Virus record (IMG/VR): IMGVR_UViG_3300046777_002658
Coordinates: 1-64,000 of that record
Source: a virus
Direction: 5' to 3' (one strand)
DNA length: 64,000 nt
Notes under the pieces: model-generated
Databases searched by the model: none
What the model was told of the DNA's origin: nothing
Seen by the model: the letters and a program-made list of their open reading frames with translations, nothing else
Shown here: positions 1-64,000 of the stretch, one piece after another
Layout: each line of letters opens with the position of its first letter
Numbering within the stretch: the first letter of the stretch is position 1
Translations under genes and position numbers: made by a program

Positions 1-135
<135 letters not shown>

Positions 136-283
136 AGAGGAGGGTTTTTGGTTTCTAGCTTTTTGCGCTGTCTAGGAGAGGCAAGAAGGTCTTTCTGCAT
201 AGCAAGCTTTGTGTTTCATCATTCTTGCATAAAAAGCACTGTTAAAGACTCATAGAGTTGCACATAGTTAAAAAAGAAAAGAG

Positions 284-526
284 TCAAACTATATTTACCT
301 TTTGGTCTTGCATTAATGCTATTAATGGTGATACAACCACTGTTAAACCTGGTTTTAAAAGTGCAGGTAATTGAAAACACAAAGACTTACCCCCACCTGT
401 GGGCATGACTACCATTAAATCACGATTTTGCAGGGCATCTTCGATAACTTGTCTTTGTCCAGGACGAAATTGATCGTAACCAAAATGATGTTTTAAGGCT
501 TGTTCTAAGTGGGGATACTGAAGCAT
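284..526 (-). pseudogene. recQ: RecQ helicase N-terminal fragment
   Basis: This 80-residue ORF starts at an ATG (526-524). It carries the first part of a RecQ-type superfamily-2 helicase: FRPGQRQVIE (motif 0), MPTGGGKSLCFQLPAL (Walker A, motif I) and VVVSPLIALMQDQ (motif Ia). It then stops after a few unrelated residues. Intact RecQ proteins have about 480-730 residues, so the DEAH box, helicase C, RQC and HRDC parts are absent. An 18-codon upstream extension is open, but the family homology begins at the chosen Met. RecQ unwinds DNA during recombination and repair; this fragment cannot work as a helicase. The break lies close to the boundary with low-complexity DNA, so it may mark an old insertion or recombination edge. 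Confidence 0.85.
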
Positions 527-580
527 GGTAGATGGTTGTCGCGTGTCTGAGTTGTGATGAAGATATGAAAATTTTAACAA

Positions 581-906
581 TTTTGCCGTTGTCTGTGAGA
601 ATAATTAGAGGAGGTTTTGCATTCGAGCTATCAACAATGATATAGTTATATGTGAGCGATCGCACTGGCACTATTATATATTTAGTTTGAATGAACGAAC
701 CACGAAGGAGCGAAGGTAGCGAAGGAAGAAGAGTTTTAGAGAGTTTTTGCGTTAGTTCTGGTAAGTTGTGTTTGTTGGATATTTTTGTTATAATCTAGGT
801 AAGCTGGTTTTGATAATTACCCAGGGTTTTGTATTTTACTATTTTGTGAAAGAATTTAAATTGTAATGTATTGAGATTAATTTAAAAAAGTGAACTGGAT
901 AAACTC
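581..906. other. Non-coding gap upstream of ATPase gene
   Basis: No convincing gene. Around 695-732 there are short CGAAGG-type repeats common in filamentous cyanobacterial intergenic DNA. A TATAAT-like hexamer lies at 789-794, which could be a -10 element for the ATPase gene, but no convincing -35 box is visible. Confidence 0.5.
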
Positions 907-2859
907 ATGTTTATTAGTATTGAACAGATTAGAGAGTCTCTGAAACATTTAGAAAAGGTAGATTCTTTTTGGGTAATTACTTTTTTGAAGTCTAAGCAAT
1001 TACAATTACCAGTAGGTAATACTATTGAAATATCTCTATATTCGGAAATTAAAGATTTTTTAGAAAAAAACTATAAACTCTATAAGGACTCAACATTTTC
1101 TTATAGATGTTTCCGTTTATCAAAAAATAAAAATAGATGGATAAAACTTAACAGATATGTAAATTCTATAATAGAAGATGTTTATAGAGAGATTTATAAA
1201 GATATCCATACACCAATATTTAGAGAATCATTAATCAATAACATAAATGAAGACAGATGGGGCTGGAAAGATAACTATATTGAAATTTTAAAATCCTGTT
1301 TGTCTCAGTATGATAATCAACTGATTCCTACTTTTCATTTAGCTGTATGGCTATATCGTGAAAAAGAATGGTCATCTGAAACAACACCAGAAGATATTAT
1401 TGAAAAATTTAAAGATGATTTTTTGATAAATGAGCGAGAATTTAACAACTTATTTGATATTTCTATTCCTGAAAATACCAACATAAGCCAGCTTTTCAAA
1501 AATAAAAAAGTGTCTTGGACAGAATTAAAAAATGTTATTGGAAAACCTCCATTTATACCACCCGAAGAAGGTACTTTAACTTATTTAGAAATACAAGGGG
1601 TAGGGGCTGCAAAAAAACTTTGTTTTGAACCAGCAGAAAGACTGAGTTTAATTACAGGTGATAATGGATTTGGTAAAACTTTTTTACTAGAATGTGCTTG
1701 GTGGGCTTTAACTGGACATTGGGCAAATTTACCAGCATATCCAACCCAAACTGTAAGTGAAGATGAACCTGTAATTACATTCACAATTTCTGGAGATTCT
1801 GAATCTGATACAGAGAGTATTTCTTATGATTGGCAACTTCAAAGATGGAATGAAATTAAAAATCGCTCAACTATTCCAGGTCTTTTAATTTATGCCAGAG
1901 TAGATGGTTCTTTTGCCGTATGGGACACAGCAAAACAATATTTATCATCTTCTTCACGGATTAGAAATATTGATAGAAAACCACTTCCTTTTGTGTTTAC
2001 AAAAGATGAGTTATGGAATGGTCAAAAAGATGAAAATGGTAATACTTTTATTAATGGGTTATTACAAGATTGGATTCAATGGCAAAGTAGACCAGATAAA
2101 TATCCATTTAACACCTTGGTAAAAGTATTAGAACGTTTGTCTCCTCCAGAACAGGGTGATTTAGGAATTTTGAAACCAGGAGAACCTGTTAGACTTCCTT
2201 ATGATGCTAGAGAAATTCCCACCATAGAACATCCTTATGGAACTGTTCCCATTATTCATGCTTCCGCAGGGGTACAGCGGATAATTACAATGGCTTATTT
2301 GATAGTTTGGGCTTATGAAGAACATAAAATACAATCAAAACTTATCCGCATAGAACCACAGAAGAGAATGGTTATTTTAGTAGATGAATTAGAAGCACAT
2401 CTTCACCCCCAATGGCAAAGGGCTATTTTACCTGCTTTATTAGATGTGAGAGATGATTTAGCGTCTGATTTACAAGTGCAAATTATGGTTGCTACTCATT
2501 CTCCTTTAGTTATGGCATCTGTAGAACCTAGATTTGATCAAAGAGTTGATAAGTTATTTAGTCTAGAACTGGTGAAAAGCGATTTATTAGGGAATGAAGT
2601 TCAAATTGAAGAACTTCCTTTTATTCGTCAAGGTGTGGTAGATTATTGGTTAATGTCTGATGTTTTTAAATTGCGTCATTCGCGTTCTTTGGAAGCAGAA
2701 AAGGCTATAGAAGCAGCGAAAGTTTTACAATTATCAGATAATCCAAATTCGGAAGATGTGGCAAGAGTATCAAATGATTTGGCAAGGTATTTATCAGAAG
2801 ATGATAGATTTTGGCCAAGGTGGGTTTATTTTGCAGAACAGCATGGAGTAGATTTGTGA
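907..2859 (+). CDS. AAA/ABC-type ATPase, PtuA-like defence protein
   Basis: This 650-residue protein has a 200-residue N-terminal extension and then an SMC/RecF-like ATPase core. Walker A is GDNGFGKT (residues 251-258), the Walker B region is VILVDELEAHLHP (D493, E494), and the H-loop is VATHSPLV (H531). The next gene is an HNH nuclease whose GTG start overlaps the TGA stop in GTGA, so the two are translationally coupled. This gene pair is the layout of Septu (PtuA ATPase plus PtuB HNH) and related anti-phage modules, where the ATPase is thought to license the nuclease during infection. No reverse transcriptase or other retron part lies nearby. The AT-rich N-terminus differs in composition from the phage genes downstream. 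The ATPase class is firm; the specific Septu label is inference from gene order. Confidence 0.75.
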   Translation: MFISIEQIRESLKHLEKVDSFWVITFLKSKQLQLPVGNTIEISLYSEIKDFLEKNYKLYKDSTFSYRCFRLSKNKNRWIKLNRYVNSIIEDVYREIYKDIHTPIFRESLINNINEDRWGWKDNYIEILKSCLSQYDNQLIPTFHLAVWLYREKEWSSETTPEDIIEKFKDDFLINEREFNNLFDISIPENTNISQLFKNKKVSWTELKNVIGKPPFIPPEEGTLTYLEIQGVGAAKKLCFEPAERLSLITGDNGFGKTFLLECAWWALTGHWANLPAYPTQTVSEDEPVITFTISGDSESDTESISYDWQLQRWNEIKNRSTIPGLLIYARVDGSFAVWDTAKQYLSSSSRIRNIDRKPLPFVFTKDELWNGQKDENGNTFINGLLQDWIQWQSRPDKYPFNTLVKVLERLSPPEQGDLGILKPGEPVRLPYDAREIPTIEHPYGTVPIIHASAGVQRIITMAYLIVWAYEEHKIQSKLIRIEPQKRMVILVDELEAHLHPQWQRAILPALLDVRDDLASDLQVQIMVATHSPLVMASVEPRFDQRVDKLFSLELVKSDLLGNEVQIEELPFIRQGVVDYWLMSDVFKLRHSRSLEAEKAIEAAKVLQLSDNPNSEDVARVSNDLARYLSEDDRFWPRWVYFAEQHGVDL

Positions 2860-3260
2860 TTCCGATTAAACCCCAGCCTGAACCTGATGATTTTGATGAA
2901 AAAGTTAGAAAAAAAGGTGAAGAATTTTTAAGTAAAGTTCCTAATCCTGAAAAAAAAGATTGGACAAATCGTGATTATTGGCGGAGGGCATTACCGGATT
3001 TATACAAAGCTTGTAATCATATTTGTGTATATTCCGCAGAGTGGATTTCTTATCAAACAGGTAGTCCAGCAGTTGATCATTTTATTCCTAAAAGTGTTAA
3101 ACCTGAACTAGCTTATGAATGGGATAACTTCCGCCTTATTTGCTCAAAAATTAACTCTAACAAAGGAACAAAAGAAGAGATTATAGATCCTTTTTTCTTA
3201 CCGATAGATAGTTTTATTCTTGATTTTCCTTCTATGGTTATTAAACCTAATCCTAAGTGA
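2856..3260 (+). CDS. HNH nuclease, PtuB-like, probably truncated
   Basis: The chosen GTG start at 2856 overlaps the ATPase stop codon by four bases and gives 134 residues. An HNH-like core is visible: CNHIC (C53, C57), VDHFIPKS (H75) and NFRLICSKINSNKG (N91, N100-N102). The start MIPIKPQPEPDDFDEKVRKKG and a DYW motif near residues 40-42 are usual for small HNH partners of ATPase defence pairs. Such proteins are normally about 180-220 residues; this one stops right after FPSMVIKPNPK. A partly similar continuation (LSDGL...) follows in another frame, so a frameshift or recombination probably removed the C-terminus. The HNH core itself is complete, so activity cannot be excluded. Confidence 0.7.
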   Translation: MIPIKPQPEPDDFDEKVRKKGEEFLSKVPNPEKKDWTNRDYWRRALPDLYKACNHICVYSAEWISYQTGSPAVDHFIPKSVKPELAYEWDNFRLICSKINSNKGTKEEIIDPFFLPIDSFILDFPSMVIKPNPK

Positions 3261-3504
3261 TGGTTTAGTACCTCAAGCTTGTGTCGATGAAGCGATCGCA
3301 GCTTGTGGGGTATTTGGAAAGCTAGAAATAAAACCTTTAGAAGTACCAGTTAAACAAGAAGTTTCTGAAGAACTTATAAAGTCAGTTGAAAAGCTCCTAC
3401 GCAGTCTTAAGTTTCAAGGAGCTTCTGCTGCCTATTTAAGCAAGCAGAAAAAGCTTAGATGTAAGCCAACAGATCAGCCAGCTTTTAATCTGCACCCTAC
3501 TTAA
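3220..3504 (+). pseudogene. Decayed ORF after HNH gene
   Basis: The open frame overlaps the HNH 3' end. Its first part (LSDGLVP) could be the out-of-frame continuation of the HNH protein. The rest contains an ACG...VPVKQE segment that reminds me of the C-terminal tails of cyanobacterial TnpB proteins. No complete domain is visible. A HIP1 octamer lies at 3292-3299. Best read as fused remnants at a recombination junction; identity is uncertain. Confidence 0.35.
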
Positions 3505-3531
3505 TTCTATGACGAACTGTTCGTCATAGAA
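3505..3531. repeat. Palindrome with GACGAAC core
   Basis: Two 13-nt arms pair perfectly around a single central T. The core GACGAAC-T-GTTCGTC recurs in terminators at 57955, 60682 (partial) and 62004. No T-tract follows here, so it may be a decayed terminator or a binding site. Confidence 0.7.
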
Positions 3532-3579
3532 ATATTGCAAGAAAAAAGATAAAAGAAAGAACTAAAAGGAGAGTAAGCT

Positions 3580-3672
3580 ACGAAAGCCGTAATAGCAATT
3601 GCATTGATGTTTGTAGTGTTTACTGCAAGAGATGACCAGACAGGAGATTGCTTACGCCGGGGTGATTATTGA
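3580..3672 (+). CDS. Small hydrophobic protein, possible ACG start
   Basis: A strong Shine-Dalgarno sequence AAAAGGAG (3564-3571) is followed by ACG AAA GCC GTA, giving (M)KAVIAIALMFVVFTARDDQ, a lysine then a hydrophobic run like a short signal peptide or membrane segment. The 30-residue frame ends at TGA 3670. There is no ATG, GTG or TTG at the expected distance, and an in-frame TAA lies just upstream of the ACG. Either ACG is used as a weak start, or the start codon has mutated. Function unknown. Confidence 0.4.
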   Translation, partial: TKAVIAIALMFVVFTARDDQTGDCLRRGDY

Positions 3673-3707
3673 GACGTTAGAGTTTTGAAAAACTAAAGAT
3701 GTGACTT

Positions 3708-3965
3708 ATGGGTGAAGCAAGAAGAAGGATACAAGCTGAGATAAACTTGATGAGACCTAACTGGGCTGTAAAAATAAAAGAGCTACAGCACAATATTTCT
3801 CTATTAGAAGCAGTGGAAGAACCACCAGTAGAAGGCGATAGCTATTATGAGTTTATGGAGGACTTTAAAAACTTTCAAGAAGAACTCTTTGGGCTATCAA
3901 GACTATCAGCAATGACAGACAGACAGTTGAGAAAAATGTACAGCAACCGAGGTTATATAGGTTAA
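3708..3965 (+). CDS. Small phage protein of unknown function
   Basis: 85 residues, ATG start, highly charged N-terminus (MGEARRRIQAEINLMR) and predicted helical throughout. It is followed after 4 nt by the N4-gp49-like gene, so the two are probably cotranscribed. No family recognised. Confidence 0.6.
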   Translation: MGEARRRIQAEINLMRPNWAVKIKELQHNISLLEAVEEPPVEGDSYYEFMEDFKNFQEELFGLSRLSAMTDRQLRKMYSNRGYIG

Positions 3966-3969
3966 AACA

Positions 3970-4329
3970 ATGACAAACAAAGTTACACAACAACAAATTG
4001 ACGCGCTACTTGATAATGCAACCACAGAAGAGCACCTGTTTCATGGTGGCAAGTCTTTAATCATCTCCTACCAGCTTGAAAACGGCTTCACTATTGAAGG
4101 GCGTGCAGCTATTGTAGACCTTGCAGGCTTTGATATTGAGATTGGTAGAAAGGTTGCTAGAGCAAACGCTGCCAGCCAGCTTTGGGCACTGGAAGGTTAT
4201 CTTCTACAGAACAAACTCTTTGAACAGCAGAGAATTAACGTGTTGAGCATAAGCTTGAAGGCTTTGAGCTCTACAAGAAGTATTTCACCAAGAAAATCGC
4301 CGAAAGGCACAGAAGCCACTTGGCTTTAG
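3970..4329 (+). CDS. N4 gp49/Sf6 gp66-like phage protein, 3' end disturbed
   Basis: Residues 35-76 (GFTIEGRAAIVDLAGFDIEIGRK...LWALEGYLL) match the conserved pattern of the N4 gp49/Sf6 gene 66 family, small early phage proteins of unknown biochemical role. After NKLFEQQRIN the frame runs into low-quality sequence, while another frame from 4242 reads VEHKLEGFELYKKYFTKK and stays open to the IS element. A one- or two-base indel near 4240 is therefore likely, and the natural C-terminus is lost. The IS200/IS605 element begins about 20 nt downstream of the annotated stop. Confidence 0.65.
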   Translation: MTNKVTQQQIDALLDNATTEEHLFHGGKSLIISYQLENGFTIEGRAAIVDLAGFDIEIGRKVARANAASQLWALEGYLLQNKLFEQQRINVLSISLKALSSTRSISPRKSPKGTEATWL

Positions 4330-4349
4330 ACAGTGGAGGAAGTGCCAAC
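4242..4349 (+). pseudogene. Phage gene fragment cut by IS element (5' part)
   Basis: The frame reads VEHKLEGFELYKKYFTKK and continues to the left hairpin of the IS element. It lacks a start codon and lies out of frame with the preceding gp49-like ORF. Together with 6136-6303 it is probably what remains of sequence into which the element inserted. Confidence 0.4.
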
Positions 4350-4365
4350 GGCGAATTTATTCGCC
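4350..4365. repeat. IS left-end hairpin
   Basis: A perfect 7-bp stem with a TT loop, close to the 3' end of tnpA. In this family such subterminal hairpins are bound by TnpA. Confidence 0.65.
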
Positions 4366-4372
4366 TAGATAG

Positions 4373-4774
4373 CTAATGGTGGTGCGGGTCTTCTATGTAT
4401 CTCTTGATGACATCTGCTGAAACTTGTCCAGCAGTAGAATAAAAATAACTATTAGTCCACAAACTAGGAAGTTTAAGTAATTCAAGAAATTCTCGCCTCA
4501 AAAAGCAAGATGAGCGACCTTTGAAGGCCTTAACCACTTGATTGATAGCAACATCTGGTTGATGTTCTACAAACAAATGAACATGGTCTGGGGCAACTTC
4601 AAGAGCAAGTATGTCCCAGTCTTTTTCTTTGGCTAATTCATAAATTATCTGTCGAAGGCGTTTAGCTATCTCTCCGGTCAATACCCTTTTGCGTCGCTTG
4701 GGTATCCACACCAGATGAACTACTGCATTACCTTTTGAGTGATTACCTATCCTATATTCCAAAGTTGTCTTCAT
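4373..4774 (-). CDS. tnpA: IS200/IS605 Y1 transposase TnpA
   Basis: 133 residues, the usual size for TnpA. The HUH motif is HVHLFV (near residues 64-69). The catalytic tyrosine is probably in VIKRYIEDP near the C-terminus, with the usual GQVSADVIKRYI context. TnpA nicks and rejoins single-stranded DNA using the hairpin ends. The sequence is complete. The tnpB gene diverges from it with an 80-nt gap. Confidence 0.9.
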   Translation of the reverse strand: MKTTLEYRIGNHSKGNAVVHLVWIPKRRKRVLTGEIAKRLRQIIYELAKEKDWDILALEVAPDHVHLFVEHQPDVAINQVVKAFKGRSSCFLRREFLELLKLPSLWTNSYFYSTAGQVSADVIKRYIEDPHHH

Positions 4775-4853
4775 GTTGTTTAGTATCGGCTATTGACAAA
4801 TACATCATATCTCAACTATACTTCTAAAATCAGCAAACATTGAAGGTCGAACA

Positions 4854-6125
4854 ATGTACAGATGTCAGCAAATTCTCGTTAAGCCTGATAAATCAACAAC
4901 TGCAATCTTGGAGTACGTCTGCACAGAAGCTAAAAAGCTAACAAATTGTGGCGTTTACTATTCCAGGCAGATGTATTTTAAAACTGGACGCATTCCCAGT
5001 AGGGCAGACTTACACAAGCAGTTGGGGACTTATCAGAAAAACATTCATTATCAAGCGTTGTATTCTGATACTTCCCAGCAAATACTAACCAGTGTAGCTG
5101 AATCGTTTAAGTCATACATTGGATTGGCAAAAGCCGCTAAAAAGGGTGAAGTCTCCCAAAAACCACGATTACCTAATTACTGTAAAAGTGTTATGACTGT
5201 AGCTACTTTTACGGGTAGGTCATTAAAGTTAATTAATGGGATGATTAGGTTTCCTTTGGGGACAAAAGTTAAAGCATGGTTTGGGATAGATTCTTTTTGT
5301 CTACCGATGCCATCTAATCTTGATTTTAAATCAATCAGAGAAGTACGCATTCTGCCTAGAAATAGACAATTTTATGCAGAATTTGTCTATCAAGTAAATG
5401 AAGTGCAGTCTGATGTTGACAAAAATAATGTTTTAGGAATTGACCACGGATTGAATAACTGGTTGACCTGTGTTTCTAATCTAGGAACATCATTTATTGT
5501 TGATGGACTTCATCTAAAAAGTTTAAATCAGTGGTATAACAAATCAATCGCTAAACTTAAAAGCTATAAACCACAGGGCTTTTGGTCTAACAGGTTAGCT
5601 GCTATTACAGAAAAAAGAAACCGACAAATGCGTGATGCAGTGAATAAGGCTGCAAGAATAGTCATTAACCATTGCGTTGAGAATAAGATTGGCACTGTTG
5701 TTTTTGGATGGAATAAAGGACAAAAAGACAGTATTGATTTAGGTTCTAAAACCAATCAAAAGTTTGTCCAAATTCCCACAGCAAGATTAAAAGACCGTAT
5801 TGCCCAATTATGTAAACAATACGGAATAGATTTTGTTGAAACAGAAGAATCATATACCTCTCAGACTTCGTTTTTAGATAATGATGTTATGCCTAAGTTC
5901 GGTGAAAAACCCGAAGGGTGGACAGCAAGTGGAAAACGGATTAGTCGTGGTGTCTATAAAACTTCTGATGGGTTCAAACTTAATGCAGACTGCAATGGTG
6001 CTGCTAATATTTTGAGAAAAGTAGCGGTGATGCTAGGAGTTGATCTTAGCGGAATCAGTAGAGGCTGTTTAAGTCAGCCTAAGAAAGTTCGTTTATGGAC
6101 TCTTCAGAAATCTCCGCGTCTTTAG
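4854..6125 (+). CDS. tnpB: TnpB RNA-guided nuclease of IS200/IS605
   Basis: 423 residues with a split RuvC nuclease: D197 (GIDHGLNNWL), an acidic site in ETEESYTSQTSF (E331/E332) and D379 (NADCNGAANIL). The N-terminal OrfB helix-turn-helix part is present. The Cys4 zinc ribbon normally found between the second and third RuvC motifs is absent and replaced by a longer LDNDVMPKFG...RGVYKTS segment, a version seen in cyanobacterial OrfB proteins. TnpB proteins cut DNA guided by an RNA made from the element's 3' end; here the right hairpin overlaps the last codons, consistent with such an RNA extending downstream. Confidence 0.9.
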   Translation: MYRCQQILVKPDKSTTAILEYVCTEAKKLTNCGVYYSRQMYFKTGRIPSRADLHKQLGTYQKNIHYQALYSDTSQQILTSVAESFKSYIGLAKAAKKGEVSQKPRLPNYCKSVMTVATFTGRSLKLINGMIRFPLGTKVKAWFGIDSFCLPMPSNLDFKSIREVRILPRNRQFYAEFVYQVNEVQSDVDKNNVLGIDHGLNNWLTCVSNLGTSFIVDGLHLKSLNQWYNKSIAKLKSYKPQGFWSNRLAAITEKRNRQMRDAVNKAARIVINHCVENKIGTVVFGWNKGQKDSIDLGSKTNQKFVQIPTARLKDRIAQLCKQYGIDFVETEESYTSQTSFLDNDVMPKFGEKPEGWTASGKRISRGVYKTSDGFKLNADCNGAANILRKVAVMLGVDLSGISRGCLSQPKKVRLWTLQKSPRL

Positions 6126-6133
6126 ACCGGAGA
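6111..6133 (+). repeat. IS right-end hairpin / guide-RNA end
   Basis: TCTCCG pairs with CGGAGA and GTCT with AGAC, with one bulged C and a TT loop. It overlaps the tnpB stop codon and marks the right end of the element, where the guide of the TnpB-associated RNA would begin. Confidence 0.6.
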
Positions 6134-6135
6134 AG

Positions 6136-6303
6136 CTTAACACTTTTGAGTATGAAGGGGAGACGAGAGTAACTTTCTGGGAGGAAGAGGATGGCCTTCT
6201 ACTTGTTGAAGTAACCTTTAAGTCTGGGGTGAAGCAGAAAGTCAATATCGGAGAGCTAGATGAGTTTATAAAAGCTAACATCAGTGATCTTGTAGAGGTT
6301 TAA
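6136..6303 (+). pseudogene. Phage gene fragment cut by IS element (3' part)
   Basis: The frame has no start codon but good coding character (acidic, ...YEGETRVTFWEEED...) and ends at TAA 6301. It begins right at the IS right end, so it is the 3' part of an interrupted gene. Function unknown. Confidence 0.45.
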
Positions 6304-6379
6304 AATAAATACAAACCTCTATAGGTTCGATAAACTAGTTTAAAATAGCAAACAATTAAAACAACAAGGAACTAAACCG

Positions 6380-6631
6380 ATGGGATTATTTAGCAGAAAG
6401 CCTAGCAAGGAAGAAAAGATTGAAGCACTAGCTGAAGACATCTATGATTGCAACACAAACATGAATGAAAGCCGCAATCCAATACAGCAGCTAGTAGCTT
6501 TGGCGCATAATGAAGAAAAAGATCCTGAGAAGAAACAGAAGATGTTGCAGGAAACCCGCGAGTGGGCTCAAAAGAAAGCAACTGAGATAGTGGAAGAAGA
6601 AGAAAAGAACAAACCTTGGTGGAAATTATGA
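6380..6631 (+). CDS. Small charged protein, unknown
   Basis: 83 residues, ATG preceded by AAGGAACTAAACCG. The N-terminus MGLFSRKPSKEEKIEALAED resembles short phage proteins with an amphipathic start. The rest is Glu/Lys-rich and probably helical, ending in KPWWKL. It overlaps the next small ORF in ATGA, indicating translational coupling. Confidence 0.6.
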   Translation: MGLFSRKPSKEEKIEALAEDIYDCNTNMNESRNPIQQLVALAHNEEKDPEKKQKMLQETREWAQKKATEIVEEEEKNKPWWKL

Positions 6632-6729
6632 ATATAGACTTTGACCTCCTAAAAGCCAACACCAAATTACCAATACCCTTTTTCGATGAGAATGGTAAGA
6701 AAATAGGTGTAATAACTTCTCTATCATAG
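6628..6729 (+). CDS. 33-residue small ORF
   Basis: The start ATG overlaps the previous stop (TTATGA). The product reads MNIDFDLLKANTKLPIPFFD and ends ITSLS. Coupling and codon use similar to the neighbours suggest a real small gene; function unknown. Confidence 0.45.
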   Translation: MNIDFDLLKANTKLPIPFFDENGKKIGVITSLS

Positions 6730-6759
6730 GAGGAAGGGCTATTAAAAGGACAGGCAATA

Positions 6760-6957
6760 ATGCACCCAGGCATAGAAATAAAAATGACACTAGCTGTAAA
6801 AGAAGAGTTTGAGACTACAGGCGAAGCTAAAGTTAGACGTACCCTTCTGCACAATCAGTATCAAGAAGCAAGTCAGCAGATTATCCCTCAACTAACTGTT
6901 GATAACCCAGAGCAAATAAAAACTGAAGATGATATTCTAGAAGCTGCTCAAGACTAA
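6760..6957 (+). CDS. Small phage protein, unknown
   Basis: 65 residues beginning MHPGIEIKMTLAVKEEFETT. AGGAGG lies at 6728-6733, rather far from this ATG, so the second Met (6784) or an upstream start cannot be excluded. Acidic C-terminus. No family recognised. Confidence 0.5.
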   Translation: MHPGIEIKMTLAVKEEFETTGEAKVRRTLLHNQYQEASQQIIPQLTVDNPEQIKTEDDILEAAQD

Positions 6958-6992
6958 TTGAGACGTAAAGCAATAAGAAGTAGGATGTCCAA

Positions 6993-7259
6993 ATGATTAT
7001 CTGCATGGTTGAAAACTGCGCCGCTTGGGATGGGCAAGGTGGTCTTTATTTAATAGACACCTCTCTGTTGACTTCTGAACCCTTCAGGTCATTCCTAGAG
7101 TCTGCTGGGTCAGAACTATATGTTGATGAGGATGTAAAGTTTGGGGTCTGCACAGTTGAAAGACAAGGTTGGAGCTGGCAGTATGAGTCAGACATCCAAA
7201 GAGCAATAGTAAAGCCGCCGCAGTTAGTTCAGAAGTTAATCTCAGTGACGTTTGAATAA
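6993..7259 (+). CDS. Hypothetical protein (88 aa)
   Basis: Begins MIICMVENCAAWDGQGGLYL; mixed alpha/beta composition. Its TAATGA end overlaps the ATG of the next gene, so the two are coupled. No recognised domain. Confidence 0.6.
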   Translation: MIICMVENCAAWDGQGGLYLIDTSLLTSEPFRSFLESAGSELYVDEDVKFGVCTVERQGWSWQYESDIQRAIVKPPQLVQKLISVTFE

Positions 7260-7627
7260 TGAAAAACTCTCACAGATACTTAGTTGAAAGTCTAAAAAGC
7301 ACCAGAAACGACAGCCTGGGCTTATTTCTAGAGAAGCTAATTGAAAAAGGTTACAGAATAAGTGACAGCAATGGAGATTATCTAGTTATAGAAAACTACT
7401 TAAGGAAAGGTGTTGTGGCTTTTGATGAGCTGCGTGAGTTTAAAGGTAAGGGAGTTTCTGGTAAACGACTATTCTTCAACCTATCTGACGAATGGGATAA
7501 GTATCAGCAATCTCCTATTGCACTGCCAGCTCCGGCTAATGAATGTCAAGTTGACTTCGCTTTAAACGCCATAGATAGTTTAAAAGTCCCAGAAGGTGCT
7601 GAGGATTATATCTGGGATTACTGCTAG
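7259..7627 (+). CDS. Hypothetical protein (122 aa)
   Basis: The ATG overlaps the previous stop. The product starts MKNSHRYLVESLKSTRNDSL, is helical in its N-terminal half and ends in an acidic, Trp-containing tail. No family recognised. It precedes the Acb2-like gene by 34 nt. Confidence 0.6.
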   Translation: MKNSHRYLVESLKSTRNDSLGLFLEKLIEKGYRISDSNGDYLVIENYLRKGVVAFDELREFKGKGVSGKRLFFNLSDEWDKYQQSPIALPAPANECQVDFALNAIDSLKVPEGAEDYIWDYC

Positions 7628-7661
7628 AGTATAGCTTACAGCCATCAACAAAAATACCTGT

Positions 7662-7850
7662 ATGCCTACCCACGTTGATAAGTTCTTTGCCTACCAGCAC
7701 CTACCGGTAGAGCTACAAAAAGTCAGCAAACCTATAGGTGAGTTAGCAGAATTGATGGACAGTTTATTACCAGACGGGGCTGAGAAGTCCGCTGGTATGA
7801 GAAAACTGTTAGAGGCTAAAGATTGTTTTGTTAGAGCAAAGCTACCTTAA
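7662..7850 (+). CDS. Acb2/Tad1-hook-like cyclic-nucleotide sponge candidate
   Basis: 62 residues. The pattern FAYQHLPVELQKVSKPIGEL, LAELMDSLLPDGAEKSAGMR and KLLEAKDCFVRAKL fits the short two-helix Acb2 family carried by many phages. Those proteins form hexamers that bind cyclic di- and tri-nucleotides and gcADPR-type signals, blocking CBASS and Thoeris defence. The features recalled are the aromatic start, LAE..., the P-D/N-x-E-(R/K)-(S/T) turn and the final KL-EA-RA helix. The assignment is by pattern recognition from memory and is strong for such a short protein, though not proven. A stable hairpin closes the gene. Confidence 0.6.
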   Translation: MPTHVDKFFAYQHLPVELQKVSKPIGELAELMDSLLPDGAEKSAGMRKLLEAKDCFVRAKLP

Positions 7851-7865
7851 TTAGTAGTAGCAAAC

Positions 7866-7908
7866 ACAACAAAGCCCTCCACGTTTATTATCTGGAGGTC
7901 TTTGTTGT
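7866..7908 (+). terminator. Long hairpin after Acb2-like gene
   Basis: ACAACAAAG and CCTCCA pair with TGGAGG and CTTTGTTGT, about 15 bp with one mismatch and an 11-nt loop. No U-tract follows, so it may stabilise the transcript or terminate only weakly. Confidence 0.55.
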
Positions 7909-8079
7909 AAGTCAGTTCTTAGGTTGTATCTCTGGGAATGACTTAACCAAAAGAAGTAGTTGCTAGATGCAGGAAATATGACAAACCTGGGCTAGTTAGT
8001 TACTTTTTTAGCTTATTATGACTGTAGCATAACTTATCAAAACTGGCAACTAAGGTTAAAAACTATGAAAGGAGTATTA

Positions 8080-8310
8080 ATCAAGTAGAGACGGTCTGAC
8101 CCGTATGAAGATAAAGAACAGAGAAAAGCTGCCATAAAGAACGCCCACCGCACTGTCAGACAGCAGACTAGAAACCAACTAAAAGCGATCGCAGAAGGCT
8201 ATAGTTCAGAGGAGTGGCTGCTCCACCAAATCTTTCATGAGCCACATCACCCAGAAAGAGCTTGGGAGACTTTTGAGCAGCCAAGAGTTAGACTTGGGTA
8301 TTTTGATTAA
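8080..8310 (+). pseudogene. Small phage gene with non-AUG start and in-frame amber
   Basis: The Shine-Dalgarno block AAAGGAGTATT is followed by ATC AAG TAG AGA CGG, then an open frame of about 75 codons of good coding quality (RRSDPYEDKEQRKAAIKNAH onward, ending RVRLGYFD). The next gene has the same leader, AAAGGAGTATTT, followed by ATG, so ATC occupies the start position here. The third codon TAG lies where TGG (Trp) would read naturally (MKWRRSDPYED). An alternative ATG at 8065 is in frame but overlaps the ribosome-binding site and meets the same TAG. Either a pseudogene or recoded. Confidence 0.5.
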
Positions 8311-8320
8311 AGGAGTATTT

Positions 8321-8488
8321 ATGGGAGCAGGCGGAGCAAAGTCAGCAACTCCAGCAGGTGAACAATCTAATTCTTCAAAAGAATTAGAAGTATTAAGTCC
8401 TCACTTACAGCAAAGATGGTTTGAAGCCATAGACAGAGCTGAGTTATCAAGAAAAGGAATGAAGAAAAAGGGAAGACAAGACAGTTAA
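8321..8488 (+). CDS. Small protein, unknown (55 aa)
   Basis: I choose ATG 8321 because AAAGGAG lies 5 nt upstream; a longer frame from 8237 overlaps the preceding ORF. The product MGAGGAKSATPAGEQSNSSK then has a helical segment HLQQRWFEAIDRAEL and a basic tail. No family recognised. Confidence 0.5.
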   Translation: MGAGGAKSATPAGEQSNSSKELEVLSPHLQQRWFEAIDRAELSRKGMKKKGRQDS

Positions 8489-8643
8489 AAAATTTCGAGA
8501 AAATGTTGGTTTAGGACTTTTTGTAGGTTCAGTCATATCACAAAGTGAACAGTTACCTGAGCCAGCTCCTACAATCACAAAAGTTGTACTAGGTGCGGCA
8601 GTTGTGGCTAAAGTAGTTTTAGACGCGCTGTCGGACGACTAAA
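8463..8643 (+). pseudogene. Frameshifted small membrane-like ORF
   Basis: A frame without a usual start reads KKFRENVGLGLFVGSVISQS. It meets a run of five A at 8579-8583 that shifts it, and coding continues one frame over as VVLGAAVVAKVVLDALSDD to TAA 8641. The alternating hydrophobic segments suggest a small membrane protein. A single-base homopolymer change, real or a sequencing error, would explain the break. Confidence 0.35.
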
Positions 8644-8647
8644 CAAA

Positions 8648-9613
8648 ATGAAAAATAGCATCTTACAGGATTACGCAGATTTTGTGTGTAGAAGACAATC
8701 TGTGCTATTAAACAAAATCTACACCTCTCCTGACTATATAGACCCTGTTCTTGGGACTAACAAGTTTACAAACGTCCAAAGAATCTTTGACAGAGTATCT
8801 CAGTATGAACTCAAAGAAGTTTTATACTCTGGTAGCCAAAAGATAGAAGATTTAATTCTCAGAGTGTTTATCTTCAACCAGTTTAAAACTGAAGCTTTTT
8901 GGGAGTATTTAAAGTCTAGAGACTACTGCCCAGAGTTTAAAACCTTTAAGGCTGAGGAGTTTACAAAGCTAATAGCTGAATATAGTGGCAAAGATAAGCT
9001 ATTTACCTCTGCTTATGTTGTGCCAGGAAAGAGTGGAGAGAGTAAGGCTAAAACAATAGCAGAACGAGCTGGAGTTTTAACAAGAGTTTTATTTAGAACT
9101 GGTGGAATATCACAGAAAGGAGAGCAGTTACTTTCTGTCTTAAAAGAGATACCAGGCATTGGAGACTTTTTAGGTTCTCAAGTAGTATTTGACTTGCTGT
9201 GGCATGAAGCCTTTAAAGACTGGAAGCCTCTTTACATTTTAGGGGTAGGGGCAGTGCGCGGGGCTTTTAAGCTAAGTTTAATTCCTAACGCTAATAAAGT
9301 AACCCCTCAAGAAGCTGAATACGCCTTAAAGAAAGCTCTAGAGATAGTTCAAGAATCAGACTACCCTTACGTCACAGCTAACAACTTTAAGAATGTAGAG
9401 CTTTGCCCAGCAGATATTCAGAATACCTTTTGTGAGATTGACAAGCGGTTTAGACTAACTCATCCTGAGTTACAAGTATCAAAATCTAGCCCGACAAGAA
9501 TTAAAAATGTCTACAAACCTAGAGCAGCTATTGAGTACAAAGTTCCTGGTTGGTGGGTTGGTGCAGAAGGTATAATAGCGGTAGATAGAAAGGAAAATAA
9601 TGGAACAGCCTAG
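8648..9613 (+). CDS. HMUDK-helical / thymine pyrophosphorylase-like protein
   Basis: 321 residues. The N-terminus (YADFVCRRQSVLLNKIYTSP, FTNVQRIFDRVSQY, LILRVFIFNQFKTEAFWEYL) fits the all-helical domain shared by phage 5-hydroxymethyl-dUMP DNA kinases and alpha-glutamyl/putrescinyl-thymine pyrophosphorylases. A helix-hairpin-helix-like segment IPGIGDFLGSQVVFDLLWHE follows near residues 175-195. These enzymes activate 5-hmdU in DNA for replacement by bulky groups. No separate P-loop kinase, dUMP hydroxymethylase or transferase gene is visible in this window, so partners would have to lie outside. The downstream gene overlaps by 14 nt. The family match is from recalled motifs. Confidence 0.55.
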   Translation: MKNSILQDYADFVCRRQSVLLNKIYTSPDYIDPVLGTNKFTNVQRIFDRVSQYELKEVLYSGSQKIEDLILRVFIFNQFKTEAFWEYLKSRDYCPEFKTFKAEEFTKLIAEYSGKDKLFTSAYVVPGKSGESKAKTIAERAGVLTRVLFRTGGISQKGEQLLSVLKEIPGIGDFLGSQVVFDLLWHEAFKDWKPLYILGVGAVRGAFKLSLIPNANKVTPQEAEYALKKALEIVQESDYPYVTANNFKNVELCPADIQNTFCEIDKRFRLTHPELQVSKSSPTRIKNVYKPRAAIEYKVPGWWVGAEGIIAVDRKENNGTA

Positions 9614-10217
9614 TAATTCCCTCACTATACAAGAGACTATCCAAAACAAGGTAAGAGCCCTTATTAAACAAAGGGCAGATGATTTGTATACTTTGATAAG
9701 AGCTGATGCTCAGTGGTTAGAGAATAACAAAATTCAGCTAAAGTTCAATCTACCAATTGGAATTGTGAGACCAATAATTTCTGGTAGTGAGCAAAAGTGG
9801 TTTGGGGCTGAGGTGTATATTCTTTGTAGACCTGAGATGCACCCAAACCAAAATACAGTTACTGTGCAGCACAAAGATGGAACTGTGGGCTACTTTTGGG
9901 AGGAAGAGGTGTTGCTGACTCCAGACACAGAGGAGTTAGAAGTTGATAGCTACGAGGTGCTAGTTAACTTACACCACAAAGTAAACTTGCACTCTTTTAC
10001 ACTCCAAGAGAGGCTCAAGAAGTTAGCTGAACAAAATGCAACTGTAAGAAAGCACTGCTTGTCTCCTAACTTTTATAGTTTTAGTAACTGGTCTGACAGG
10101 TTTAAGTATATTTTAGACCAGCTTGTAGTACCAAATATTAAGGTGGTTGATAATGGGGAGATAGAGCTGCTCAAGCAGCTAAAACTAACAGAAGCTTTAG
10201 AGAAAACAGCAACGTAA
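9600..10217 (+). CDS. Hypothetical protein coupled to HMUDK-like gene
   Basis: 205 residues. The start overlaps the end of the preceding gene, suggesting a joint role. Mostly beta-rich in the centre (KIQLKFNLPIGIVRPIISGS, YFWEEEVLLTPD), helical at both ends. No recognised motif. Confidence 0.6.
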   Translation: MEQPSNSLTIQETIQNKVRALIKQRADDLYTLIRADAQWLENNKIQLKFNLPIGIVRPIISGSEQKWFGAEVYILCRPEMHPNQNTVTVQHKDGTVGYFWEEEVLLTPDTEELEVDSYEVLVNLHHKVNLHSFTLQERLKKLAEQNATVRKHCLSPNFYSFSNWSDRFKYILDQLVVPNIKVVDNGEIELLKQLKLTEALEKTAT

Positions 10218-10290
10218 GAGACTGGCTACTAGTTTAAGGCTACTTCCCGCTCTAAGCGTTTGAACAAATCTATCGGATTGTTATTCACCG

Positions 10291-10342
10291 ATACTTTTTG
10301 CTAACTTATGTTAACAAATACATAAGTTAGCAAAAAAAGTAT
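10291..10342. repeat. 18-bp inverted repeat between small genes
   Basis: ACTTTTTGCTAACTTATG (10293-10310) pairs with CATAAGTTAGCAAAAAAAGT (10321-10340) across 10 nt. The T-rich arm is 5' and the A-rich arm 3', so it is not a usual terminator for either strand. It could be an operator or a transcript-stabilising stem. Confidence 0.6.
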
Positions 10343-10347
10343 AGGCT

Positions 10348-10437
10348 ATGACAGAACTTAGCCACAAAGACCGCCAGCACTGGTTAAACAACAGAACATA
10401 TTCAACAACAAAGCTTACTGGAGATTATAATGGTTAA
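10348..10437 (+). CDS. 29-residue small ORF
   Basis: MTELSHKDRQHWLNNRTYST then TKLTGDYNG. The stop overlaps the next start region (ATGGTTAA). No recognised family; supported by tight packing with the next two ORFs. Confidence 0.35.
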   Translation: MTELSHKDRQHWLNNRTYSTTKLTGDYNG

Positions 10438-10591
10438 CGAATTAAAGGAGATTCTATATTCAGTGCAGTTAGTTAGACAGCTTCTAAGTGGTAGTTGGTT
10501 TCTAGTAGCAGATTACAACAGAGATAAAGTTGTGTGGTATAGAAAACCACCGGAAGGCTATTATGTTCTAAAAGTAGAGGAATGGGTTTAG
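10430..10591 (+). CDS. Small phage protein (53 aa)
   Basis: ATG 10430, preceded by TGGAGATT, gives MVNELKEILYSVQLVRQLLS and a Trp/Tyr-rich second half (SWFLVADYNRDKVVWYRKPP). It is directly followed by the next ATG at 10592 with no gap, so the two are probably coupled. Confidence 0.5.
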   Translation: MVNELKEILYSVQLVRQLLSGSWFLVADYNRDKVVWYRKPPEGYYVLKVEEWV

Positions 10592-10816
10592 ATGCGCAAG
10601 GGCAACCTTGAAACTATAGAGTTAGAGTGGTTTAACCCAAAAGAGGCAGCTCCTAAGCAACTGTCTTGGGTTTTAGTAAAAGATGATGATGACAACGTAT
10701 ATCTCTGCAAGTATATAGGGGACAGATACTACCCTGAAAGTGGAATATACATCAGAGACAACTGGGTAGCAAAAGAGTGGTCTTATTTCCCCTTTAAACA
10801 CAATAGTAGACCTTGA
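10592..10816 (+). CDS. Hypothetical protein (74 aa)
   Basis: Reads MRKGNLETIELEWFNPKEAA then LSWVLVKDDDDNVYLCKYIG. The pattern 'proline-x-WVLV-D-D...V' resembles small phage proteins of the DUF551 type, but the match is weak. Last gene before the tRNA-like cluster. Confidence 0.55.
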   Translation: MRKGNLETIELEWFNPKEAAPKQLSWVLVKDDDDNVYLCKYIGDRYYPESGIYIRDNWVAKEWSYFPFKHNSRP

Positions 10817-10932
10817 ACAAAAGTAGCTTTTAAAGTATAATACTGTTATGTAGTGCAAAACGTCTTGCAAAAGCAGAACAAATAGTCCGCTCAGAGTGTA
10901 TATGAGCCCAGTATGAAGGTAAGCTGGTAAGT

Positions 10933-11029
10933 AGTAGGTGGCGGATGGTTGACGCGCTTGTCTAGTGTTATTCAGAAATGAATGGTGCAGTGGCACAAGG
11001 AAAGTGGGGTTCGACTCCTCACCCTACTA
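10933..11029 (+). tRNA. tRNA-like element 1, expanded anticodon loop
   Basis: Acceptor AGTAGGT/CCCTACT (6 of 7 pairs), Leu-type D arm (GCGGATGGTTGACGCGC) and T arm TGGGG-TTCGACT-CCTCA are clear. The stem CTTGT (10957-10961)/ACAAG (10995-10999) occupies the anticodon-stem position but encloses 33 nt instead of 7. Inside lies the hairpin ATTCA-GAAA-TGAAT. No anticodon can be assigned. Confidence 0.5.
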
Positions 11030-11125
11030 ATTGCCCTAAATGTCTCCTTGAAATGTTACTGTTTTAGATTAGCTGGGGGCAAAGCTAATCTAAAACCTTC
11101 TTAATCAAAAGTAAAACTGAGTTTT

Positions 11126-11326
11126 ATAAGCAAAACACAACCAATCATTAATACTGCATCCTTAGCCACCTCTTTGTACAGAGCTTACGGCGACTCTGCT
11201 GAGTGGAAAAACTTCCAGGGTAACAAAATGCCAGAGTGAGGAGAACTGCCAGATAATATCAAAAAGCATTAGACTGAGGTTGCTAATTACGTTAATGAAT
11301 TACTAGAACAACAAACAGTTTGTTAA
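11126..11326 (+). pseudogene. Small phage gene with TGA and TAG at Trp positions
   Basis: The frame starts at ATA AGC AAA ACA and reads (M)SKTQPIINTASLATSLYRAY, then EWKNFQGNKMPE-stop-GELPDNIKKH-stop-TEVANYVNELLEQ and TAA at 11324. It fits a common phage protein with the pattern MPEW..LP..I..HW..VA, in which both positions now occupied by stops (TGA 11237, TAG 11270) are tryptophans. All three defects (ATG to ATA, TGG to TGA, TGG to TAG) are single G-to-A changes. No indel disturbs the frame. Confidence 0.6.
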
Positions 11327-11346
11327 AGTTGTGATATACTGAGTTT

Positions 11347-11472
11347 AGTAGAGTGACTGAGAGGCTTAAAGTTGAATCCTAAACTAATAAAGGACTTGAC
11401 TTGCTAATGTGGATAAGTGACGCAAGACAGTCAATACTTATCGACTCGTGGGTTCTAATCCCACCTCTACTA
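11347..11472 (+). tRNA. tRNA-like element 2, class-II-like with long insert
   Basis: Perfect acceptor AGTAGAG/CTCTACT and T arm GTGGG-TTCTAAT-CCCAC, with a Ser/Leu-type D arm (ACTGAGAGGCTTAAAGT). At 126 nt it is too long for a tRNA. A 7-bp stem GATAAGT/ACTTATC (11412-11418/11436-11442) stands at the variable-arm position. AATCC...GGACT could form an anticodon stem, but with a 12-nt loop. No normal anticodon loop is visible. Confidence 0.45.
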
Positions 11473-11475
11473 ACC

Positions 11476-11492
11476 TTCTCGTTTTGCGAGAA
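11476..11492 (+). terminator. Hairpin after tRNA-like element 2
   Basis: TTCTCG-TTTTG-CGAGAA, 6 bp, 4 nt downstream of the element. No long T-tract; it could be a processing or termination signal. Confidence 0.4.
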
Positions 11493-11661
11493 CCAGCACT
11501 GCACTGGAGTTGTGTGGCTTCATGCCAATAGCTGATGCAGACACAGACTGGTAAAGCTGTGAATGAAATAAAGCCTGGTAGTTTTCTCACCCTAGCCGCA
11601 TGACAGAACAACTAGGGGTTCACCGTTAGCATCTAAGGATGTAAGAGGAGACAAAGTTAGT

Positions 11662-11820
11662 ATAGTTATCTTAACAACTGTAAAAGGCGTAACTCTAGGA
11701 ATAGTCTGGTTTCCTGTAGGCGAATCTCTCCTTGCACTACTCACAGTTAATAAAGCACTAGTAGCTGAGTTTGAGAAAGCTAGTGTATTAAAGAAGGGAA
11801 CTCAGAGGTTAAACCAATAA
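11662..11820 (+). pseudogene. Short ORF with possible ATA start
   Basis: AAGAGGAG (11644-11651) is followed by an open frame with no ATG, GTG or TTG. From ATA (11662) it reads (M)VILTTVKGVTLGIVWFPVGE, then SLLALLTVNKALVAEFEKAS, a hydrophobic helix with a charged tail, ending at TAA 11818. It may be a small membrane protein that has lost its start codon. Confidence 0.35.
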
Positions 11821-11893
11821 TAAATCCGACCCGCCCAGTAACGAGGAAAGCAAAACAGGTACAGTTGTTTAGATAGTTCTACTAATAGAAAAT

Positions 11894-11970
11894 GGAGAAT
11901 GTAACTCAATAGTAGAGTAGAAGCCTTTAAGAAATTAATTAAATCTGAGTTTAAATCTCAGCGTTCTCCA
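11894..11970 (+). tRNA. tRNA-like element 3, atypical anticodon arm
   Basis: Acceptor GGAGAATG/CGTTCTCC (8 bp), D arm ACTC-AATAGTA-GAGT and T arm CTGAG-TTTAAAT-CTCAG are all intact. Between D and T arms only TTTAA/TTAAA with an 8-nt loop can pair, displaced from the usual place. The loop sequence CTTTAAG would give anticodon TTA if the unpaired register were used, but no stem supports it. Confidence 0.45.
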
Positions 11971-11975
11971 CATTC

Positions 11976-12046
11976 GGGGGTGTCGTATAGAGGCATTATG
12001 TCCGATTGTCTATCAGAAGAAGGCGGATCGTTACCGCTCACCCTCG
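11976..12046 (+). tRNA. tRNA-Asp(GUC), divergent
   Basis: A seven-pair acceptor (GGGGGTG/CACCCTC, one G-T pair). Anticodon stem TCCGA/TCAGA has one C-A mismatch; the loop TTGTCTA contains anticodon GTC at 12008-12010. T stem GGCGG/CCGCT carries the unusual loop ATCGTTA. The D stem is weak. 71 nt, no encoded CCA. The most tRNA-like member of the cluster with a readable anticodon, apart from the Pro candidate. Confidence 0.55.
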
Positions 12047-12068
12047 TTCTAGTTTATCTAGAAGTTAT

Positions 12069-12128
12069 TCCTCTTTAGTTCAGTGGCAGAACGATCAGTC
12101 CTTGGTTCAAATCCAAGAGGGGGAGCCA
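12069..12128 (+). tRNA. tRNA-like element lacking the anticodon arm
   Basis: Acceptor TCCTCTT/AGGGGGA, D arm GTTC-AGTGGCA-GAAC and a perfect T arm CTTGG-TTCAAAT-CCAAG are followed by discriminator G and encoded CCA (12126-12128). Only seven nucleotides (ATCAGTC) lie between D arm and T stem, so the anticodon arm is missing. It cannot decode. It may still be recognised by tRNA-end enzymes or elongation factor. Confidence 0.6.
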
Positions 12129-12202
12129 CCAAGCCTGGGCTAAAGGTAAGCCACCTCTTTTGGGAAGAGGATATCATGTAAGTTCGACTTCAGCGGCGTG
12201 GA
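12129..12202 (+). tRNA. tRNA-Pro(UGG), degenerate T stem
   Basis: It abuts the CCA of the previous element. Acceptor CCAAGCC/GGCGTGG (6 of 7 pairs), D arm GGCT-AAAGGTA-AGCC, perfect anticodon arm CCTCT-TTTGGGA-AGAGG with anticodon TGG (12161-12163). The T loop TTCGACT is normal, but the flanking stem GTAAG/TCAGC pairs poorly. Not followed by CCA. Confidence 0.5.
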
Positions 12203-12237
12203 CCTGTTAGAGAAAACTCAAACACCCTAAAACTACA

Positions 12238-14457
12238 CTAGAAGTAATCATCACTACTCCAGCTTCCACCATCATTTCTACTTGTACCCCAACCTTTATA
12301 AGCTGTCTTTATCTGGGAGGCTAACTCACGCCCAGCTCCTGCAAAAGCTATATCCAAATTAGGGTCACCAGGTAAAAGCTTTGCTTCTTTGCTTTCACTT
12401 CTTATAGCCGTACCCTGTATAGCCGAGCTTAAGTCGCTCATTAAATGCCAGGCTACCACTGCTACTGCATCACAGATATCTTTAGAATTATGAACAATGA
12501 TGCCGGCAGCTAAAGCAAAGTTATCCCACTCATCAACCTCTAGGTCATAAACAGGTACAGGGCTATCAAGAGTTACAGGAATAATACTTTTAACTTTGTA
12601 CTCTTTATTTGGCTTGACAGGCATTAAGCAAGTGATACCCGGTGCTATATCCTTTGCCTGTATATAGTTCCCTGTTCTAGTCATAAAAAGATGTTCAGGA
12701 GTACATCTAACAACAGCTTCTGTGTCTAGAACAACGTTTAGCAGGTGTGTGACCTCTTTAGTCTTTCTACCTTTAGCTCTACCAGGTACAATAGTCCCGT
12801 CAGGCTTACAACTATAAACCCAAACCTCTCGGTTTTGTAGTTCAGCAATTGTTGGTTGTGTACCATCAAGCAAGGGTATTCTGGTTTCCGCAGTAAAACA
12901 GCCGTCTTTGCGGTGGTCGATCTTTCTATTTTTTATTAGTTGAATACCAAACATCTCTTCTTTTAGCTTATTACTCCAAGGAGAATCTTTAGGCAGGACT
13001 AACCTGTTTTCATGAAGTAGCTTTCTAGCAAAGTCATAAATCTCTAACTGCTTAGTTTGTGAGAAAGTAATGATACTAGCGTTTAACCCTGTCATCTTCA
13101 AACGCTGGACAGTCTCAGGATTGTAATGGTCACTAGTAATCTTTGTTAAGGGTCTACTGCCATGAATTTGGTAAATAGCCTGGTAGACATTACTAATACC
13201 AACCTGCTGACCTATATCTGGTTCCCAAGCTAACAAGCCATCAATAACTGCAATCTTCTCCCCGCTTCTTACCTCTCTATGACCAAAAGCGATCGCAAAG
13301 GCATCCCTAACAAAAGCTGGGTCGAGGTGCATTACTGAGGATTGTGTAAACCTTCTGATATCCTTTAGTTCCAATCTTACAAGATTATCATCTGCTGGGG
13401 GCAACACGTTAACTCTCAAAACACTATTGCCAGTAAAAGCTCTTTCTACTTCCTGGTCATTAAAAAAAGAGTAAGCGCGGTTAAACCTAACTCCCTCAAA
13501 CTCTAGAGCAGCGTTTCTAGGGTCTAGATCATACTCACCCTGAATGATAGGATTGTCTCTACTAGCATGAACAGGGTTTAAGTCCCATGATCGTAATCTA
13601 TAACCTAACCAACCATTACTAGTTTTGGCTTTGTTATATAAAAACTGGATAGCGTCGCCCTCGCGCCAGGCAGAAGAGATGGCCACTTTTTTAGCATCAA
13701 CACCAAATGTTGTGCCAGAAATGCCTATGTTAGACCATAGCTCAATAGCCTTACTCTCACCGTCCTCTGTCCCGCCTTCATCAAATCTGGCTACCTCATC
13801 CATTACTAAGAGAATTACAGATGAACCAACTTGAGAAGCAGAGTTAGAGTTACCGCTGTAGATGTGGAGTAGCTTCTCTGGGTATTTAACCTCTTCCTCA
13901 CCAATTATCAACTTTTTCTGGTCTATCAGTCTTTTAAGGGGAGGAATATACTCTAATAATGCTCTAGCCTGCCCGAATATAGTCTTTTTTGTTTGTGTAG
14001 CACTTGTGGCTATACAGTAGATAGCAATAGGAGTAGAAGCAGCAATGTTGTACTTTTTTTGAGGGGACTTTAGCATACAGAGTTTATAAAACTCGTAAGC
14101 CACTATGACAGAAGCAGACCAACTTTTTCCAGCTCGTCTGCCAGCCTCCATACACAAAGACTGAAATGGGACACCAGCCTGGTAGAACTCAGGGTTTATG
14201 CTGGTTCTGTCTAACTCGTACCAAGCTTCAAGTAAAGCTATATCTTCTTCATCTAGCTCTAACCCATAAAAGGTTTTAAATAGTAGATACTGCCTGCGGT
14301 GTATTTCCGTGACACCCCAACCTTCTCTATCAATAACATTATCTACAAAGTCAACAATATCTTTAGCTACATCACTATGTCCTAGCTGATCATTTATAGA
14401 ATCAACTAAGCTACCGAAAAAGTCATCTACACTAAGTCCACTTCCTTTTAATGCCAT
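12238..14457 (-). CDS. Terminase large subunit with mini-intein
   Basis: 739 residues as encoded. ATPase: AGRRAGKSWS (K111, Walker A-like) and VILLVMDEVARF (Walker B with catalytic Glu). Nuclease: MHLDPAFVRDAFAIAFGH, ITSDHYN and the final DHRKDG/SKDICDAVAVVAWHL motif. The last motif is split after DG by a 138-residue intein (residues 520-657), so the spliced protein would be about 601 residues, a usual large-terminase size. The enzyme packages DNA into proheads. It is the last gene of the minus-strand structural run, far from the portal gene, an unusual order. No small terminase was recognised. Confidence 0.9.
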   Translation of the reverse strand: MALKGSGLSVDDFFGSLVDSINDQLGHSDVAKDIVDFVDNVIDREGWGVTEIHRRQYLLFKTFYGLELDEEDIALLEAWYELDRTSINPEFYQAGVPFQSLCMEAGRRAGKSWSASVIVAYEFYKLCMLKSPQKKYNIAASTPIAIYCIATSATQTKKTIFGQARALLEYIPPLKRLIDQKKLIIGEEEVKYPEKLLHIYSGNSNSASQVGSSVILLVMDEVARFDEGGTEDGESKAIELWSNIGISGTTFGVDAKKVAISSAWREGDAIQFLYNKAKTSNGWLGYRLRSWDLNPVHASRDNPIIQGEYDLDPRNAALEFEGVRFNRAYSFFNDQEVERAFTGNSVLRVNVLPPADDNLVRLELKDIRRFTQSSVMHLDPAFVRDAFAIAFGHREVRSGEKIAVIDGLLAWEPDIGQQVGISNVYQAIYQIHGSRPLTKITSDHYNPETVQRLKMTGLNASIITFSQTKQLEIYDFARKLLHENRLVLPKDSPWSNKLKEEMFGIQLIKNRKIDHRKDGCFTAETRIPLLDGTQPTIAELQNREVWVYSCKPDGTIVPGRAKGRKTKEVTHLLNVVLDTEAVVRCTPEHLFMTRTGNYIQAKDIAPGITCLMPVKPNKEYKVKSIIPVTLDSPVPVYDLEVDEWDNFALAAGIIVHNSKDICDAVAVVAWHLMSDLSSAIQGTAIRSESKEAKLLPGDPNLDIAFAGAGRELASQIKTAYKGWGTSRNDGGSWSSDDYF
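12487..12900 (-). other. Mini-intein in terminase nuclease motif
   Basis: 138 codons. It begins with Cys (CFTAETRIPLLDG, block A), has CTPEHLFMT (block B with the TxxH-type motif), VYDLEVDEWDNFAL (block F) and ends IIVHN before Ser (block G, His-Asn/Ser junction). No homing-endonuclease domain fits in this length. All residues needed for self-splicing are visible. Insertion is exactly between Gly and Ser of the conserved DG/SKD nuclease motif, so terminase activity should depend on splicing. Confidence 0.88.
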
Positions 14458-14623
14458 TAGAAAAAACTAGCCCTACCGTCTAGTGATAAAAGTTGAATTA
14501 TTAGCAGCTTGTTGCTAATGATTAAATATATAAAAGTTATTAATAAATCAGTAAATAGCATAATTGTCTGTAGAGGACTATCACTACTAACTTAACCAGC
14601 TAGTATAGGCAATCAAAATAACC
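14458..14623. other. AT-rich gap between terminase and baseplate gene
   Basis: 166 nt without a gene. It contains no strong terminator and probably carries a promoter for the terminase gene, but no box can be assigned with confidence. Confidence 0.4.
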
Positions 14624-16774
14624 TTATGGTGTAGGTTCCTCTTTTGCTATAGCCTTAATATTAAACTCTCCAGAAATTATGTATCTAACTCCTACAGGAG
14701 CAATCCAGTCTAGAGCTGCTGATAGACCTGTAGGAATTGGGCTTTTTGTACTTAATGAAACGAGCCCTGTAAAGTTTTCTAGAGGCTCAACAAATTTATC
14801 TCCTGATAAACTACTAGCAGTGTCGTAAGGAAAACCTGGTATTGGTCTTAGCTGTGATTGATTTTTATTAGTAGTCAAAGTAGAAAAGATTCCTTCTTGC
14901 TCTCCAACTGCTTGCTGCTGGTAATAAGCTATTGCTCTATACTCTAACTCTTCAAAATACAAATGATTAAAAGTTTTGTTAGGAGCGGTGTAAGTGTTAT
15001 CTTCCAAGCTCTGCAAAACAGAGTATAACTCTGGGTTATTGTAAGTCTGCTCAAAGTCAACTTTTAACAAGGTAGCTAATCTCTCTTTAACAGAAAGATT
15101 AGGTTGCCTGTACAAAGTGTCTAAAACAGATCTAGAGACCTCCTCTGATAGGTAACTAGCTAAAGGGAAGACAAGTTTTAATAACTCAGTTAAAATAAAA
15201 CCTCTAGAATCTAGAAGAGGTAGTCTGACCAAGCTATATCTTAAAAACCAAACAAAGTATGATTGTGAGTAGGCATACAGTAAAGCACCAATGTTTGTAG
15301 ACCTGTCTTCTTGAGCTTCTACACTAGACCAAAAATCACCGTCTGGTGACATTCTAATAAGTTCTTCTTTGCAGTAAGAAGTGTAAGCAGAGGCTTCTAC
15401 AGCATACAAATTAAAAATAGCGTCTGTGGTTAGTAAAAAATTTGTTACACCACAAGCCACAGGGGTTAATTCATAAATCTCAAGTTGTGTCTGTTCAAGT
15501 AGCAAAGCCTCGTCAGACGTATCTAAAAGCAAACTTGTTACCCAGCTAGGTGTAGTTAAAGAAGACTGTTTCACTAGAGCAGCAACTAAAAAATCAGAGC
15601 TATCAGTAACACTTGTTTTATAGCCATAATAGATAGAAAAGAAGCTATTAAAGTCATGAGGTTTAAATTCTAGTAACCACCATAACTTGTAGCTAAGAGT
15701 GTCTAACTGCTCTGTGTCTGTAAAAATATCATAAAAAAAATCATTTAGCTTCAGGGGAGCATTAATAATAGACAAGTATAATCTAGCTGCTTTTTCGTGC
15801 ACTAAACTATCGTACTGAAGTAGTAAGAAAGAGTTAAAGAATAAAGAAGATATGTAACTAGTCTTTAAAGAAAGTTGATAATAGTCATAATAACCGTCTT
15901 CTTGAACACCAGCGCACCAGTAGTTTATTTTGCTAACAGACTCAGCGCAGCAGTAAGCAAAAACTTTTGCAAGCTCTAAAGACTCATGCAGAAAGTTGTC
16001 CAGCAGGTTATCAAAATAGCTTATCTTATTAAGATAGTGAAGACTTTTTGTTATAGCCAGCCCCAACAAAGCATTGTCTAAAACATAAACAGTAGTCTCT
16101 TCTGGAACAGGCTCTAGTGAAGTTAAACCCCAAAAGCCTTCTGTAACTGCCAGTAGTTGCCCTGAAGAGTCTGAAAGCTGCCCGGACTGCTTCACTATTC
16201 TTGTTAGTTCTCTCAACTGACTAACCACTAGTTCAGGTTCATCTAAGGCACAAGCCAAAAGCAAACCCCAAGCCGCTGAGTTGATACTTCTTGTACCGGA
16301 GGACAGGCTAGAGACACAAGTTACACCTGTACTAAAATTAGGAACTTTATAAGAAACTATAGTGCTGAAAGGAAACACAAACTGTACTGTTAAGGCTTTA
16401 TTAGGCAGGTGCACTAGTTTGTGATTATTGTAATCAACAGCAACAGTAGTGCTGGCTAAGTTAGAGTCGTCTGCATAGGTAATTTCTCTTGTCTCTGAGT
16501 CACCAGTTTTAGTAACCTTAAACTCGTTAACAGCTAACTCATAGTAGAAGTTAACAGGTGAGCTCAACAGCAAAGGTGAAGTTACACCCCAAACTTGACT
16601 ATAAGCACCAGATGTAACCTTGTAAGACTCTTCAGTATCAACAGCAGTTATTTCTAAATCCCGGTGTTGCTCATCTTTTTCAGAGGCTATCGAACTAGGT
16701 GTTAAAGTAAACTTACTATAGTAATTTAAAGAGGCTTGGTTACAAAAAAACCAAGCTGGCAAATATGGTTTCAT
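14624..16774 (-). CDS. Probable baseplate/tail protein (716 aa)
   Basis: Follows the gpJ-like gene by 2 nt, in the place where gpI, Mu gp48 or tail-fibre proteins occur in contractile-tail phages. The protein is rich in Ser, Leu and Tyr, with many alternating hydrophobic segments and no recognised motif. The position suggests a structural role at the baseplate periphery; nothing in the sequence proves it. Confidence 0.55.
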   Translation of the reverse strand: MKPYLPAWFFCNQASLNYYSKFTLTPSSIASEKDEQHRDLEITAVDTEESYKVTSGAYSQVWGVTSPLLLSSPVNFYYELAVNEFKVTKTGDSETREITYADDSNLASTTVAVDYNNHKLVHLPNKALTVQFVFPFSTIVSYKVPNFSTGVTCVSSLSSGTRSINSAAWGLLLACALDEPELVVSQLRELTRIVKQSGQLSDSSGQLLAVTEGFWGLTSLEPVPEETTVYVLDNALLGLAITKSLHYLNKISYFDNLLDNFLHESLELAKVFAYCCAESVSKINYWCAGVQEDGYYDYYQLSLKTSYISSLFFNSFLLLQYDSLVHEKAARLYLSIINAPLKLNDFFYDIFTDTEQLDTLSYKLWWLLEFKPHDFNSFFSIYYGYKTSVTDSSDFLVAALVKQSSLTTPSWVTSLLLDTSDEALLLEQTQLEIYELTPVACGVTNFLLTTDAIFNLYAVEASAYTSYCKEELIRMSPDGDFWSSVEAQEDRSTNIGALLYAYSQSYFVWFLRYSLVRLPLLDSRGFILTELLKLVFPLASYLSEEVSRSVLDTLYRQPNLSVKERLATLLKVDFEQTYNNPELYSVLQSLEDNTYTAPNKTFNHLYFEELEYRAIAYYQQQAVGEQEGIFSTLTTNKNQSQLRPIPGFPYDTASSLSGDKFVEPLENFTGLVSLSTKSPIPTGLSAALDWIAPVGVRYIISGEFNIKAIAKEEPTP

Positions 16775-16776
16775 TT

Positions 16777-17847
16777 TTAACCTGGGTAAGAAATCTCTAA
16801 GGAAGATAATAAAAGAACTTGGTCTATGTCAGCCTTTAAGTCAGAGGTAGGAGATTGAACCTTTAAGTTTTGTACAAGAGGTCTAACTAATTGGTCAATC
16901 TTACTTAATGGAATACTTTCAGCTATATCTAAGGAGCTAACATAGTTGTTAATAGTAAAAGATATCTGCTGTGTAAGCAAAGACAAGTTAGCTAAAGAGG
17001 AATTAAAAGGTGTTACTTTAAGAGATAAATCAAAAGTTTTTATTCTAGCTTGACCAACAGCCAAAATAATGCCAGCTGGAACAGTTCTTAAAAGATAATC
17101 TCTAAGAGCTTCAAGCTCTGTATTATTAAACTCTTCAAGAGTGTTAACCCATATCTCTACTACTCCACCTACTCTAGTCTTTACATATCCTCTTGTTACA
17201 CCTGGGTATGAGAGAAGTATCTGTCTAAAGAAGTTTTTTGAAGCAGTTTGGTTAGGAGACAATAAAGATGCCAGCAACCTCTGTCTAAAGTAGTCATCAG
17301 GTTCAATATCTCTTCCACCCTGCATAGCACCAGTATAAATATTGTTTGCTAATCTAGCTGTCCCAACTTTAAACACAATAGACGGATAGTTTGTGCTGAA
17401 CAAAGTAGTTCCGGCGGCTATATTATAAGCCGAACCACTACTAGCAGCTTTAATTGACAAACTAACTGTTACGAACCTTGATGTTGTGATACTAGCAGTA
17501 GATATAAACTGTAGACCAGTAACAAGATCTGTTAAAACAATACCTAATGGTAAACTTTGCTCTTCTACGGTTGGGCTGATTAAAACAGTTCCCAAAGCAG
17601 TAGTAGGGCTGTCTCTGACTACAATATTACGAGCAAGCAAATCTAAGTCATCTGCCTGCGCAGTTAAAACATTGCTGGATTCTAAAAAGCTATTAAGCCT
17701 CTGTTCTTGGTCACTTATAACAGAAGCATTGGCTCTAGCTAACACGTAAAAAGGAGAACTTTGGTTAAGGTTTAGGTTAGGAAGAGTCAGCGCCAACGAG
17801 CTTAGAAACTCTGATTGTATTTCTTCTATAGTTCTTTGTTTAAACAT
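16777..17847 (-). CDS. Baseplate J-like protein
   Basis: 356 residues, typical for P2 gpJ/Mu gp47-type baseplate proteins. Evidence: N-terminal helix with LDLLARNIVVRDSPTTALGT, central beta domain with SGSAYNIAAGTTLF, then GAMQGGRDIEPDDYFRQRLL and YPGVTRGYVKTRVGGVVEIW. The stop of the gp25-like gene lies one nucleotide upstream of its start. It forms baseplate wedge units together with the gp25-like protein. Confidence 0.85.
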   Translation of the reverse strand: MFKQRTIEEIQSEFLSSLALTLPNLNLNQSSPFYVLARANASVISDQEQRLNSFLESSNVLTAQADDLDLLARNIVVRDSPTTALGTVLISPTVEEQSLPLGIVLTDLVTGLQFISTASITTSRFVTVSLSIKAASSGSAYNIAAGTTLFSTNYPSIVFKVGTARLANNIYTGAMQGGRDIEPDDYFRQRLLASLLSPNQTASKNFFRQILLSYPGVTRGYVKTRVGGVVEIWVNTLEEFNNTELEALRDYLLRTVPAGIILAVGQARIKTFDLSLKVTPFNSSLANLSLLTQQISFTINNYVSSLDIAESIPLSKIDQLVRPLVQNLKVQSPTSDLKADIDQVLLLSSLEISYPG

Positions 17848-17848
17848 T

Positions 17849-18205
17849 TTATAAAAAAGTAGCTAGTGTTTCATTATTAGCCGTAGAAGATTTAAACAAG
17901 ACTTTGATATTGTTACCCGCAACCTCAACAGACTTAACTGTAATATCAGGGTCTGAGGATAATGATTCTTCAACAACATCAGCAAAGTCAATATTGTTAA
18001 GCTCCCTATCAGGATAGGACAAGTATTGTCTTAAGTTACTGCCAAAAGTAGTGTCTATTACTTTTGTACCTTCAGAAGTTTTTATAGCTCTAGCATAAGT
18101 CAGAGGGAGCGTTCCTAGCCTTCTCTTAACAGAAATAGAGATAACATTGTTGCCCTCTATCCAATCTGCTAGTAAATCACCATTCTCAAAAGTTAAGTCT
18201 TTCAT
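17849..18205 (-). CDS. gp25-like baseplate wedge protein
   Basis: 118 residues, standard length for the T4 gp25/P2 gpW lysozyme-like wedge family. The segment RRLGTLPLTYARAIKTSEGT, TFGSNLRQYLSYPDRELNNI and the following acidic helix fit the family. In related phages this protein helps start sheath assembly on the baseplate. It overlaps the upstream gene by 4 nt and is next to gpJ, the usual arrangement. Confidence 0.8.
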   Translation of the reverse strand: MKDLTFENGDLLADWIEGNNVISISVKRRLGTLPLTYARAIKTSEGTKVIDTTFGSNLRQYLSYPDRELNNIDFADVVEESLSSDPDITVKSVEVAGNNIKVLFKSSTANNETLATFL

Positions 18206-18819
18206 ATAACAAAAGGTAGTTCTTGGTCTTGTGCGTTACCAATACCAACGTACCCTTGTTGAACGTCTAGAATCCATCTTTTTGTTCTAGACCTCTGAAG
18301 AGAAAAAGTATCAGGCTCAAAAAGGCTTACAAGTAGAGTGTATTCTCCTGGGCTCCAACTCTCTCCACCAGTGTACAAGATAGAACCAGAGACTGCTAAA
18401 TCGTTACCAACAACCAGCAACTCAGAGTTATGGTACAGTGACCAGCCTAGCCACCCAGCTTTGTGGTAAGAAGGAACAGAACACTTTATGTTCAAAGAAC
18501 CTAAACTTTTTGTAGAATCAATAACTTTACTTCTGACAATCGGTAGTTCACCGATAGAGTCAATTATCCCTGCCTTATCAGTAAAAATGGCATCTAAGTT
18601 CCCGGCTACTAACTTTACAGCTACTCTAGTGTCTAGAATGTTGGTTACTAATCCTATAGAGTCTGAAAAGTTAATTCTTTGACCAAGCGCCAGGACTAGC
18701 TTAGGATCAATGGTTTTGACATAAATTATAGATTGTTCCACAGATAGAACATATACACTATTATTTACACTAGGTGTAGTGCTGATTAACTGCTCAGAAG
18801 CGGGCTGAAAATTTATCAT
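18202..18819 (-). CDS. Hypothetical baseplate-region protein (205 aa)
   Basis: Mostly beta-rich (SVYVLSVEQSIIYVKTIDPK and similar). Coupled to the gp25-like gene by a 4-nt overlap. Its start faces the plus-strand DUF4926-like gene 15 nt away, so this short gap probably holds divergent control signals. Function unknown. Confidence 0.6.
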   Translation of the reverse strand: MINFQPASEQLISTTPSVNNSVYVLSVEQSIIYVKTIDPKLVLALGQRINFSDSIGLVTNILDTRVAVKLVAGNLDAIFTDKAGIIDSIGELPIVRSKVIDSTKSLGSLNIKCSVPSYHKAGWLGWSLYHNSELLVVGNDLAVSGSILYTGGESWSPGEYTLLVSLFEPDTFSLQRSRTKRWILDVQQGYVGIGNAQDQELPFVI

Positions 18820-18834
18820 GGAGGAGTAAGAAAA

Positions 18835-19128
18835 ATGATTGTTAGAAAAATAAAAGAATTAGATGTTGTAGCACTCACAGATGCAGAAGTTACAAAAACA
18901 GAAGAAGGAAAGCAGTTAAGGGTAGGTCAGGTTGGTATAGTAGCTTATATGTATAACCAAGACACGTTTATTGTAGAGTTTATCAACAAACAAGATGAGA
19001 GCAAGTTTGCTATCTTAACGCTGCAGACAAATCAAGTTCTTCCTTTACTTTTTTGTAGGAGTAATCAAGAAAGCCACCAGCCATTGTCTACAGATTTAGA
19101 GATAGGTGGTAATGAACTTTCACTATAA
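18835..19128 (+). CDS. DUF4926-like small protein
   Basis: 97 residues with GGAGGAG upstream of ATG. The pattern LDVVALTDAEVT, LRVGQVGIVAYMYNQDTFIV, EFINKQDESKFAILTL fits DUF4926, small beta-barrel proteins frequent in cyanobacteria, often near toxin-antitoxin or phage genes. It is transcribed against the baseplate genes and overlaps the 3' end of the minus-strand gene by 64 nt. An accessory (moron-like) gene; activity unknown. Confidence 0.65.
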   Translation: MIVRKIKELDVVALTDAEVTKTEEGKQLRVGQVGIVAYMYNQDTFIVEFINKQDESKFAILTLQTNQVLPLLFCRSNQESHQPLSTDLEIGGNELSL

Positions 19129-21011
19129 TCTGTTAGCTCATTCGGCTCTGGAATCTTTGAGGAAGTAGGAACTGGAGGAAGGTCTGCATCCTTAACCTTA
19201 CCTAAACCTAACAGAGCTGTCAGTTTATTAGCTAGTAATTTTTGACCACTAGCCACCAGCTTAGAGGATAAAGAAGATAAATCACCAGAGGCTACTGCCT
19301 TACCAATTTGAGAGGATAACTGACTAGCAGTCTTAGTATCTACTTTTCCTAGTCCCAGTCCTGTCAAGTTTAAGGTTTGTTTAGTGACAGATGAGGTTAG
19401 GGCAGACTTTTCTATAGAACCAAGTGCTTTATGCGCAGTATCACTAGGAAGAAAACTTGATAATTCAGGCAGACCTAGCTGTTTAGTTGCGTTTGTAACA
19501 ACACTAACAGCTGATAGAGGATTAATAGAAATACCTGAAGCAGTAGTAGCAGCAGAAGAAGATAAGCCAGATATGCCCAGACTAGTTAGTGAATTTAAAC
19601 CGCCTAGAATCTTTTTCGAGTCAAGGTCTAAAATGGGTCTGCCAAACCCTCCCATACCAATGTGGATCATTGAGCCACTCAATGAAAGAACTCCTCCAGA
19701 GCTAACACTTGTGGAGGTAGTAGATGACAAGTACATTGATGAGCCAGCGACTAAATTTGTTTCTCCTTTGCTTGTTATATGGTTTTCTCCCTTAGAAGAA
19801 ACAAAAACATTCTTATCAGATACTAAATAAGTGCTGTCTGAGCTTTGCTGCCAGACTAGCTTTCCGGCTCTCACTACCCAGTTATTTTCTATCTTTGAAT
19901 TAAACTGTCCTGCTAGTAATCCTAGTTCTTCTTTTACTTGAATCTTTGCTTGGTCAGCTTGTTCTAGTAAACTACTAGAAACTCTATAAGTGTCATTCCC
20001 ATAGCTGTATAGAGAGTCTGTACAGTAATCAATACTAATCTTTGTCTGCAAGACTGAAAGCTTTTGAGCTCTTTTCCAGCTGTAGGTAGAAACTTGTCTG
20101 TTTAAGTCTGTAACAGATAGATAACTCTTTCCTTGAATAGAAAAATCTTCACACCTTGTGTACACAGAGGGTGAGAAAAAGTCAATTACAGCACCACTAT
20201 TAAACCTAAAGCTATAAGCTTCATCCTGCTTTGTAGTAGTTGACTTACTAAACGAGTGACCACTACCAGAAAAACTAGTTCTAGTCTTTTGCCATAGTGC
20301 CCAAGACTCAAAAGAGGATTGTAGAACAGTTTTATAGCTCTTTAAAGACTCTAGGCTACTAGCGTGCTTATCACTAGAAAAACTCTTTAGCCAGTCTAAT
20401 AAAACAATGTACTCATCATCAATATGTGAGTCTTTGCTTATTAAAGATAGCCCTAAAGAGGAGTTAGAAGCTTCTTCTTTAGAGTTTAAAATACTTTTTT
20501 TAGCTTCACTGCTAAACGTTTGGTGGCTGACCTCTGGTGTCTGAGCCTTCTTGTTCACCAAGCCACTTAAAAGATTACTTTGTGTCTTCTTAGCTTTTCC
20601 TAAAATAGAACTTTGATCTGTTACTAGGTTAGCTGTAACCACAATTACATTGCCAGCATTGTTTAGGTTCTGATATTCTTGGAGACTTATTCTACTGCCA
20701 GAAGAGACGGGCACAGCAGCAAAAGCAGCACTACTAGACTCTTTAAAAGATACATTATATAGACTGTCATTGATCTTTGTTAAAAGAACCTTCTGTGTAG
20801 AGGATAAACTTGAAGAGATTACAGCAATATTAAACTCTTGATTGCTATTGTTATAAACAACTCTTAAGTGTGTACTACCAGAGCATACATAAGAGTCTGG
20901 TCTGATAACTACTTCTGCTAAACTACCTTTGGCTGATTGTAAACTAATCTGCTCGAAGAATAACTGATCTGATAAAAGAACTGGCTGAGAGGGGTCAAAT
21001 ACTTTAGTCAT
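19065..21011 (-). CDS. Baseplate protein with gp5-like repeat segment
   Basis: 648 residues, Ser-rich. Around residues 390-450 a run of short beta repeats (VFVSSKGENHITSKGETNLV then AGSSMYLSSTTSTSVSSGGV) resembles the C-terminal triple beta-helix repeats of VgrG/gp5-type spike proteins. The rest is beta-rich or low complexity. Starts within the stop of the upstream gene (4-nt overlap). Likely part of the central spike or baseplate. Confidence 0.6.
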   Translation of the reverse strand: MTKVFDPSQPVLLSDQLFFEQISLQSAKGSLAEVVIRPDSYVCSGSTHLRVVYNNSNQEFNIAVISSSLSSTQKVLLTKINDSLYNVSFKESSSAAFAAVPVSSGSRISLQEYQNLNNAGNVIVVTANLVTDQSSILGKAKKTQSNLLSGLVNKKAQTPEVSHQTFSSEAKKSILNSKEEASNSSLGLSLISKDSHIDDEYIVLLDWLKSFSSDKHASSLESLKSYKTVLQSSFESWALWQKTRTSFSGSGHSFSKSTTTKQDEAYSFRFNSGAVIDFFSPSVYTRCEDFSIQGKSYLSVTDLNRQVSTYSWKRAQKLSVLQTKISIDYCTDSLYSYGNDTYRVSSSLLEQADQAKIQVKEELGLLAGQFNSKIENNWVVRAGKLVWQQSSDSTYLVSDKNVFVSSKGENHITSKGETNLVAGSSMYLSSTTSTSVSSGGVLSLSGSMIHIGMGGFGRPILDLDSKKILGGLNSLTSLGISGLSSSAATTASGISINPLSAVSVVTNATKQLGLPELSSFLPSDTAHKALGSIEKSALTSSVTKQTLNLTGLGLGKVDTKTASQLSSQIGKAVASGDLSSLSSKLVASGQKLLANKLTALLGLGKVKDADLPPVPTSSKIPEPNELTDYSESSLPPISKSVDNGWWLS

Positions 21012-22126
21012 AGCAATTCACTTAACCTATAATCAAAGTCATTACCTATAATTTTGCCGCTAGAGCTTAACCAAGATAGGATATCTCTTTCAAGCTCTGT
21101 CAAGGCTTGGGGAGCTTCTAACCTAGTAGAAAATATGTTTAACACAGAGTAAGCATCATAGGCTAAGGTAAAGTATCCAGCTATCTGCTCTTTGATGGGA
21201 TTGTAAGTGTTAGTAGTCTGAAAAACTTCTAAGGAGGTGAGTTGTACCTCTTTGTCTAAGTTTGATAAAGCTATAGCTGCTAGTAAGTATGCCTCAGCTA
21301 TAAAAGCCTGTAGAACAAGTTGGAATCCAGCTGGCTTGAGAATACTTAAAATAGAAGAAGCAATATTACTTAATTTATTATTGTCATTAATAGTTAAAAA
21401 AGGTGTTAAAACCTCAAAGACTTTACTACTGTATTCACCTAAAAATAAACGCTGCTGTAGTAGATCATAGTCATTAATAGATAAACCTTGCCTTCTAGCC
21501 TGCTGTAAAGCAAAGTAGTTTTCGTCTTGACTGGTAAGGGAAAAAAGTTTTTCTGCTTTAAGTTTAATTAGGTGTAGAAAAGAGTTCTCTAGCCTTAAAG
21601 CGACTTTCAACTCTCTTATCCTTTCCTTTGGTAAAAGATCGTAAGAAGTACCTAGCAAACTCCATATAAGTCTGAGGGTGGACTGCATTACCTCCGGTAG
21701 ATAAGCACCTTGGTCTACGTATTGAATATAAAAAGCTAGAGTTCCTAACTCCCCCCAATACTTATTTGGCTGTTCTATAAGTTCTGGGTTGGGAGGAATG
21801 TAATCCCAAATGTCGTCAAAGGAGTTTGTAGCCCACACCTGTTTAGATTGACTTGTGAGGTTACTACGAAGACTAGAAGTAAACTGACAGTTAAACACAA
21901 AAGCATCAGCAGCTTTTGATACTAGATAATCTCTGTAATGTAGAAGAGTTTTGTTTTTACTTTGGTTATAGCTTTTTTCGTATTTAGAGGCTTCCTTGAT
22001 AAAAGCAGATTGCTTAAGAACTAATGTCAATGCTCTTCTCTGCTCTGTGTCAGCTCTACTTTTAGACTCGTAGTCTACTTTCTGTGATAAAGGTGATAAA
22101 GGTAATCCAACATTGTATTCAAACAT
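21008..22126 (-). CDS. Hypothetical baseplate-region protein (372 aa)
   Basis: Mostly alpha-helical, Leu-rich, with no recognised motif. It lies 2 nt after the 211-residue gene and overlaps the next by 4 nt, inside an uninterrupted baseplate operon. Structural or assembly role inferred only from context. Confidence 0.55.
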   Translation of the reverse strand: MFEYNVGLPLSPLSQKVDYESKSRADTEQRRALTLVLKQSAFIKEASKYEKSYNQSKNKTLLHYRDYLVSKAADAFVFNCQFTSSLRSNLTSQSKQVWATNSFDDIWDYIPPNPELIEQPNKYWGELGTLAFYIQYVDQGAYLPEVMQSTLRLIWSLLGTSYDLLPKERIRELKVALRLENSFLHLIKLKAEKLFSLTSQDENYFALQQARRQGLSINDYDLLQQRLFLGEYSSKVFEVLTPFLTINDNNKLSNIASSILSILKPAGFQLVLQAFIAEAYLLAAIALSNLDKEVQLTSLEVFQTTNTYNPIKEQIAGYFTLAYDAYSVLNIFSTRLEAPQALTELERDILSWLSSSGKIIGNDFDYRLSELL

Positions 22127-22128
22127 AA

Positions 22129-22764
22129 TTAATCTTCCTGAGAAAGGTCTAAGCTTGCCCCTAAAACGTAATCATAAAACTCTCTTCTTACAGCTGTTAT
22201 CAATTGTTTATATTTTGCTGGATACTCTGTTAGCACAATACTGCTGTGCAGACCCACTAAGTTAGTAAAAAAAGAAAACAAATCTTTACTTTCATAATCT
22301 AGTAAAAGAGAGGTTAGGTTGGTGTCTACTTGGGCTACAAACTCTATTAAGCTAAAAGGGTTATTGTAAAAGGCATTAATACTATAGTCTGGCAAACCCA
22401 AGTAATTAGTTAGATAGTGTGTTAGCTTTGCAGGTGTTTGCACATCTAATAAAGAATCTAAAAAGAAACTTGTAGGAGCGTACATATCAGCATATATGCT
22501 ATCTAACAAAGGACTAACAGAGGCTGCATCCTGAGTAACTAAATATTTTATACTTATTAAAGCTAATGTAGATTGACCTTTGCCTACTATATAAACCAGA
22601 GAGTCTATATAGCTATATAGACTACTAGTTTTTGTAAAAGCTTTTATACTATTTACTAACTCCCTAGAGTTGGGGACAGAGAATAAATTAAGTTGCCCAA
22701 CCAGACCTTCTGCTCTTACAAACCTGGGTTGAGGCGTAATTAAACTGGTTCTAGCTATTTTCAT
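22129..22764 (-). CDS. Hypothetical baseplate-region protein (211 aa)
   Basis: Helical, with aromatic-rich C-terminal half (YPAKYKQLITAVRREFYDYV). Spaced 2 nt from both neighbours in the operon. No family recognised. Confidence 0.55.
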   Translation of the reverse strand: MKIARTSLITPQPRFVRAEGLVGQLNLFSVPNSRELVNSIKAFTKTSSLYSYIDSLVYIVGKGQSTLALISIKYLVTQDAASVSPLLDSIYADMYAPTSFFLDSLLDVQTPAKLTHYLTNYLGLPDYSINAFYNNPFSLIEFVAQVDTNLTSLLLDYESKDLFSFFTNLVGLHSSIVLTEYPAKYKQLITAVRREFYDYVLGASLDLSQED

Positions 22765-22766
22765 TG

Positions 22767-24596
22767 TTAAAGAGAGTTAGAGGGTAATTCTTGAATTATT
22801 GTAGGGGGTATAGCGGATTTTTTTTCTGCATCACCGCATGGGTCAACTTTAGTAGAAAGACTGGCTTTTGCTTTTTCCTTTTTAATCTTCTCTCTAGCCA
22901 TTCTAATTCTTTCGACTGTTAAGCCTGATGAAGGTTTGTTTATTAGGTTGCTAATTTCTTTAGCAAGAAAACTAGAGGCTGGCTTCCATAGCATCTTTCC
23001 TAACATACCAGCAGGAGAGTTGTTTTGCTTAAATAAACCACTGCCAGTATTTTCTAAAACAGAGGTTAATTCCACCTGATCAATAGACAAACCACTGTCT
23101 TTTCCCCCAGTCTTAAATCTAAAAGGACCAAAGTTTATTATCTTATTATCATCCTCATCTCTTGTAACCTTAGCCTGAAAGTTGTCAGGCAAGATCTTAT
23201 TTAACTCCTTGCTGCCTAGACTGGTACTAACTTCAACTTCACCTAAAAAATCTACTACGTCACCCAAAGAAATCTTAGTGTTTTCCAGCCTTAAAAAAAG
23301 CTTACCAGTCTCGTTTACTAGCCAAGTTCCATTTTTTACTAAAAACTCTTGAGTTTTAGATATATCTATTTGGGAGGTGTCTATTGTTATATCACCAATT
23401 GATATCCCTAAACTACTAGCTGACACTTGATAAAAATTGGGTAGAAGTTTATTAACCGTCTTTAAGCTGGAGTTAATAAAAGGATTAAAAACTTGACCAT
23501 TAACTTTAACTAGTGAAGTTTTAGGATCATAGTTAAAATCACCAACCCTTACATTAGTTATCACTAGCTGACCTGCTTCGTTCTTCTCAACATTTAGACT
23601 AATCTGCAACTCGTCTGGTAGAAGTTTGTTAATGCTGTCTAGCGCAGCAGAGGTTTCTAAACTAACTAAATCTTGAAGAAGGTTATCTACAAAGCTTCTA
23701 AAGTTATCTTGAACCTTTTTTGTGGCATCTCTTATACAGCCTGTCTTTTGGTCGTAAAACTTAATATCCAGTTCTAGCTCATCGAACAGTTCGTCAAAAT
23801 ACTCTTCTAAAAACGCTGTGTAGTCATCATTAATAGAATTTCTGTCTTCTTGGTTAGCAGCAGCAGGCTTATTTTGGTCCCAGCTAATAGACTCAGAGGT
23901 ATAGGATAAGGTACCAAAAGTAGCCCACTTAATAGCCTGTTCAGCTGCTTCAACTTTATCTAATACGTTCTTAATACTTGTATCTTGTAAGTTTAAAGGA
24001 CTGTCTAGATTGTGATGAACTTCAGAGGTGGAATAGGTTGATTTGATGCCAGGAGTAAACTCTTGAACGTTGCCAACAGGGTCATAACTTGTATAAGCAC
24101 CAGGTTTAGGAGCTACAAACTTTTCGCTATTACCAAAAAAATCATACTTAGGGTAAGTGCAGGTATGAGATAACCCCGCCCATTTTAGAGACTCTGGGTT
24201 GCTAGTGCCTGGTAAACCACCACCAAAATTAGTAGTTGAGCTTGGAACATTCCTGCTGTCACTGTTAAGAACTTTGGGTATTAAAGACTTCCAATTACTA
24301 TGCCCAACAATAATAGCCTGGCTGCTGTTACCACTAAGATACTGCACTCTTACTTTGTCGCCGGGGATTAAAGGGTTAGAGACACCAATATTATTAGAGC
24401 TTTTGTAGTTAGCATCGTAGTAGGCTCTAACATAAGTTCTGCTCAAAGGCAAGAAGACAACTGCTGTACCTTCTAGTCTGTCTAAAAAGCTTACAGACTG
24501 AACTACTCCTTCAAAGGACACATTGTTGTACTGGTTGTAGTAAGCAGTCTGTGCTGCTACCTGCGGTCTACTTCTAAAAGAATCTGTTATATCCAT
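22767..24596 (-). CDS. OB-fold baseplate spike-like protein
   Basis: 609 residues. The N-terminal 100 residues (FEGVVQSVSFLDRLEGTAVV, NPLIPGDKVRVQYLSGNSSQ, AIIVGHSNW) look like the OB-fold found at the start of phage spike proteins such as gpV/gp5. A long beta-rich, repeat-like region follows. It directly follows the hub gene, as spike genes often do. Confidence 0.65.
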   Translation of the reverse strand: MDITDSFRSRPQVAAQTAYYNQYNNVSFEGVVQSVSFLDRLEGTAVVFLPLSRTYVRAYYDANYKSSNNIGVSNPLIPGDKVRVQYLSGNSSQAIIVGHSNWKSLIPKVLNSDSRNVPSSTTNFGGGLPGTSNPESLKWAGLSHTCTYPKYDFFGNSEKFVAPKPGAYTSYDPVGNVQEFTPGIKSTYSTSEVHHNLDSPLNLQDTSIKNVLDKVEAAEQAIKWATFGTLSYTSESISWDQNKPAAANQEDRNSINDDYTAFLEEYFDELFDELELDIKFYDQKTGCIRDATKKVQDNFRSFVDNLLQDLVSLETSAALDSINKLLPDELQISLNVEKNEAGQLVITNVRVGDFNYDPKTSLVKVNGQVFNPFINSSLKTVNKLLPNFYQVSASSLGISIGDITIDTSQIDISKTQEFLVKNGTWLVNETGKLFLRLENTKISLGDVVDFLGEVEVSTSLGSKELNKILPDNFQAKVTRDEDDNKIINFGPFRFKTGGKDSGLSIDQVELTSVLENTGSGLFKQNNSPAGMLGKMLWKPASSFLAKEISNLINKPSSGLTVERIRMAREKIKKEKAKASLSTKVDPCGDAEKKSAIPPTIIQELPSNSL

Positions 24597-24600
24597 ATTT

Positions 24601-26637
24601 TTAAAAAGGTGTTATAAGACCTAGCTCAGTGTAATAACCAGGTGTTCCATCATTAAAGCGATGTATTAAACCTTCTACTCTCCATATAGTTTCTGGGTCA
24701 TCTTTAAACTTAACCTGGTCATTCTGAGGTACGTTATCTCCTCCCTCTTCTAGATTAGGAAGATCACACATAATCTGAGTGTTAGAAAATCCAGTAACAC
24801 TTCCAGTTATAGTATTAGCACTAGTACCATCTTTGCTAGTAACGACAGAAAGATAATCATTAGGAAGAGTAACCGACTCTGGAGTTGTACCTGAGTTATT
24901 TCTTACTTGGTTAGCCAAATCTAAAGCTAAATCTTGGTAATGCCCGTAATACTGAACAAAGTTTGTTTTATCTGTAATAGCCTCATCTAGCATACTTTTG
25001 TGATCTGGTACTTTAATAGAGTTTTTTGGTGCACCCCCTAATATTTGAATAGCTTCTCCGGGTGTGAGAGAAGGGTCTCCTATCATATGCGCTGTGGCCG
25101 CTCTGACTTCTTTACCTTTAGCCCTAACATAGGCTAGTGCAACTCCTACTAACTCTGCTGAACTATTGATAGAAGGGTCTACTACTGTGTAGTAGCTACA
25201 GGGGAAAGCACGACCTTCAAACCTTGAAGGTATAACTCTTAAATGTATGCTCATGGCTTCACCACCACTTGCAGCATTAGACTTAGTAACAATAATGTTT
25301 GACCTCCAAGATAAGGTTGACTGCTCTTCTCTAAACAAGATTAGTTTTTGGCAAGCGTGTACCTCTTCAGGAGCTGACAACACTTCTCTTCCAGCCACAA
25401 CTGTTAGGTCTAAGCCACCATCATTGCTGTTAGCCACCACAGCAGTTCTATCAACGTCACTTCTTACCTCATAAAGCCCTGAAATTCCTTCTGGAGCGAT
25501 TCTATTAAAGTAAGTTCTATAAAACCTTTTAGGGTCGTTTAATCCAGAAGTATCAACTCCTCTGGGGCAGTACCAATAATCTCCAGTCCGGTGGTCACAG
25601 AACACCTCTGTCATAACTGGTTCTTGGAGAGCAAGATACTTGATGTACTCTATAGCCACACGTTCTGTAACCACATAGTTCATTTGCAGATCACTGCCAT
25701 TAGAAAAAGGCATTCGACCAGTAATAATATTGAACTTAGGAAAAAAGCTTATATCTTCTAGTTTGTCAGTTGTCTTACCACCTAAAAAAGTTATCCCTGA
25801 ATCTTCTGTTTGAACCTCATAGTTTCTAAATCCATCATAGCCAGTGCTAAAGCTAACATCTTGAGTATTTTTCTTATCATCCTCAGAAATGTAAAAGCCA
25901 CAGTTTGCAGCATTGCAGCCAGTAGTACCTCTCAAGTCTCCCACTGCCCTTTTAGCGATCGCCATAATTACATCTTTTCTAGGTATCTGCCCATTTTTAC
26001 CAATGTCTGAAACCAAGTTCTCGCTCTCAGCACTGTTAAAGGAGGATAAGGAATCCATCAGATACTTCATTCTGTCTCTGCACTCAATAGAGTAGGAAAA
26101 GCCGTCGTTAGTGCTAGTAGAGTCTATTACAGTATCAATGCTGCCAATATAAACTCTAAGAAGTCTTGTCCCAAGGTCTTCTTTAGTGATAGATTCTCCC
26201 AAGTAGTTTTTGTATCCAATATAAATACAAATTTCATCACCCGGACCTAGTGGAAATTTTCTTCTCTGAGTGCCGTCTGGCTTCAACTTTTTAGTCAAGT
26301 CTTCTGGTATCTCCCCATCCTTTGCTTGAGAATTTTTAGCTGGTCTATACGGCTCTACTAATGTCAAGGGAGGCAGACAGTCGTCTGGGTTAGTTAAGTT
26401 AATAGAGCACTTTATAAAGGCTGTTGAGGCAGTCCAAAATCTAGATATATTAACTCTAGCTCTTGAAACCACCCAGCTACTATTATCTGTAGCCTCACTT
26501 GATATAAGAATAACTCCCTTTAAGTCTGTGAGTACCAGAACTGGAACTTGAGCATTTGCTTGTTGATGACAAGAGTCACCTAAAACCCAAGTATTATCTT
26601 TTGTTTTTCCGGGAAAGCTTGCTTGTATTACTGCCAT
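24601..26637 (-). CDS. Baseplate hub protein (gpD/gp27-like)
   Basis: 678 residues. The segment PLGPGDEICIYIGYKN, RVYIGSIDTVIDSTSTNDGF and SIECRDRMKYL is typical of hub proteins, whose beta-barrels bind the tube end and carry the spike. A C-terminal segment FKDDPETIWRVEGLIHRFND is also hub-like. It follows the tube gene, separated by a terminator. Confidence 0.7.
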   Translation of the reverse strand: MAVIQASFPGKTKDNTWVLGDSCHQQANAQVPVLVLTDLKGVILISSEATDNSSWVVSRARVNISRFWTASTAFIKCSINLTNPDDCLPPLTLVEPYRPAKNSQAKDGEIPEDLTKKLKPDGTQRRKFPLGPGDEICIYIGYKNYLGESITKEDLGTRLLRVYIGSIDTVIDSTSTNDGFSYSIECRDRMKYLMDSLSSFNSAESENLVSDIGKNGQIPRKDVIMAIAKRAVGDLRGTTGCNAANCGFYISEDDKKNTQDVSFSTGYDGFRNYEVQTEDSGITFLGGKTTDKLEDISFFPKFNIITGRMPFSNGSDLQMNYVVTERVAIEYIKYLALQEPVMTEVFCDHRTGDYWYCPRGVDTSGLNDPKRFYRTYFNRIAPEGISGLYEVRSDVDRTAVVANSNDGGLDLTVVAGREVLSAPEEVHACQKLILFREEQSTLSWRSNIIVTKSNAASGGEAMSIHLRVIPSRFEGRAFPCSYYTVVDPSINSSAELVGVALAYVRAKGKEVRAATAHMIGDPSLTPGEAIQILGGAPKNSIKVPDHKSMLDEAITDKTNFVQYYGHYQDLALDLANQVRNNSGTTPESVTLPNDYLSVVTSKDGTSANTITGSVTGFSNTQIMCDLPNLEEGGDNVPQNDQVKFKDDPETIWRVEGLIHRFNDGTPGYYTELGLITPF

Positions 26638-26647
26638 AAATATCTAA

Positions 26648-26677
26648 TAAAAAAGGAGTAGCAAACCTACTCCTCTT
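26648..26677 (-). terminator. Intrinsic terminator after tube gene
   Basis: On the minus strand AGGAGTAG-GTTTG-CTACTCCT is followed by a T-run (complement of A at 26649-26654). It would limit read-through from the strongly expressed sheath/tube genes into the hub gene. Confidence 0.8.
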
Positions 26678-26703
26678 ATTGTATCTAGCTTATTAGATTA
26701 TCG

Positions 26704-27375
26704 TTAACCAAATAGATAGTTTCTTTCTGTACCACTAGGCGGTTTGACGGTTGCTATACTAGGTTTAATTTGACTAAAAGAAAATGGTGGAGCAGGTTTT
26801 ACAATTACTCCAGGAGCTTCTATTACAGAGCCTGGAAAGTAAACAATATCCTCACACATACCCTCTAATCGGTTAGCTATAACATTGCCTCCGGAAGCAC
26901 CAGCAACTGTAAGGTTATCAACCTTGGCAAACCTTAGTTGGTATCTACCAGTCGCGCTACGACCCTGTCCAAGAACATTAGATTCTTGCTTTACCTCTAC
27001 AGCTTGATTACCATAATAAACACTAGTATTATGTAACTCAGGGGCATTAAATTGAACTGTGATCACAAATCTTGGGTTAGGAATAGCTTTAAACTCAGAG
27101 CCAACTTGCTGCTGCCCAAAGACTTCCTGCATGATGCGGTCATCAATCATCCCTCTTTCTAAAGTCCAACCATAAGCGTTGATACCATCTAAAAGCCTAG
27201 AGTTTTTCGACCCAAAAGGAAGATAACGCTCTGTCGCGTTCATTATAGTCCACTGAAAACCGGTAAAACCTCCTAGTAAAACAGGCCTACCAGTTACTTG
27301 GTCGTTTATAAAAACAGTGGTATGAAACCCCTGTAAGGGGTCAAGTATTGCATTATTAACATTAAAGCTTGGCAT
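26704..27375 (-). CDS. Tail tube protein
   Basis: 223 residues, directly downstream of the sheath gene (13-nt gap), the standard position of the tube protein. N-terminus FHTTVFINDQVTGRPVLLGG and GFQWTIMNATERYLPFGSKN fit beta-sandwich tube proteins in style. The inner tube conducts DNA through the contracted sheath. Confidence 0.65.
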   Translation of the reverse strand: MPSFNVNNAILDPLQGFHTTVFINDQVTGRPVLLGGFTGFQWTIMNATERYLPFGSKNSRLLDGINAYGWTLERGMIDDRIMQEVFGQQQVGSEFKAIPNPRFVITVQFNAPELHNTSVYYGNQAVEVKQESNVLGQGRSATGRYQLRFAKVDNLTVAGASGGNVIANRLEGMCEDIVYFPGSVIEAPGVIVKPAPPFSFSQIKPSIATVKPPSGTERNYLFG

Positions 27376-27388
27376 ACTAATGTTTCTC

Positions 27389-30300
27389 CTATATTGCTGT
27401 TTGCAGACTAAATTCTTCTGTCAAGTCCAAGACAGTATCAACAAGGATTCTGTCAGCTGGAAAGGTAGGAGTCAGCCTGATACGAATGTTAAGGCGACCA
27501 GCTAACTGGTCTTTTTGGGTATTGTTGGCTGAAGAACAGATTGTTGGTGCTAGTTGTGTGAACCAACCCTCCCTAAACTTAGTCTGCAGATAAGCATCAC
27601 AAGCTGTAGCTGCTTCACTTTGCAATGAAGCATTATTAGGACGAGAGCGAACCCATTGCAGGTTGATATACAAGTCAGACTTAATTTGGTCTAAAAGTCT
27701 AACAATTGAAGCATATCTGTAAACTGGGTGTTTACTAGTAGTTAAACCATTAGAAAATCTGAATCCTCCAGCATTTTGGTCATAAACCAAAACCTCTACC
27801 CCGCTTTCAGCCATTCTGTCCAAGTAAGACGAATTGATTTTAGTGTCTATAGAAGACACTCCTCTGATTAGGCTTCCTGAGAAAGAAGCTGCCGGAGATA
27901 TTTGGGGAGAGCGAGAGTAGCTATACCCCACATAACTACCAGTTGACCCAACGTTTGGAATTAGTTGGTTGGTTAAAGTTGTCATCAACTGCCTGCCATT
28001 CACCAAAACAACCCGCTCAGAGTTTAATTGCTCTCTGAGAATCTCTGCCCTTTCAGCAGAGATATTAGCAGGAAGTTCAAACACAGCTGTGCGTAAACCA
28101 TTCTCAACTGTAGATCTCTCTACACTAGCTTTAGCGGCATCAAAAACTGACTGAAAAGTAGGGTCTCCGTAGATTATTCCCGGTAAAGCAAGAACAGCAA
28201 TATTGTAGTCTTCTAGCTCATTAATAGCTTTTATGAATCCAGCCACTAAACCAGGAGTAGCTAATTCACCTTCTGATGTACTGTTTGACCCACCAACTAA
28301 ACTAACTTGCTTGAGAACAGATGATCCTTGAGCAGTAAAAGAGGTTACTCCTGTATTAAAAGCTGTCGATATAGCTTGTAAGGGAGGAGCAAGACGCTGT
28401 GGAGTTAGCTTTAAGACTCTTGTTGCTACATTAAGGCTAGAGCCAGCTTCAGCTAGTCTTAAAGCAGGTATAAAGTAAGCCTGGGTATTGCTTGAAGAAC
28501 TAAAAGCTAGACTACGACCTGTATTAGTATCAATATTGCCAGAATCAACAATGAAGATTTTCTTGCTATCAGGTGTGACAGCATTAGTGTTTAAGTCTTG
28601 AACTTGCAACTGGAATGAGCCAGTCTGACGATTAATTTTTTGGTTTGTGATTGTGTATCGGAGATTGTTGCCATGTACGCCAGGAGTTAAGGCAAATAAT
28701 CTCCATAGTAGAGTTCCATCAGCAGCGTACAAGTCTCTAGAAGCAAACACCGCTCCAGTTACTCCACCCTTAAAGTTGTAGTAGAAGCCATAGGAACCAG
28801 AAGGACTGTTTAGTAGTGCATCTTCTATATCTCCTGTAGAATACTTATCTAACTTCCAGGAAATTCTGTTAGACTGCTCACCCTCAATTGAAGAAAGTAG
28901 TGTGATACTAGGGCTGCTAGAGATATCATCTAAATCGGTAACTTTGATTAGCTCAGAAGCTGTACTACTAGACTCTATACCTGTTTTTAAGTCTTGAAGA
29001 ACTTCTACAAGAGTAGTGTTATCTTGGTAAGCATCTTGCCCTGATGATGTTTTTGCTCCTACTAAAACAGAAGTTTTTGCAAAAGGTACAAAGAACTGCC
29101 CGCCTGTTTCTAGGGGTAGCTTAACCTGACCGTCTGCACCCCAAAGAATCTCTAAACCAATACTTTCACTATCAAGCTTCGTAGGTTCTGTGGTACTGAC
29201 TCCAACGTTGCTGGTCTGCTGGAAGGTAAAGGTCTTATAAACACCACCAGAATCTTCATTAAGAAGGAAATAACTGTCAACGGCAAAAGTGCCATAACCA
29301 TCGTTATAGGTGTCAGATAGAGAATAGTATTTGTTTCCAAAAGGAGATACTGTATTCTCTGGTGTATCAAAATGGTAGCCAATTACATATTGAGCTTTGT
29401 TAGGAAATCTAATTTGGTAGTCATTATTATCTAACTGGCTGAAGTCTACTACCCGACCAACTAAGTTAGTAGTAATATCTTCATTAACAATTAAGGTTAA
29501 TCTTCCAATAGTGTTGTTAGGGCTAATAGCAGCTGTTACAGGTGTTGCAGAAGCAATTGTAAAAAGAGTGCCACCAATAGAAAGTTTGTAGTCTACATTA
29601 ATATCTTCGGGCTTTAACAAACCTTGAACAACAATCTCCTTTGTTCCTGCGTTTACAGATAAAACAGATGGTACAAGAGTTACCTCGGTATTTTCTGTTA
29701 GCTCAGGTAAGCTCTCGTTTAAGCTAAATCTGTATCCTGTGGTTAAGTCTCCTACGTCATTAACAGCACCATTAAATAACTCGTCACCAATAATGTCATC
29801 CCCAGGAGCACCATCTATGATAGTGCTAACGCTGACACCGTTAAAAGAAGAAATCTGTGAGCCGTTATTTCCCACTAACACTGGATCAATTCTTTGTGTG
29901 TACAGTTTGCCATTAATAGACAAAACCATACTTTTCAAAAAAGTAGGATTAGTATTAGGAGATAAAGGAGTCAAACTATCCCCAGAGACTAAGTTATCTA
30001 CAATTACGCTGCCTTCACCAGCTGCTTGAGCACCAGCAGTAAAAGCAACTTTACCAACAATAGAGTTAGAGTGCTTTAACTCTGATCTTAAGAGAAGTCC
30101 GTGGTAGACAGGAGATAGGTCTAAAAGCTTACTGGCAATCAAAAGCTTATCAGAAGCTGTTTCAGAAGTAGTAGTTAAGGAGTAACCAGGTTGAAGTAAC
30201 TCTTTTAGTACAGATAGGTTATCAGCGTCCTTTCTGATTAAAGCAATTTGATAGCCTACAGTAGAAGTTCTAAGAACAGAGACGTTGATCGTACTAGCTG

Positions 30301-30838
30301 AGAGGACAGGAAGTGAACTATTACCTTCTACAGCCTTGGTTACATAAAACTTGAATCTTCCCTGTCCACTAAAAGTAGGGTGGGTTACTAAACTGTTTTT
30401 AGTTTTTACCTTAGAGAAGAGAGAGTTTATTGTAATAGCATCACTAAGATAGTTTAAGGTTAGCTCAAAGCCAGTTGTTCTGTTAGAACTTGGTACTAGA
30501 GAGCTGCCAGAAACTGTGTAGCCTATTCTTGGAGCAACATTAGGAGCAGAGGAGGAAAACTTGATTGTTGCTGAAGATGCGCTAGAAGCTGCTGACGCTC
30601 TACAGATGGTAAAGTCTGATAGACCATTATTCATTGCTTGCTGCACAAAGAGAGACCCAGGTGAGCTGTCTAAAGAGTACAAGCTGGCAAACTCTTCTGC
30701 CCCGCTAATTTCTTGAGGTATTTCTGAGCCCCTACTAAAAATAGAAGCAACTCCTACTTGGTCTCTCCAAGGTCTTGCTTCTACAGCAGGACCTACTATA
30801 GAATCTCTAAACTCAATACTAGGGCGTGTTGAAACCAT
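27389..30838 (-). CDS. Tail sheath protein, long form
   Basis: 1149 residues. The start VSTRPSIEFRDSIVGPAVEA and the C-terminus (RLLDQIKSDLYINLQWVRSR ... TQKDQLAGRLNIRIRLTPTF ... DLTEEFSL) are characteristic of contractile-tail sheath subunits. T4 gp18 has 659 residues; the extra length lies in the middle as beta-rich inserted domains, probably exposed on the tail surface. Next gene downstream is the tube. Confidence 0.85.
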   Translation of the reverse strand: MVSTRPSIEFRDSIVGPAVEARPWRDQVGVASIFSRGSEIPQEISGAEEFASLYSLDSSPGSLFVQQAMNNGLSDFTICRASAASSASSATIKFSSSAPNVAPRIGYTVSGSSLVPSSNRTTGFELTLNYLSDAITINSLFSKVKTKNSLVTHPTFSGQGRFKFYVTKAVEGNSSLPVLSASTINVSVLRTSTVGYQIALIRKDADNLSVLKELLQPGYSLTTTSETASDKLLIASKLLDLSPVYHGLLLRSELKHSNSIVGKVAFTAGAQAAGEGSVIVDNLVSGDSLTPLSPNTNPTFLKSMVLSINGKLYTQRIDPVLVGNNGSQISSFNGVSVSTIIDGAPGDDIIGDELFNGAVNDVGDLTTGYRFSLNESLPELTENTEVTLVPSVLSVNAGTKEIVVQGLLKPEDINVDYKLSIGGTLFTIASATPVTAAISPNNTIGRLTLIVNEDITTNLVGRVVDFSQLDNNDYQIRFPNKAQYVIGYHFDTPENTVSPFGNKYYSLSDTYNDGYGTFAVDSYFLLNEDSGGVYKTFTFQQTSNVGVSTTEPTKLDSESIGLEILWGADGQVKLPLETGGQFFVPFAKTSVLVGAKTSSGQDAYQDNTTLVEVLQDLKTGIESSSTASELIKVTDLDDISSSPSITLLSSIEGEQSNRISWKLDKYSTGDIEDALLNSPSGSYGFYYNFKGGVTGAVFASRDLYAADGTLLWRLFALTPGVHGNNLRYTITNQKINRQTGSFQLQVQDLNTNAVTPDSKKIFIVDSGNIDTNTGRSLAFSSSSNTQAYFIPALRLAEAGSSLNVATRVLKLTPQRLAPPLQAISTAFNTGVTSFTAQGSSVLKQVSLVGGSNSTSEGELATPGLVAGFIKAINELEDYNIAVLALPGIIYGDPTFQSVFDAAKASVERSTVENGLRTAVFELPANISAERAEILREQLNSERVVLVNGRQLMTTLTNQLIPNVGSTGSYVGYSYSRSPQISPAASFSGSLIRGVSSIDTKINSSYLDRMAESGVEVLVYDQNAGGFRFSNGLTTSKHPVYRYASIVRLLDQIKSDLYINLQWVRSRPNNASLQSEAATACDAYLQTKFREGWFTQLAPTICSSANNTQKDQLAGRLNIRIRLTPTFPADRILVDTVLDLTEEFSLQTAI

Positions 30839-30938
30839 AAGATTTTTGTTATGATAAAAATTTAACTATTAATATTTATTCGACTAAACTCAACATAGCT
30901 TTAAAGTCATAAAGACAGAAAATAGTTTTTGTGTTTAT

Positions 30939-31781
30939 TTATATATTTATGTTGACCTCTGTAGGCTTAGGAAATATAAAAGCTGAATCACCCACAGATT
31001 CTACAATCTCGTAAGATACAACTAGATAAGAAGTGTGAAAGATTAGGTTGGGGCTGTCTTTAAGCCAGTTAGAAGTAGGATAATCAACGTACTCTACTAT
31101 TGGATTCCCTATTTTAAATGGTCTAATAACTACTAAGCTTCTTATAACCTTTACTAAAAGACTCATCCAAGATCTAAGAACCCTTTCGGCTGGAAGAGTT
31201 AAAATGCTCAAGTTTACATTAGTACCAAGGACTGAAGGAGCTATAACAGCATCTTCATTATCTGTAAACTCTTCAAGGGTAGTGGTGTCTGCTGGCAGGC
31301 TAGAGTCTTTATACTGAACTCTTTTAGCTGCTGGTACATATAGAGGGTTAAAGTCAGGAGAATCAGTTAATAAGTCACTCAGCAACTGCACAGGAACATT
31401 TAAACTAGCATCTTGGTAAAACAACTGCACTACAAAAGAAAAACGTGATTCCACGCCATAATTAGTATCTCCGGCTCTTCCTAGATACTTGTCCTTATAG
31501 ACAACTGATTTTATTCCTGCATCTTTTTTTGAGAAATAGGGGCTTTTTTGATTAAAACCCCCATACGCCGGGTAAACAGCTAAAGTCAAGCCCGGCTCAA
31601 TTAGCTCCAAACCACCAAAATCTCTGGCGCTCACAATACGAATTGGTTCTGTTTGAGCTACTTCTCCTATAACAATTGGGTAGAATATCTGGCTGTTTAC
31701 TACGTCGTAGTGGGTAAGAATAGCGTTTAATAAGGCTAATACAGCTTGGTCATGAGTTGGGGGTAAATAATCTAAAGCCAT
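30939..31781 (-). CDS. Neck/tail-terminator-position protein (280 aa)
   Basis: Lies between head genes and sheath, the place of tail terminator or neck proteins. Starts MALDYLPPTHDQAVLALLNA; mixed alpha/beta, no recognised motif. Its ATG overlaps the end of the preceding gene by 10 nt. Confidence 0.5.
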   Translation of the reverse strand: MALDYLPPTHDQAVLALLNAILTHYDVVNSQIFYPIVIGEVAQTEPIRIVSARDFGGLELIEPGLTLAVYPAYGGFNQKSPYFSKKDAGIKSVVYKDKYLGRAGDTNYGVESRFSFVVQLFYQDASLNVPVQLLSDLLTDSPDFNPLYVPAAKRVQYKDSSLPADTTTLEEFTDNEDAVIAPSVLGTNVNLSILTLPAERVLRSWMSLLVKVIRSLVVIRPFKIGNPIVEYVDYPTSNWLKDSPNLIFHTSYLVVSYEIVESVGDSAFIFPKPTEVNINI

Positions 31782-33400
31782 ATATTCTGCTGGATGCTAT
31801 TGTTTTCGTCGTTTATTCTTTGCCAAGTCAAGTTTTTTCTTTCTCTGGTAATTAACTGGGGAATTGAACTACTTGTGCCGGTGTTTATTAATGAGCCACC
31901 AGAAATTGTGCTGCATTCGGCTCTAACCGACTTAGGGTTACTACTAAACAAAGTGTGAGGACTATAAAGACCACCAGTAGCAATCTCTATATCAGAAGGC
32001 ATTTCTAATATATCTATTACTACATAAGTATTAAACCTAGATAAAGTCCAAGCCAAAAGCTCTACACCAGCTATAGGTAGTTGAGAACTTAGAGGGTCAT
32101 TTCTGACTATTGCTCCGGTTAAACCACTACTATTTCTTGTCACCGTCAGAGCAGCAAGAAGAGCGATCGCAATCTGAGAAAACCTTAGATTATCCGCTTC
32201 TGTTTGTTCTGCTGGGTCAGTTTTTATAACTCTTGGAATATTAATATCTGTAAAATCCTCTGTGGGGTTACTCTCTCCAGCAGCCCAAAACTGGACTCTG
32301 ATTTTTAGGTTAGAGGTGGTAGGAGCAGATAGCTCTTCTGTATACCGAAGTTTGTTCCTTAAATAAAGGACAGTTGGTTGGTGAGTCTTTTGATTAACAG
32401 TTGATGAAGCTTTGTTATCCTTCAGTAAAATAATCATACCGTTGAGAACTCTGTTACTTAAGGAGTTCCAGCGCAAACCCCAGTCAAAAGGAGCTTCACC
32501 AGTTTTGACACCCGCTACAGACTTTTCTACTTTTATACTAAGCGAGTAAGCAACTACTCCTCTTGTAGGGGTTCTAGGATAAAAGTTTAAGTAGTGAAGA
32601 TCATTTAACTCAAATGTACCCCCTGCTAACTCTGCTACAGCAATTAATGAATGTTCATTAAACATAAGACTGACTGAGTTTATAGACTCAGCTAGTTCAG
32701 CTACTATCTGCCACGCTGTTGTACTAGAGGTGTATAGCCTGGATTCCACCCAAGTAGAAGTTAAACCAGGAGAGTACCAGCTAACTTTCACTGTACTACC
32801 AGACTCTAGAACAATATCTTTAGCACTAAATATAAAATTAGGGTCAGCTCTGTCATCATTAGAAGTAGAATTAGAACCAGAGTTAGAGAACTCATAGGTT
32901 AGGCAAACTCTATCTAAGTCAGCTAATGCTTGTTGTTCTATCTTATGAGACTGCTCTGCTTGCTCTGGTACTTGCGAAAGCTGACCTATCAGCAGAGCAG
33001 CTGTTAAGGCTGCACTAACTCTTCTTATACCATCAGAAAATATAGTTCTGTTAACTAAACCAGAAGCATCAATGTTAGGGTCAGCGTACATAACTTCTTT
33101 TACTTGGTCTAAGTCTGTAAAAAGAAAAGTGTTATCCAGCTTTCTTCTAGCAGAAGCCAGCACTAACGCTATTCTGGGGTCTGCTTCTGTTGTAGCTACA
33201 TTAAAAATTTCTAAGGTAGTTCTTCTTTTTAAAAGAACGGAGTAGCGCCTTACCATCTCTGAGTAAGCAACTAATTCTGGAGAGGCAGCTACAATCTGTG
33301 CCTCAGTTAAACTAGCTGCCTCTTGAGCTGAAATTGTTGGGGAAATACCATTAGGCTGAGGAAAGCTAAAGCGGTCAGCAAAGTTTAACGTGGTGGGCAT
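31772..33400 (-). CDS. Hypothetical structural protein (542 aa)
   Basis: Between the capsid block and the sheath. N-terminal helical half, beta-rich second half; no recognised motif. Two nucleotides separate it from the upstream gene. Likely a head-tail connector or tail component by position. Confidence 0.5.
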   Translation of the reverse strand: MPTTLNFADRFSFPQPNGISPTISAQEAASLTEAQIVAASPELVAYSEMVRRYSVLLKRRTTLEIFNVATTEADPRIALVLASARRKLDNTFLFTDLDQVKEVMYADPNIDASGLVNRTIFSDGIRRVSAALTAALLIGQLSQVPEQAEQSHKIEQQALADLDRVCLTYEFSNSGSNSTSNDDRADPNFIFSAKDIVLESGSTVKVSWYSPGLTSTWVESRLYTSSTTAWQIVAELAESINSVSLMFNEHSLIAVAELAGGTFELNDLHYLNFYPRTPTRGVVAYSLSIKVEKSVAGVKTGEAPFDWGLRWNSLSNRVLNGMIILLKDNKASSTVNQKTHQPTVLYLRNKLRYTEELSAPTTSNLKIRVQFWAAGESNPTEDFTDINIPRVIKTDPAEQTEADNLRFSQIAIALLAALTVTRNSSGLTGAIVRNDPLSSQLPIAGVELLAWTLSRFNTYVVIDILEMPSDIEIATGGLYSPHTLFSSNPKSVRAECSTISGGSLINTGTSSSIPQLITRERKNLTWQRINDENNSIQQNIWL

Positions 33401-33402
33401 TA

Positions 33403-33987
33403 TTACTCTTCAACTCCAAGAATAAGATTACATTCTTTTACGACACTTGCCAGTCCTTTAAACTTCTCCTTGATATAAGCAACAAGTTCAACTTGTAAAG
33501 GCTCTTCTTCTTTAAGCTTTCCTAAATAAGCAACAATTGACCTCCAGTTATAGTTATCTGGCAGAGCTTCTTTTATAACCTTGTCAAAGTTGTTTAAGCT
33601 TGAGTCTAAAACTACCTTGACCTCATCTACAGGGTCAACAAGACCATTCAAGAGATTATTACCTTCAGCAGCATACTCAGAGTAAATCTCATGTAAAGGG
33701 TTTGCAGCAGCATCTTTAATAGGAGTAGCAAACACATCTTTGTTATCTGGAAAAGCCGGTCTAACAGGAGAAAGTTCTGGCACTACCTCTTGGAAGCTTA
33801 GTTTTGCATAGCTAGGTTCTACAGGCTCAGAGTTGGATATAACAGTAAAATCACTAGCTACAGGGGAATTGATAATCTTTAGACCATCTTGCTCAGAAAG
33901 GTGAAGACGATCTCCCGCCTCCACCTTTCTGGTTGTTCCCCCTATCTGTACTAAACCAGGTCGGTTAGCAATAAGACGATAGGACAT
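33403..33987 (-). CDS. Hypothetical head-neck protein (194 aa)
   Basis: The N-terminal 50 residues (MSYRLIANRPGLVQIGGTTR) look like a small beta domain with an acidic linker, followed by helices. Located in the position of head-completion proteins. Function unknown. Confidence 0.5.
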   Translation of the reverse strand: MSYRLIANRPGLVQIGGTTRKVEAGDRLHLSEQDGLKIINSPVASDFTVISNSEPVEPSYAKLSFQEVVPELSPVRPAFPDNKDVFATPIKDAAANPLHEIYSEYAAEGNNLLNGLVDPVDEVKVVLDSSLNNFDKVIKEALPDNYNWRSIVAYLGKLKEEEPLQVELVAYIKEKFKGLASVVKECNLILGVEE

Positions 33988-33993
33988 ATTTGT

Positions 33994-34782
33994 TTAAGGG
34001 TTGGCAAAGTTATTGTTAACAATCAAAGAGCTAGTTGCAGTTAGAAGGCTTCCAGCGCCAGAGCTTGCACCATCAGTATCATAAGATAAAACTAAAGTTG
34101 CAAGATGCAAAGAAGCACAGTCTCTTAACTCAGCCATAGAGTTAGAGCTAGTGTAAGGAGGATAGTTTGTCCCTACGTAGATTTTCTTCTCTACTGCGTT
34201 GATAGACAGATTTGACAGTGTAATAACTGGGCTTGACTCACCACCCCATGTTCTATTCTTACCTGTTTGAGCAGGAACTGGAGGAGCTTCAAAAATAGGA
34301 TTGTAAGCAACCCACTGACCAGCAACTCTTTTATAAAAGGTATCGGTGGTTAAATACTCACCAATATCATTACACAAAGCATACTTGTCACCGTTAGAAA
34401 CCGCAACTCCGTTTAGCAAGGTTGTTGGAGCAGAAGAACCTCTAACAATAGGTACTAGTTTGCGAGTTGGGTTCAGAAAGATGTGGTAGTAGTTTAAACC
34501 TGGTGAAACACCTAACGTATTAGGATTAATCACTAAAGAAACATCTGAGGCTAATGTAGATAACTCGCTATCTAAGTAAGCTTTACCAGAGCTGATATTC
34601 ACAGTTTGTGCAGCAGGAACTTTAGGGGTTGTTCCTGTACTAGCTGTAGGAGTCCAAGTAGGGTTTAAACCAGTAAAAACAGAACTATAAGGGTAGTAGG
34701 ATAAACCCATGCCACGAGCATCAGGGTAAATATCCTTAAGAGTGCGAAAGCCTGGTGCGGCTAAAGATTCAACTGGTGTCAT
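33994..34782 (-). CDS. Hypothetical capsid-adjacent protein (262 aa)
   Basis: Follows the capsid gene after a 74-nt gap with a hairpin. Beta-rich with Gly/Ser/Thr, similar in style to decoration or fibre-like proteins (KAYLDSELSTLASDVSLVIN, YYHIFLNPTRKLVPIVRGSS). No specific family. Confidence 0.5.
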   Translation of the reverse strand: MTPVESLAAPGFRTLKDIYPDARGMGLSYYPYSSVFTGLNPTWTPTASTGTTPKVPAAQTVNISSGKAYLDSELSTLASDVSLVINPNTLGVSPGLNYYHIFLNPTRKLVPIVRGSSAPTTLLNGVAVSNGDKYALCNDIGEYLTTDTFYKRVAGQWVAYNPIFEAPPVPAQTGKNRTWGGESSPVITLSNLSINAVEKKIYVGTNYPPYTSSNSMAELRDCASLHLATLVLSYDTDGASSGAGSLLTATSSLIVNNNFANP

Positions 34783-34810
34783 TTAAAGCCTCTTTTAAAT
34801 AATTTGTTTT

Positions 34811-34836
34811 GGTTTCTAGCTTATGCGCTAGAAACC
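34811..34836. terminator. 10-bp hairpin behind capsid gene
   Basis: GGTTTCTAGC-TTATGC-GCTAGAAACC, perfect. No T-run follows on the minus strand, so it may protect or partly terminate the capsid mRNA rather than end it fully. Confidence 0.5.
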
Positions 34837-34856
34837 AGATTAAGAAAAAACAGATA

Positions 34857-36170
34857 CTAGAACGTACCGTAGTTTAGGTTTGACTGCAAGATTTGTTTAG
34901 CAAACACATCTTCAGGTTCGCACACATCTAAAATGCAAATCCAGTGGGGGTATGTAACAACTGGGAGAAAAGCATCACCCAACTGCATAGTCATACCTGT
35001 AGTGGCGGGAGGAGGAGCAATATCAGAAGAGCGCATAAATAAACCAGGAGCCCCATCAATAGCTTCTCCACTACAGTGGTAGGTATAGCCTAAGGAGGCG
35101 CTGGAGTCGTTCATAGCAGTTCTAGCAACTACAGCCACCTTGTTAACTGGCCAGAAAGTCTGAATAGTACCTGTAACAGGGTCACGGTATAGACCATCCA
35201 TGATGCGGATTCTTAAACCAGCAATAGAAGAGATGTCACCACCTGGTCCCATAGTAATAAAGGAAGCAGGAGCCGCACCAGTTCCTAAAGCAGCGTTACC
35301 AGCCACAGTAGTTGTAGGTTGGTTTAACACTAACAAGCTTGGTATACCCATCAATGACTTGATGTAGTCGTTCTGCATAATGATGGTCATCAAGTCAGAA
35401 GAAATAACCAGCTCAGTAAAGCGGTTTTTGTTGGTATTATATAACCATTGTTTAATTAACTGTAAGCAGCTTATTAAATCAGCTTTTGGGTCAGTCCATT
35501 TTACTCCTGCACGACCGTCAGTAGACTTAAATAGTAAGGCTTCTGGACGACCTTTATCATTGACCAAATTACTGGCAGCCACAAGACCAGTACCAGTAAT
35601 AGAAGCATTAGCAGCTACAGTGGCATTAAAGCCATTGTAAGAAAAGAAGTTGTGAGTGGGGATGTTTGTACTAGCATTGATACTAACGTTAGTGCGAGGG
35701 TCTTTGTAGACAATACCACCCAATAAAGCCTTAGCTCGGAAAAGATCTTTAACACGAGCATGACGATTTAACAACTGTTGAACACGTTGTTTAACAATGT
35801 CTGCTGGGTTCCAAGCCTGATTAACAGTACCAACCTTTCTTAACTGGTTGATTAAATGTTGGTCAATAAAGTCATTTTCACGAACTACCGCTGGGTGAGC
35901 CATAAAAGACTGAACCCGGTTTGGCTCCATGTATCCACCGCTGGGAACACCAAACTTAACAATAGGAGTGATACCTAAACCTTCAATGACCTGTTCTGTA
36001 ACGATTGTTCGTTCGGGGATGTTTCTGTCAGGGAAGAAATCAGTTAAAGGAGTAATCTCTAACTGTTCAAAGGATTTAGCTAACTCAGTTAGCTGTAAAC
36101 TGCCAAGTGCAGGGATATCGCCTATATACTTATACTCACTAGCACCAGCATCAAACTCTTGAAGACCCAT
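34857..36170 (-). CDS. Major capsid protein (gpE-like, HK97 fold)
   Basis: 437 residues. The N-terminus LTDFFPDRNIPERTIVTEQV, then GITPIVKFGVPSGGYMEP and FMAHPAVVRENDFIDQHLIN, follows the pattern of lambda gpE-type capsid proteins. It directly follows the protease/scaffold gene. Flanking non-coding gaps on both sides suggest its own strong expression signals. Confidence 0.8.
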   Translation of the reverse strand: MGLQEFDAGASEYKYIGDIPALGSLQLTELAKSFEQLEITPLTDFFPDRNIPERTIVTEQVIEGLGITPIVKFGVPSGGYMEPNRVQSFMAHPAVVRENDFIDQHLINQLRKVGTVNQAWNPADIVKQRVQQLLNRHARVKDLFRAKALLGGIVYKDPRTNVSINASTNIPTHNFFSYNGFNATVAANASITGTGLVAASNLVNDKGRPEALLFKSTDGRAGVKWTDPKADLISCLQLIKQWLYNTNKNRFTELVISSDLMTIIMQNDYIKSLMGIPSLLVLNQPTTTVAGNAALGTGAAPASFITMGPGGDISSIAGLRIRIMDGLYRDPVTGTIQTFWPVNKVAVVARTAMNDSSASLGYTYHCSGEAIDGAPGLFMRSSDIAPPPATTGMTMQLGDAFLPVVTYPHWICILDVCEPEDVFAKQILQSNLNYGTF

Positions 36171-36210
36171 TAGGTTGTTTCCTATTAATTAATAAAAATT
36201 CGATTTAGTA

Positions 36211-37236
36211 TCAAACGTATTGACGATTTTGAGCCTGGCGTTCTGCTAACATTTGGTTGTTGGCAGCAATTACAGAGGCGTAAGGATTAGGAGCTGGAGC
36301 GTCTGGCTTAACAGCTTCGCTATCAACAGCACCCTTTGGTTCAGTAAACAATTGAACATTGTTAGCAGATTGTGCTTCATACATCTTCCAAAATTTCTCG
36401 CGCTGTTCCAAACTCAAGCCACCAGTTTTAATCATCTCAGAGAAGGTTTCTTTGCTTTCTGCGGAGATATTTAAAAGAGAGACTTTAGCAAGTAGATTTT
36501 CTTCGTCCTGCTTTTCCAGGCGTAGGTTAGCTTCACTAAGCTTTTGCTCAGTTGTAGCCAACTTAGTGTTTAAACCTTCAACAGTCAAAGTTAACGCAAT
36601 AACCTTTTCAGAAAGAGCTTGGTATTGATCTTCTAAAGCTTTAGAAGAATCAAGCGTAGTAGTTTCCAATTGAGTTGTCATTTCTTTTTCAGTAGTTAAG
36701 GGAAATAAGATAGTTAAGTTATTTTCAACGCTCTCAGAAAATTGTTGGGTTACAGCCTCTACTCTGGGCATACCAGTCAAAAAAGGACGATTAGTTAAGG
36801 CTGCTCCTCTGAGAACAGTACCTATAGGCTGTCCAGTCTTTTTGCTAATAGCATTTCTAGATACTTCTGCACTGGAGTAGCGGTATGAGCCTTTAGCAGC
36901 GTCTTCATAGGCTTTTTCATCCACAGGATCATACAAAGCATAAAGAGTGTCTGACTGCTGGTAAAGCTTCTCTAAAAAAGCTACAGAAGGAGCTCCTTCG
37001 ACTGTAGAATTATCAGTAGGATGCCCAAGAAATAATGGGGGTTCGTACCCAAGAACATTTCCATCCCAGTTTTGGAGCATAGAGTCAAAGTCTGTCTGGT
37101 CAAACTTTACTTCTCCATAATCAGGATGAAACCATTTCCCTAGAACAGCAATGGGAACCTTCAGGTAATTCTTCTGTTTAGAAAATACCTGCTTGATACT
37201 CCACAGACCATAAGTTATTTCAATAGAATTACCCAT
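36211..37236 (-). CDS. Prohead protease/scaffold (Mu gpI-like)
   Basis: I choose the Met at 37236 (MGNSIEITYGLWSIKQVF); a 15-codon upstream extension is also open. The N-terminal half (KVPIAVLGKWFHPDYGEVKF, PLFLGHPTDN, RGAALTNRPFLTGMP) resembles the Mu gpI-type protease. The second half is a Glu/Lys-rich coiled coil (about residues 200-280) typical of scaffolds. Such proteins fold the capsid lattice and are cleaved before packaging. Confidence 0.75.
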   Translation of the reverse strand: MGNSIEITYGLWSIKQVFSKQKNYLKVPIAVLGKWFHPDYGEVKFDQTDFDSMLQNWDGNVLGYEPPLFLGHPTDNSTVEGAPSVAFLEKLYQQSDTLYALYDPVDEKAYEDAAKGSYRYSSAEVSRNAISKKTGQPIGTVLRGAALTNRPFLTGMPRVEAVTQQFSESVENNLTILFPLTTEKEMTTQLETTTLDSSKALEDQYQALSEKVIALTLTVEGLNTKLATTEQKLSEANLRLEKQDEENLLAKVSLLNISAESKETFSEMIKTGGLSLEQREKFWKMYEAQSANNVQLFTEPKGAVDSEAVKPDAPAPNPYASVIAANNQMLAERQAQNRQYV

Positions 37237-37311
37237 AGACTTTCTAGTGTTATAAAACAAACGTAGCTTGTAAATATACAAGAACCAAGAAAAAAGAATA
37301 GAAAATAAGAA

Positions 37312-38001
37312 TTAAATAACTTGTGAGCTTTTTTGCTTAACAAGTTGTTCGTACTTTCTCTTTATGTAAAGGTTAGTGAGAGTTTCATCCTTTACCCCGT
37401 CTTGAGTCATAAAAGAGGGAGCTGCTAACAAAGCTTCAACATATAGCTCTTGATCAGAAAACTCAGAGTTAACAGGAACAATAGCGTCTTGTGACTGAAC
37501 TACAGTTGCTAAAGCAGGTTGGGCAGTCTCTGAAAACATCTCTTTGGAGTCAGAAGAACCAAGAAGAGTAGCAGGGTCAACATGACTATCACAGTAGTAA
37601 AAAGGAATAACTCTTTGGTTCCACTTCTTACAAATAGCGTGTTCCTCAACAGGCTCATACGTCGAGAAAGCACAGTTAGAGCAACTAGCAGGTAAACGAT
37701 AGTTAGGTATCTTGGAGCAGCACTCTTCCTTAACCCAAGTATTCAAATAACCGTAGGAAGAGTAGTCACTAAACTTCTGCTCTTGCTGAGGCAACAAACG
37801 GTTCGTTGAAATTGCTGCTGCAGAAGCAGCAGGTTCAGTTGGCACAGGTTGGGTAACTGCAGCAACTGGTTCTTGTGCAATAGGAACTCTTGCTACTAAA
37901 GCAGGCTTTGGTGCTTCTTGACCGCTTGCTAAAATAGGTTCGATAGTAGGGGTAAAGTTGGGACTAACGTTAAGAGATTGTAGAAGATCAAGTTCTTGCA
38001 T
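37312..38001 (-). CDS. Cys-rich protein next to portal (229 aa)
   Basis: Low-complexity Pro/Ala N-terminus, then a cysteine group: EECCSKIPNYRLPASCSNCA followed by HAICKKW and YYCDSH. The spacing suggests a zinc or Fe-S site. It lies upstream of the protease/scaffold. Function unknown; possibly in head maturation. Confidence 0.55.
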   Translation of the reverse strand: MQELDLLQSLNVSPNFTPTIEPILASGQEAPKPALVARVPIAQEPVAAVTQPVPTEPAASAAAISTNRLLPQQEQKFSDYSSYGYLNTWVKEECCSKIPNYRLPASCSNCAFSTYEPVEEHAICKKWNQRVIPFYYCDSHVDPATLLGSSDSKEMFSETAQPALATVVQSQDAIVPVNSEFSDQELYVEALLAAPSFMTQDGVKDETLTNLYIKRKYEQLVKQKSSQVI

Positions 38002-38053
38002 AGGAATTAAGTAAGTCTAGATTCAAAGTACAGTAGGTTTTGGAATAAACAAA

Positions 38054-38680
38054 ATGGAAAGTTACGCTTTTTTAGTAGCACAAAGAGATTATTTAAAAAA
38101 GTTTAAGCTACTCTCTTTCCCAATAGAAAAGGAAGATGACAGTAAAAAAGGAATAACAACTATTAGCATGAGCGTAGTTTTTGGTGATGAAAGCCACTTA
38201 ATTTCTAGATCGTCAAGAACTATTCCTGACTTTTGGGCTAATGCTGTAAAAATAGAATCTGCTAGGCAGACTATTTTGTACAATCACAAGAATAATGAGA
38301 TTAGCTTTCTGGAAGCTGTGGGAAACATGGTGCTAGAGGAGTTTTCTAATAGTCTGGTTAAGTCTGCTTCTATAAAAAACTACTTAGTAACTTATTGGGT
38401 TGGCTTGAATAGGTATATAGTACCCCTACAGCCCAACAAGTCTCACTTGATTCAAGACTACGAAAACTTAGTAGCTTCTAGAGCCTTGTTAAAAGGCTAC
38501 ACAATCAAAGAGATAAAAGGCAGTCACTTCGAGGTTACTTCTGCTTCTGGTAGAGTTCAAGCTACGTCTCTTAACAACTGCACTTGTAGGGAATTTACAG
38601 ACTTTAACGACTGCTTACACAACAAGTTTGCCAGAGCAGTAGCAAGAAATAGACCGCATCTAAGTTACTTACTGAGGTGA
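38054..38680 (+). CDS. SWIM zinc-finger protein
   Basis: 208 residues on the plus strand inside the minus-strand head genes. The C-terminal NCTCREFTDFNDCLHNKFA is a SWIM motif (CxC...CxH), used for DNA or protein binding. Its end overlaps the portal 3' end by 12 nt. An accessory gene; partner unknown. Confidence 0.75.
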   Translation: MESYAFLVAQRDYLKKFKLLSFPIEKEDDSKKGITTISMSVVFGDESHLISRSSRTIPDFWANAVKIESARQTILYNHKNNEISFLEAVGNMVLEEFSNSLVKSASIKNYLVTYWVGLNRYIVPLQPNKSHLIQDYENLVASRALLKGYTIKEIKGSHFEVTSASGRVQATSLNNCTCREFTDFNDCLHNKFARAVARNRPHLSYLLR

Positions 38681-40096
38681 GCGGCTATTAACTTGTTTGG
38701 TGGTGGAGCCTGTTGCTCTACCTGCTTTACCGGCTCCGTTTGGTCCCACGTCAGAGTTATTAGTTTTCTGGCGGGGATTAATAAGCATTTCCTTAATGAA
38801 CTTAGAGTCATCTGCACTCATATGTCTGTCAGCAAGTTTAACCATCTGCCTAACCATGTTCCAGTCAGCCTGGTTTCTGGGGTTAAGGTAGCCATTCTCT
38901 GTGAGACCCTTAACCATTTGCATGGTAGCTACTCTATCCTCAGAGCGATCGCTGTAGACTCTAGCAAAAGTAGGTGGTATTTTGGCAGAAGCTCTATTAA
39001 AGTTCCACTTAACAAGTAGAGTTAGAATCTGTTTGATAACTGCAGTGGTTAACTCTTCACGCTTTTTATCCTTGATAGCACTAAAAACCTCCATTCTTCT
39101 TTCTACTACTTCAGGTGTCAGCCCACTAGCTCTATCACTAATCAAAAAGTAGGGGCAGATATGTTTGATACTCTCCTCATCAGCAAAACCAATAGCATCT
39201 AAAAATACGTTTCCTACCAAGTCTGACTGAGGAACAGAACCAACTTCCGGTTTAGCTCCATCAACAGTAAAAGGTAGCAAGAGAGTTTCTTGGATACCTT
39301 CATCACTTTCTAGCTGTTCTCTCAAAACATCTAAAGTAGTAACAGGTTCTTCTTCTCCCGTAGAAGGATTAACCCTCAGCTGAGAAGTAGAGTGAGAGGG
39401 ACTGACAATAAAGGTAGTTCTGTGACCTGCTTTCTGAAGGTAAATCATCATAAGGTCAATCAAAGCCTCTTTTAGCCTTTGCCACTTATAGCCTGGAGAA
39501 ACTATTGACTGACCATAGTAGTTACCATACTGGTTATCATTAGCTAAAAATAGGACTTTCCAAAGGTCTAGCTTAGTCTCTGCTGCATTAAAACCTATAG
39601 AGCTTTGGTAGATGCCAGCTTTGTGATACCCATCGTAACTGGTTGAACCTTCTTTAAGTCTTCCTTTTTTATCTGTGTAGATAGTAATTCCAGACGGGTG
39701 GTAAGTGATTAGATCTTCCAAAGTTAGAGTACCAAACTCTAACTTAAACATAATTTCTGAAACACTAGCTCCCGCCCAATCAGAAGTAAACTGAGCAGTC
39801 TCTAAACAAGACTTCCAGCTTACTCCAAGACTGTCTTCCATAGTCTTGAGGTTATTGTTTAGAAACTCAGCTATTTCGGCATCTGGATGGCATATCTCTC
39901 CAATAGTAGAGATTATGTAGTTGTCGTAAGTGTTGACTGCTGACTTAATAGTTAAGTCTTGTCTTACTAACCTTTCATTAAGCTTAAGGCGAACTTGGGG
40001 TAGTTTTCTGCTAAATTGATTTTGGTTAAAACCCCCTTGTTGGGTAAACTTACCTTTAGCTGCTCTTTTATCTTCATATACAATATCTGTTGCCAT
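38669..40096 (-). CDS. Portal protein (DUF935/Mu gp29-like)
   Basis: 475 residues. The segments NNLKTMEDSLGVSWKSCLET, ASVSEIMFKLEFGTLTLEDL, KWQRLKEALIDLMMIYLQKA and DRASGLTPEVVERRMEVFSA match the layout of gp29-type portals in the usual length range. Portals form the DNA entry channel and dock the terminase, whose gene lies 24 kb away here. Confidence 0.75.
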   Translation of the reverse strand: MATDIVYEDKRAAKGKFTQQGGFNQNQFSRKLPQVRLKLNERLVRQDLTIKSAVNTYDNYIISTIGEICHPDAEIAEFLNNNLKTMEDSLGVSWKSCLETAQFTSDWAGASVSEIMFKLEFGTLTLEDLITYHPSGITIYTDKKGRLKEGSTSYDGYHKAGIYQSSIGFNAAETKLDLWKVLFLANDNQYGNYYGQSIVSPGYKWQRLKEALIDLMMIYLQKAGHRTTFIVSPSHSTSQLRVNPSTGEEEPVTTLDVLREQLESDEGIQETLLLPFTVDGAKPEVGSVPQSDLVGNVFLDAIGFADEESIKHICPYFLISDRASGLTPEVVERRMEVFSAIKDKKREELTTAVIKQILTLLVKWNFNRASAKIPPTFARVYSDRSEDRVATMQMVKGLTENGYLNPRNQADWNMVRQMVKLADRHMSADDSKFIKEMLINPRQKTNNSDVGPNGAGKAGRATGSTTKQVNSRSPQ

Positions 40097-40107
40097 TACT
40101 TACTTAC

Positions 40108-40518
40108 TTATTTAAATAGTTTTTGGATTGTATTGTTAGAAGAACCAAAGTTTAGTTGTCCATTAAATTTTTCTCTAGCCATCTTAGCCTCTTGCTCCTG
40201 CTTTCTTAGATCTCTGCTGCGTTCTTCTCCTATCCTTGTAACTTCAAAAGCTATAGCTTTCTTGATCGCATCAGGCAAACCGTAATGCTTGTAAAAAGTA
40301 TCTTCGTTAAGACCAAACCAGTCTGCAACTGAGACTGGCATTAGTTGGTTTATAGCTACTAAACTAGCAATGTCATACTTTTTAGCAAGCCTCTCAGCAT
40401 CGTTTTGAGAACGAAAATAGTGCTGTGCAGAAAATATCTCTGCTTCCTTACTAGTGTTAAAGAAATGTTTGGGATTTAGAGGATACCAATCAGGAAAACA
40501 AGAAAGCTTCCCTCCCAA
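40108..40518 (-). CDS. Tail chaperone extension, probable -1 frameshift product
   Basis: As a free ORF it would start at TTG (40518) without a good ribosome-binding site and have 136 residues. The same frame is open upstream through the end of the 258-residue gene back to a run of six A (40599-40604 on the minus strand). A -1 slip there would fuse both into one protein, as with lambda G/GT-type tail assembly chaperones. The sequence is helical and charged. Confidence 0.5.
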   Translation of the reverse strand: MGGKLSCFPDWYPLNPKHFFNTSKEAEIFSAQHYFRSQNDAERLAKKYDIASLVAINQLMPVSVADWFGLNEDTFYKHYGLPDAIKKAIAFEVTRIGEERSRDLRKQEQEAKMAREKFNGQLNFGSSNNTIQKLFK

Positions 40519-40568
40519 CCTAGCACTAGATGTTATGGGTATAGGAGGTATGTACTTGCAGAATGGTA

Positions 40569-41345
40569 CTAAGCTGAGGTAACAGTTGTAGTGCTTGCTT
40601 TTTTGGATGGAGATTTCTTCTTCCCAAGCGCGGCTTTCTTCAGCTTTCCCCGCGCTTTAGCTGCTTCAGCACCATCATTGTCTAATAAAAATAAGTTAAC
40701 AAAAACTGTAGAAATAAACTGTACATCATCAATACGCTCTTCATCTAACAAGCACATTACATCTTTAGGCAGTTCTATAATAGGTGCTTGGTCAATAGAC
40801 TCTAGACACATCGCCACCAGCATTTCATCAAGAGTACAACCATTTTCTTGAGGACTCTTGTAAGAATTGTCAGCTTTCCATTGGGTAGAGGTGTTAGGAC
40901 GATTCAGAACATAACTCTTGCCAGAAGGAGTAATAGAACCAGGAATTAAAGTAGTCTGAGTTAAAGGCTTAACACGCTCTTCAACAGCAAAGTTTTTTGC
41001 AGAGCGAGAGTAGTCTTTGTCCAAAAAGCAAGTTTCAATAAACTCAATCATCATTGCCTGACGATCATCAATAGGAAAGGAAGCCAAACGTGATGGTAGG
41101 TCTTGTGCCTCCATAGGAATCTCTTTCTTACCTGTTTCGGTTTTAGCTTCTATTTTGGTCAACATAGAAGCAAACAGTAACTCCTCAACGCTGTAGTTGG
41201 GTCCTACTTCGCCCTCTCTGGTGGGATAAGGATAAATACGTTTAGCTTTTCTGTAATCTCCATAGTTAGGAGCTTGGTAGGTAATAGTTAGCTTCCGGTT
41301 TGGTAAGTCTGCTGCGTCAATAACTAATAGCTGTTTATCAAGCAT
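40569..41345 (-). CDS. Candidate tail assembly chaperone (258 aa)
   Basis: The first gene of the minus-strand block. Its end is Lys-rich (KKAALGKKKSPSKKASTTTV). The codons AAA AAA GCA near the end offer a slippery run, and the -1 frame is open across the stop. A position next to the giant virion gene (a tape-measure candidate) agrees with a tail assembly chaperone. No family motif recognised with certainty. Confidence 0.5.
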   Translation of the reverse strand: MLDKQLLVIDAADLPNRKLTITYQAPNYGDYRKAKRIYPYPTREGEVGPNYSVEELLFASMLTKIEAKTETGKKEIPMEAQDLPSRLASFPIDDRQAMMIEFIETCFLDKDYSRSAKNFAVEERVKPLTQTTLIPGSITPSGKSYVLNRPNTSTQWKADNSYKSPQENGCTLDEMLVAMCLESIDQAPIIELPKDVMCLLDEERIDDVQFISTVFVNLFLLDNDGAEAAKARGKLKKAALGKKKSPSKKASTTTVTSA

Positions 41346-41424
41346 AGTAATAAGCTAGTAAGTTGGATACAAACTCAATGTAGCTTGATAAACAGAATGG
41401 AAGAAGAAGTTATAGGCTTGAAGA
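41346..41424. promoter_or_regulatory. Divergent intergenic region
   Basis: 79 nt separate the minus-strand block from the giant plus-strand gene. Promoters for both must lie here or overlap coding DNA. An ATG at 41398 opens only 13 codons, so the giant gene starts at 41425. Confidence 0.4.
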
Positions 41425-44400
41425 ATGGAAGAAAATAGTAATTTACTAGACAACAACAATGATTATGATGATTACTCTGAGGAGCTCTACAATAATAACA
41501 CCTTAACAGAAGCTCCAACAGAGCAAGAGATAAGAGAGAACCCCTTCAGAAGTCTTATTGAATACAATATTAATCATGGCGGGGGAATTAATAAATTCTT
41601 TGACAGCTCAGACTATAACCAGTCTGACCCCTTTAAAGCCGCCGCAAACTTGAGTATTAGTTTTAACCAAAAGATGCTGGGGGTTGAAGCTAGAACTCAA
41701 AGAGAGTATTTAGAGTTTGCTGTGCAGGTACAAGCGGATAGACTGTCTTCTGCGATAGGTAGCTATGAAGCTGATATGCAGAGAGCAACAGGACATAACC
41801 TAGCTGGCGAGAGAGTAGAAACCTATAAATCTCCAAACGGCTTCCTGACTAGACCTACTCAATATGATACCTACTCCTTGTTCTCTAATCAAGAGGCTAG
41901 AGAAATGGGGCTAAGGTTGTCTATGTACCAACTACCAGAGACAAACACAGTAGTTGGTATCTCACAGCGCAGCAGAAGCAGCACAGAAATAGTAACCCAA
42001 AGCTTTTTAAACTCTGATCAATCAAGAAGAGACTTGTCCTCCACAAACTCACAAAGGTCTATGAGAGTCTTAGTGGGTAACGAGGTAGCTAGTAATATTC
42101 TTAATAGAAATGAGAATATAAATGTTTATGGTGTAGGAATGCCTCAAGGAGCTAACTTACACGCTAAGGTTGGGTATTTATATACTAATAATAGTCTTGA
42201 GACTGACTACAAAGATACTTTAAGAAACCAGAAAGCGCAAACAGCTTTTATATCTACACAAAATATTACCTCTGCCCTTCCAAAAGCTAATACCTCCGAG
42301 GAGATGTTAGTTCTTTCTAGAGGAGACATATACAGAAGCAATAACCAAAATCCGCTTACTTATAGAGACTCTATTCTTGACGAAAGAGAAGAAATTAGAA
42401 ATCGCTTAATAGATCAGTTAAAAGGTGTCACAGATGCTATAGCTAGTCTAGCTAAGTCTCAACAAAGACAGGTAGAAAAAAGCTTTAGAGAAAGTGTTAA
42501 ACAAGTTACAAAAGATAATATAACAAGCTTAGAAAGCATGAGAGCGGGTGCTAACTCCTCTGTGTTTGTAAATGAAGATATTTTAATAGAGATTAAAAAT
42601 AAAGTTAAAGATGCTGCTGAAAAAAGCAGCACTAAAAAGGTAGTTTTATCAATCCAGTATTTAGAGAATATATTTCTTGACAATAGCTCAAACTCTTCTA
42701 GCAGGTATGATAACGATGTAAGAATACCCATGCTAAACGCTCTGGAATTGTTATCAAAACAAGGTAGGTTAAGTCTTGCTACATCCAGCGTTAGTTTTGC
42801 TCCTGACCAAGGGTTGTTTAACATTTTAGATAAATTTCACTCCAATGAGATAACCGGTTATAGCAAAACAGTTTTAAAAACCCTTTTAGACAATAACTCC
42901 TTTTCAATTCTGCCTACTAGTTTTGCTCACAGTAAGACGTTTGCCATCTTTGATATGCCAGAATCTAGACCAGACTTAAATAAGCTTAAACTAGATAGTT
43001 TTGGTATAAGTTCTGCTAACTTCACCCGCAACGCTTTCGAGAATAATATTGAGACTGGTTTAATTCTTGATAGGGACAGCCTAAGAGGATTAACAGACCG
43101 AGAACAGCAAGATATAACAAACTACTATTATTATGGTGTCAGTAATTTTAATAGGCTAAGAGCTCAAGGTTCATTTGTAGAAAGTAGAGGCAATGCAGAG
43201 CAAACAGAAAAATTAATAGGTATTCTGACATCTATGGGAGGTCAGGAGTCCAGAGAAAGAGTATCCGGCTCTCCCTTTGTTTTTAGTAGACGTTATGACA
43301 TTAACAGAGGTGTTGAGCTATCTGGGTTAGATATACAAATAAGGGGTTTAGGACAGGGTGCTAAGGGTTACTCGTTCTCTGTCACTGTAGGACAGGAGTA
43401 TGGTCAGAATGGCTATGAACCGATTGTTTATCTTTCTAAAAACAATCGTGTGATCAACGGGATGATCTATAAAAATGATTCATCTCAAGCTTTACAACTT
43501 TACAACGGTGAGTACCTGGCTCCAGGAGAAACTAGACAGTTTAGTGCTTTGGAAGTAGTGGCTGGTTTAGTTGACACACTGCGCCACACAACGCTTTTTG
43601 AGGCTTCTAGAGGATCTTTACAGACAGCTATAAAATCAATGACGACTGCTACCAGACTGCAAGGTTTGAGTAGAGTTTTGGGTAACCTACTGTTTGAGCA
43701 AGCTCAGTTGAAGAACTATATGAGCTGGTTAGACAGTCAGGGTTCAGGTTTTACTGATGTAATGACAAACCTGCACCAAAGAGATGCTGGAGCCAGAGGT
43801 TGGTTAAACAATATTCTTAACGATGGGAAAGATCAGAACATAGCTACAAAAACACTAGCTTCTTTAGCAGAAAGACTTAGTATTCCTTTGAGTCAATCTA
43901 GTTTAGGAACTGAAGTAGCAAGTAGACTACCTGAACGTACAGCACAAATTCTGGATATTCTGAATAAGGAAATTGGAGGCGATCGCAGAGATGTCGCTAC
44001 AACTACTGCTGGAATGGTAAAAGCTTTAGACAGACTATTAATGAATAGTTTAGATAATAGCCAAACAGCAACTCTCTACACTGACCTCTTAAGAATGATA
44101 GTTCAGCAAGATGCTGTGGCTAATGATATATACGAAAGAAGTCAGCAGAGAGCTAAACAAGAGTTGTTTTCACAAATGACTAGTGCTTTCATGCAGCCTC
44201 ATGAGTTGAGATACTCATTTGGGCAAGCATTGTATAAAAGACCAGTTTTTAGCATTAATAATGATTTATCTAAACTAGCAAGGTCACAAAATACTCTAGG
44301 GCTGCTTCTTTCCCCTCATGGCTTGAGGCATGGTGAATCTTTGGGTGACACTTACATTAGAGCGATAGCTGATAGTGTGAGATTCACTGAAAGAGATTTA

Positions 44401-47400
44401 TACAGCAATCAAGGTGGTATTTATAAAGCAGAAGGTGGAGCAGCGACTATTCGTCATGCTGAATCAATGCTGGGAACTATGAGAGGTATAGGTATTCTCA
44501 GAAGGAGTGAGTATAGAGACAGATCTTTAGCTGCTTATATTGCTGTTGGTCTGTCTGATGAACAAGCAAGAAGGAGAACAGAAGAGCAAGAAAAAGAAGT
44601 ATTCAAATTACAAGAGTTGTCTGGTAATAGTTCAAGCAACCTGTTCTTCTTTCCTTATAGAGTCACAGAGCAAATCTCTGGACGATTAAAGAACCTACAG
44701 AGCGGTAGACCTCTAGAAGCTGCTTCTGCTAGATTTGCTACCTATGCCCATACTTTAGGAGTTGTTGGTAACGACAGTTATAGTGATTTATCTAATATGT
44801 TGTCTGGTAACATCTTTACAAGCCTACCAGAACATCAATATAAGTATCTGCAACAGTTAATTATAGACCACGGCAGTTATGAAAATGTTTTAAATTATAT
44901 TCGTACTAATATTCATGGTGATTCTTTAAGTCTAGTCAGAGGTTTACTTGGAGGATCAGCGCCTAAAAGAGTTTTACAGAGCATGGGTATCTCAACAATG
45001 TCTGACTTTGCTTATGTAAACTCAGAGTATAAGGACGCAGATAAAAACTCTTTAGAGTATGCTTACTTGCACAAAACCTCTATGAGTTTTGATACTACCC
45101 AAATTCTTAGTAACGTCGAGTTTGCTGGTAAAGTAGCCAGAACTTTAACTAAAGGTGTAACCTTCCTTGCTAAAGATACTCTTATAGATAATGTTAGTTT
45201 AAACAAACATCTGCAAGATAAGGTTCTAGAAGATATTGCAGCCATTGACTCAACTATCACTGGTAGTTTTAAAGAGCAGTTGCAAAAGTTGGATAAGGGG
45301 CAACTAAAAGATCTAGAAAAACTAGTTGCGCTGAAGTATAACACTGTCCAGTTTAAAGCCTCCAAAGGTCTGTTCTTCTTTAAGAAAGGTGTTCACTCAG
45401 CAGCAGAAGGCAGCAGCATAGAGGAAAGGCTGCATAGCAAAAGGCTGATAGGTGAGTTTCAAGAGACTAAAGGAACTTTTACTATTAATGGTTTTTACCA
45501 GTATGAAAGTATGGGCGGTCAAGAAAAGGCTGCTAAACTAATATCCTTTAAACTACCAGCTACCAGTCAAAGAATATATGGTGGTGTGACTGTTTTGCAC
45601 GAACAACCGAGAGTTTATTTTAGTGGTTCCTCTACTCTAAACCTAGAAATGGAGACCTCAACCATCGGTAGAGATAGTTCTGGTAGGAGACCAGGTAGCG
45701 ATACTAATAAAGGACCAAACTTATATCTTGCTGGAGACTTGTTTGACTTCTTAGACAAGTACAGTGGAACAAATAAAAACCTACTGCCTGACAGAGTTAA
45801 AGATCAAAAGATTTATTCAGTTATCTCCCCATCCCAGATTAAAGGTTTTAATTTTGAGCAAGGGTTGATGCTAATAGAGCAGAGACATGGTAATAGGTTT
45901 TTAGACCTAATAGAAAGTGATAGAGGTGGCAGAGCTGTCGCAGAAGGTCTAGCCTTGATGATGCTACAGTCTAAGGATAGCAATGAAGTGACCATCTCTG
46001 AGCTGCTTGGTCAAAGTTTAATTGATGAGGGTGGGGACAGAAAATCAGTAGGCTACTCTTTTCTTATGAAGCCTGGTGGAAAAGCTGTTGGTAAGAAACT
46101 ACCAGAGAAGGATAACAACCCAACAATCTCTTCTGCTTTACAAGGCAGCTTTCTTCTGTATGACCAGTTTGGATCTTTGGCTTTACCAGAGTTTTTGAAT
46201 AGTAACATGACTATAAGCCAAGCTCTCACTAAAACTGTAGCCCTAGCTCTTGGTACTGGTAATGATTCAGAGAAAGCAAGGCTGCACTTGAAGAATAGAA
46301 GTGCTGAAATCTTTAGGCAAGTTCAAAGAAAAAGTGATAAGGAATTAGGTGTTTTAGACCCTTCTAGATATATCTTCAGTGATGGGTTTGATAGTAGGTC
46401 AGCGAGCGTTCTGGCTTATCTAGTAAAAGCTGGGCAAGATTTGTTAGGTAAAGTTGATACAAATGCTAGGTTATCAGGCAACTCTATCAGTGAGGTAAAC
46501 CCTGCTTACTTTATGGGTACTGAAAATAGAAGAAGGTATCTAGGTGAAGTAGCAGGAGAAGACTCTAAAACCAGAAGAGCAATGTTAGCTTCTGTTAGAA
46601 GAGTGGCTGCTGGCTTAGGAGTACATCTACCAGCGCCAGAAGAAATTAATAATGCCAACGATGCTGAAAGAGGCATACTTGAAAGAAGACTAGAATACGG
46701 TCTTTCTCAAGTTAATGCTATGCTGCGCTTGAATAGATTCTTGGAGTTTGGTATGGAACAACTACCAAGCAAAGTATCTGTGGCAGTTGGTATGCAGAAC
46801 ATGACTAAACTAGAAGGTCAGTATGCCTTAGAACTATCTCAGCGGGAGTTAGGTTTGTTTACCAACACTTTGCAAGAGAAGCAAGATGTTTTGACCATTC
46901 AAAAGGCTGTTCTTTTACTAGGTAGTTTAATGGAAGGACATCTGCCAGACCCCTATAAAGCTTCTAAACTGTACAGTTTAAAAGTTACTAATCTTGCTTC
47001 TGCTAATGAAGAGGCAGGGTTTAGTAAAAGTTTACACTTCTCAACTAAATTCCTGAGTAACTTTAGTAGAGTAGCAGAGAAGACCTTGCCAACAGTTGTA
47101 AAAGGAAAAAGAGGATTTAGCACTCCCTTAGCGGAAGATGCTGTTCTAGCTTATATGTTTGGTGCAGATGCCACTAATGCTAACAACTTAGTAGATAAGA
47201 TGGGTTTAGTAAGAAGTCAAGTTAGCGGGATGGTGTTACCTTCAGCTCAAGATGCCGAGTTTGGTGTAGACCACAGAAGAAGATTGTTAGAGCAGACTAT
47301 CCTCAGCGAACTAAAGATTGATCCAGAGCAAAGAAAAGCAATCCAAAACGAAGTTATAGGAATTATAAAAGACTTTGAGCCTACAACTCGACTAAAGGCT

Positions 47401-50400
47401 ATTAGAGGTAGCAACCCTGGTAGACAAGACTTTATTAATAGAAACCTTAGAAACGTTATTATAGAGCGTGCAGAAAGAACTTTGCAAAAAGGTGAGAAGC
47501 TCATAGCTCCAGTCTCTTACTACGAAGACTTTTTCTACAATTTAACAAGAGGATTAGTTGATAAAGAGCCAGCAGTTTTAAAAGAGTTTTCTGACCCAGA
47601 CACACAAAAAGTTGCTACTTACCTAACAGACGACTTGCTTAGAGCAAGTGGTGTATATAAGCATTACCAAGGAGAACTAAATGAGAGAATCAGAGCTTCT
47701 CAAACAACTGGTACTGGGCTAGAGTATATCAGCTACGGTCTAGAAGTTTTGAGAAGTGTAAGCAGTAAGTTCTTGAGCGGAACTGAACCAGAGAAAAAGA
47801 AAGCTCAAAGCTTGTATGACTCTATAACCAAAACCCAAAGGTTGGTTCTGCCAGTGCTGACTGGTTATGGAATGAAAGAAGGTCGCTACGAAGTCAGCTA
47901 TGCTTCTACAAGAACTGAAAGCCCCAACCAGGGTTTGCTGTTAGGGTTAGACCTAATGCAGAAACTTTCTTTGGTATTCCAAGGTGAAAGCCACGCTGCG
48001 CTGGATACACAAGTTGCTTTGGTAAGACAACTAGACGCTACAAAAGGCATCTTACAGAAGCTTAGGTCTGGAGGAAAAGTAGAGTTAGATGACTATGAAC
48101 TAACTCAGTACCGCAGACTAGAGTTTTTAATGAGAGAATCTGTTGAAACCACTGCTCAACTGTTAAATAATCAAGAGACTATCAGACAAGCCGGGAATGA
48201 CAGACTGAAGTTATCAGGTATTAGTGCGATCGCTATGTCAAGCTTGTTATTAGCTGATGATGAAGTTGGCTTTGGCTCAAGATTTGATGAAGTGACTTCT
48301 ACAGGTGATAGATCTAAGTTTGGGTTAAGAGGGCAGATTGGTAGAATGCACAGAGAGCTTGTTAGTCGAGCTAATCAGGTGTCAAATGCTCAAAGAGAGC
48401 TTGACAATATGTCAATCCAATTAGCAAAAGAAACTGGGACTGGGATAAGTGGTAGAGAAGTAGAGCTTTTAGTAGGTACAGAGCACAGGAAGATGAGCTC
48501 TTTAATCAATGAATGGAAAGACAACCAAAGAAAACTAAAAACCGTTGAGAGGCTTGCTGCTTCAGCCAGACAAAACAGAAGTTTAACACAACGTGAAGCT
48601 CAAGAGATAGAACAACTTGGGGCTACAGATAAACAAGCGGGAAACCGTCTTGTAAAAATCAACTCCTATGTAACTAAAAAGCTTTTAAAGGCATTTGGTT
48701 TAGTCTACAGAAAAATAAGAGAAGCACCAGAAGTAGAAGGTGAAAGATATAATTTAGTCGAAGTAACCAAAACTAGACCTCTTATTATAGGAGGAGAGGT
48801 AGAGTCTTACGCTAAAGACGGCAGTAGAATTAAACGCTATAAAGAGTATGGAGACTTAGAAGTTGGCTTAAAGGATTCTAATCATATTATAGCCTTCAGT
48901 GATATTGATGAATTTGAGAAAATAGCCACAGGTAAATTAAGAAAAGAAGGTATTGCTATTGGAAAAAGAATAAAAGCTCAAGAATCTTATATACAAAAAC
49001 TAGAGACTAAACTTAGAGAAGCTCCTTTTATACTAGCTAATAAGCAAAGTGAACTTGAGTTATATTTACAAGACACAGCAACCAAACTAAACAACCTTAA
49101 GTCAGCCTTTTTAAAAGAAGAGTTAAAACCTAATCAATTAATAGCTGTTACAGACTTAAGACCATTAATATCCTCAGACAACAGAGTTGATTTCTTAGAG
49201 TTTGCTAACGAGTATATCTTGAAGCTCTTAATGTCTGATAATACTAAGGCTACCTCCAAAGAATATGAGAAAGACAGAATATTAAGAGAGAAGCTAAAAA
49301 CTATTCCTTTGTTTGAGAGGCTTTTAGCTGCAAAAAGAAGAGATGCAAAAGCCTCAGCCAGAGCAAATTTTAATCTTATTGAAGGTGTTTACTATAATGA
49401 TGCTACTAACGTTAGACAAGGTAGCCCTTCTGGGGCTTCTGTACCAGCTGATAGTGGGACAAGATTTGTTAGTATAGTTCCTGTAGAGACAGAACTGGCT
49501 GGTAGAGCCGAGGCAACAAAAACTTTTATAACTCCTGCCCAGCAGCAATCTAGTACAGTAATGCTGGTAGCTGCTTTAGGGCAACATTATACGCAATTAG
49601 GGGATAATGACGGTGACAGTTTCCAAGGTGCTGTTACTCAGTTAGCAAGCATAACAAGACTAATCCAGCAGCAGCAAGAGAAGATTCAAAAGTTAGCTGC
49701 TTCTAAGAAAGACTATTCACATGATGTTTCTTTATCTGATGAGCAGATAGAACACTTTAACAATCTTAATGAAAAAGCTGTCAGAGCAGAGTTAGCAGAG
49801 TTAGAGGTCCACAGAGATGTGTTGCTAAAAGCTTATCAAGAGAAGAAGTCTAATGCTAGTGCTAAAGCTGCTGAAGGAATGAGAAGGTTTACTGCTACCT
49901 ATACAGCAGTGCCAGAAGAAATGATGGGACCCAGCGGAGTTCTAAGAGATGAGCAACATCAACCACTAGTTAAGCAATATAGAGACACCTTAGATGGTGT
50001 TTATGGAAATACTAAACACGCTGTAGATGCTATTGGAAATTTAAATGCTGACGTGTTATCTAAATTAGAGTTAACACAATCTGGTACTGGCTTTAGGGTT
50101 GATAATCTTACTGATTTAAATTTAACACAAGAACAGCAAGATGGGGTTAGAGCCGAAATTGATTGGTATAACCAACAGTTTGGTAGAGACCATCAAGACC
50201 AACAATCCTTTAAAGAAGCTATCATCATCCAGCAAGCTACTAAAGCTAACGTTAACGCTGCTGTGAGCAACGTTAGTAACAAACAAATTCCAGCTGCTTT
50301 AGGGTCAATAGTTGATGACCAAAGACTAACAGAACTACAGTCAATTCTTGGTGCTTCTGGTTCAGGTTTGTTGGGTACTACATATAATACTGTAGTTCCT

Positions 50401-53187
50401 TTAGTAGCCCTAAAGATGGGTGAGTTGACAGCTCAACAAACTTTAAAAGGTGAGCAAGGTAGGTTCTACAGAATGTCACTGGCTGCCGGTCTTACAAAGG
50501 AAATAGCCAAGGTTGAGAAAGAATTAGTTCTTGACCGCCAAAATAAAACACTACTAGCTATAAAAAACGAACTAGAAGCAAAAAGAAATACCTACTTTTT
50601 CTCTACTGAGTCTATGGCTACCAAGCTAAGACTACAAGAAGGTAAAAAACAGGTTGAAGTGGCTATGAGATTTGTTATCACCACTCAACAGTTCTTAAGA
50701 GACGCTGGTATCAAACCCAAAGAAGATAAAAGTAGTGCTGTTAAAACTACAATCCTAGAAGAAGCTGATAACTTTACTCTGTCAGGTAGTGACTTAGAAA
50801 AGTATGGCATCAGAGTAGATGAAGGAGAAACTAGCGTCCGAGGTTTGACAAACATTTTTAATAGACTTACTGGTGAAGACGTAGCGGTAAGAAATAACAG
50901 AGAAAATATTCTAACCAGATTCTTAGGAGACAAGGTTGGTAATAATCTAGATATTTACCTTGATGGGGAAGACAGACCGGACGGAGATATATCTAATAAG
51001 CAAATTAGAGCCTTCACAGCCTTAAAACTGATGACAGAATATGTCTCTGGTAGGTTTGAAGATACCTCTTCAATGATTGCTGGAAGCGTATTTTCAGGCG
51101 TTTTAAGCTCTCTAAGAACTAATAAGAAGTATAGTAGTTTGTCGGATGACGAGTTTATACCTAAACTGATTGCTAACCTGACTAGTAGTTTTCAATCTGA
51201 GTATATTCTCAAGAACACAATAGAAATAGAAAACCAATTATCTTTTGCCAGCACAGGTAAAGAGATACTAAACTTTTATGGAATAGAAGCTGACGGAAGT
51301 TTAAACAGAACTGCCATAGATAGTATTGTTGATAAAAAGAGAGCTTCTCTTTCTGGTGAGGATAAGTACACAGGAGAAGAGTTAGACAAGTTAGAGAAGT
51401 ATTTAAAGGGCTATAGAGATGAACAACTAGACCGACAGCAGGCTATTGCAGAAGCAACAGTTAGAAAAGGGCTGACAGATGACTTCAAAATATTTGAGGC
51501 TGCTTTAGCAACCAGTATCAACAAAACACTAGAGTATGACCAGCAAAGACTAGAGAATCAAATAGTAGAACTAAAAAGTCTGCATTCTACGCTAGGTCAA
51601 ATAAGAGAAGGTGGAGTTCCAAATGACCTAGAACAAAACTTAAATCTTTATACAACTGCTTTTGCTAACCAACTAGGAGCTGGCAAGATTGACTCTACTA
51701 TGTGGTCTGGCTTCTTTGCTGAGTCGTTACCAGAAGTCGCTAGGTTAGCCAAAGAGCATGGTGACGGTTCTGAGTCATCATATAAAGCCTTCTTTTCTTT
51801 ACTGGGTCTTGAAGGCACATCTATACAGGGAGATTTAACAGATAGTAATAGTAAGGAAGTCAACAATAAAGTTTTGGCAGCAGCAGTCAGTCAAGGTATG
51901 ACACCAGCAGACAAGCTAGAGCTGGCCAAAGAGTACACAAGGTTTATGGGTGGCAATGTTGACTCTACAGCTTTACAAGTCGAGCTTGATAGCCTGGATA
52001 AAGAAGGTAGATACTTATCAAAGGATGCTGAAAGAGTATTGCTACAGCAGTCAGGTCTGTCTGTCAAAGCAGCTGAGACCTTTGCTGCTGGTATAGACAC
52101 AATTAGAAACCTCTCAGAAACAGCTTCCGCTGCTGAGTATGCTGCCAGCCAGAGTGCTTTTAACTATACTAAAGCTGACTTAAACTTACAATACACAAAT
52201 TTGATAGCTCAACAAGTAGAAACTGCTAATAATACAGACATATCACTAGAAGAGAGGGAAAGGCTAAACGTTGAGTACGAAGCTACTAAAAATCATATAG
52301 AAACTCAGATGTTACAAGCTCAACAGGCTGTCAGAACAGGTGAAGTGGTTAATAGTCTTAAAGAAAGAAGAGCAGTTTTAAATGACACCGTTAACCAACT
52401 GCAGGCATCTCTTAACCAAACTGTTGAGGCTACTATCAAAAAGTCTCAGGAGGATTATGTCACCAAAACTACTAAAGAACTGACAAGAGTTAACGCTGCT
52501 TCTGAAGCAGTTAGCATATTTACTATTCCTATTCTGTTTGCTCTAATGCAAGGTAAGTCATCAGCTTCAGAGCAGGTTATACAAGGGGTAACAGATACTG
52601 CTCAAGCTTACCTTGGCTCTAGTTTTGCTCCTGGGCACAACTTAGAAAAAACAGCTGAGAAAATGAGAGAAGCCAGAATAAGAAGTAGCTTAAATATGAG
52701 CGGTAGCAGCACAGCATCCTTACTAGGAGCTACAGCTTTTGAAGCTATTTTTAACGCTAGTTCTGTTATCTCTAATAAAGCAGTACAAGCTATATCTGAT
52801 AAGATCGGTGGTTTTGCTGCTACACCAGGAGGTAGATTTGCTGGAGAGTTGATTGGTGGTGTCTTGGGCATAAGTTTAGCTGGTCTTGTTACTAACAGAA
52901 AAGCTGGTCTACCAGGAGAAAAAACAACAGAGCAAGATGTTGCTGACAGAATTATTGAAGGTATTAAGCAGTCAGCTCAAGCTGCTTCTGCTAGATACAG
53001 TGAAATGATTATTGCTAAAGCAAGTGTTGAAGTGGAGGGAGAGGATAATGCTAGTGTTGAAAGTCATTTAATAACGTCAGATTATCGAGAGGATGGTCAC
53101 TTATCTATTATGGAGAAAGACGAGCTTACTGGAGTAACTGCTAGAACTTATGAAGGTGACCAAATACAAACTTGGATGGAGGGCTAA
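41425..53187 (+). CDS. Giant virion-type protein with PLD domain and DNDGD motif
   Basis: 3920 residues, about 430 kDa. Near the N-terminus lie two phospholipase-D half-sites: HAK (H246, K248) with TQN (N280) and HSK (H502, K504) with SAN (N532), each followed by an acidic ...E patch (NTSEEMLVL; NNIETGLIL). This is the PLD-superfamily HxK...(S/T)xN pattern. The middle and end are long, helical and Gln/Glu/Lys-rich. LGDNDGDSFQ near residue 2727 resembles the DxDGD metal motif of two-barrel RNA polymerases, or a calcium loop. Hydrophobic segments occur near the C-terminus (AVSIFTIPILFALM; GELIGGVLGISLAGLV). It precedes tail genes and may be a tape measure or an ejected enzyme. The reading frame is uninterrupted. 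Confidence 0.75.
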   Translation: MEENSNLLDNNNDYDDYSEELYNNNTLTEAPTEQEIRENPFRSLIEYNINHGGGINKFFDSSDYNQSDPFKAAANLSISFNQKMLGVEARTQREYLEFAVQVQADRLSSAIGSYEADMQRATGHNLAGERVETYKSPNGFLTRPTQYDTYSLFSNQEAREMGLRLSMYQLPETNTVVGISQRSRSSTEIVTQSFLNSDQSRRDLSSTNSQRSMRVLVGNEVASNILNRNENINVYGVGMPQGANLHAKVGYLYTNNSLETDYKDTLRNQKAQTAFISTQNITSALPKANTSEEMLVLSRGDIYRSNNQNPLTYRDSILDEREEIRNRLIDQLKGVTDAIASLAKSQQRQVEKSFRESVKQVTKDNITSLESMRAGANSSVFVNEDILIEIKNKVKDAAEKSSTKKVVLSIQYLENIFLDNSSNSSSRYDNDVRIPMLNALELLSKQGRLSLATSSVSFAPDQGLFNILDKFHSNEITGYSKTVLKTLLDNNSFSILPTSFAHSKTFAIFDMPESRPDLNKLKLDSFGISSANFTRNAFENNIETGLILDRDSLRGLTDREQQDITNYYYYGVSNFNRLRAQGSFVESRGNAEQTEKLIGILTSMGGQESRERVSGSPFVFSRRYDINRGVELSGLDIQIRGLGQGAKGYSFSVTVGQEYGQNGYEPIVYLSKNNRVINGMIYKNDSSQALQLYNGEYLAPGETRQFSALEVVAGLVDTLRHTTLFEASRGSLQTAIKSMTTATRLQGLSRVLGNLLFEQAQLKNYMSWLDSQGSGFTDVMTNLHQRDAGARGWLNNILNDGKDQNIATKTLASLAERLSIPLSQSSLGTEVASRLPERTAQILDILNKEIGGDRRDVATTTAGMVKALDRLLMNSLDNSQTATLYTDLLRMIVQQDAVANDIYERSQQRAKQELFSQMTSAFMQPHELRYSFGQALYKRPVFSINNDLSKLARSQNTLGLLLSPHGLRHGESLGDTYIRAIADSVRFTERDLYSNQGGIYKAEGGAATIRHAESMLGTMRGIGILRRSEYRDRSLAAYIAVGLSDEQARRRTEEQEKEVFKLQELSGNSSSNLFFFPYRVTEQISGRLKNLQSGRPLEAASARFATYAHTLGVVGNDSYSDLSNMLSGNIFTSLPEHQYKYLQQLIIDHGSYENVLNYIRTNIHGDSLSLVRGLLGGSAPKRVLQSMGISTMSDFAYVNSEYKDADKNSLEYAYLHKTSMSFDTTQILSNVEFAGKVARTLTKGVTFLAKDTLIDNVSLNKHLQDKVLEDIAAIDSTITGSFKEQLQKLDKGQLKDLEKLVALKYNTVQFKASKGLFFFKKGVHSAAEGSSIEERLHSKRLIGEFQETKGTFTINGFYQYESMGGQEKAAKLISFKLPATSQRIYGGVTVLHEQPRVYFSGSSTLNLEMETSTIGRDSSGRRPGSDTNKGPNLYLAGDLFDFLDKYSGTNKNLLPDRVKDQKIYSVISPSQIKGFNFEQGLMLIEQRHGNRFLDLIESDRGGRAVAEGLALMMLQSKDSNEVTISELLGQSLIDEGGDRKSVGYSFLMKPGGKAVGKKLPEKDNNPTISSALQGSFLLYDQFGSLALPEFLNSNMTISQALTKTVALALGTGNDSEKARLHLKNRSAEIFRQVQRKSDKELGVLDPSRYIFSDGFDSRSASVLAYLVKAGQDLLGKVDTNARLSGNSISEVNPAYFMGTENRRRYLGEVAGEDSKTRRAMLASVRRVAAGLGVHLPAPEEINNANDAERGILERRLEYGLSQVNAMLRLNRFLEFGMEQLPSKVSVAVGMQNMTKLEGQYALELSQRELGLFTNTLQEKQDVLTIQKAVLLLGSLMEGHLPDPYKASKLYSLKVTNLASANEEAGFSKSLHFSTKFLSNFSRVAEKTLPTVVKGKRGFSTPLAEDAVLAYMFGADATNANNLVDKMGLVRSQVSGMVLPSAQDAEFGVDHRRRLLEQTILSELKIDPEQRKAIQNEVIGIIKDFEPTTRLKAIRGSNPGRQDFINRNLRNVIIERAERTLQKGEKLIAPVSYYEDFFYNLTRGLVDKEPAVLKEFSDPDTQKVATYLTDDLLRASGVYKHYQGELNERIRASQTTGTGLEYISYGLEVLRSVSSKFLSGTEPEKKKAQSLYDSITKTQRLVLPVLTGYGMKEGRYEVSYASTRTESPNQGLLLGLDLMQKLSLVFQGESHAALDTQVALVRQLDATKGILQKLRSGGKVELDDYELTQYRRLEFLMRESVETTAQLLNNQETIRQAGNDRLKLSGISAIAMSSLLLADDEVGFGSRFDEVTSTGDRSKFGLRGQIGRMHRELVSRANQVSNAQRELDNMSIQLAKETGTGISGREVELLVGTEHRKMSSLINEWKDNQRKLKTVERLAASARQNRSLTQREAQEIEQLGATDKQAGNRLVKINSYVTKKLLKAFGLVYRKIREAPEVEGERYNLVEVTKTRPLIIGGEVESYAKDGSRIKRYKEYGDLEVGLKDSNHIIAFSDIDEFEKIATGKLRKEGIAIGKRIKAQESYIQKLETKLREAPFILANKQSELELYLQDTATKLNNLKSAFLKEELKPNQLIAVTDLRPLISSDNRVDFLEFANEYILKLLMSDNTKATSKEYEKDRILREKLKTIPLFERLLAAKRRDAKASARANFNLIEGVYYNDATNVRQGSPSGASVPADSGTRFVSIVPVETELAGRAEATKTFITPAQQQSSTVMLVAALGQHYTQLGDNDGDSFQGAVTQLASITRLIQQQQEKIQKLAASKKDYSHDVSLSDEQIEHFNNLNEKAVRAELAELEVHRDVLLKAYQEKKSNASAKAAEGMRRFTATYTAVPEEMMGPSGVLRDEQHQPLVKQYRDTLDGVYGNTKHAVDAIGNLNADVLSKLELTQSGTGFRVDNLTDLNLTQEQQDGVRAEIDWYNQQFGRDHQDQQSFKEAIIIQQATKANVNAAVSNVSNKQIPAALGSIVDDQRLTELQSILGASGSGLLGTTYNTVVPLVALKMGELTAQQTLKGEQGRFYRMSLAAGLTKEIAKVEKELVLDRQNKTLLAIKNELEAKRNTYFFSTESMATKLRLQEGKKQVEVAMRFVITTQQFLRDAGIKPKEDKSSAVKTTILEEADNFTLSGSDLEKYGIRVDEGETSVRGLTNIFNRLTGEDVAVRNNRENILTRFLGDKVGNNLDIYLDGEDRPDGDISNKQIRAFTALKLMTEYVSGRFEDTSSMIAGSVFSGVLSSLRTNKKYSSLSDDEFIPKLIANLTSSFQSEYILKNTIEIENQLSFASTGKEILNFYGIEADGSLNRTAIDSIVDKKRASLSGEDKYTGEELDKLEKYLKGYRDEQLDRQQAIAEATVRKGLTDDFKIFEAALATSINKTLEYDQQRLENQIVELKSLHSTLGQIREGGVPNDLEQNLNLYTTAFANQLGAGKIDSTMWSGFFAESLPEVARLAKEHGDGSESSYKAFFSLLGLEGTSIQGDLTDSNSKEVNNKVLAAAVSQGMTPADKLELAKEYTRFMGGNVDSTALQVELDSLDKEGRYLSKDAERVLLQQSGLSVKAAETFAAGIDTIRNLSETASAAEYAASQSAFNYTKADLNLQYTNLIAQQVETANNTDISLEERERLNVEYEATKNHIETQMLQAQQAVRTGEVVNSLKERRAVLNDTVNQLQASLNQTVEATIKKSQEDYVTKTTKELTRVNAASEAVSIFTIPILFALMQGKSSASEQVIQGVTDTAQAYLGSSFAPGHNLEKTAEKMREARIRSSLNMSGSSTASLLGATAFEAIFNASSVISNKAVQAISDKIGGFAATPGGRFAGELIGGVLGISLAGLVTNRKAGLPGEKTTEQDVADRIIEGIKQSAQAASARYSEMIIAKASVEVEGEDNASVESHLITSDYREDGHLSIMEKDELTGVTARTYEGDQIQTWMEG

Positions 53188-53189
53188 AG

Positions 53190-53711
53190 ATGACTAGCGG
53201 GTCATTTGTGGAAAGTAACAGGTATAAAAAGATTTTAGCTCTAACAAGCAAGGCTAATTACTATGTTCTAGGATTTGGAAGATATACACCTTGGACTTTA
53301 GACTTAACGCCTCCTGTTGTATCAGGAGTAGAAACTAGCGTAGACGAATTATTTGGTTTTATTAGAGTTATACAAATTACTGGTGTTGCTAAAACAACTC
53401 AACAGCTATCTGATTTTAGTGTGAATGGTGATTATTATAAAAAATTACCAAATACTGTACAAGATTTATCTACTGCTAAGTGTAAAGAACTATGCTTTGA
53501 AGGAACTCTGACTCATTCTGAAATAACTCAACCTAGCTGGAGGTCATTGAGCTTACATGAGTCACCTACAGCTCTCACACTTACAGGATTTATTACTGCT
53601 ACTTTAGCAGGCTTATCTTTAACTTACCTAGCACACTTTAGACCTAGAACTAAAGAGAGTGGTGCAATAGAGACTATCCGATTGATACTTCCTATTGATG
53701 GAGGGCTGTAA
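53190..53711 (+). CDS. Hypothetical tail/baseplate protein (173 aa)
   Basis: I choose ATG 53190 because GGAGGG lies 9 nt upstream; a start at 53172 would lie inside the giant gene. Mostly beta-strand with a hydrophobic LTLTGFITATLAGLSLTYLA segment. The stop overlaps the next ATG by one base. Baseplate or tail role inferred from context. Confidence 0.6.
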   Translation: MTSGSFVESNRYKKILALTSKANYYVLGFGRYTPWTLDLTPPVVSGVETSVDELFGFIRVIQITGVAKTTQQLSDFSVNGDYYKKLPNTVQDLSTAKCKELCFEGTLTHSEITQPSWRSLSLHESPTALTLTGFITATLAGLSLTYLAHFRPRTKESGAIETIRLILPIDGGL

Positions 53712-54850
53712 TGGCACAACTATTTGGTTCTAATAACCCCTTAACAGCCCAACTAATAGCTCTAGCACTCCCAAAAAGTGATAGTAAAAAACCTAACAAA
53801 TCTACAGGTGCAGCATCCAGAGTCATAACGCCAGCTATTGTTGGTAATGACTTGGTTAATGCAAACGCTCGAAGAAATAAAAAAGACTCTTTTACAGTTG
53901 ATTATTACGTTGGGGAAAAAGAAGGTCAAGCAAATTATTTAAAGTTTACGTTTGCTTTGCTACCAGCTATAGATAATATTGTTAACTACTCAGCTTCTAG
54001 TCCATTCAGGGGTAATGAGAGCGTACCTGAAGTGAAGCCAGGTATTCCTATCAGAACTGCTATGAAGCATAGAAATACTGTTATTCCTGGTGGTACCAAC
54101 GTTATTCAGACAATTGGAATAGATAGTAAGTACATTGTTTTGGTAGGGGCTTTTGTTGGCACTGAAAAGTCAACTAGTGGAGATTCAGTTGGGGCTACTT
54201 TCTACGACACTATATACCAAAGAGCTGGAAACCCTAAAGGGCCGCTACCTGAGTATAGCTCTTACAAACAAGCAAAGTTTTTTAACGATGAAGTTGTAGA
54301 AAAAGGAGCTCCTGTTACTATAACTATTCAGACAGAGGGACAAAAACCTGATGATTCTATTAAGGTAACTGGTGTAATAGTAGACTTTAAGATTCAGGCT
54401 GTTAGGGAAGCTAAGACCTACTATGCTATGACTATTCTTTATACCAACAGTCTCAGAAATAAAACTAAAGATGCAGCTGCTACCACCACTGAGCCTACCA
54501 CCACTGCGCCTACCACCACTGCGCCTGCTCCCTCGTCAAACATTCCTACTAGTAATAACTCCACCAAAACCACAAAACTGAAAACACTACCGGCAGGCGA
54601 GGTTGGAAAGCAGCTAATTGGTAGAGAGTGGAACCAATACTTAGCTAGAACCGTAGGAGAGGTATATGATTTTTGGGGCGAAGCAGATGGTTCTCATCGT
54701 GAAAAACTAAGTAATGATATGTATACCTTCAGATACAAAAGAAAAGACAAGAGCGGGAACGTACTACGTCCTAACAAGGATAATATTATTGTTATTACTG
54801 TCGAGTTTAGCTCGGATAAAAATAGTTGGTTTGTGACTGATGCGTATTAA
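53711..54850 (+). CDS. Tail-region protein with Thr/Pro linker
   Basis: 379 residues. The N-terminal beta-rich domain (YLKFTFALLPAIDNIVNYSA) is joined by a linker of repeated TTT-(E/A)P units (about residues 257-275) to a smaller C-terminal domain (GKQLIGREWNQYLARTVGEV ... VEFSSDKNSWF). The end of the gene is followed by an imperfect 19-nt repeat of its last codons. Likely virion-associated. Confidence 0.6.
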   Translation: MAQLFGSNNPLTAQLIALALPKSDSKKPNKSTGAASRVITPAIVGNDLVNANARRNKKDSFTVDYYVGEKEGQANYLKFTFALLPAIDNIVNYSASSPFRGNESVPEVKPGIPIRTAMKHRNTVIPGGTNVIQTIGIDSKYIVLVGAFVGTEKSTSGDSVGATFYDTIYQRAGNPKGPLPEYSSYKQAKFFNDEVVEKGAPVTITIQTEGQKPDDSIKVTGVIVDFKIQAVREAKTYYAMTILYTNSLRNKTKDAAATTTEPTTTAPTTTAPAPSSNIPTSNNSTKTTKLKTLPAGEVGKQLIGREWNQYLARTVGEVYDFWGEADGSHREKLSNDMYTFRYKRKDKSGNVLRPNKDNIIVITVEFSSDKNSWFVTDAY

Positions 54851-54869
54851 TTGGTTTGTGGCTGATGCG
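54832..54869 (+). repeat. Short imperfect tandem repeat at gene end
   Basis: TGGTTTGTGACTGATGCG is repeated as TGGTTTGTGGCTGATGCG directly after the stop codon. This looks like a local duplication. Confidence 0.7.
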
Positions 54870-54902
54870 AAAAAGTTAGACTAGGTGGTAATAATTAAAA
54901 AA

Positions 54903-55916
54903 ATGACTTTAACAATAAACACTCAACAGGAAGTAGATAATAAGTTTTTAGGTGTAGGAGGCTATCAACTGGTTCAAGAGTACCTTTCTGAACAAGAGTT
55001 AATAGACTCTGTACTATTTGGTGGTCAAACTATATTTCTATCACTTTTTTCAACAGCTGAAGGTAAGCCGACAATAGTAGAGAATTTAGTAGAGCATGGA
55101 TACCAGCCTGATTCTTTGCTGGCAGTCTTAAACTCTAAGTTTGAACTTCTAGCCCAGAAAGTTCTTGAACCCACTGTTATTGCTGGAGAGACCATCTATC
55201 AATATGGCTTAACAGAAGATGAACGCCTTTTACTTTTTAGAAAACATCTAGGAAGGTTTTTCTTCTCATTTGAAACTAGACAAGGTGTAAAGGTTATCCA
55301 AGTCTTTAGCCTGACAGAAATACCTCCTAGTGAGCAGAACGCTTTGCTAAGTCTATGGAGAACCCAAGCGGAGTCCTTGTCTAACCAACAATCAAATATT
55401 GATGAACTTTTTATTAAACCAGTTACACAAAACCAGGTAAATTTATTTATATCTGAAACACAAAGTATATCTCTTCTATCGCCTGTAAATGAGCAAGTGT
55501 TTCTCAAGGGAGATTCTATTTACATCTCTACTAGTAATAGTGTAGTAATAGCTTTTAAAGCTGTGCATCAGGAACTTGATGAGGAATATCTGCAACTAAC
55601 AGAAAACTCCTTAACAGCTGTACTGTCATCTTTAAACTACACACTAATTCATAGAGACTTAGTTGACAACTCACAGTATTGGCTTTTAAGTGGAGGGGAT
55701 ACAAGACTAGACGTTCATTTCAACGCTGGGTTAGTTGATAAAGTCTATAAGTTGCAGTTTACCACTCTACGTTTAAGCAACACTGAAGGAAGTGGCTTAA
55801 GCAGATTAAAATACAGAGACGGGCTTTATATTTTAAAAGCTGCGAGTAAGTTTGACCCACTGCAGCCTTCAAAAACTATTAAGTTGTCAGCTACAGCTAG
55901 TCTACTAGAAGGATAA
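54903..55916 (+). CDS. Hypothetical tail-region protein (337 aa)
   Basis: ATG 54903 chosen; a GTG start six codons upstream overlaps the AGGTGG ribosome-binding site. Alternating helix and strand, no recognised motif. It ends 12 nt inside the convergent RHH gene. Confidence 0.55.
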   Translation: MTLTINTQQEVDNKFLGVGGYQLVQEYLSEQELIDSVLFGGQTIFLSLFSTAEGKPTIVENLVEHGYQPDSLLAVLNSKFELLAQKVLEPTVIAGETIYQYGLTEDERLLLFRKHLGRFFFSFETRQGVKVIQVFSLTEIPPSEQNALLSLWRTQAESLSNQQSNIDELFIKPVTQNQVNLFISETQSISLLSPVNEQVFLKGDSIYISTSNSVVIAFKAVHQELDEEYLQLTENSLTAVLSSLNYTLIHRDLVDNSQYWLLSGGDTRLDVHFNAGLVDKVYKLQFTTLRLSNTEGSGLSRLKYRDGLYILKAASKFDPLQPSKTIKLSATASLLEG

Positions 55917-56177
55917 TCTATCGTTTACTGCAGAGAGGTAACTATAAAGAACAGATAGATTAGCTTTATGCAAGGGAGTTAGACCTGTGTTTAGTAAAAC
56001 CCTGATGTTTGCTATTAAAAGGTCTAATTTTTTTAGTTCGTAAAAGTCTAGCAAAAACTCAACTAACTCGCTCTGCGTCAAACCTTTCTCTGCTGCCAGA
56101 CTTTTCAATGATTGAGTTGTATCTGGGGTTAGAGCAATCACAAATTTGCTGGTACGCTTTGTCTCTTTCCTGCCCAT
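55905..56177 (-). CDS. Ribbon-helix-helix DNA-binding protein
   Basis: 90 residues. KFVIALTPDTTQSLKSLAAE then KGLTQSELVEFLLDFYE gives a short strand, helix, turn and helix, as in CopG/Arc-type repressors. Its start lies inside the preceding minus-strand ORF (119-nt overlap in another frame). Probably a local transcriptional regulator. Confidence 0.65.
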   Translation of the reverse strand: MGRKETKRTSKFVIALTPDTTQSLKSLAAEKGLTQSELVEFLLDFYELKKLDLLIANIRVLLNTGLTPLHKANLSVLYSYLSAVNDRLSF

Positions 56178-56439
56178 CTAAGTTTACTATTTCTCTATAT
56201 AATTCAACTATTTTTCTAGTGTCTTCCCGGAGGATACTATTGCTAACAGAATCTTCTGCACAGAGAGAGTAAAACATAGGGTCTAGCAGCAAAAAGCCTT
56301 TAAACCTTAACTGTACCTCTGTGTCTTGTAGAAGAACCTGAAGGTTGTTATACTCTAAAATTGTGAGCCCACCTTTCTGTTCTACTTTTAGTTTACTAAT
56401 AAACTTAACAAACAAGAATATCTTCTTTAAAAAATTCAT
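56059..56439 (-). CDS. Hypothetical protein overlapping RHH gene
   Basis: 126 residues beginning MNFLKKIFLFVKFISKLKVE, a basic amphipathic or membrane-like start. The last 39 codons overlap the RHH gene. It lies 4 nt after the PAAR gene. Either a true overlapping gene or a frame whose end has drifted. Confidence 0.5.
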   Translation of the reverse strand: MNFLKKIFLFVKFISKLKVEQKGGLTILEYNNLQVLLQDTEVQLRFKGFLLLDPMFYSLCAEDSVSNSILREDTRKIVELYREIVNLDGQERDKAYQQICDCSNPRYNSIIEKSGSRERFDAERVS

Positions 56440-56443
56440 GGTC

Positions 56444-56746
56444 TTAACCTACTAAAACGTTAGCTGCACCTGGTCCTCTTGTAGCTCCAGTACAATGATT
56501 GCGATCGCCTACTCTATGAGCAGGTGAACCCTGGATTAAAACTTTAGAAGAGCCTGTAGTTAAAAAGCAAGGTCCACCGCAGAAAGCTAGGTCTCCAACT
56601 GTAGCAGGAGGTCTCCCAGCGACTAAAACCAGAGAAGCCTTACAGGAAGATATAAAACCACCAGGTACGTATGGTCCTCTTTTAGGATGAGGACAAACAG
56701 TAGTGTTAGGACAGCCAATTCCGTCAAACAGCAAAGCTTGAAACAT
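56444..56746 (-). CDS. PAAR-type spike-tip protein
   Basis: 100 residues rich in Gly, Cys and Pro. Repeats such as GRPPATVGDLAFCGG and GSPAHRVGDRNHCTGAT fit the PAAR pattern (PAA/PAH-R-GD). PAAR proteins form the sharp tip of contractile tails or type VI secretion spikes and bind a metal through Cys/His. Its ATG overlaps the end of the upstream gene. Confidence 0.8.
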   Translation of the reverse strand: MFQALLFDGIGCPNTTVCPHPKRGPYVPGGFISSCKASLVLVAGRPPATVGDLAFCGGPCFLTTGSSKVLIQGSPAHRVGDRNHCTGATRGPGAANVLVG

Positions 56747-57573
56747 TAGCTTCCTCCCTCTGTATCAGTGGATAAATAAGCAACCCATTTAACAAAGTAA
56801 TCTCCATCTAACAGAGCGGCTATCTGTGAGTTAAGAAGGCTGGTCTCTAGAACATCACCTTCTGGCTCCAAAGTTAAGGGCAAAAATGTAGTAGGTAAAT
56901 CTGGTATTTCGATAGCATTATAGTTCTCATTTAAAAACCTCTGAAGAGTTATCTGATATTGATTTTGGTTTAAAGTTGGTGGGTAATCCCCTGGCTTTTT
57001 AGTCTGGCTAAAGTTGGCTAGAGGAATAGTAAACTTTGGCATCCCAGGATTAGAAATAGCACTCCGGGCTTCCCCTTGTACTTTTGGTATTCTGTCAGAG
57101 CTATCAATTATTTCCCTAGCCTCGTTTACACATATATTATGTCTACCATCCCACACCTTGCTACTCTTTTGAGGAACAGGTACACCAGGAAATACATACA
57201 TAGAGCTGGTTCTTGAAAAATAACTGTCAGCCCCCCAATCGTAGTTAAAAGGGTTAGCAGGCGGGTACAACAACTCTTCTGCTTTAGGAGCCGGCGCTGG
57301 CTGTACAAAAGAGTAGCAATCAGAGTATAACTCAAGGTCAACAGCAAACCCAAGATGTCTTAGTTTAATGGGATTACTAGAAAGCCTGTAAAACACATGG
57401 CTTCTTTGATAAGTAATCAGGGTTCCATCCGGAGCTGCTAGATTTGAAGCTGTAACAGTCTCTACTTCCTCTAAGAAAGAAAGTTGGGGTGCTGGACTAG
57501 AAAAAGTTCTAGAACCTAAATATACGTCCTGCAAGGTTGGAGTAACAATCGGAGATATTGGTTTGTATTCCAT
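56746..57573 (-). CDS. Hypothetical baseplate-like protein (275 aa)
   Basis: Beta-rich with Pro/Tyr and many aromatic residues; coupled to the PAAR gene by a one-base overlap. Likely a virion component linked to the spike tip. No family recognised. Confidence 0.55.
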   Translation of the reverse strand: MEYKPISPIVTPTLQDVYLGSRTFSSPAPQLSFLEEVETVTASNLAAPDGTLITYQRSHVFYRLSSNPIKLRHLGFAVDLELYSDCYSFVQPAPAPKAEELLYPPANPFNYDWGADSYFSRTSSMYVFPGVPVPQKSSKVWDGRHNICVNEAREIIDSSDRIPKVQGEARSAISNPGMPKFTIPLANFSQTKKPGDYPPTLNQNQYQITLQRFLNENYNAIEIPDLPTTFLPLTLEPEGDVLETSLLNSQIAALLDGDYFVKWVAYLSTDTEGGS

Positions 57574-57716
57574 ATGTAAAAAAGATATTACCTACAAGTA
57601 TAGCTTATACAAGCTTTGCGATCACTCAAAGAAAAATATACGCAGATTTTTTGGGATTAAAAATAAGAAAAAAGAAAGCCGGGGTGTGTCTGGAAAAACA
57701 AATGAAGAGGTAAACA

Positions 57717-57870
57717 GAAAAGCAAAGGCGGAGCTGGGAGAAAAGCAAAGGCGGAGCTGGGAGAAAAGTAAGGTCGGAGCTGGGAGAAAAGTAAGGTCGG
57801 AGCTGGTAGAAGAATCAAAGGCGGAGCTGGGAGAAAAATTGATAGCTGGTAGAAAAATTGATAGCTGGTA
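57717..57870. repeat. Purine-rich tandem repeats
   Basis: Five units of 23-24 nt around GGCGGAGCTGGGAGAAAAG, in two variants (CAAAGGCGG and TAAGGTCGG), then two 19-nt units with TTGATAGCTGGTAGAAA. The block is nearly pure purine on the plus strand. ORFs crossing it on both strands are simple repeat products and are not annotated. Confidence 0.85.
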
Positions 57871-57954
57871 GAGGTTGATGAATAGTGCTTCCAGAAGGTA
57901 AGCCGGGGTTCTGAAAACGAACAATTCCTGGCTTGTTTTATGGGAGCTACCAAG

Positions 57955-57987
57955 CCCCTGACGAACTGTTCGTCAGGGGTATTTTTT
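57955..57987 (+). terminator. Intrinsic terminator with GACGAAC core
   Basis: CCCCTGACGAAC-T-GTTCGTCAGGGG followed by TATTTTTT. Twelve-pair stem. No plus-strand gene is recognised directly upstream, so it may end a non-coding transcript across the tandem repeats. Confidence 0.85.
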
Positions 57988-57995
57988 GTTCTTTA

Positions 57996-58011
57996 TAGGC
58001 GCTTAGAGCGG
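57996..58011 (+). promoter_or_regulatory. Variant leader element before 58021 gene
   Basis: TAGGCGCTTAGAGCGG contains CGCT-TAG-AGCG, close to the CCGCTTAGAGCGG of the leader at 59785. It is located 10-25 nt before the ATG. Confidence 0.5.
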
Positions 58012-58020
58012 TTTTGCATC

Positions 58021-58743
58021 ATGTCTATTATCACTACTTCTTTCCTCTCTCTCTCTACCGACTCTTCCTACAGCATTTGGGTGTCAGCACCCAAAGCTGT
58101 GGGCATACACGCCCTCCACAACGGTCTAGCCCCAGCAGGGGGGTATGACCGTAAAAGCAAAGCTAGAGTAAAATCTAGCGGTACTTTAGAGTACCGCTGG
58201 AGTTTGGAGGACAGAGTTCTCCGCCCGGCTCATGCTCGCACTCTCTCGCCCCTTTACGGAGCCTTCACTAACCGACCAGAGCAGTCTTCCCTCGACCGTA
58301 GTAGTCGAGGGAACGGTAGAGTATGCCTAAAGATTAATCTTCAGGCAGTCCTCCCTTGGACAACCTGCACGAAGGGAGACTCGTACTCCCAAGGTAGAAA
58401 GGCAGTGGTTCTGCCTCTCTCTAAGGTTAAATTAGAACTTAAAAGGGCTGGCAACCCTTGGTTCTATTCTGACCGTTGCGATAACGGCAGGCAGCCTGGC
58501 GAAGAGACGCTCACTAGGGAACTGTGGAGGCTAAACGAAAGCCTGCGCCAGTCTTGGAAAGAAGGCTCTATTACCAAGGAGCAGTACGAACTGCTCCTGG
58601 AAGAGGGGGAGAGAAAGCTTATTGAACAATGGGAGGAGGAGAGAAAAAGGAAATGGTGGGAGTATACGCTCCCGTATGTAGAAGTACAAATATGGAGGGA
58701 GGTCACTCCTTCCATGATTGAGGACTGGATAATATTCGACTAG
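58021..58743 (+). CDS. Hairpin-tiled gene 1, unknown protein (240 aa)
   Basis: I choose ATG 58021, after the terminator; a longer frame begins inside the terminator region. The protein has an odd, low-family-likeness N-terminal part and a Glu/Lys/Trp-rich C-terminal part (ITKEQYELLLEEGERKLIEQ, then WEEERKRKWWEYTL). The DNA is crowded with perfect stems, e.g. TTTGGGTG/CACCCAAA 58076-58095, AGCGGTACT/AGTACCGCT 58177-58198, TTCCCTCGAC/GTCGAGGGAA 58288-58313, AGGAGCAGT/ACTGCTCCT near 58577-58598. A terminator follows directly. Coding or partly structural RNA remains open. Confidence 0.6.
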   Translation: MSIITTSFLSLSTDSSYSIWVSAPKAVGIHALHNGLAPAGGYDRKSKARVKSSGTLEYRWSLEDRVLRPAHARTLSPLYGAFTNRPEQSSLDRSSRGNGRVCLKINLQAVLPWTTCTKGDSYSQGRKAVVLPLSKVKLELKRAGNPWFYSDRCDNGRQPGEETLTRELWRLNESLRQSWKEGSITKEQYELLLEEGERKLIEQWEEERKRKWWEYTLPYVEVQIWREVTPSMIEDWIIFD

Positions 58744-58747
58744 TCCT

Positions 58748-58777
58748 AACCCCTACTCGTGTGAGTAGGGGTTTTTT
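58748..58777 (+). terminator. Intrinsic terminator
   Basis: AACCCCTACTC-GTGT-GAGTAGGGGTT followed by a T-run. Eleven pairs, right behind the 58021 gene. Confidence 0.9.
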
Positions 58778-58790
58778 CTTACAGAATTTT

Positions 58791-58808
58791 AAGCCTGTAA
58801 GGAGGCTT
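58791..58808 (+). promoter_or_regulatory. Hairpin masking the ribosome-binding site
   Basis: AAGCCT-GTAAGG-AGGCTT. The Shine-Dalgarno GGAGG (58801-58805) lies in the loop and 3' arm, 8 nt before ATG 58813, so translation may depend on opening this stem. Confidence 0.55.
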
Positions 58809-58812
58809 TAAA

Positions 58813-59325
58813 ATGTCAGTAAACGGTTTCGGATGCGAAAAAATGATAAAAGGACTTTTAGCAGAGGCTGGTTATAGCCTCAGCACCAAAATGGAAATTA
58901 AGAACCTGCTGGAGGCAGCAGGTTCTTACGTTGGTAGGTTTGAGAAATCCTACCAGCAGCGAACAGGTAAGTGTGTTCGTTGGCAGTCTAAAACTGCAGA
59001 GTTTGTTTTAGACCACATCTACAAAATCGACATTTTAGTAGATGTTTGTGGTAAGAGCTACGGCGTGCAACTTACCACAAATCCCTACGCCGTAGAAGAA
59101 AAGGTAGAGGTCATAGAAAACCGATGGAAGGCTGGCCTTTACCATAGAGGTGGTATAGCCTCTATAAGCGTAGTGCTTGTGAAAGAGGGACAGCTCGACT
59201 CGTTGTTGAGCTGGACTGACCAACAGCGCGACTCTGTTAAAGAGCAGATCTATGACTTAATAGACTTGCTGATTGACTGTGAAGATACTGGTCAAGTCGG
59301 TCAGTTTACTATAAGACTTCCTTAA
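58813..59325 (+). CDS. Hairpin-tiled gene 2, possible PD-(D/E)xK-like protein
   Basis: 170 residues. The centre (VLDHIYKIDILVDVCGKSYG then VQLTTNPYAVEEKVEVIENRW) has the D...(Q)xT arrangement of some restriction-endonuclease-like folds, a weak match. The coding DNA contains at least eleven perfect stems: AAGAACCTGCTG/CAGCAGGTTCTT at 58900-58927 (12 bp, GAGG loop), GTCTAAAAC/GTTTTAGAC at 58986-59013, and two interleaved stems of 11 and 9 bp at 59045-59095 that could form a pseudoknot. A terminator follows. Confidence 0.65.
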   Translation: MSVNGFGCEKMIKGLLAEAGYSLSTKMEIKNLLEAAGSYVGRFEKSYQQRTGKCVRWQSKTAEFVLDHIYKIDILVDVCGKSYGVQLTTNPYAVEEKVEVIENRWKAGLYHRGGIASISVVLVKEGQLDSLLSWTDQQRDSVKEQIYDLIDLLIDCEDTGQVGQFTIRLP

Positions 59326-59330
59326 ATAAA

Positions 59331-59358
59331 AACCCACTCAATCTTGAGTGGGTTTTTC
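59331..59358 (+). terminator. Intrinsic terminator
   Basis: AACCCACTCA-ATCT-TGAGTGGGTT plus T-run; ten pairs, starting 6 nt after the stop of the 58813 gene. Confidence 0.9.
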
Positions 59359-59367
59359 TTGAAAACT

Positions 59368-59418
59368 ACAGCCGCGTAGGAAGATTAACCCCCCCTCCCC
59401 TCATATTGAGGGGTTTTT
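59368..59418 (+). promoter_or_regulatory. Leader plus terminator without a gene ('empty cassette')
   Basis: ACAGCCGC (59368-59375) and GTAGGAAGATT are followed directly by the terminator CCCCTCA-TAT-TGAGGGG-TTTTT (59397-59418). No ORF fits between them. It looks like a cassette that has lost its gene, or a tiny RNA unit. Confidence 0.6.
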
Positions 59419-59428
59419 ATGTTTTTTT

Positions 59429-59448
59429 ACAGCCGCTTAGGAGGCTTT
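59429..59448 (+). promoter_or_regulatory. ACAGCCGC leader of 59449 gene
   Basis: ACAGCCGCTTAGGAGGCTTT contains the Shine-Dalgarno GGAGG and a partial AGCC/GGCT stem. The gene's ATG follows directly. Confidence 0.6.
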
Positions 59449-59742
59449 ATGTCCCACAAGAATATAGAAAAGAACCCAGCGGGGTTTCTCAAGACTTTCC
59501 GCTGTAAGGCGGAAGCTATCCTGAACCAAGCTTCAAAGCTTGGCTACTCCTACTCTCAGCCTGAGAAGAGGGAGTTAACTCTTGAGGAGTTATTCAAAGA
59601 CTCAAGAAGGTTACTACACCTGCTCACTCTCTGCAGAGAGTGGTGTACAAGAAAGTACGACTTAGAAACTGATGATGCTTTTATAGACATCATCAACAAG
59701 ATAGACTACCTCGCTAAGAGGTATGGAAACGGCGTGTTCTAG
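59449..59742 (+). CDS. Hairpin-tiled gene 3, unknown protein (97 aa)
   Basis: ATG 59449 chosen after GGAGG; an ATG at 59419 is inside the leader. The product (MSHKNIEKNPAGFLKTFRCK ...) is helical, with no recognised family. Its short coding sequence holds at least eight perfect stems: CCAAGCTT/AAGCTTGG 59526-59543, the palindrome CACTCTCTGCAGAGAGTG inside TACACC/GGTGTA 59615-59647, GATGATG/CATCATC 59671-59694, TACCTC/GAGGTA 59707-59723. Terminator directly follows. Confidence 0.65.
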   Translation: MSHKNIEKNPAGFLKTFRCKAEAILNQASKLGYSYSQPEKRELTLEELFKDSRRLLHLLTLCREWCTRKYDLETDDAFIDIINKIDYLAKRYGNGVF

Positions 59743-59747
59743 CAATT

Positions 59748-59776
59748 TACCCCAACTAATCAGTTGGGGTATTTTC
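59748..59776 (+). terminator. Intrinsic terminator
   Basis: TACCCCAACT-AATC-AGTTGGGGTA plus TTTT. Ten pairs. Confidence 0.88.
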
Positions 59777-59784
59777 TGTCATTT

Positions 59785-59804
59785 ACAGCCGCTTAGAGCG
59801 GCGT
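59785..59804 (+). promoter_or_regulatory. ACAGCCGC leader of 59811 gene
   Basis: ACA followed by GCCGCT-TAG-AGCGGC, a perfect 6-bp stem with a three-base loop, then GTGAACCC and the GTG start. Confidence 0.6.
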
Positions 59805-59810
59805 GAACCC

Positions 59811-60464
59811 GTGTCTTTTATCAAGAAATTGTTTGGCTTCTTTTCTTCTAACTCTTCAGCCCCTAAAGAGGTTGACTTGCTGGAAATTGCCCAGCAGAAC
59901 CTGGATAAGGTTAAGGCAGAAGCCGCTACCTTGAAAGATGTTGAAGCTAAAAAGAAAGCTGAAGAGCTAAGGCTGATTGAAAGAGCGGCTAAACTAGCCT
60001 CGATTGACAGAGAGCTAGAGTCCACCTTTGACTATATGTCTAAAGGTCATAAGAGGCTGAAGAAGATTGAGAAGCGGATTGCTACTCAAAAGCAGGAGGA
60101 GCAAGAGCAGCTCCAAGCTCACTTCTCCAAAGCTAGGGAGCTGAGAATGAAGTTTGAAGCCTCCCTCTGGGAGGAGGATGAGGACGAGTCTCAAACTCCT
60201 CCACCCGCAAAACCAGCACCAGCACCCGCACCAGCACCAGCACCAGCACCAGCACCCGCACCCGCACCCGCTCCAGCACCCGCACCCGCAAAACCAGCAT
60301 CTGTACCCGCACCCGCACCCGCTCCCGTTGCTCCACCCGCAGCTGCAGTTTCTTCTCAGGCTCCCGAAGAGCCTGAAGAAAGGCCAAAAGCGGAAAAGAG
60401 CGTAATAAAGGAGAGAGGAAAGAACCCCAATGTTGGGGAAATTCCTCCAGTGAATCTTAGATAG
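59811..60464 (+). CDS. Coiled-coil protein with Pro-Ala hinge
   Basis: 217 residues from GTG 59811. Amphipathic N-terminus (MSFIKKLFGFFSSNSSAPKE), a long Lys/Glu/Ala coiled coil (about residues 20-115), an acidic patch, then more than 30 residues of alternating Ala-Pro (about residues 128-175) and a charged tail. The layout suggests a membrane- or particle-anchored rod with a stiff spacer. Internal hairpins are fewer than in the three preceding genes. The AP block is a DNA repeat prone to length change. Confidence 0.7.
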   Translation: MSFIKKLFGFFSSNSSAPKEVDLLEIAQQNLDKVKAEAATLKDVEAKKKAEELRLIERAAKLASIDRELESTFDYMSKGHKRLKKIEKRIATQKQEEQEQLQAHFSKARELRMKFEASLWEEDEDESQTPPPAKPAPAPAPAPAPAPAPAPAPAPAPAPAKPASVPAPAPAPVAPPAAAVSSQAPEEPEERPKAEKSVIKERGKNPNVGEIPPVNLR

Positions 60465-60471
60465 ATAACTT

Positions 60472-60515
60472 AACCCCTATAAGGCGCATGACCCCTTATA
60501 GGGGTTATTTTTTTA
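60472..60515 (+). terminator. Intrinsic terminator
   Basis: AACCCCTATAAGG (60472-60484) pairs with CCTTATAGGGGTT (60494-60506), 13 bp, then ATTTTTTT. Confidence 0.92.
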
Positions 60516-60519
60516 TGTC

Positions 60520-60670
60520 CAACAGGACAGTGCGCTGACTCAGCACCCTAGCCCCCAGTGGCAGGAATCCGGGATTTAATTGACCGGGAAGTTAGCGACA
60601 AATGGGATGTAAGTCCAAGAAACTGAACCCCGGTAAGGTACAGCCGCGCTAGTACAGCCGCACCCCAAAA
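60520..60670 (+). ncRNA. Structured RNA, possibly omega-RNA (HEARO)-like
   Basis: The 331-nt gap before the BRO gene has no ORF. It contains CAGTGGCAGGAATCCGGG, then ACCGGG (about 60585) that can pair with CCCGGT (about 60630), enclosing AAGTTAGCGAC, TGGGATGTAAGTCC and AAGAAACTGAA. These unpaired-looking blocks remind me of the conserved core of HNH-associated HEARO/omega RNAs. Two ACAGCCGC copies (60640, 60654) follow, then a terminator. No IscB/IsrB gene is adjacent. The assignment is tentative. Confidence 0.4.
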
Positions 60671-60680
60671 TCATTTCTGC

Positions 60681-60708
60681 AACGAAGAGTTCGTCGTGGG
60701 TTATTTTT
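60681..60708 (+). terminator. Terminator, partial GACGAAC-family stem
   Basis: ACGAA-GAG-TTCGT with a T-rich tail (TTATTTTT). A shorter relative of the terminators at 57955 and 62004. Confidence 0.6.
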
Positions 60709-60764
60709 ACTATTTATAAGACTACTTTAAACATAAAGATAGCGCGAAGCCGTAAGCCCTGCGC

Positions 60765-60770
60765 TATAAT
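60765..60770 (+). promoter_or_regulatory. Possible -10 box of BRO gene
   Basis: TATAAT, 26 nt before ATG 60796, directly after the stem AGCGC/GCGCT (60741-60765). No clear -35 box; low confidence. Confidence 0.35.
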
Positions 60771-60795
60771 CAGTATAGTAATTGAGTTTCTTACT

Positions 60796-61902
60796 ATGAT
60801 TGATTATAGCATTGTTTCCCGGCATCCGGTGTTTGGTTTTCCTGATAACCAAGATATTTGGAAACAGACAGATAAGCTGCACACACGTCGTCCTAAATCC
60901 TGGTTACGCTATAAGTGGGTGAAGGATAAAGTTGCTCTAGTTTGTCAAAGGTTAGGGTTGCCAGCGGAAGACGTAATGATTTCTAGACCTCCTAACTACT
61001 TCTTTAGTCCTCACATTGCTTACCTCTACGTGGGTTGGCTTCTTGGAGAAGATGAAGCAGTAAGATTCTACAAACATTATCTGATCACACCAGCAGAGCC
61101 AGAGTACAGAGAGTTTAACAAAGATAGGTCTTTAGCAGCAAGCTCCAGCAATCTAAAAAGATATGCGACACCCGAGATATTAAGCTTAGTACCCAATAGT
61201 TTTGAGGGGATTAGTTTCCAGACTTATGGTACTGCTGAAAAACCTTTTTGGTATGCAGATGATGTAGCAAGAGCTTTAGGTCTTACACATCAAAGAGATA
61301 TGTTGAGGTATTTAGAGGAGGATGAAAAGGGGACGGTTTTAACCCACACCCCTGGGGGACCTCAGCAAAAGACCATCGTGTATGAGCCTGGTCTTTACAC
61401 TTGTATATTAAGAGCTAGAGCAGCTACTACTAAAGGAACTCTAGCCTACAAGTTTAGAAGATGGGTGACTCACGAAGTGTTACCTTCTATAAGGATGTAT
61501 GGTTCTTACAGAAATAACATAAGAAAGAATTACATAGACGTAAACAATTTGTTTGCTAACTCACCTTCTCACCCAAATGCTCTTTTATTACATGATTTAG
61601 CTAGTAAGATACAAGCAGATGACAAGGAGGGGCTGCAGGCTTTGTTTGAACTGGCTAAGAGGTTAATGCCCGGTAATGATGAGTTGTTTGATAGTATGCT
61701 ACCTAAAGTAAGACAAGCAAAAAACCCTACAAGAGTAGGAGAAGCAATAACTTGGGAAGGAAGAACACAGACTATACCAGAATGGGCTAGAGAAATGGGT
61801 ATGACAGACTGTAACCTCAGAATACGAATTAGAAACTGGGGTTTGGAGAGAGCTATGTCAACACCTAAAGAAGAGAGGTTTGACAGAACAAAAGCAAGTT
61901 AA
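60796..61902 (+). CDS. BRO-N domain antirepressor
   Basis: 368 residues. Residues about 140-235 (KPFWYADDVARALGLTHQRD ... YEPGLYTCILRARAATTKGT ... RRWVTHEVLPSIRMYG) form a BRO-N domain, DNA-binding and typical of phage antirepressors. The N-terminal 100 residues (RRPKSWLRYKWVKDKVALVC ... PHIAYLYVGWLLG) resemble a KilA-N-like module. The C-terminal part contains a helix-turn-helix-like TIPEWAREMGMTDCNLRIRI. It may control lytic/lysogenic switching. It has its own terminator. Confidence 0.8.
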   Translation: MIDYSIVSRHPVFGFPDNQDIWKQTDKLHTRRPKSWLRYKWVKDKVALVCQRLGLPAEDVMISRPPNYFFSPHIAYLYVGWLLGEDEAVRFYKHYLITPAEPEYREFNKDRSLAASSSNLKRYATPEILSLVPNSFEGISFQTYGTAEKPFWYADDVARALGLTHQRDMLRYLEEDEKGTVLTHTPGGPQQKTIVYEPGLYTCILRARAATTKGTLAYKFRRWVTHEVLPSIRMYGSYRNNIRKNYIDVNNLFANSPSHPNALLLHDLASKIQADDKEGLQALFELAKRLMPGNDELFDSMLPKVRQAKNPTRVGEAITWEGRTQTIPEWAREMGMTDCNLRIRIRNWGLERAMSTPKEERFDRTKAS

Positions 61903-61927
61903 TAACCGTAACTAACTAATTAAATAA

Positions 61928-61959
61928 CCCCTTGAGTTTTTACTCAAGGGGATTTTTTG
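61928..61959 (+). terminator. Intrinsic terminator of BRO gene
   Basis: CCCCTTGAGT-TTTT-ACTCAAGGGG followed by a T-run; ten pairs. Confidence 0.9.
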
Positions 61960-62003
61960 TTGTTTACAAACGATAGGTACTACAAGCTATAAAGCACCAT
62001 ACT

Positions 62004-62034
62004 CACGACGAACGGTTCGTCGTGGGTATTTTTT
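62004..62034 (+). terminator. GACGAAC-family terminator
   Basis: CACGACGAAC-G-GTTCGTCGTG plus GGTATTTTTT. It lies 45 nt after another terminator with no ORF between, a second gene-less unit. Confidence 0.85.
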
Positions 62035-62042
62035 ATAGTCCG

Positions 62043-62069
62043 ACAGCCGCTTAGACCAAGGAGGTTCGC
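62043..62069 (+). promoter_or_regulatory. ACAGCCGC leader of last gene
   Basis: ACAGCCGCTTAGACC followed by AAGGAGG, a strong Shine-Dalgarno, 5 nt before ATG 62070. Confidence 0.6.
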
Positions 62070-64000
62070 ATGGCTTATCGACAACAACAAACCCTAGTTT
62101 GTTCAGCTAAGGCAGAGGTTCGCCAGAATCAACCCAGCCATAGCGCCGTTGATACAGCCGCGCCTTCTGGTCAAACTAACTGTTCGGGTAACGAAAACAA
62201 TTCTTCAAAGGTTTTAACCATGTCTTATTCCATGTCCGCTTTGTTACTTTCGTTGTCTATTGTCGTTAAAAGCGTAAAGAAGGTCGCTCCTTCTATGTCT
62301 ATGAGAAATAAAGTAGCAAGAGCCTCCAGGAAGGCTCAACAACGTTTGGCACGAGCCAAGCGCCAAGCCAGACAAGTCAAGAATGGCTGGCTGCGCTCCT
62401 CAGCGTATCAGAAGCTGTGTAGAGAGGCTGATCACGCCTCTCGTATCAGCTGCATCACTCCACCCGCCAGTAGTGCTGGTAAAGCTGGTTCATCCAGCAG
62501 ACCTATTGTTAAATACTCCCGCCTATCAGATGGCGAAGGGGTATATGCCTTGACCCCAGCAATCCGAGTGCACAGAACCTTTGTGGCGCCGGTCACACGC
62601 AGGGAACGACACCTTGCAGCTAGAGAGCAGCTTAAGGCTGCGGGACTGCTGCCTAACCAAGCCCCTGCTCTAGGCAAAGCTCTCAAGGAGCAACGTAAGG
62701 CTAAAGCCAAAGTTAAGTCCTTAACCTTTAGTCCCGTCGCACGTCCACGGGATATAGAAAAAGCTGCCCAGCAGCTAGAGAAAGCTGCTGCCAAAGCAGC
62801 AAGGCTTTCTGAAGTGGTTAAGGTTGCTGGGCACGCAGTAAGCAAGAAAAAAGAACAGAGAGAGGAAATCTTTGTTCAGAAAGTTGAGGCAGTAACCGCC
62901 CCTCCAACTCTCTTAAAACTGGCCGCAAGATGCCAACGGCTAAGACAGAGATATTACAAAAGTCAAGACGAGCAAGACTACAAAGTCTGGCAAGAAGCAG
63001 AGGAAGATTATGCCTTTCTCTGCAAGAAAAAAGAACAGAGAGAGGAAATCTTTGTTCAAGAGGTTGTCACTCCAGATGACTTCCTAGCGCAGTTGGAGTT
63101 CTTAAGAACTCAGCTAGACCAAAATATGGCGCCTCCTGTTGTGCCACAAGAGTTTGCTACTGCAGCAGCAGAGATTGTGGATGACTACAAAGCCCAGGCA
63201 GAAGCCACAGGCACAAAGGATATGACCATGCTTATGTCCCTTTCATCCCCCATCAAAAACTCTGCTGGAGAGGATGTACAGGTTATAACCATTACAGGTA
63301 ACTGGAGTGGCAACGAGATTGACCCACAACTAAAAGCAGCCAGTAAAGATGTGATGGTGAACTTAGTGGGCAAGAACAAACTGCAAAAAGCAGAGTTCAC
63401 AAAACGAGGCTTTGTTCTTGTTACACAAGAGTGGTATTGTTTACCACTAGAGCAAAATAAACAACTAATTAAGGAAACACCAGTGAGACCACCAATTGTT
63501 TCCAGAACCAGCTCAAACCCACCAAAGCTGGTTAAAACAGACAGGGCTGATGGTGTTAAGTACCTGCACCTTTACCCTAACAGTGTTACACCCAAAAACA
63601 TTAAGGAACTTCTAGCCGAGCCCAAAGAGCTAGAAGTGCTTGTTAACATTAGCTCTGAACGGCTAATAGTTGAGAACCGGGATAAGTTTGTAGAGTTTCT
63701 CAGAGCTAATGGCTTTGAGAATTACTCTACTCACGCTGACTGGTTAGTCCTGCCAGCAGGTAGAAAGTTTGCAGAAAGAGTAGTTAAAGCTGGGGTTGTT
63801 TTCTCTGAAGAAGAGGAGTCATTTAACAAACTGTGGGTAACAGTTGATGGGGTTGACTTAGTAGAAGCTACCTTAGCTCCTCGCAAACCAACAGAAAATA
63901 TGGATGATATAGAAAATGAAGAGTTGTGGAACCGATTGGGTATAGCAGAAGCTGTACGCCAAGCAGTTGCTACAGCTCTTTCTGATTATCTGTATGCTGA
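62070..64000 (+). CDS. Large basic protein, 3' end outside window
   Basis: The frame is open from ATG 62070 to the window edge (643 codons) with no stop, so the gene is partial. It starts MAYRQQQTLVCSAKAEVRQN. Residues 65-270 are very rich in Lys/Arg/Ala, like a nucleic-acid-binding region. Later parts are globular with mixed alpha/beta (KYLHLYPNSVTPKNIKELLA and similar). A 37-nt sequence is repeated exactly at 62842-62878 and 63022-63058, encoding KKKEQREEIFVQ twice. An ATG at 62220 is an alternative start. The first 750 nt also contain many short stems. No family recognised. Confidence 0.65.
   Translation, partial: MAYRQQQTLVCSAKAEVRQNQPSHSAVDTAAPSGQTNCSGNENNSSKVLTMSYSMSALLLSLSIVVKSVKKVAPSMSMRNKVARASRKAQQRLARAKRQARQVKNGWLRSSAYQKLCREADHASRISCITPPASSAGKAGSSSRPIVKYSRLSDGEGVYALTPAIRVHRTFVAPVTRRERHLAAREQLKAAGLLPNQAPALGKALKEQRKAKAKVKSLTFSPVARPRDIEKAAQQLEKAAAKAARLSEVVKVAGHAVSKKKEQREEIFVQKVEAVTAPPTLLKLAARCQRLRQRYYKSQDEQDYKVWQEAEEDYAFLCKKKEQREEIFVQEVVTPDDFLAQLEFLRTQLDQNMAPPVVPQEFATAAAEIVDDYKAQAEATGTKDMTMLMSLSSPIKNSAGEDVQVITITGNWSGNEIDPQLKAASKDVMVNLVGKNKLQKAEFTKRGFVLVTQEWYCLPLEQNKQLIKETPVRPPIVSRTSSNPPKLVKTDRADGVKYLHLYPNSVTPKNIKELLAEPKELEVLVNISSERLIVENRDKFVEFLRANGFENYSTHADWLVLPAGRKFAERVVKAGVVFSEEEESFNKLWVTVDGVDLVEATLAPRKPTENMDDIENEELWNRLGIAEAVRQAVATALSDYLYA
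62842..63058 (+). repeat. Exact 37-nt direct repeat inside a gene
   Basis: Copies at 62842-62878 and 63022-63058, 180 nt apart and in frame. Exact identity at the DNA level points to recent duplication or conversion rather than selection on the peptide only. Confidence 0.9.

Follow-up and report, generated by a model that had tools for sequence, protein, structure and literature searches.

The cluster and its relatives

The DNA analysed here, referred to as the window, is the first 64 kb of a 196,877-base IMG/VR virus record (IMGVR_UViG_3300046777_002658). At about 36%, its large terminase is related to the terminases of Microcystis phage LMM01 and allied phages, and the source looks like a large cyanophage-like virus. 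Relatives in IMG/VR include two contigs that serve for comparison below: L001, at 79% in the best terminase segment, and L006, at 88% to the window terminase, a figure that covers the last 103 terminase residues only. Beside the terminase gene lies a cluster of tRNA-like elements together with conserved non-coding RNA (Table 1). An earlier note on this DNA had listed six tRNA-like elements, and all six are indeed present, at 10932-12204, most of them with abnormal anticodon arms.

Table 1. Features of the tRNA-like cluster and its surroundings (window coordinates)
Feature	Position	Strand	Basis or remarks
Putative sigma-70-like promoter of the element 1 unit (TU1), TTGAAC-17-TATAAT	10813-10841	+	Consensus scan
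5' domain of TU1, three small hairpins	10855-10868, 10889-10907, 10908-10927	+	Kept in L006
Element 1, tRNA-like structure	10932-11030	+	ARAGORN intron mode and L006 orthologue
Element 1, acceptor	10932-10938/11023-11029	+	TAGTAGG/CCTACTA
Element 1, D arm	10941-10955	+	D stem GCG/CGC, A14, GG in loop
Element 1, 5-bp anticodon stem	10957-10961/10995-10999	+	CTTGT/ACAAG
Element 1, 9-bp helix prolonging the anticodon stem	10965-10973/10980-10988	+	Follows an internal loop; 6-nt loop
Element 1, T arm	11005-11021	+	Canonical T loop, TTCGACT
3' end of TU1, with terminator-like 13-14-bp hairpin at 11061-11096	11031-11096	+	Kept in L006 and L001
Putative -10-like TATACT of the second transcription unit (tRNA array)	11335-11340	+	Sequence reading; -35 poor in the window
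Element 2, Ser-like tRNA relic with long insert	11346-11475	+	8-bp outer stem, perfect T arm
Conserved structured non-coding RNA, not a tRNA	11475-11655	+	Between elements 2 and 3; absent from the earlier list
Element 3, tRNA relic with displaced anticodon stem and 8-bp acceptor	11895-11969	+	Rfam tRNA, 40.4 bits
Decaying tRNA-Asp(GTC)	11976-12046	+	C-A mismatch in anticodon stem, A to C at position 9
Asn-like tRNA, anticodon arm deleted, CCA encoded	12069-12128	+	Sequence reading
Decaying tRNA-Pro(TGG)	12129-12204	+	Anticodon arm perfect, T stem broken, one acceptor mismatch; ARAGORN
Large terminase	12238-14457	-	

Scoring by ARAGORN and covariance models, the check that had been suggested for these elements, recovers them only in part. 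At its default setting ARAGORN calls a single tRNA in the cluster, the Pro element, and its intron mode adds element 1. Rfam tRNA matches three elements, namely element 3, the Asp element (34.1 bits) and the Pro element, the last at 28.0 bits over 12129-12202 and so just below the gathering score of 29. A cloverleaf with a 7-nt anticodon loop at the default threshold, as expected of a functional tRNA, is not found in element 1; elsewhere only the Pro element is called, and its T stem is broken. Folded in isolation, the elements do not form cloverleaves at minimum energy. As set out below, the cluster is apparently a mixture of decaying ordinary tRNA genes and one selected, non-decoding tRNA look-alike.

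Probable decay of the downstream tRNA genes

The four elements at 11895-12204 are best judged against the same place in the relatives. Downstream of its terminase, L001 carries nine tRNAs called by default ARAGORN (Pro, Asn, Asp, two Ser, Arg, Glu, Trp and Tyr), while L006 carries Asn, Asp and Glu; intact genes thus stand at the positions of the Asp, Asn and Pro elements in L001 and of the Asp and Asn elements in L006. Over 75 nt the Asp element shows 97% identity with the intact L001 tRNA-Asp (12646-12720), differing from it at two sites; ARAGORN calls the element only when relaxed. The Pro element shares 81% identity over 57 nt with its intact L001 counterpart, the tRNA-Pro at 12439-12493. 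For the element at 12069-12128, direct reading of the sequence bears out the report that it has no anticodon arm and still encodes CCA: it has a 7-bp acceptor (two pairs being G-U), a perfect 4-bp D stem and a perfect 5-bp T stem, with 7-8 nt between the D and T arms. We infer its Asn isotype, the element being a close sequence match to the tRNA-Asn of neither L001 nor L006, and one deletion explains its armless form. For element 3, neither a homologue in phages or in L001 and L006 nor an intact counterpart was found; decay is the default reading.

Judged from sequence, then, all four look like ordinary tRNA genes being lost. The earlier note had argued that decay would damage acceptor and T arms as well, so that their retention pointed to selection for tRNA mimicry, with roles as decoys, with tRNA-end enzymes or in priming as candidates. 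Such sparing is not general, as the T stem of the Pro element is broken and its anticodon arm is normal, and it needs no selection, because one deletion or one stem mutation leaves the other arms untouched. The relatives have intact Asp, Asn and Pro tRNAs at this place, a finding that the earlier note had named as one that would refute its reading, and mimicry is not supported for the downstream elements.

One may go further and regard every element, element 1 included, as a tRNA pseudogene, with the apparent bias towards anticodon damage due to chance or to ascertainment, since an element without its acceptor or T arm would go unrecognised. The intact Asp, Asn and Pro genes of the relatives, the two-site difference of the Asp element, the lost T stem of the Pro element and the single deletion behind the armless one all fit decay throughout. 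We nonetheless think it unlikely, given that element 1 and its flanks keep nearly all their pairs with four compensatory changes, that neutral copies of element 1 are seldom recognised with an insert, and that the adjoining non-coding DNA has diverged past alignment.

Element 1 is conserved as a tRNA-like structure

Besides the helices of Table 1, element 1 has U8 and G9 and a class-I variable loop, GAAAG. It presents no anticodon within a 7-nt loop and, as drawn, would be unable to read a codon. Acceptor, D arm and T arm of tRNA type are present both here and in the L006 orthologue (9097-9195), which has lost one D-stem pair. In intron mode at the default threshold, ARAGORN calls element 1 with a 26-nt insert in the anticodon loop, and it calls the L006 orthologue independently with the same 26-nt insert. 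Insert calls of this kind numbered zero in 1.28 Mb (20 x 64 kb) of Markov-simulated sequence and zero in 366 kb of bacterial control loci.

Element 1 belongs to a self-standing unit of about 250 nt, TU1, which consists of a promoter-like site, three 5' hairpins, the tRNA-like structure and a 3' hairpin. L006 has a promoter-like site, TTGGTA-18-TATAAT (9314-9285), at the same place; the promoter of TU1 is a consensus match only, and 4 such matches were found against 3.0 expected in shuffles of the region. From 10855 to 11108 the window is 82% identical to L006, and the non-coding DNA just outside this block is unalignable by BLAST. We drew 60 pairs on the block, covering the three 5' hairpins, the 3' hairpin, a possible pseudoknot and the cloverleaf, whose anticodon-side helix is lengthened. 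L006 keeps 59 of these 60 pairs, although 16 substitutions fall in paired columns. Seven changes are one-sided and consistent with pairing, and four are two-sided, in four different helices: within element 1 the T arm and the anticodon-side extension, and outside it the second 5' hairpin (GCTC/GAGC becoming GCGC/GCGC in L006) and the 3' hairpin (T-A to C-G).

When an equal number of changes was placed at random, none of 20,000 placements was as good, and in controls with slid partners pairing drops to 35-50% with no two-sided change. The shuffle control is weaker for the block (27/500), and the helices have the advantage of having been drawn from the two sequences together. For this reason a test free of hand-drawn structure was added: among 2000 copies of element 1 given 21 random changes of the observed kinds, ARAGORN called 28, of which 10 had an insert (0.5%), whereas the real L006 copy is called with its 26-nt insert. 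On the other side, substitution in the block (20%) is not significantly lower than the 32% at four-fold sites of the terminase fragment (34 sites; p = 0.12). Paired sites of the block changed less often than unpaired ones (16/120 vs 37/142, p = 0.013), and the rates are similar in the tRNA-like part alone (10/58 paired, 11/50 unpaired), so that there the evidence lies in the kind of change and not in its rate. Support comes from only two sequences for the tRNA-like part and from three for the 3' end; more homologues were sought and none found. On this comparison, element 1 is probably not a product of decay.

The idea of selection for tRNA mimicry, put forward for the cluster at large, thus survives for element 1, which is kept in a second contig with compensatory changes although an equal load of neutral mutation nearly always destroys the call. 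Because the downstream elements look decayed while element 1 shows compensatory conservation, such selection is likely only for element 1. Decayed and selected tRNA-like elements can therefore be neighbours, and relatives, not the look of one copy, are needed to separate them.

The insert could also be an intron, with element 1 a working tRNA from which about 26 nt of the anticodon loop are removed by a protein enzyme; in both contigs, joining CT to GTGGC would give the loop CTGTGGC with anticodon GTG. ARAGORN reads both copies in this way with equal insert length, and the bases flanking the insert are invariant. To our knowledge, however, known bacterial tRNA introns are self-splicing group I introns and far longer. 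Moreover, self-pairing within the insert extends the anticodon stem, the helix of the insert covaries, the G-1 expected of tRNA-His is absent, and no RtcB ligase was found in four records searched, which may be fragments. We hold the intron reading to be very unlikely. As a separate candidate, a group I intron remnant in the 5' domain (an AGTCC/J8-7-like string) was dropped, there being no Rfam match.

The third contig and the 3' end of TU1

At the same place L001 has a different oversized tRNA-like sequence, which scores 31.7 bits with Rfam tRNA across 110 nt. The 3' hairpin that comes after it is the one seen in the window and L006, at 75-83% identity to these two. An oversized tRNA-like element therefore occupies this spot in all three contigs, and its tRNA-like part is homologous in two of them. 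Directly after the discriminator base, TTGCCC (11031-11036) is complementary to GGGCAA (11077-11082) in the loop of the 3' hairpin, and the two may pair as a pseudoknot. Both strands are invariant in the three contigs, which places this pairing outside the reach of covariation.

The third contig bears on a further alternative, namely that the tRNA-like part is a processing signal only, with RNase P and 3' enzymes releasing the 5' domain as the active small RNA. Release by tRNA-like parts has precedents, such as mascRNA from MALAT1 (PMC9777231), and the 5' domain is kept between the window and L006 with one compensatory change. In L001, however, the 5' domain is unrelated and yet a tRNA-like element and the 3' end are kept, and a covarying anticodon-side helix would be unneeded for such a signal; the proposal seems to us highly improbable.

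L001 also has a possible tRNA-like element at 12365-12245. Its anticodon stem is of 5 bp (AGGCA/TGCCT), and a long hairpin lies in the 57-nt loop. The acceptor and T stem of this element are imperfect, and no program called it.

A second conserved RNA and element 2

The non-tRNA RNA between elements 2 and 3 is 84% identical over 160 nt to L006 8860-8701 and is recognisable in L001, where its terminal hairpin is missing. In a six-helix structure, 97.8% of pair cells are kept and four pairs have two-sided changes; 9 of 500 shuffles were as good, and slid versions were 31-44% paired. It has no Rfam match, and among 15 records its covariance model matches only the three contigs. The tRNA cluster of phage T4 contains two stable RNAs, C and D, which are conserved, are not tRNAs and have no known function. 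Like them, this is a conserved RNA embedded among phage tRNA genes.

Element 2 is called by ARAGORN at a relaxed threshold only, at which 5 insert calls arise in 1.28 Mb of random sequence, or about 0.01 expected per 2-kb region. The first part of the element shows homology with the L006 leader hairpin of the tRNA array, and no homologue of the element as a whole was found. The TATACT ahead of it aligns with TTGACA-17-TACACT in L006 and TTGACA-16-TATACT in L001. In those contigs (L006 9018-8930, L001 13441-13355) a promoter-like site, TTGACA with TACACT or TATACT, is followed by a hairpin and starts the tRNA array; the 5' half of this leader hairpin corresponds to the outer stem of element 2 in the window.

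Taken together, these results lead us to read the locus, with some confidence, as a decaying phage tRNA array with two embedded conserved non-coding RNAs, of which element 1 is a non-decoding tRNA mimic.

Occurrence of the two RNAs

Both conserved RNAs are absent from more distant LMM01-like contigs obtained by a terminase profile search. Pattern scans of viral and bacterial collections with motifs of both RNAs found true homologues only in the L001 and L006 contigs, and all other matches appear to be chance hits. For the region, no relevant match came from BLAST against phages and plasmids, and a pattern search with the major head protein and with the gene at 9600-10217 brought up no relatives.

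Comparison with known systems and possible role

Phage tRNAs are currently understood either to supplement codon reading or to replace tRNAs that host defences have cut. A tRNA look-alike that is conserved yet unable to decode would separate the two views, as it could act only by binding tRNA-handling factors. Phage tRNAs with changes in the anticodon loop have been predicted to escape host anticodon nucleases (van den Berg 2023, PMC10264068). As here, those tRNAs stand in gene arrays of large phages, and the anticodon region is the part that varies. They differ in carrying point mutations and still decoding, whereas in element 1 no usable loop holds an anticodon and the remainder of the cluster is in decay. 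The plasmid trn operon of Anabaena PCC 7120, with 26 tRNA genes and a described role in translational stress (PMC10272220), is likewise a long tRNA array in a cyanobacterial context; that operon is plasmid-borne, whereas the present region has no sequence match to plasmids.

Other non-decoding RNAs offer parallels in form. tmRNA shares with element 1 a tRNA-like part that lacks a decoding anticodon arm and a possible pseudoknot in the same RNA. Element 1 differs in having a D stem and no G3-U70 alanine signal, and its unit in having the pseudoknot outside the tRNA-like part and no enclosed tag frame; neither ARAGORN nor Rfam calls it a tmRNA, an identity that we rejected. Bacterial Y RNAs are, like TU1, non-decoding RNAs with a tRNA-like module. 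TU1 might be a Y RNA-like molecule that mimics a tRNA and thereby links a Ro/Rsr protein with an exonuclease; work cited in PMC12282133 describes the Y RNAs of bacteria and phages as mimics of tRNA. However, no TROVE (Ro/Rsr) protein was found in the four records G000, G001, G006 and G010, which may be fragments, and in a search of all Rfam 15 families TU1 matched no non-tRNA family, Y RNA included. The odds of a Y RNA-like role appear slight indeed.

Returning to element 1 as a mimic in its own right, the structure of TU1 is supported by conservation and compensatory changes, and its transcription, processing and partner are what we infer. Tentatively, tRNA maturation enzymes, RNase P first of all, would recognise the elbow and acceptor of element 1, and its 3' end would be guarded by the hairpin or the pseudoknot. 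The resulting stable, non-decoding RNA could then occupy or tether a tRNA-binding host factor during infection. A wider proposal, which we regard as possible and rather doubtful, is that a small clade of LMM01-like large phages has a dedicated non-decoding tRNA mimic with its own promoter. Its tRNA module would be exchangeable, as in L001, yet always oversized and devoid of a usable anticodon, with a fixed 3' hairpin and pseudoknot. Together with the RNA at 11475-11655, it would make two undescribed phage RNA families that act on the tRNA machinery of the host, one example being a decoy role towards defences that target tRNAs.

Other features of the contigs

The window terminase contains an intein (Pfam Intein_splicing, residues 629-657). 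The L001 terminase (8001-11207) has an apparent intein at a different site, and that of L005 (6255-10655) apparently has two. In the G006 record (L006 8001-8312) only the end of the terminase is present, from inside the intein onward, adjoining the tRNA array and near a RecJ-like gene; a split gene, a rearranged phage and a captured fragment are possible alternatives. Upstream of its tRNA array L001 carries a HEARO RNA (16036-16330; Rfam RF02033, 101.8 bits). At 8648-9613 the window encodes a protein with a 5-hydroxymethyl-dU DNA kinase helical domain (Pfam PF18723, 3.6e-46), which suggests that the phage DNA is hypermodified.

A further contig, L118 (IMGVR_UViG_3300007177_000055), has at 2211-2362 an intact tRNA-Ile(GAT) gene within the anticodon loop of another tRNA, and the same arrangement is found at the same place in L110. 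The inner gene of L118 has ACCA after the acceptor, and the outer tRNA is called as tRNA-Met(CAT) by ARAGORN once the inner gene is removed in a script.
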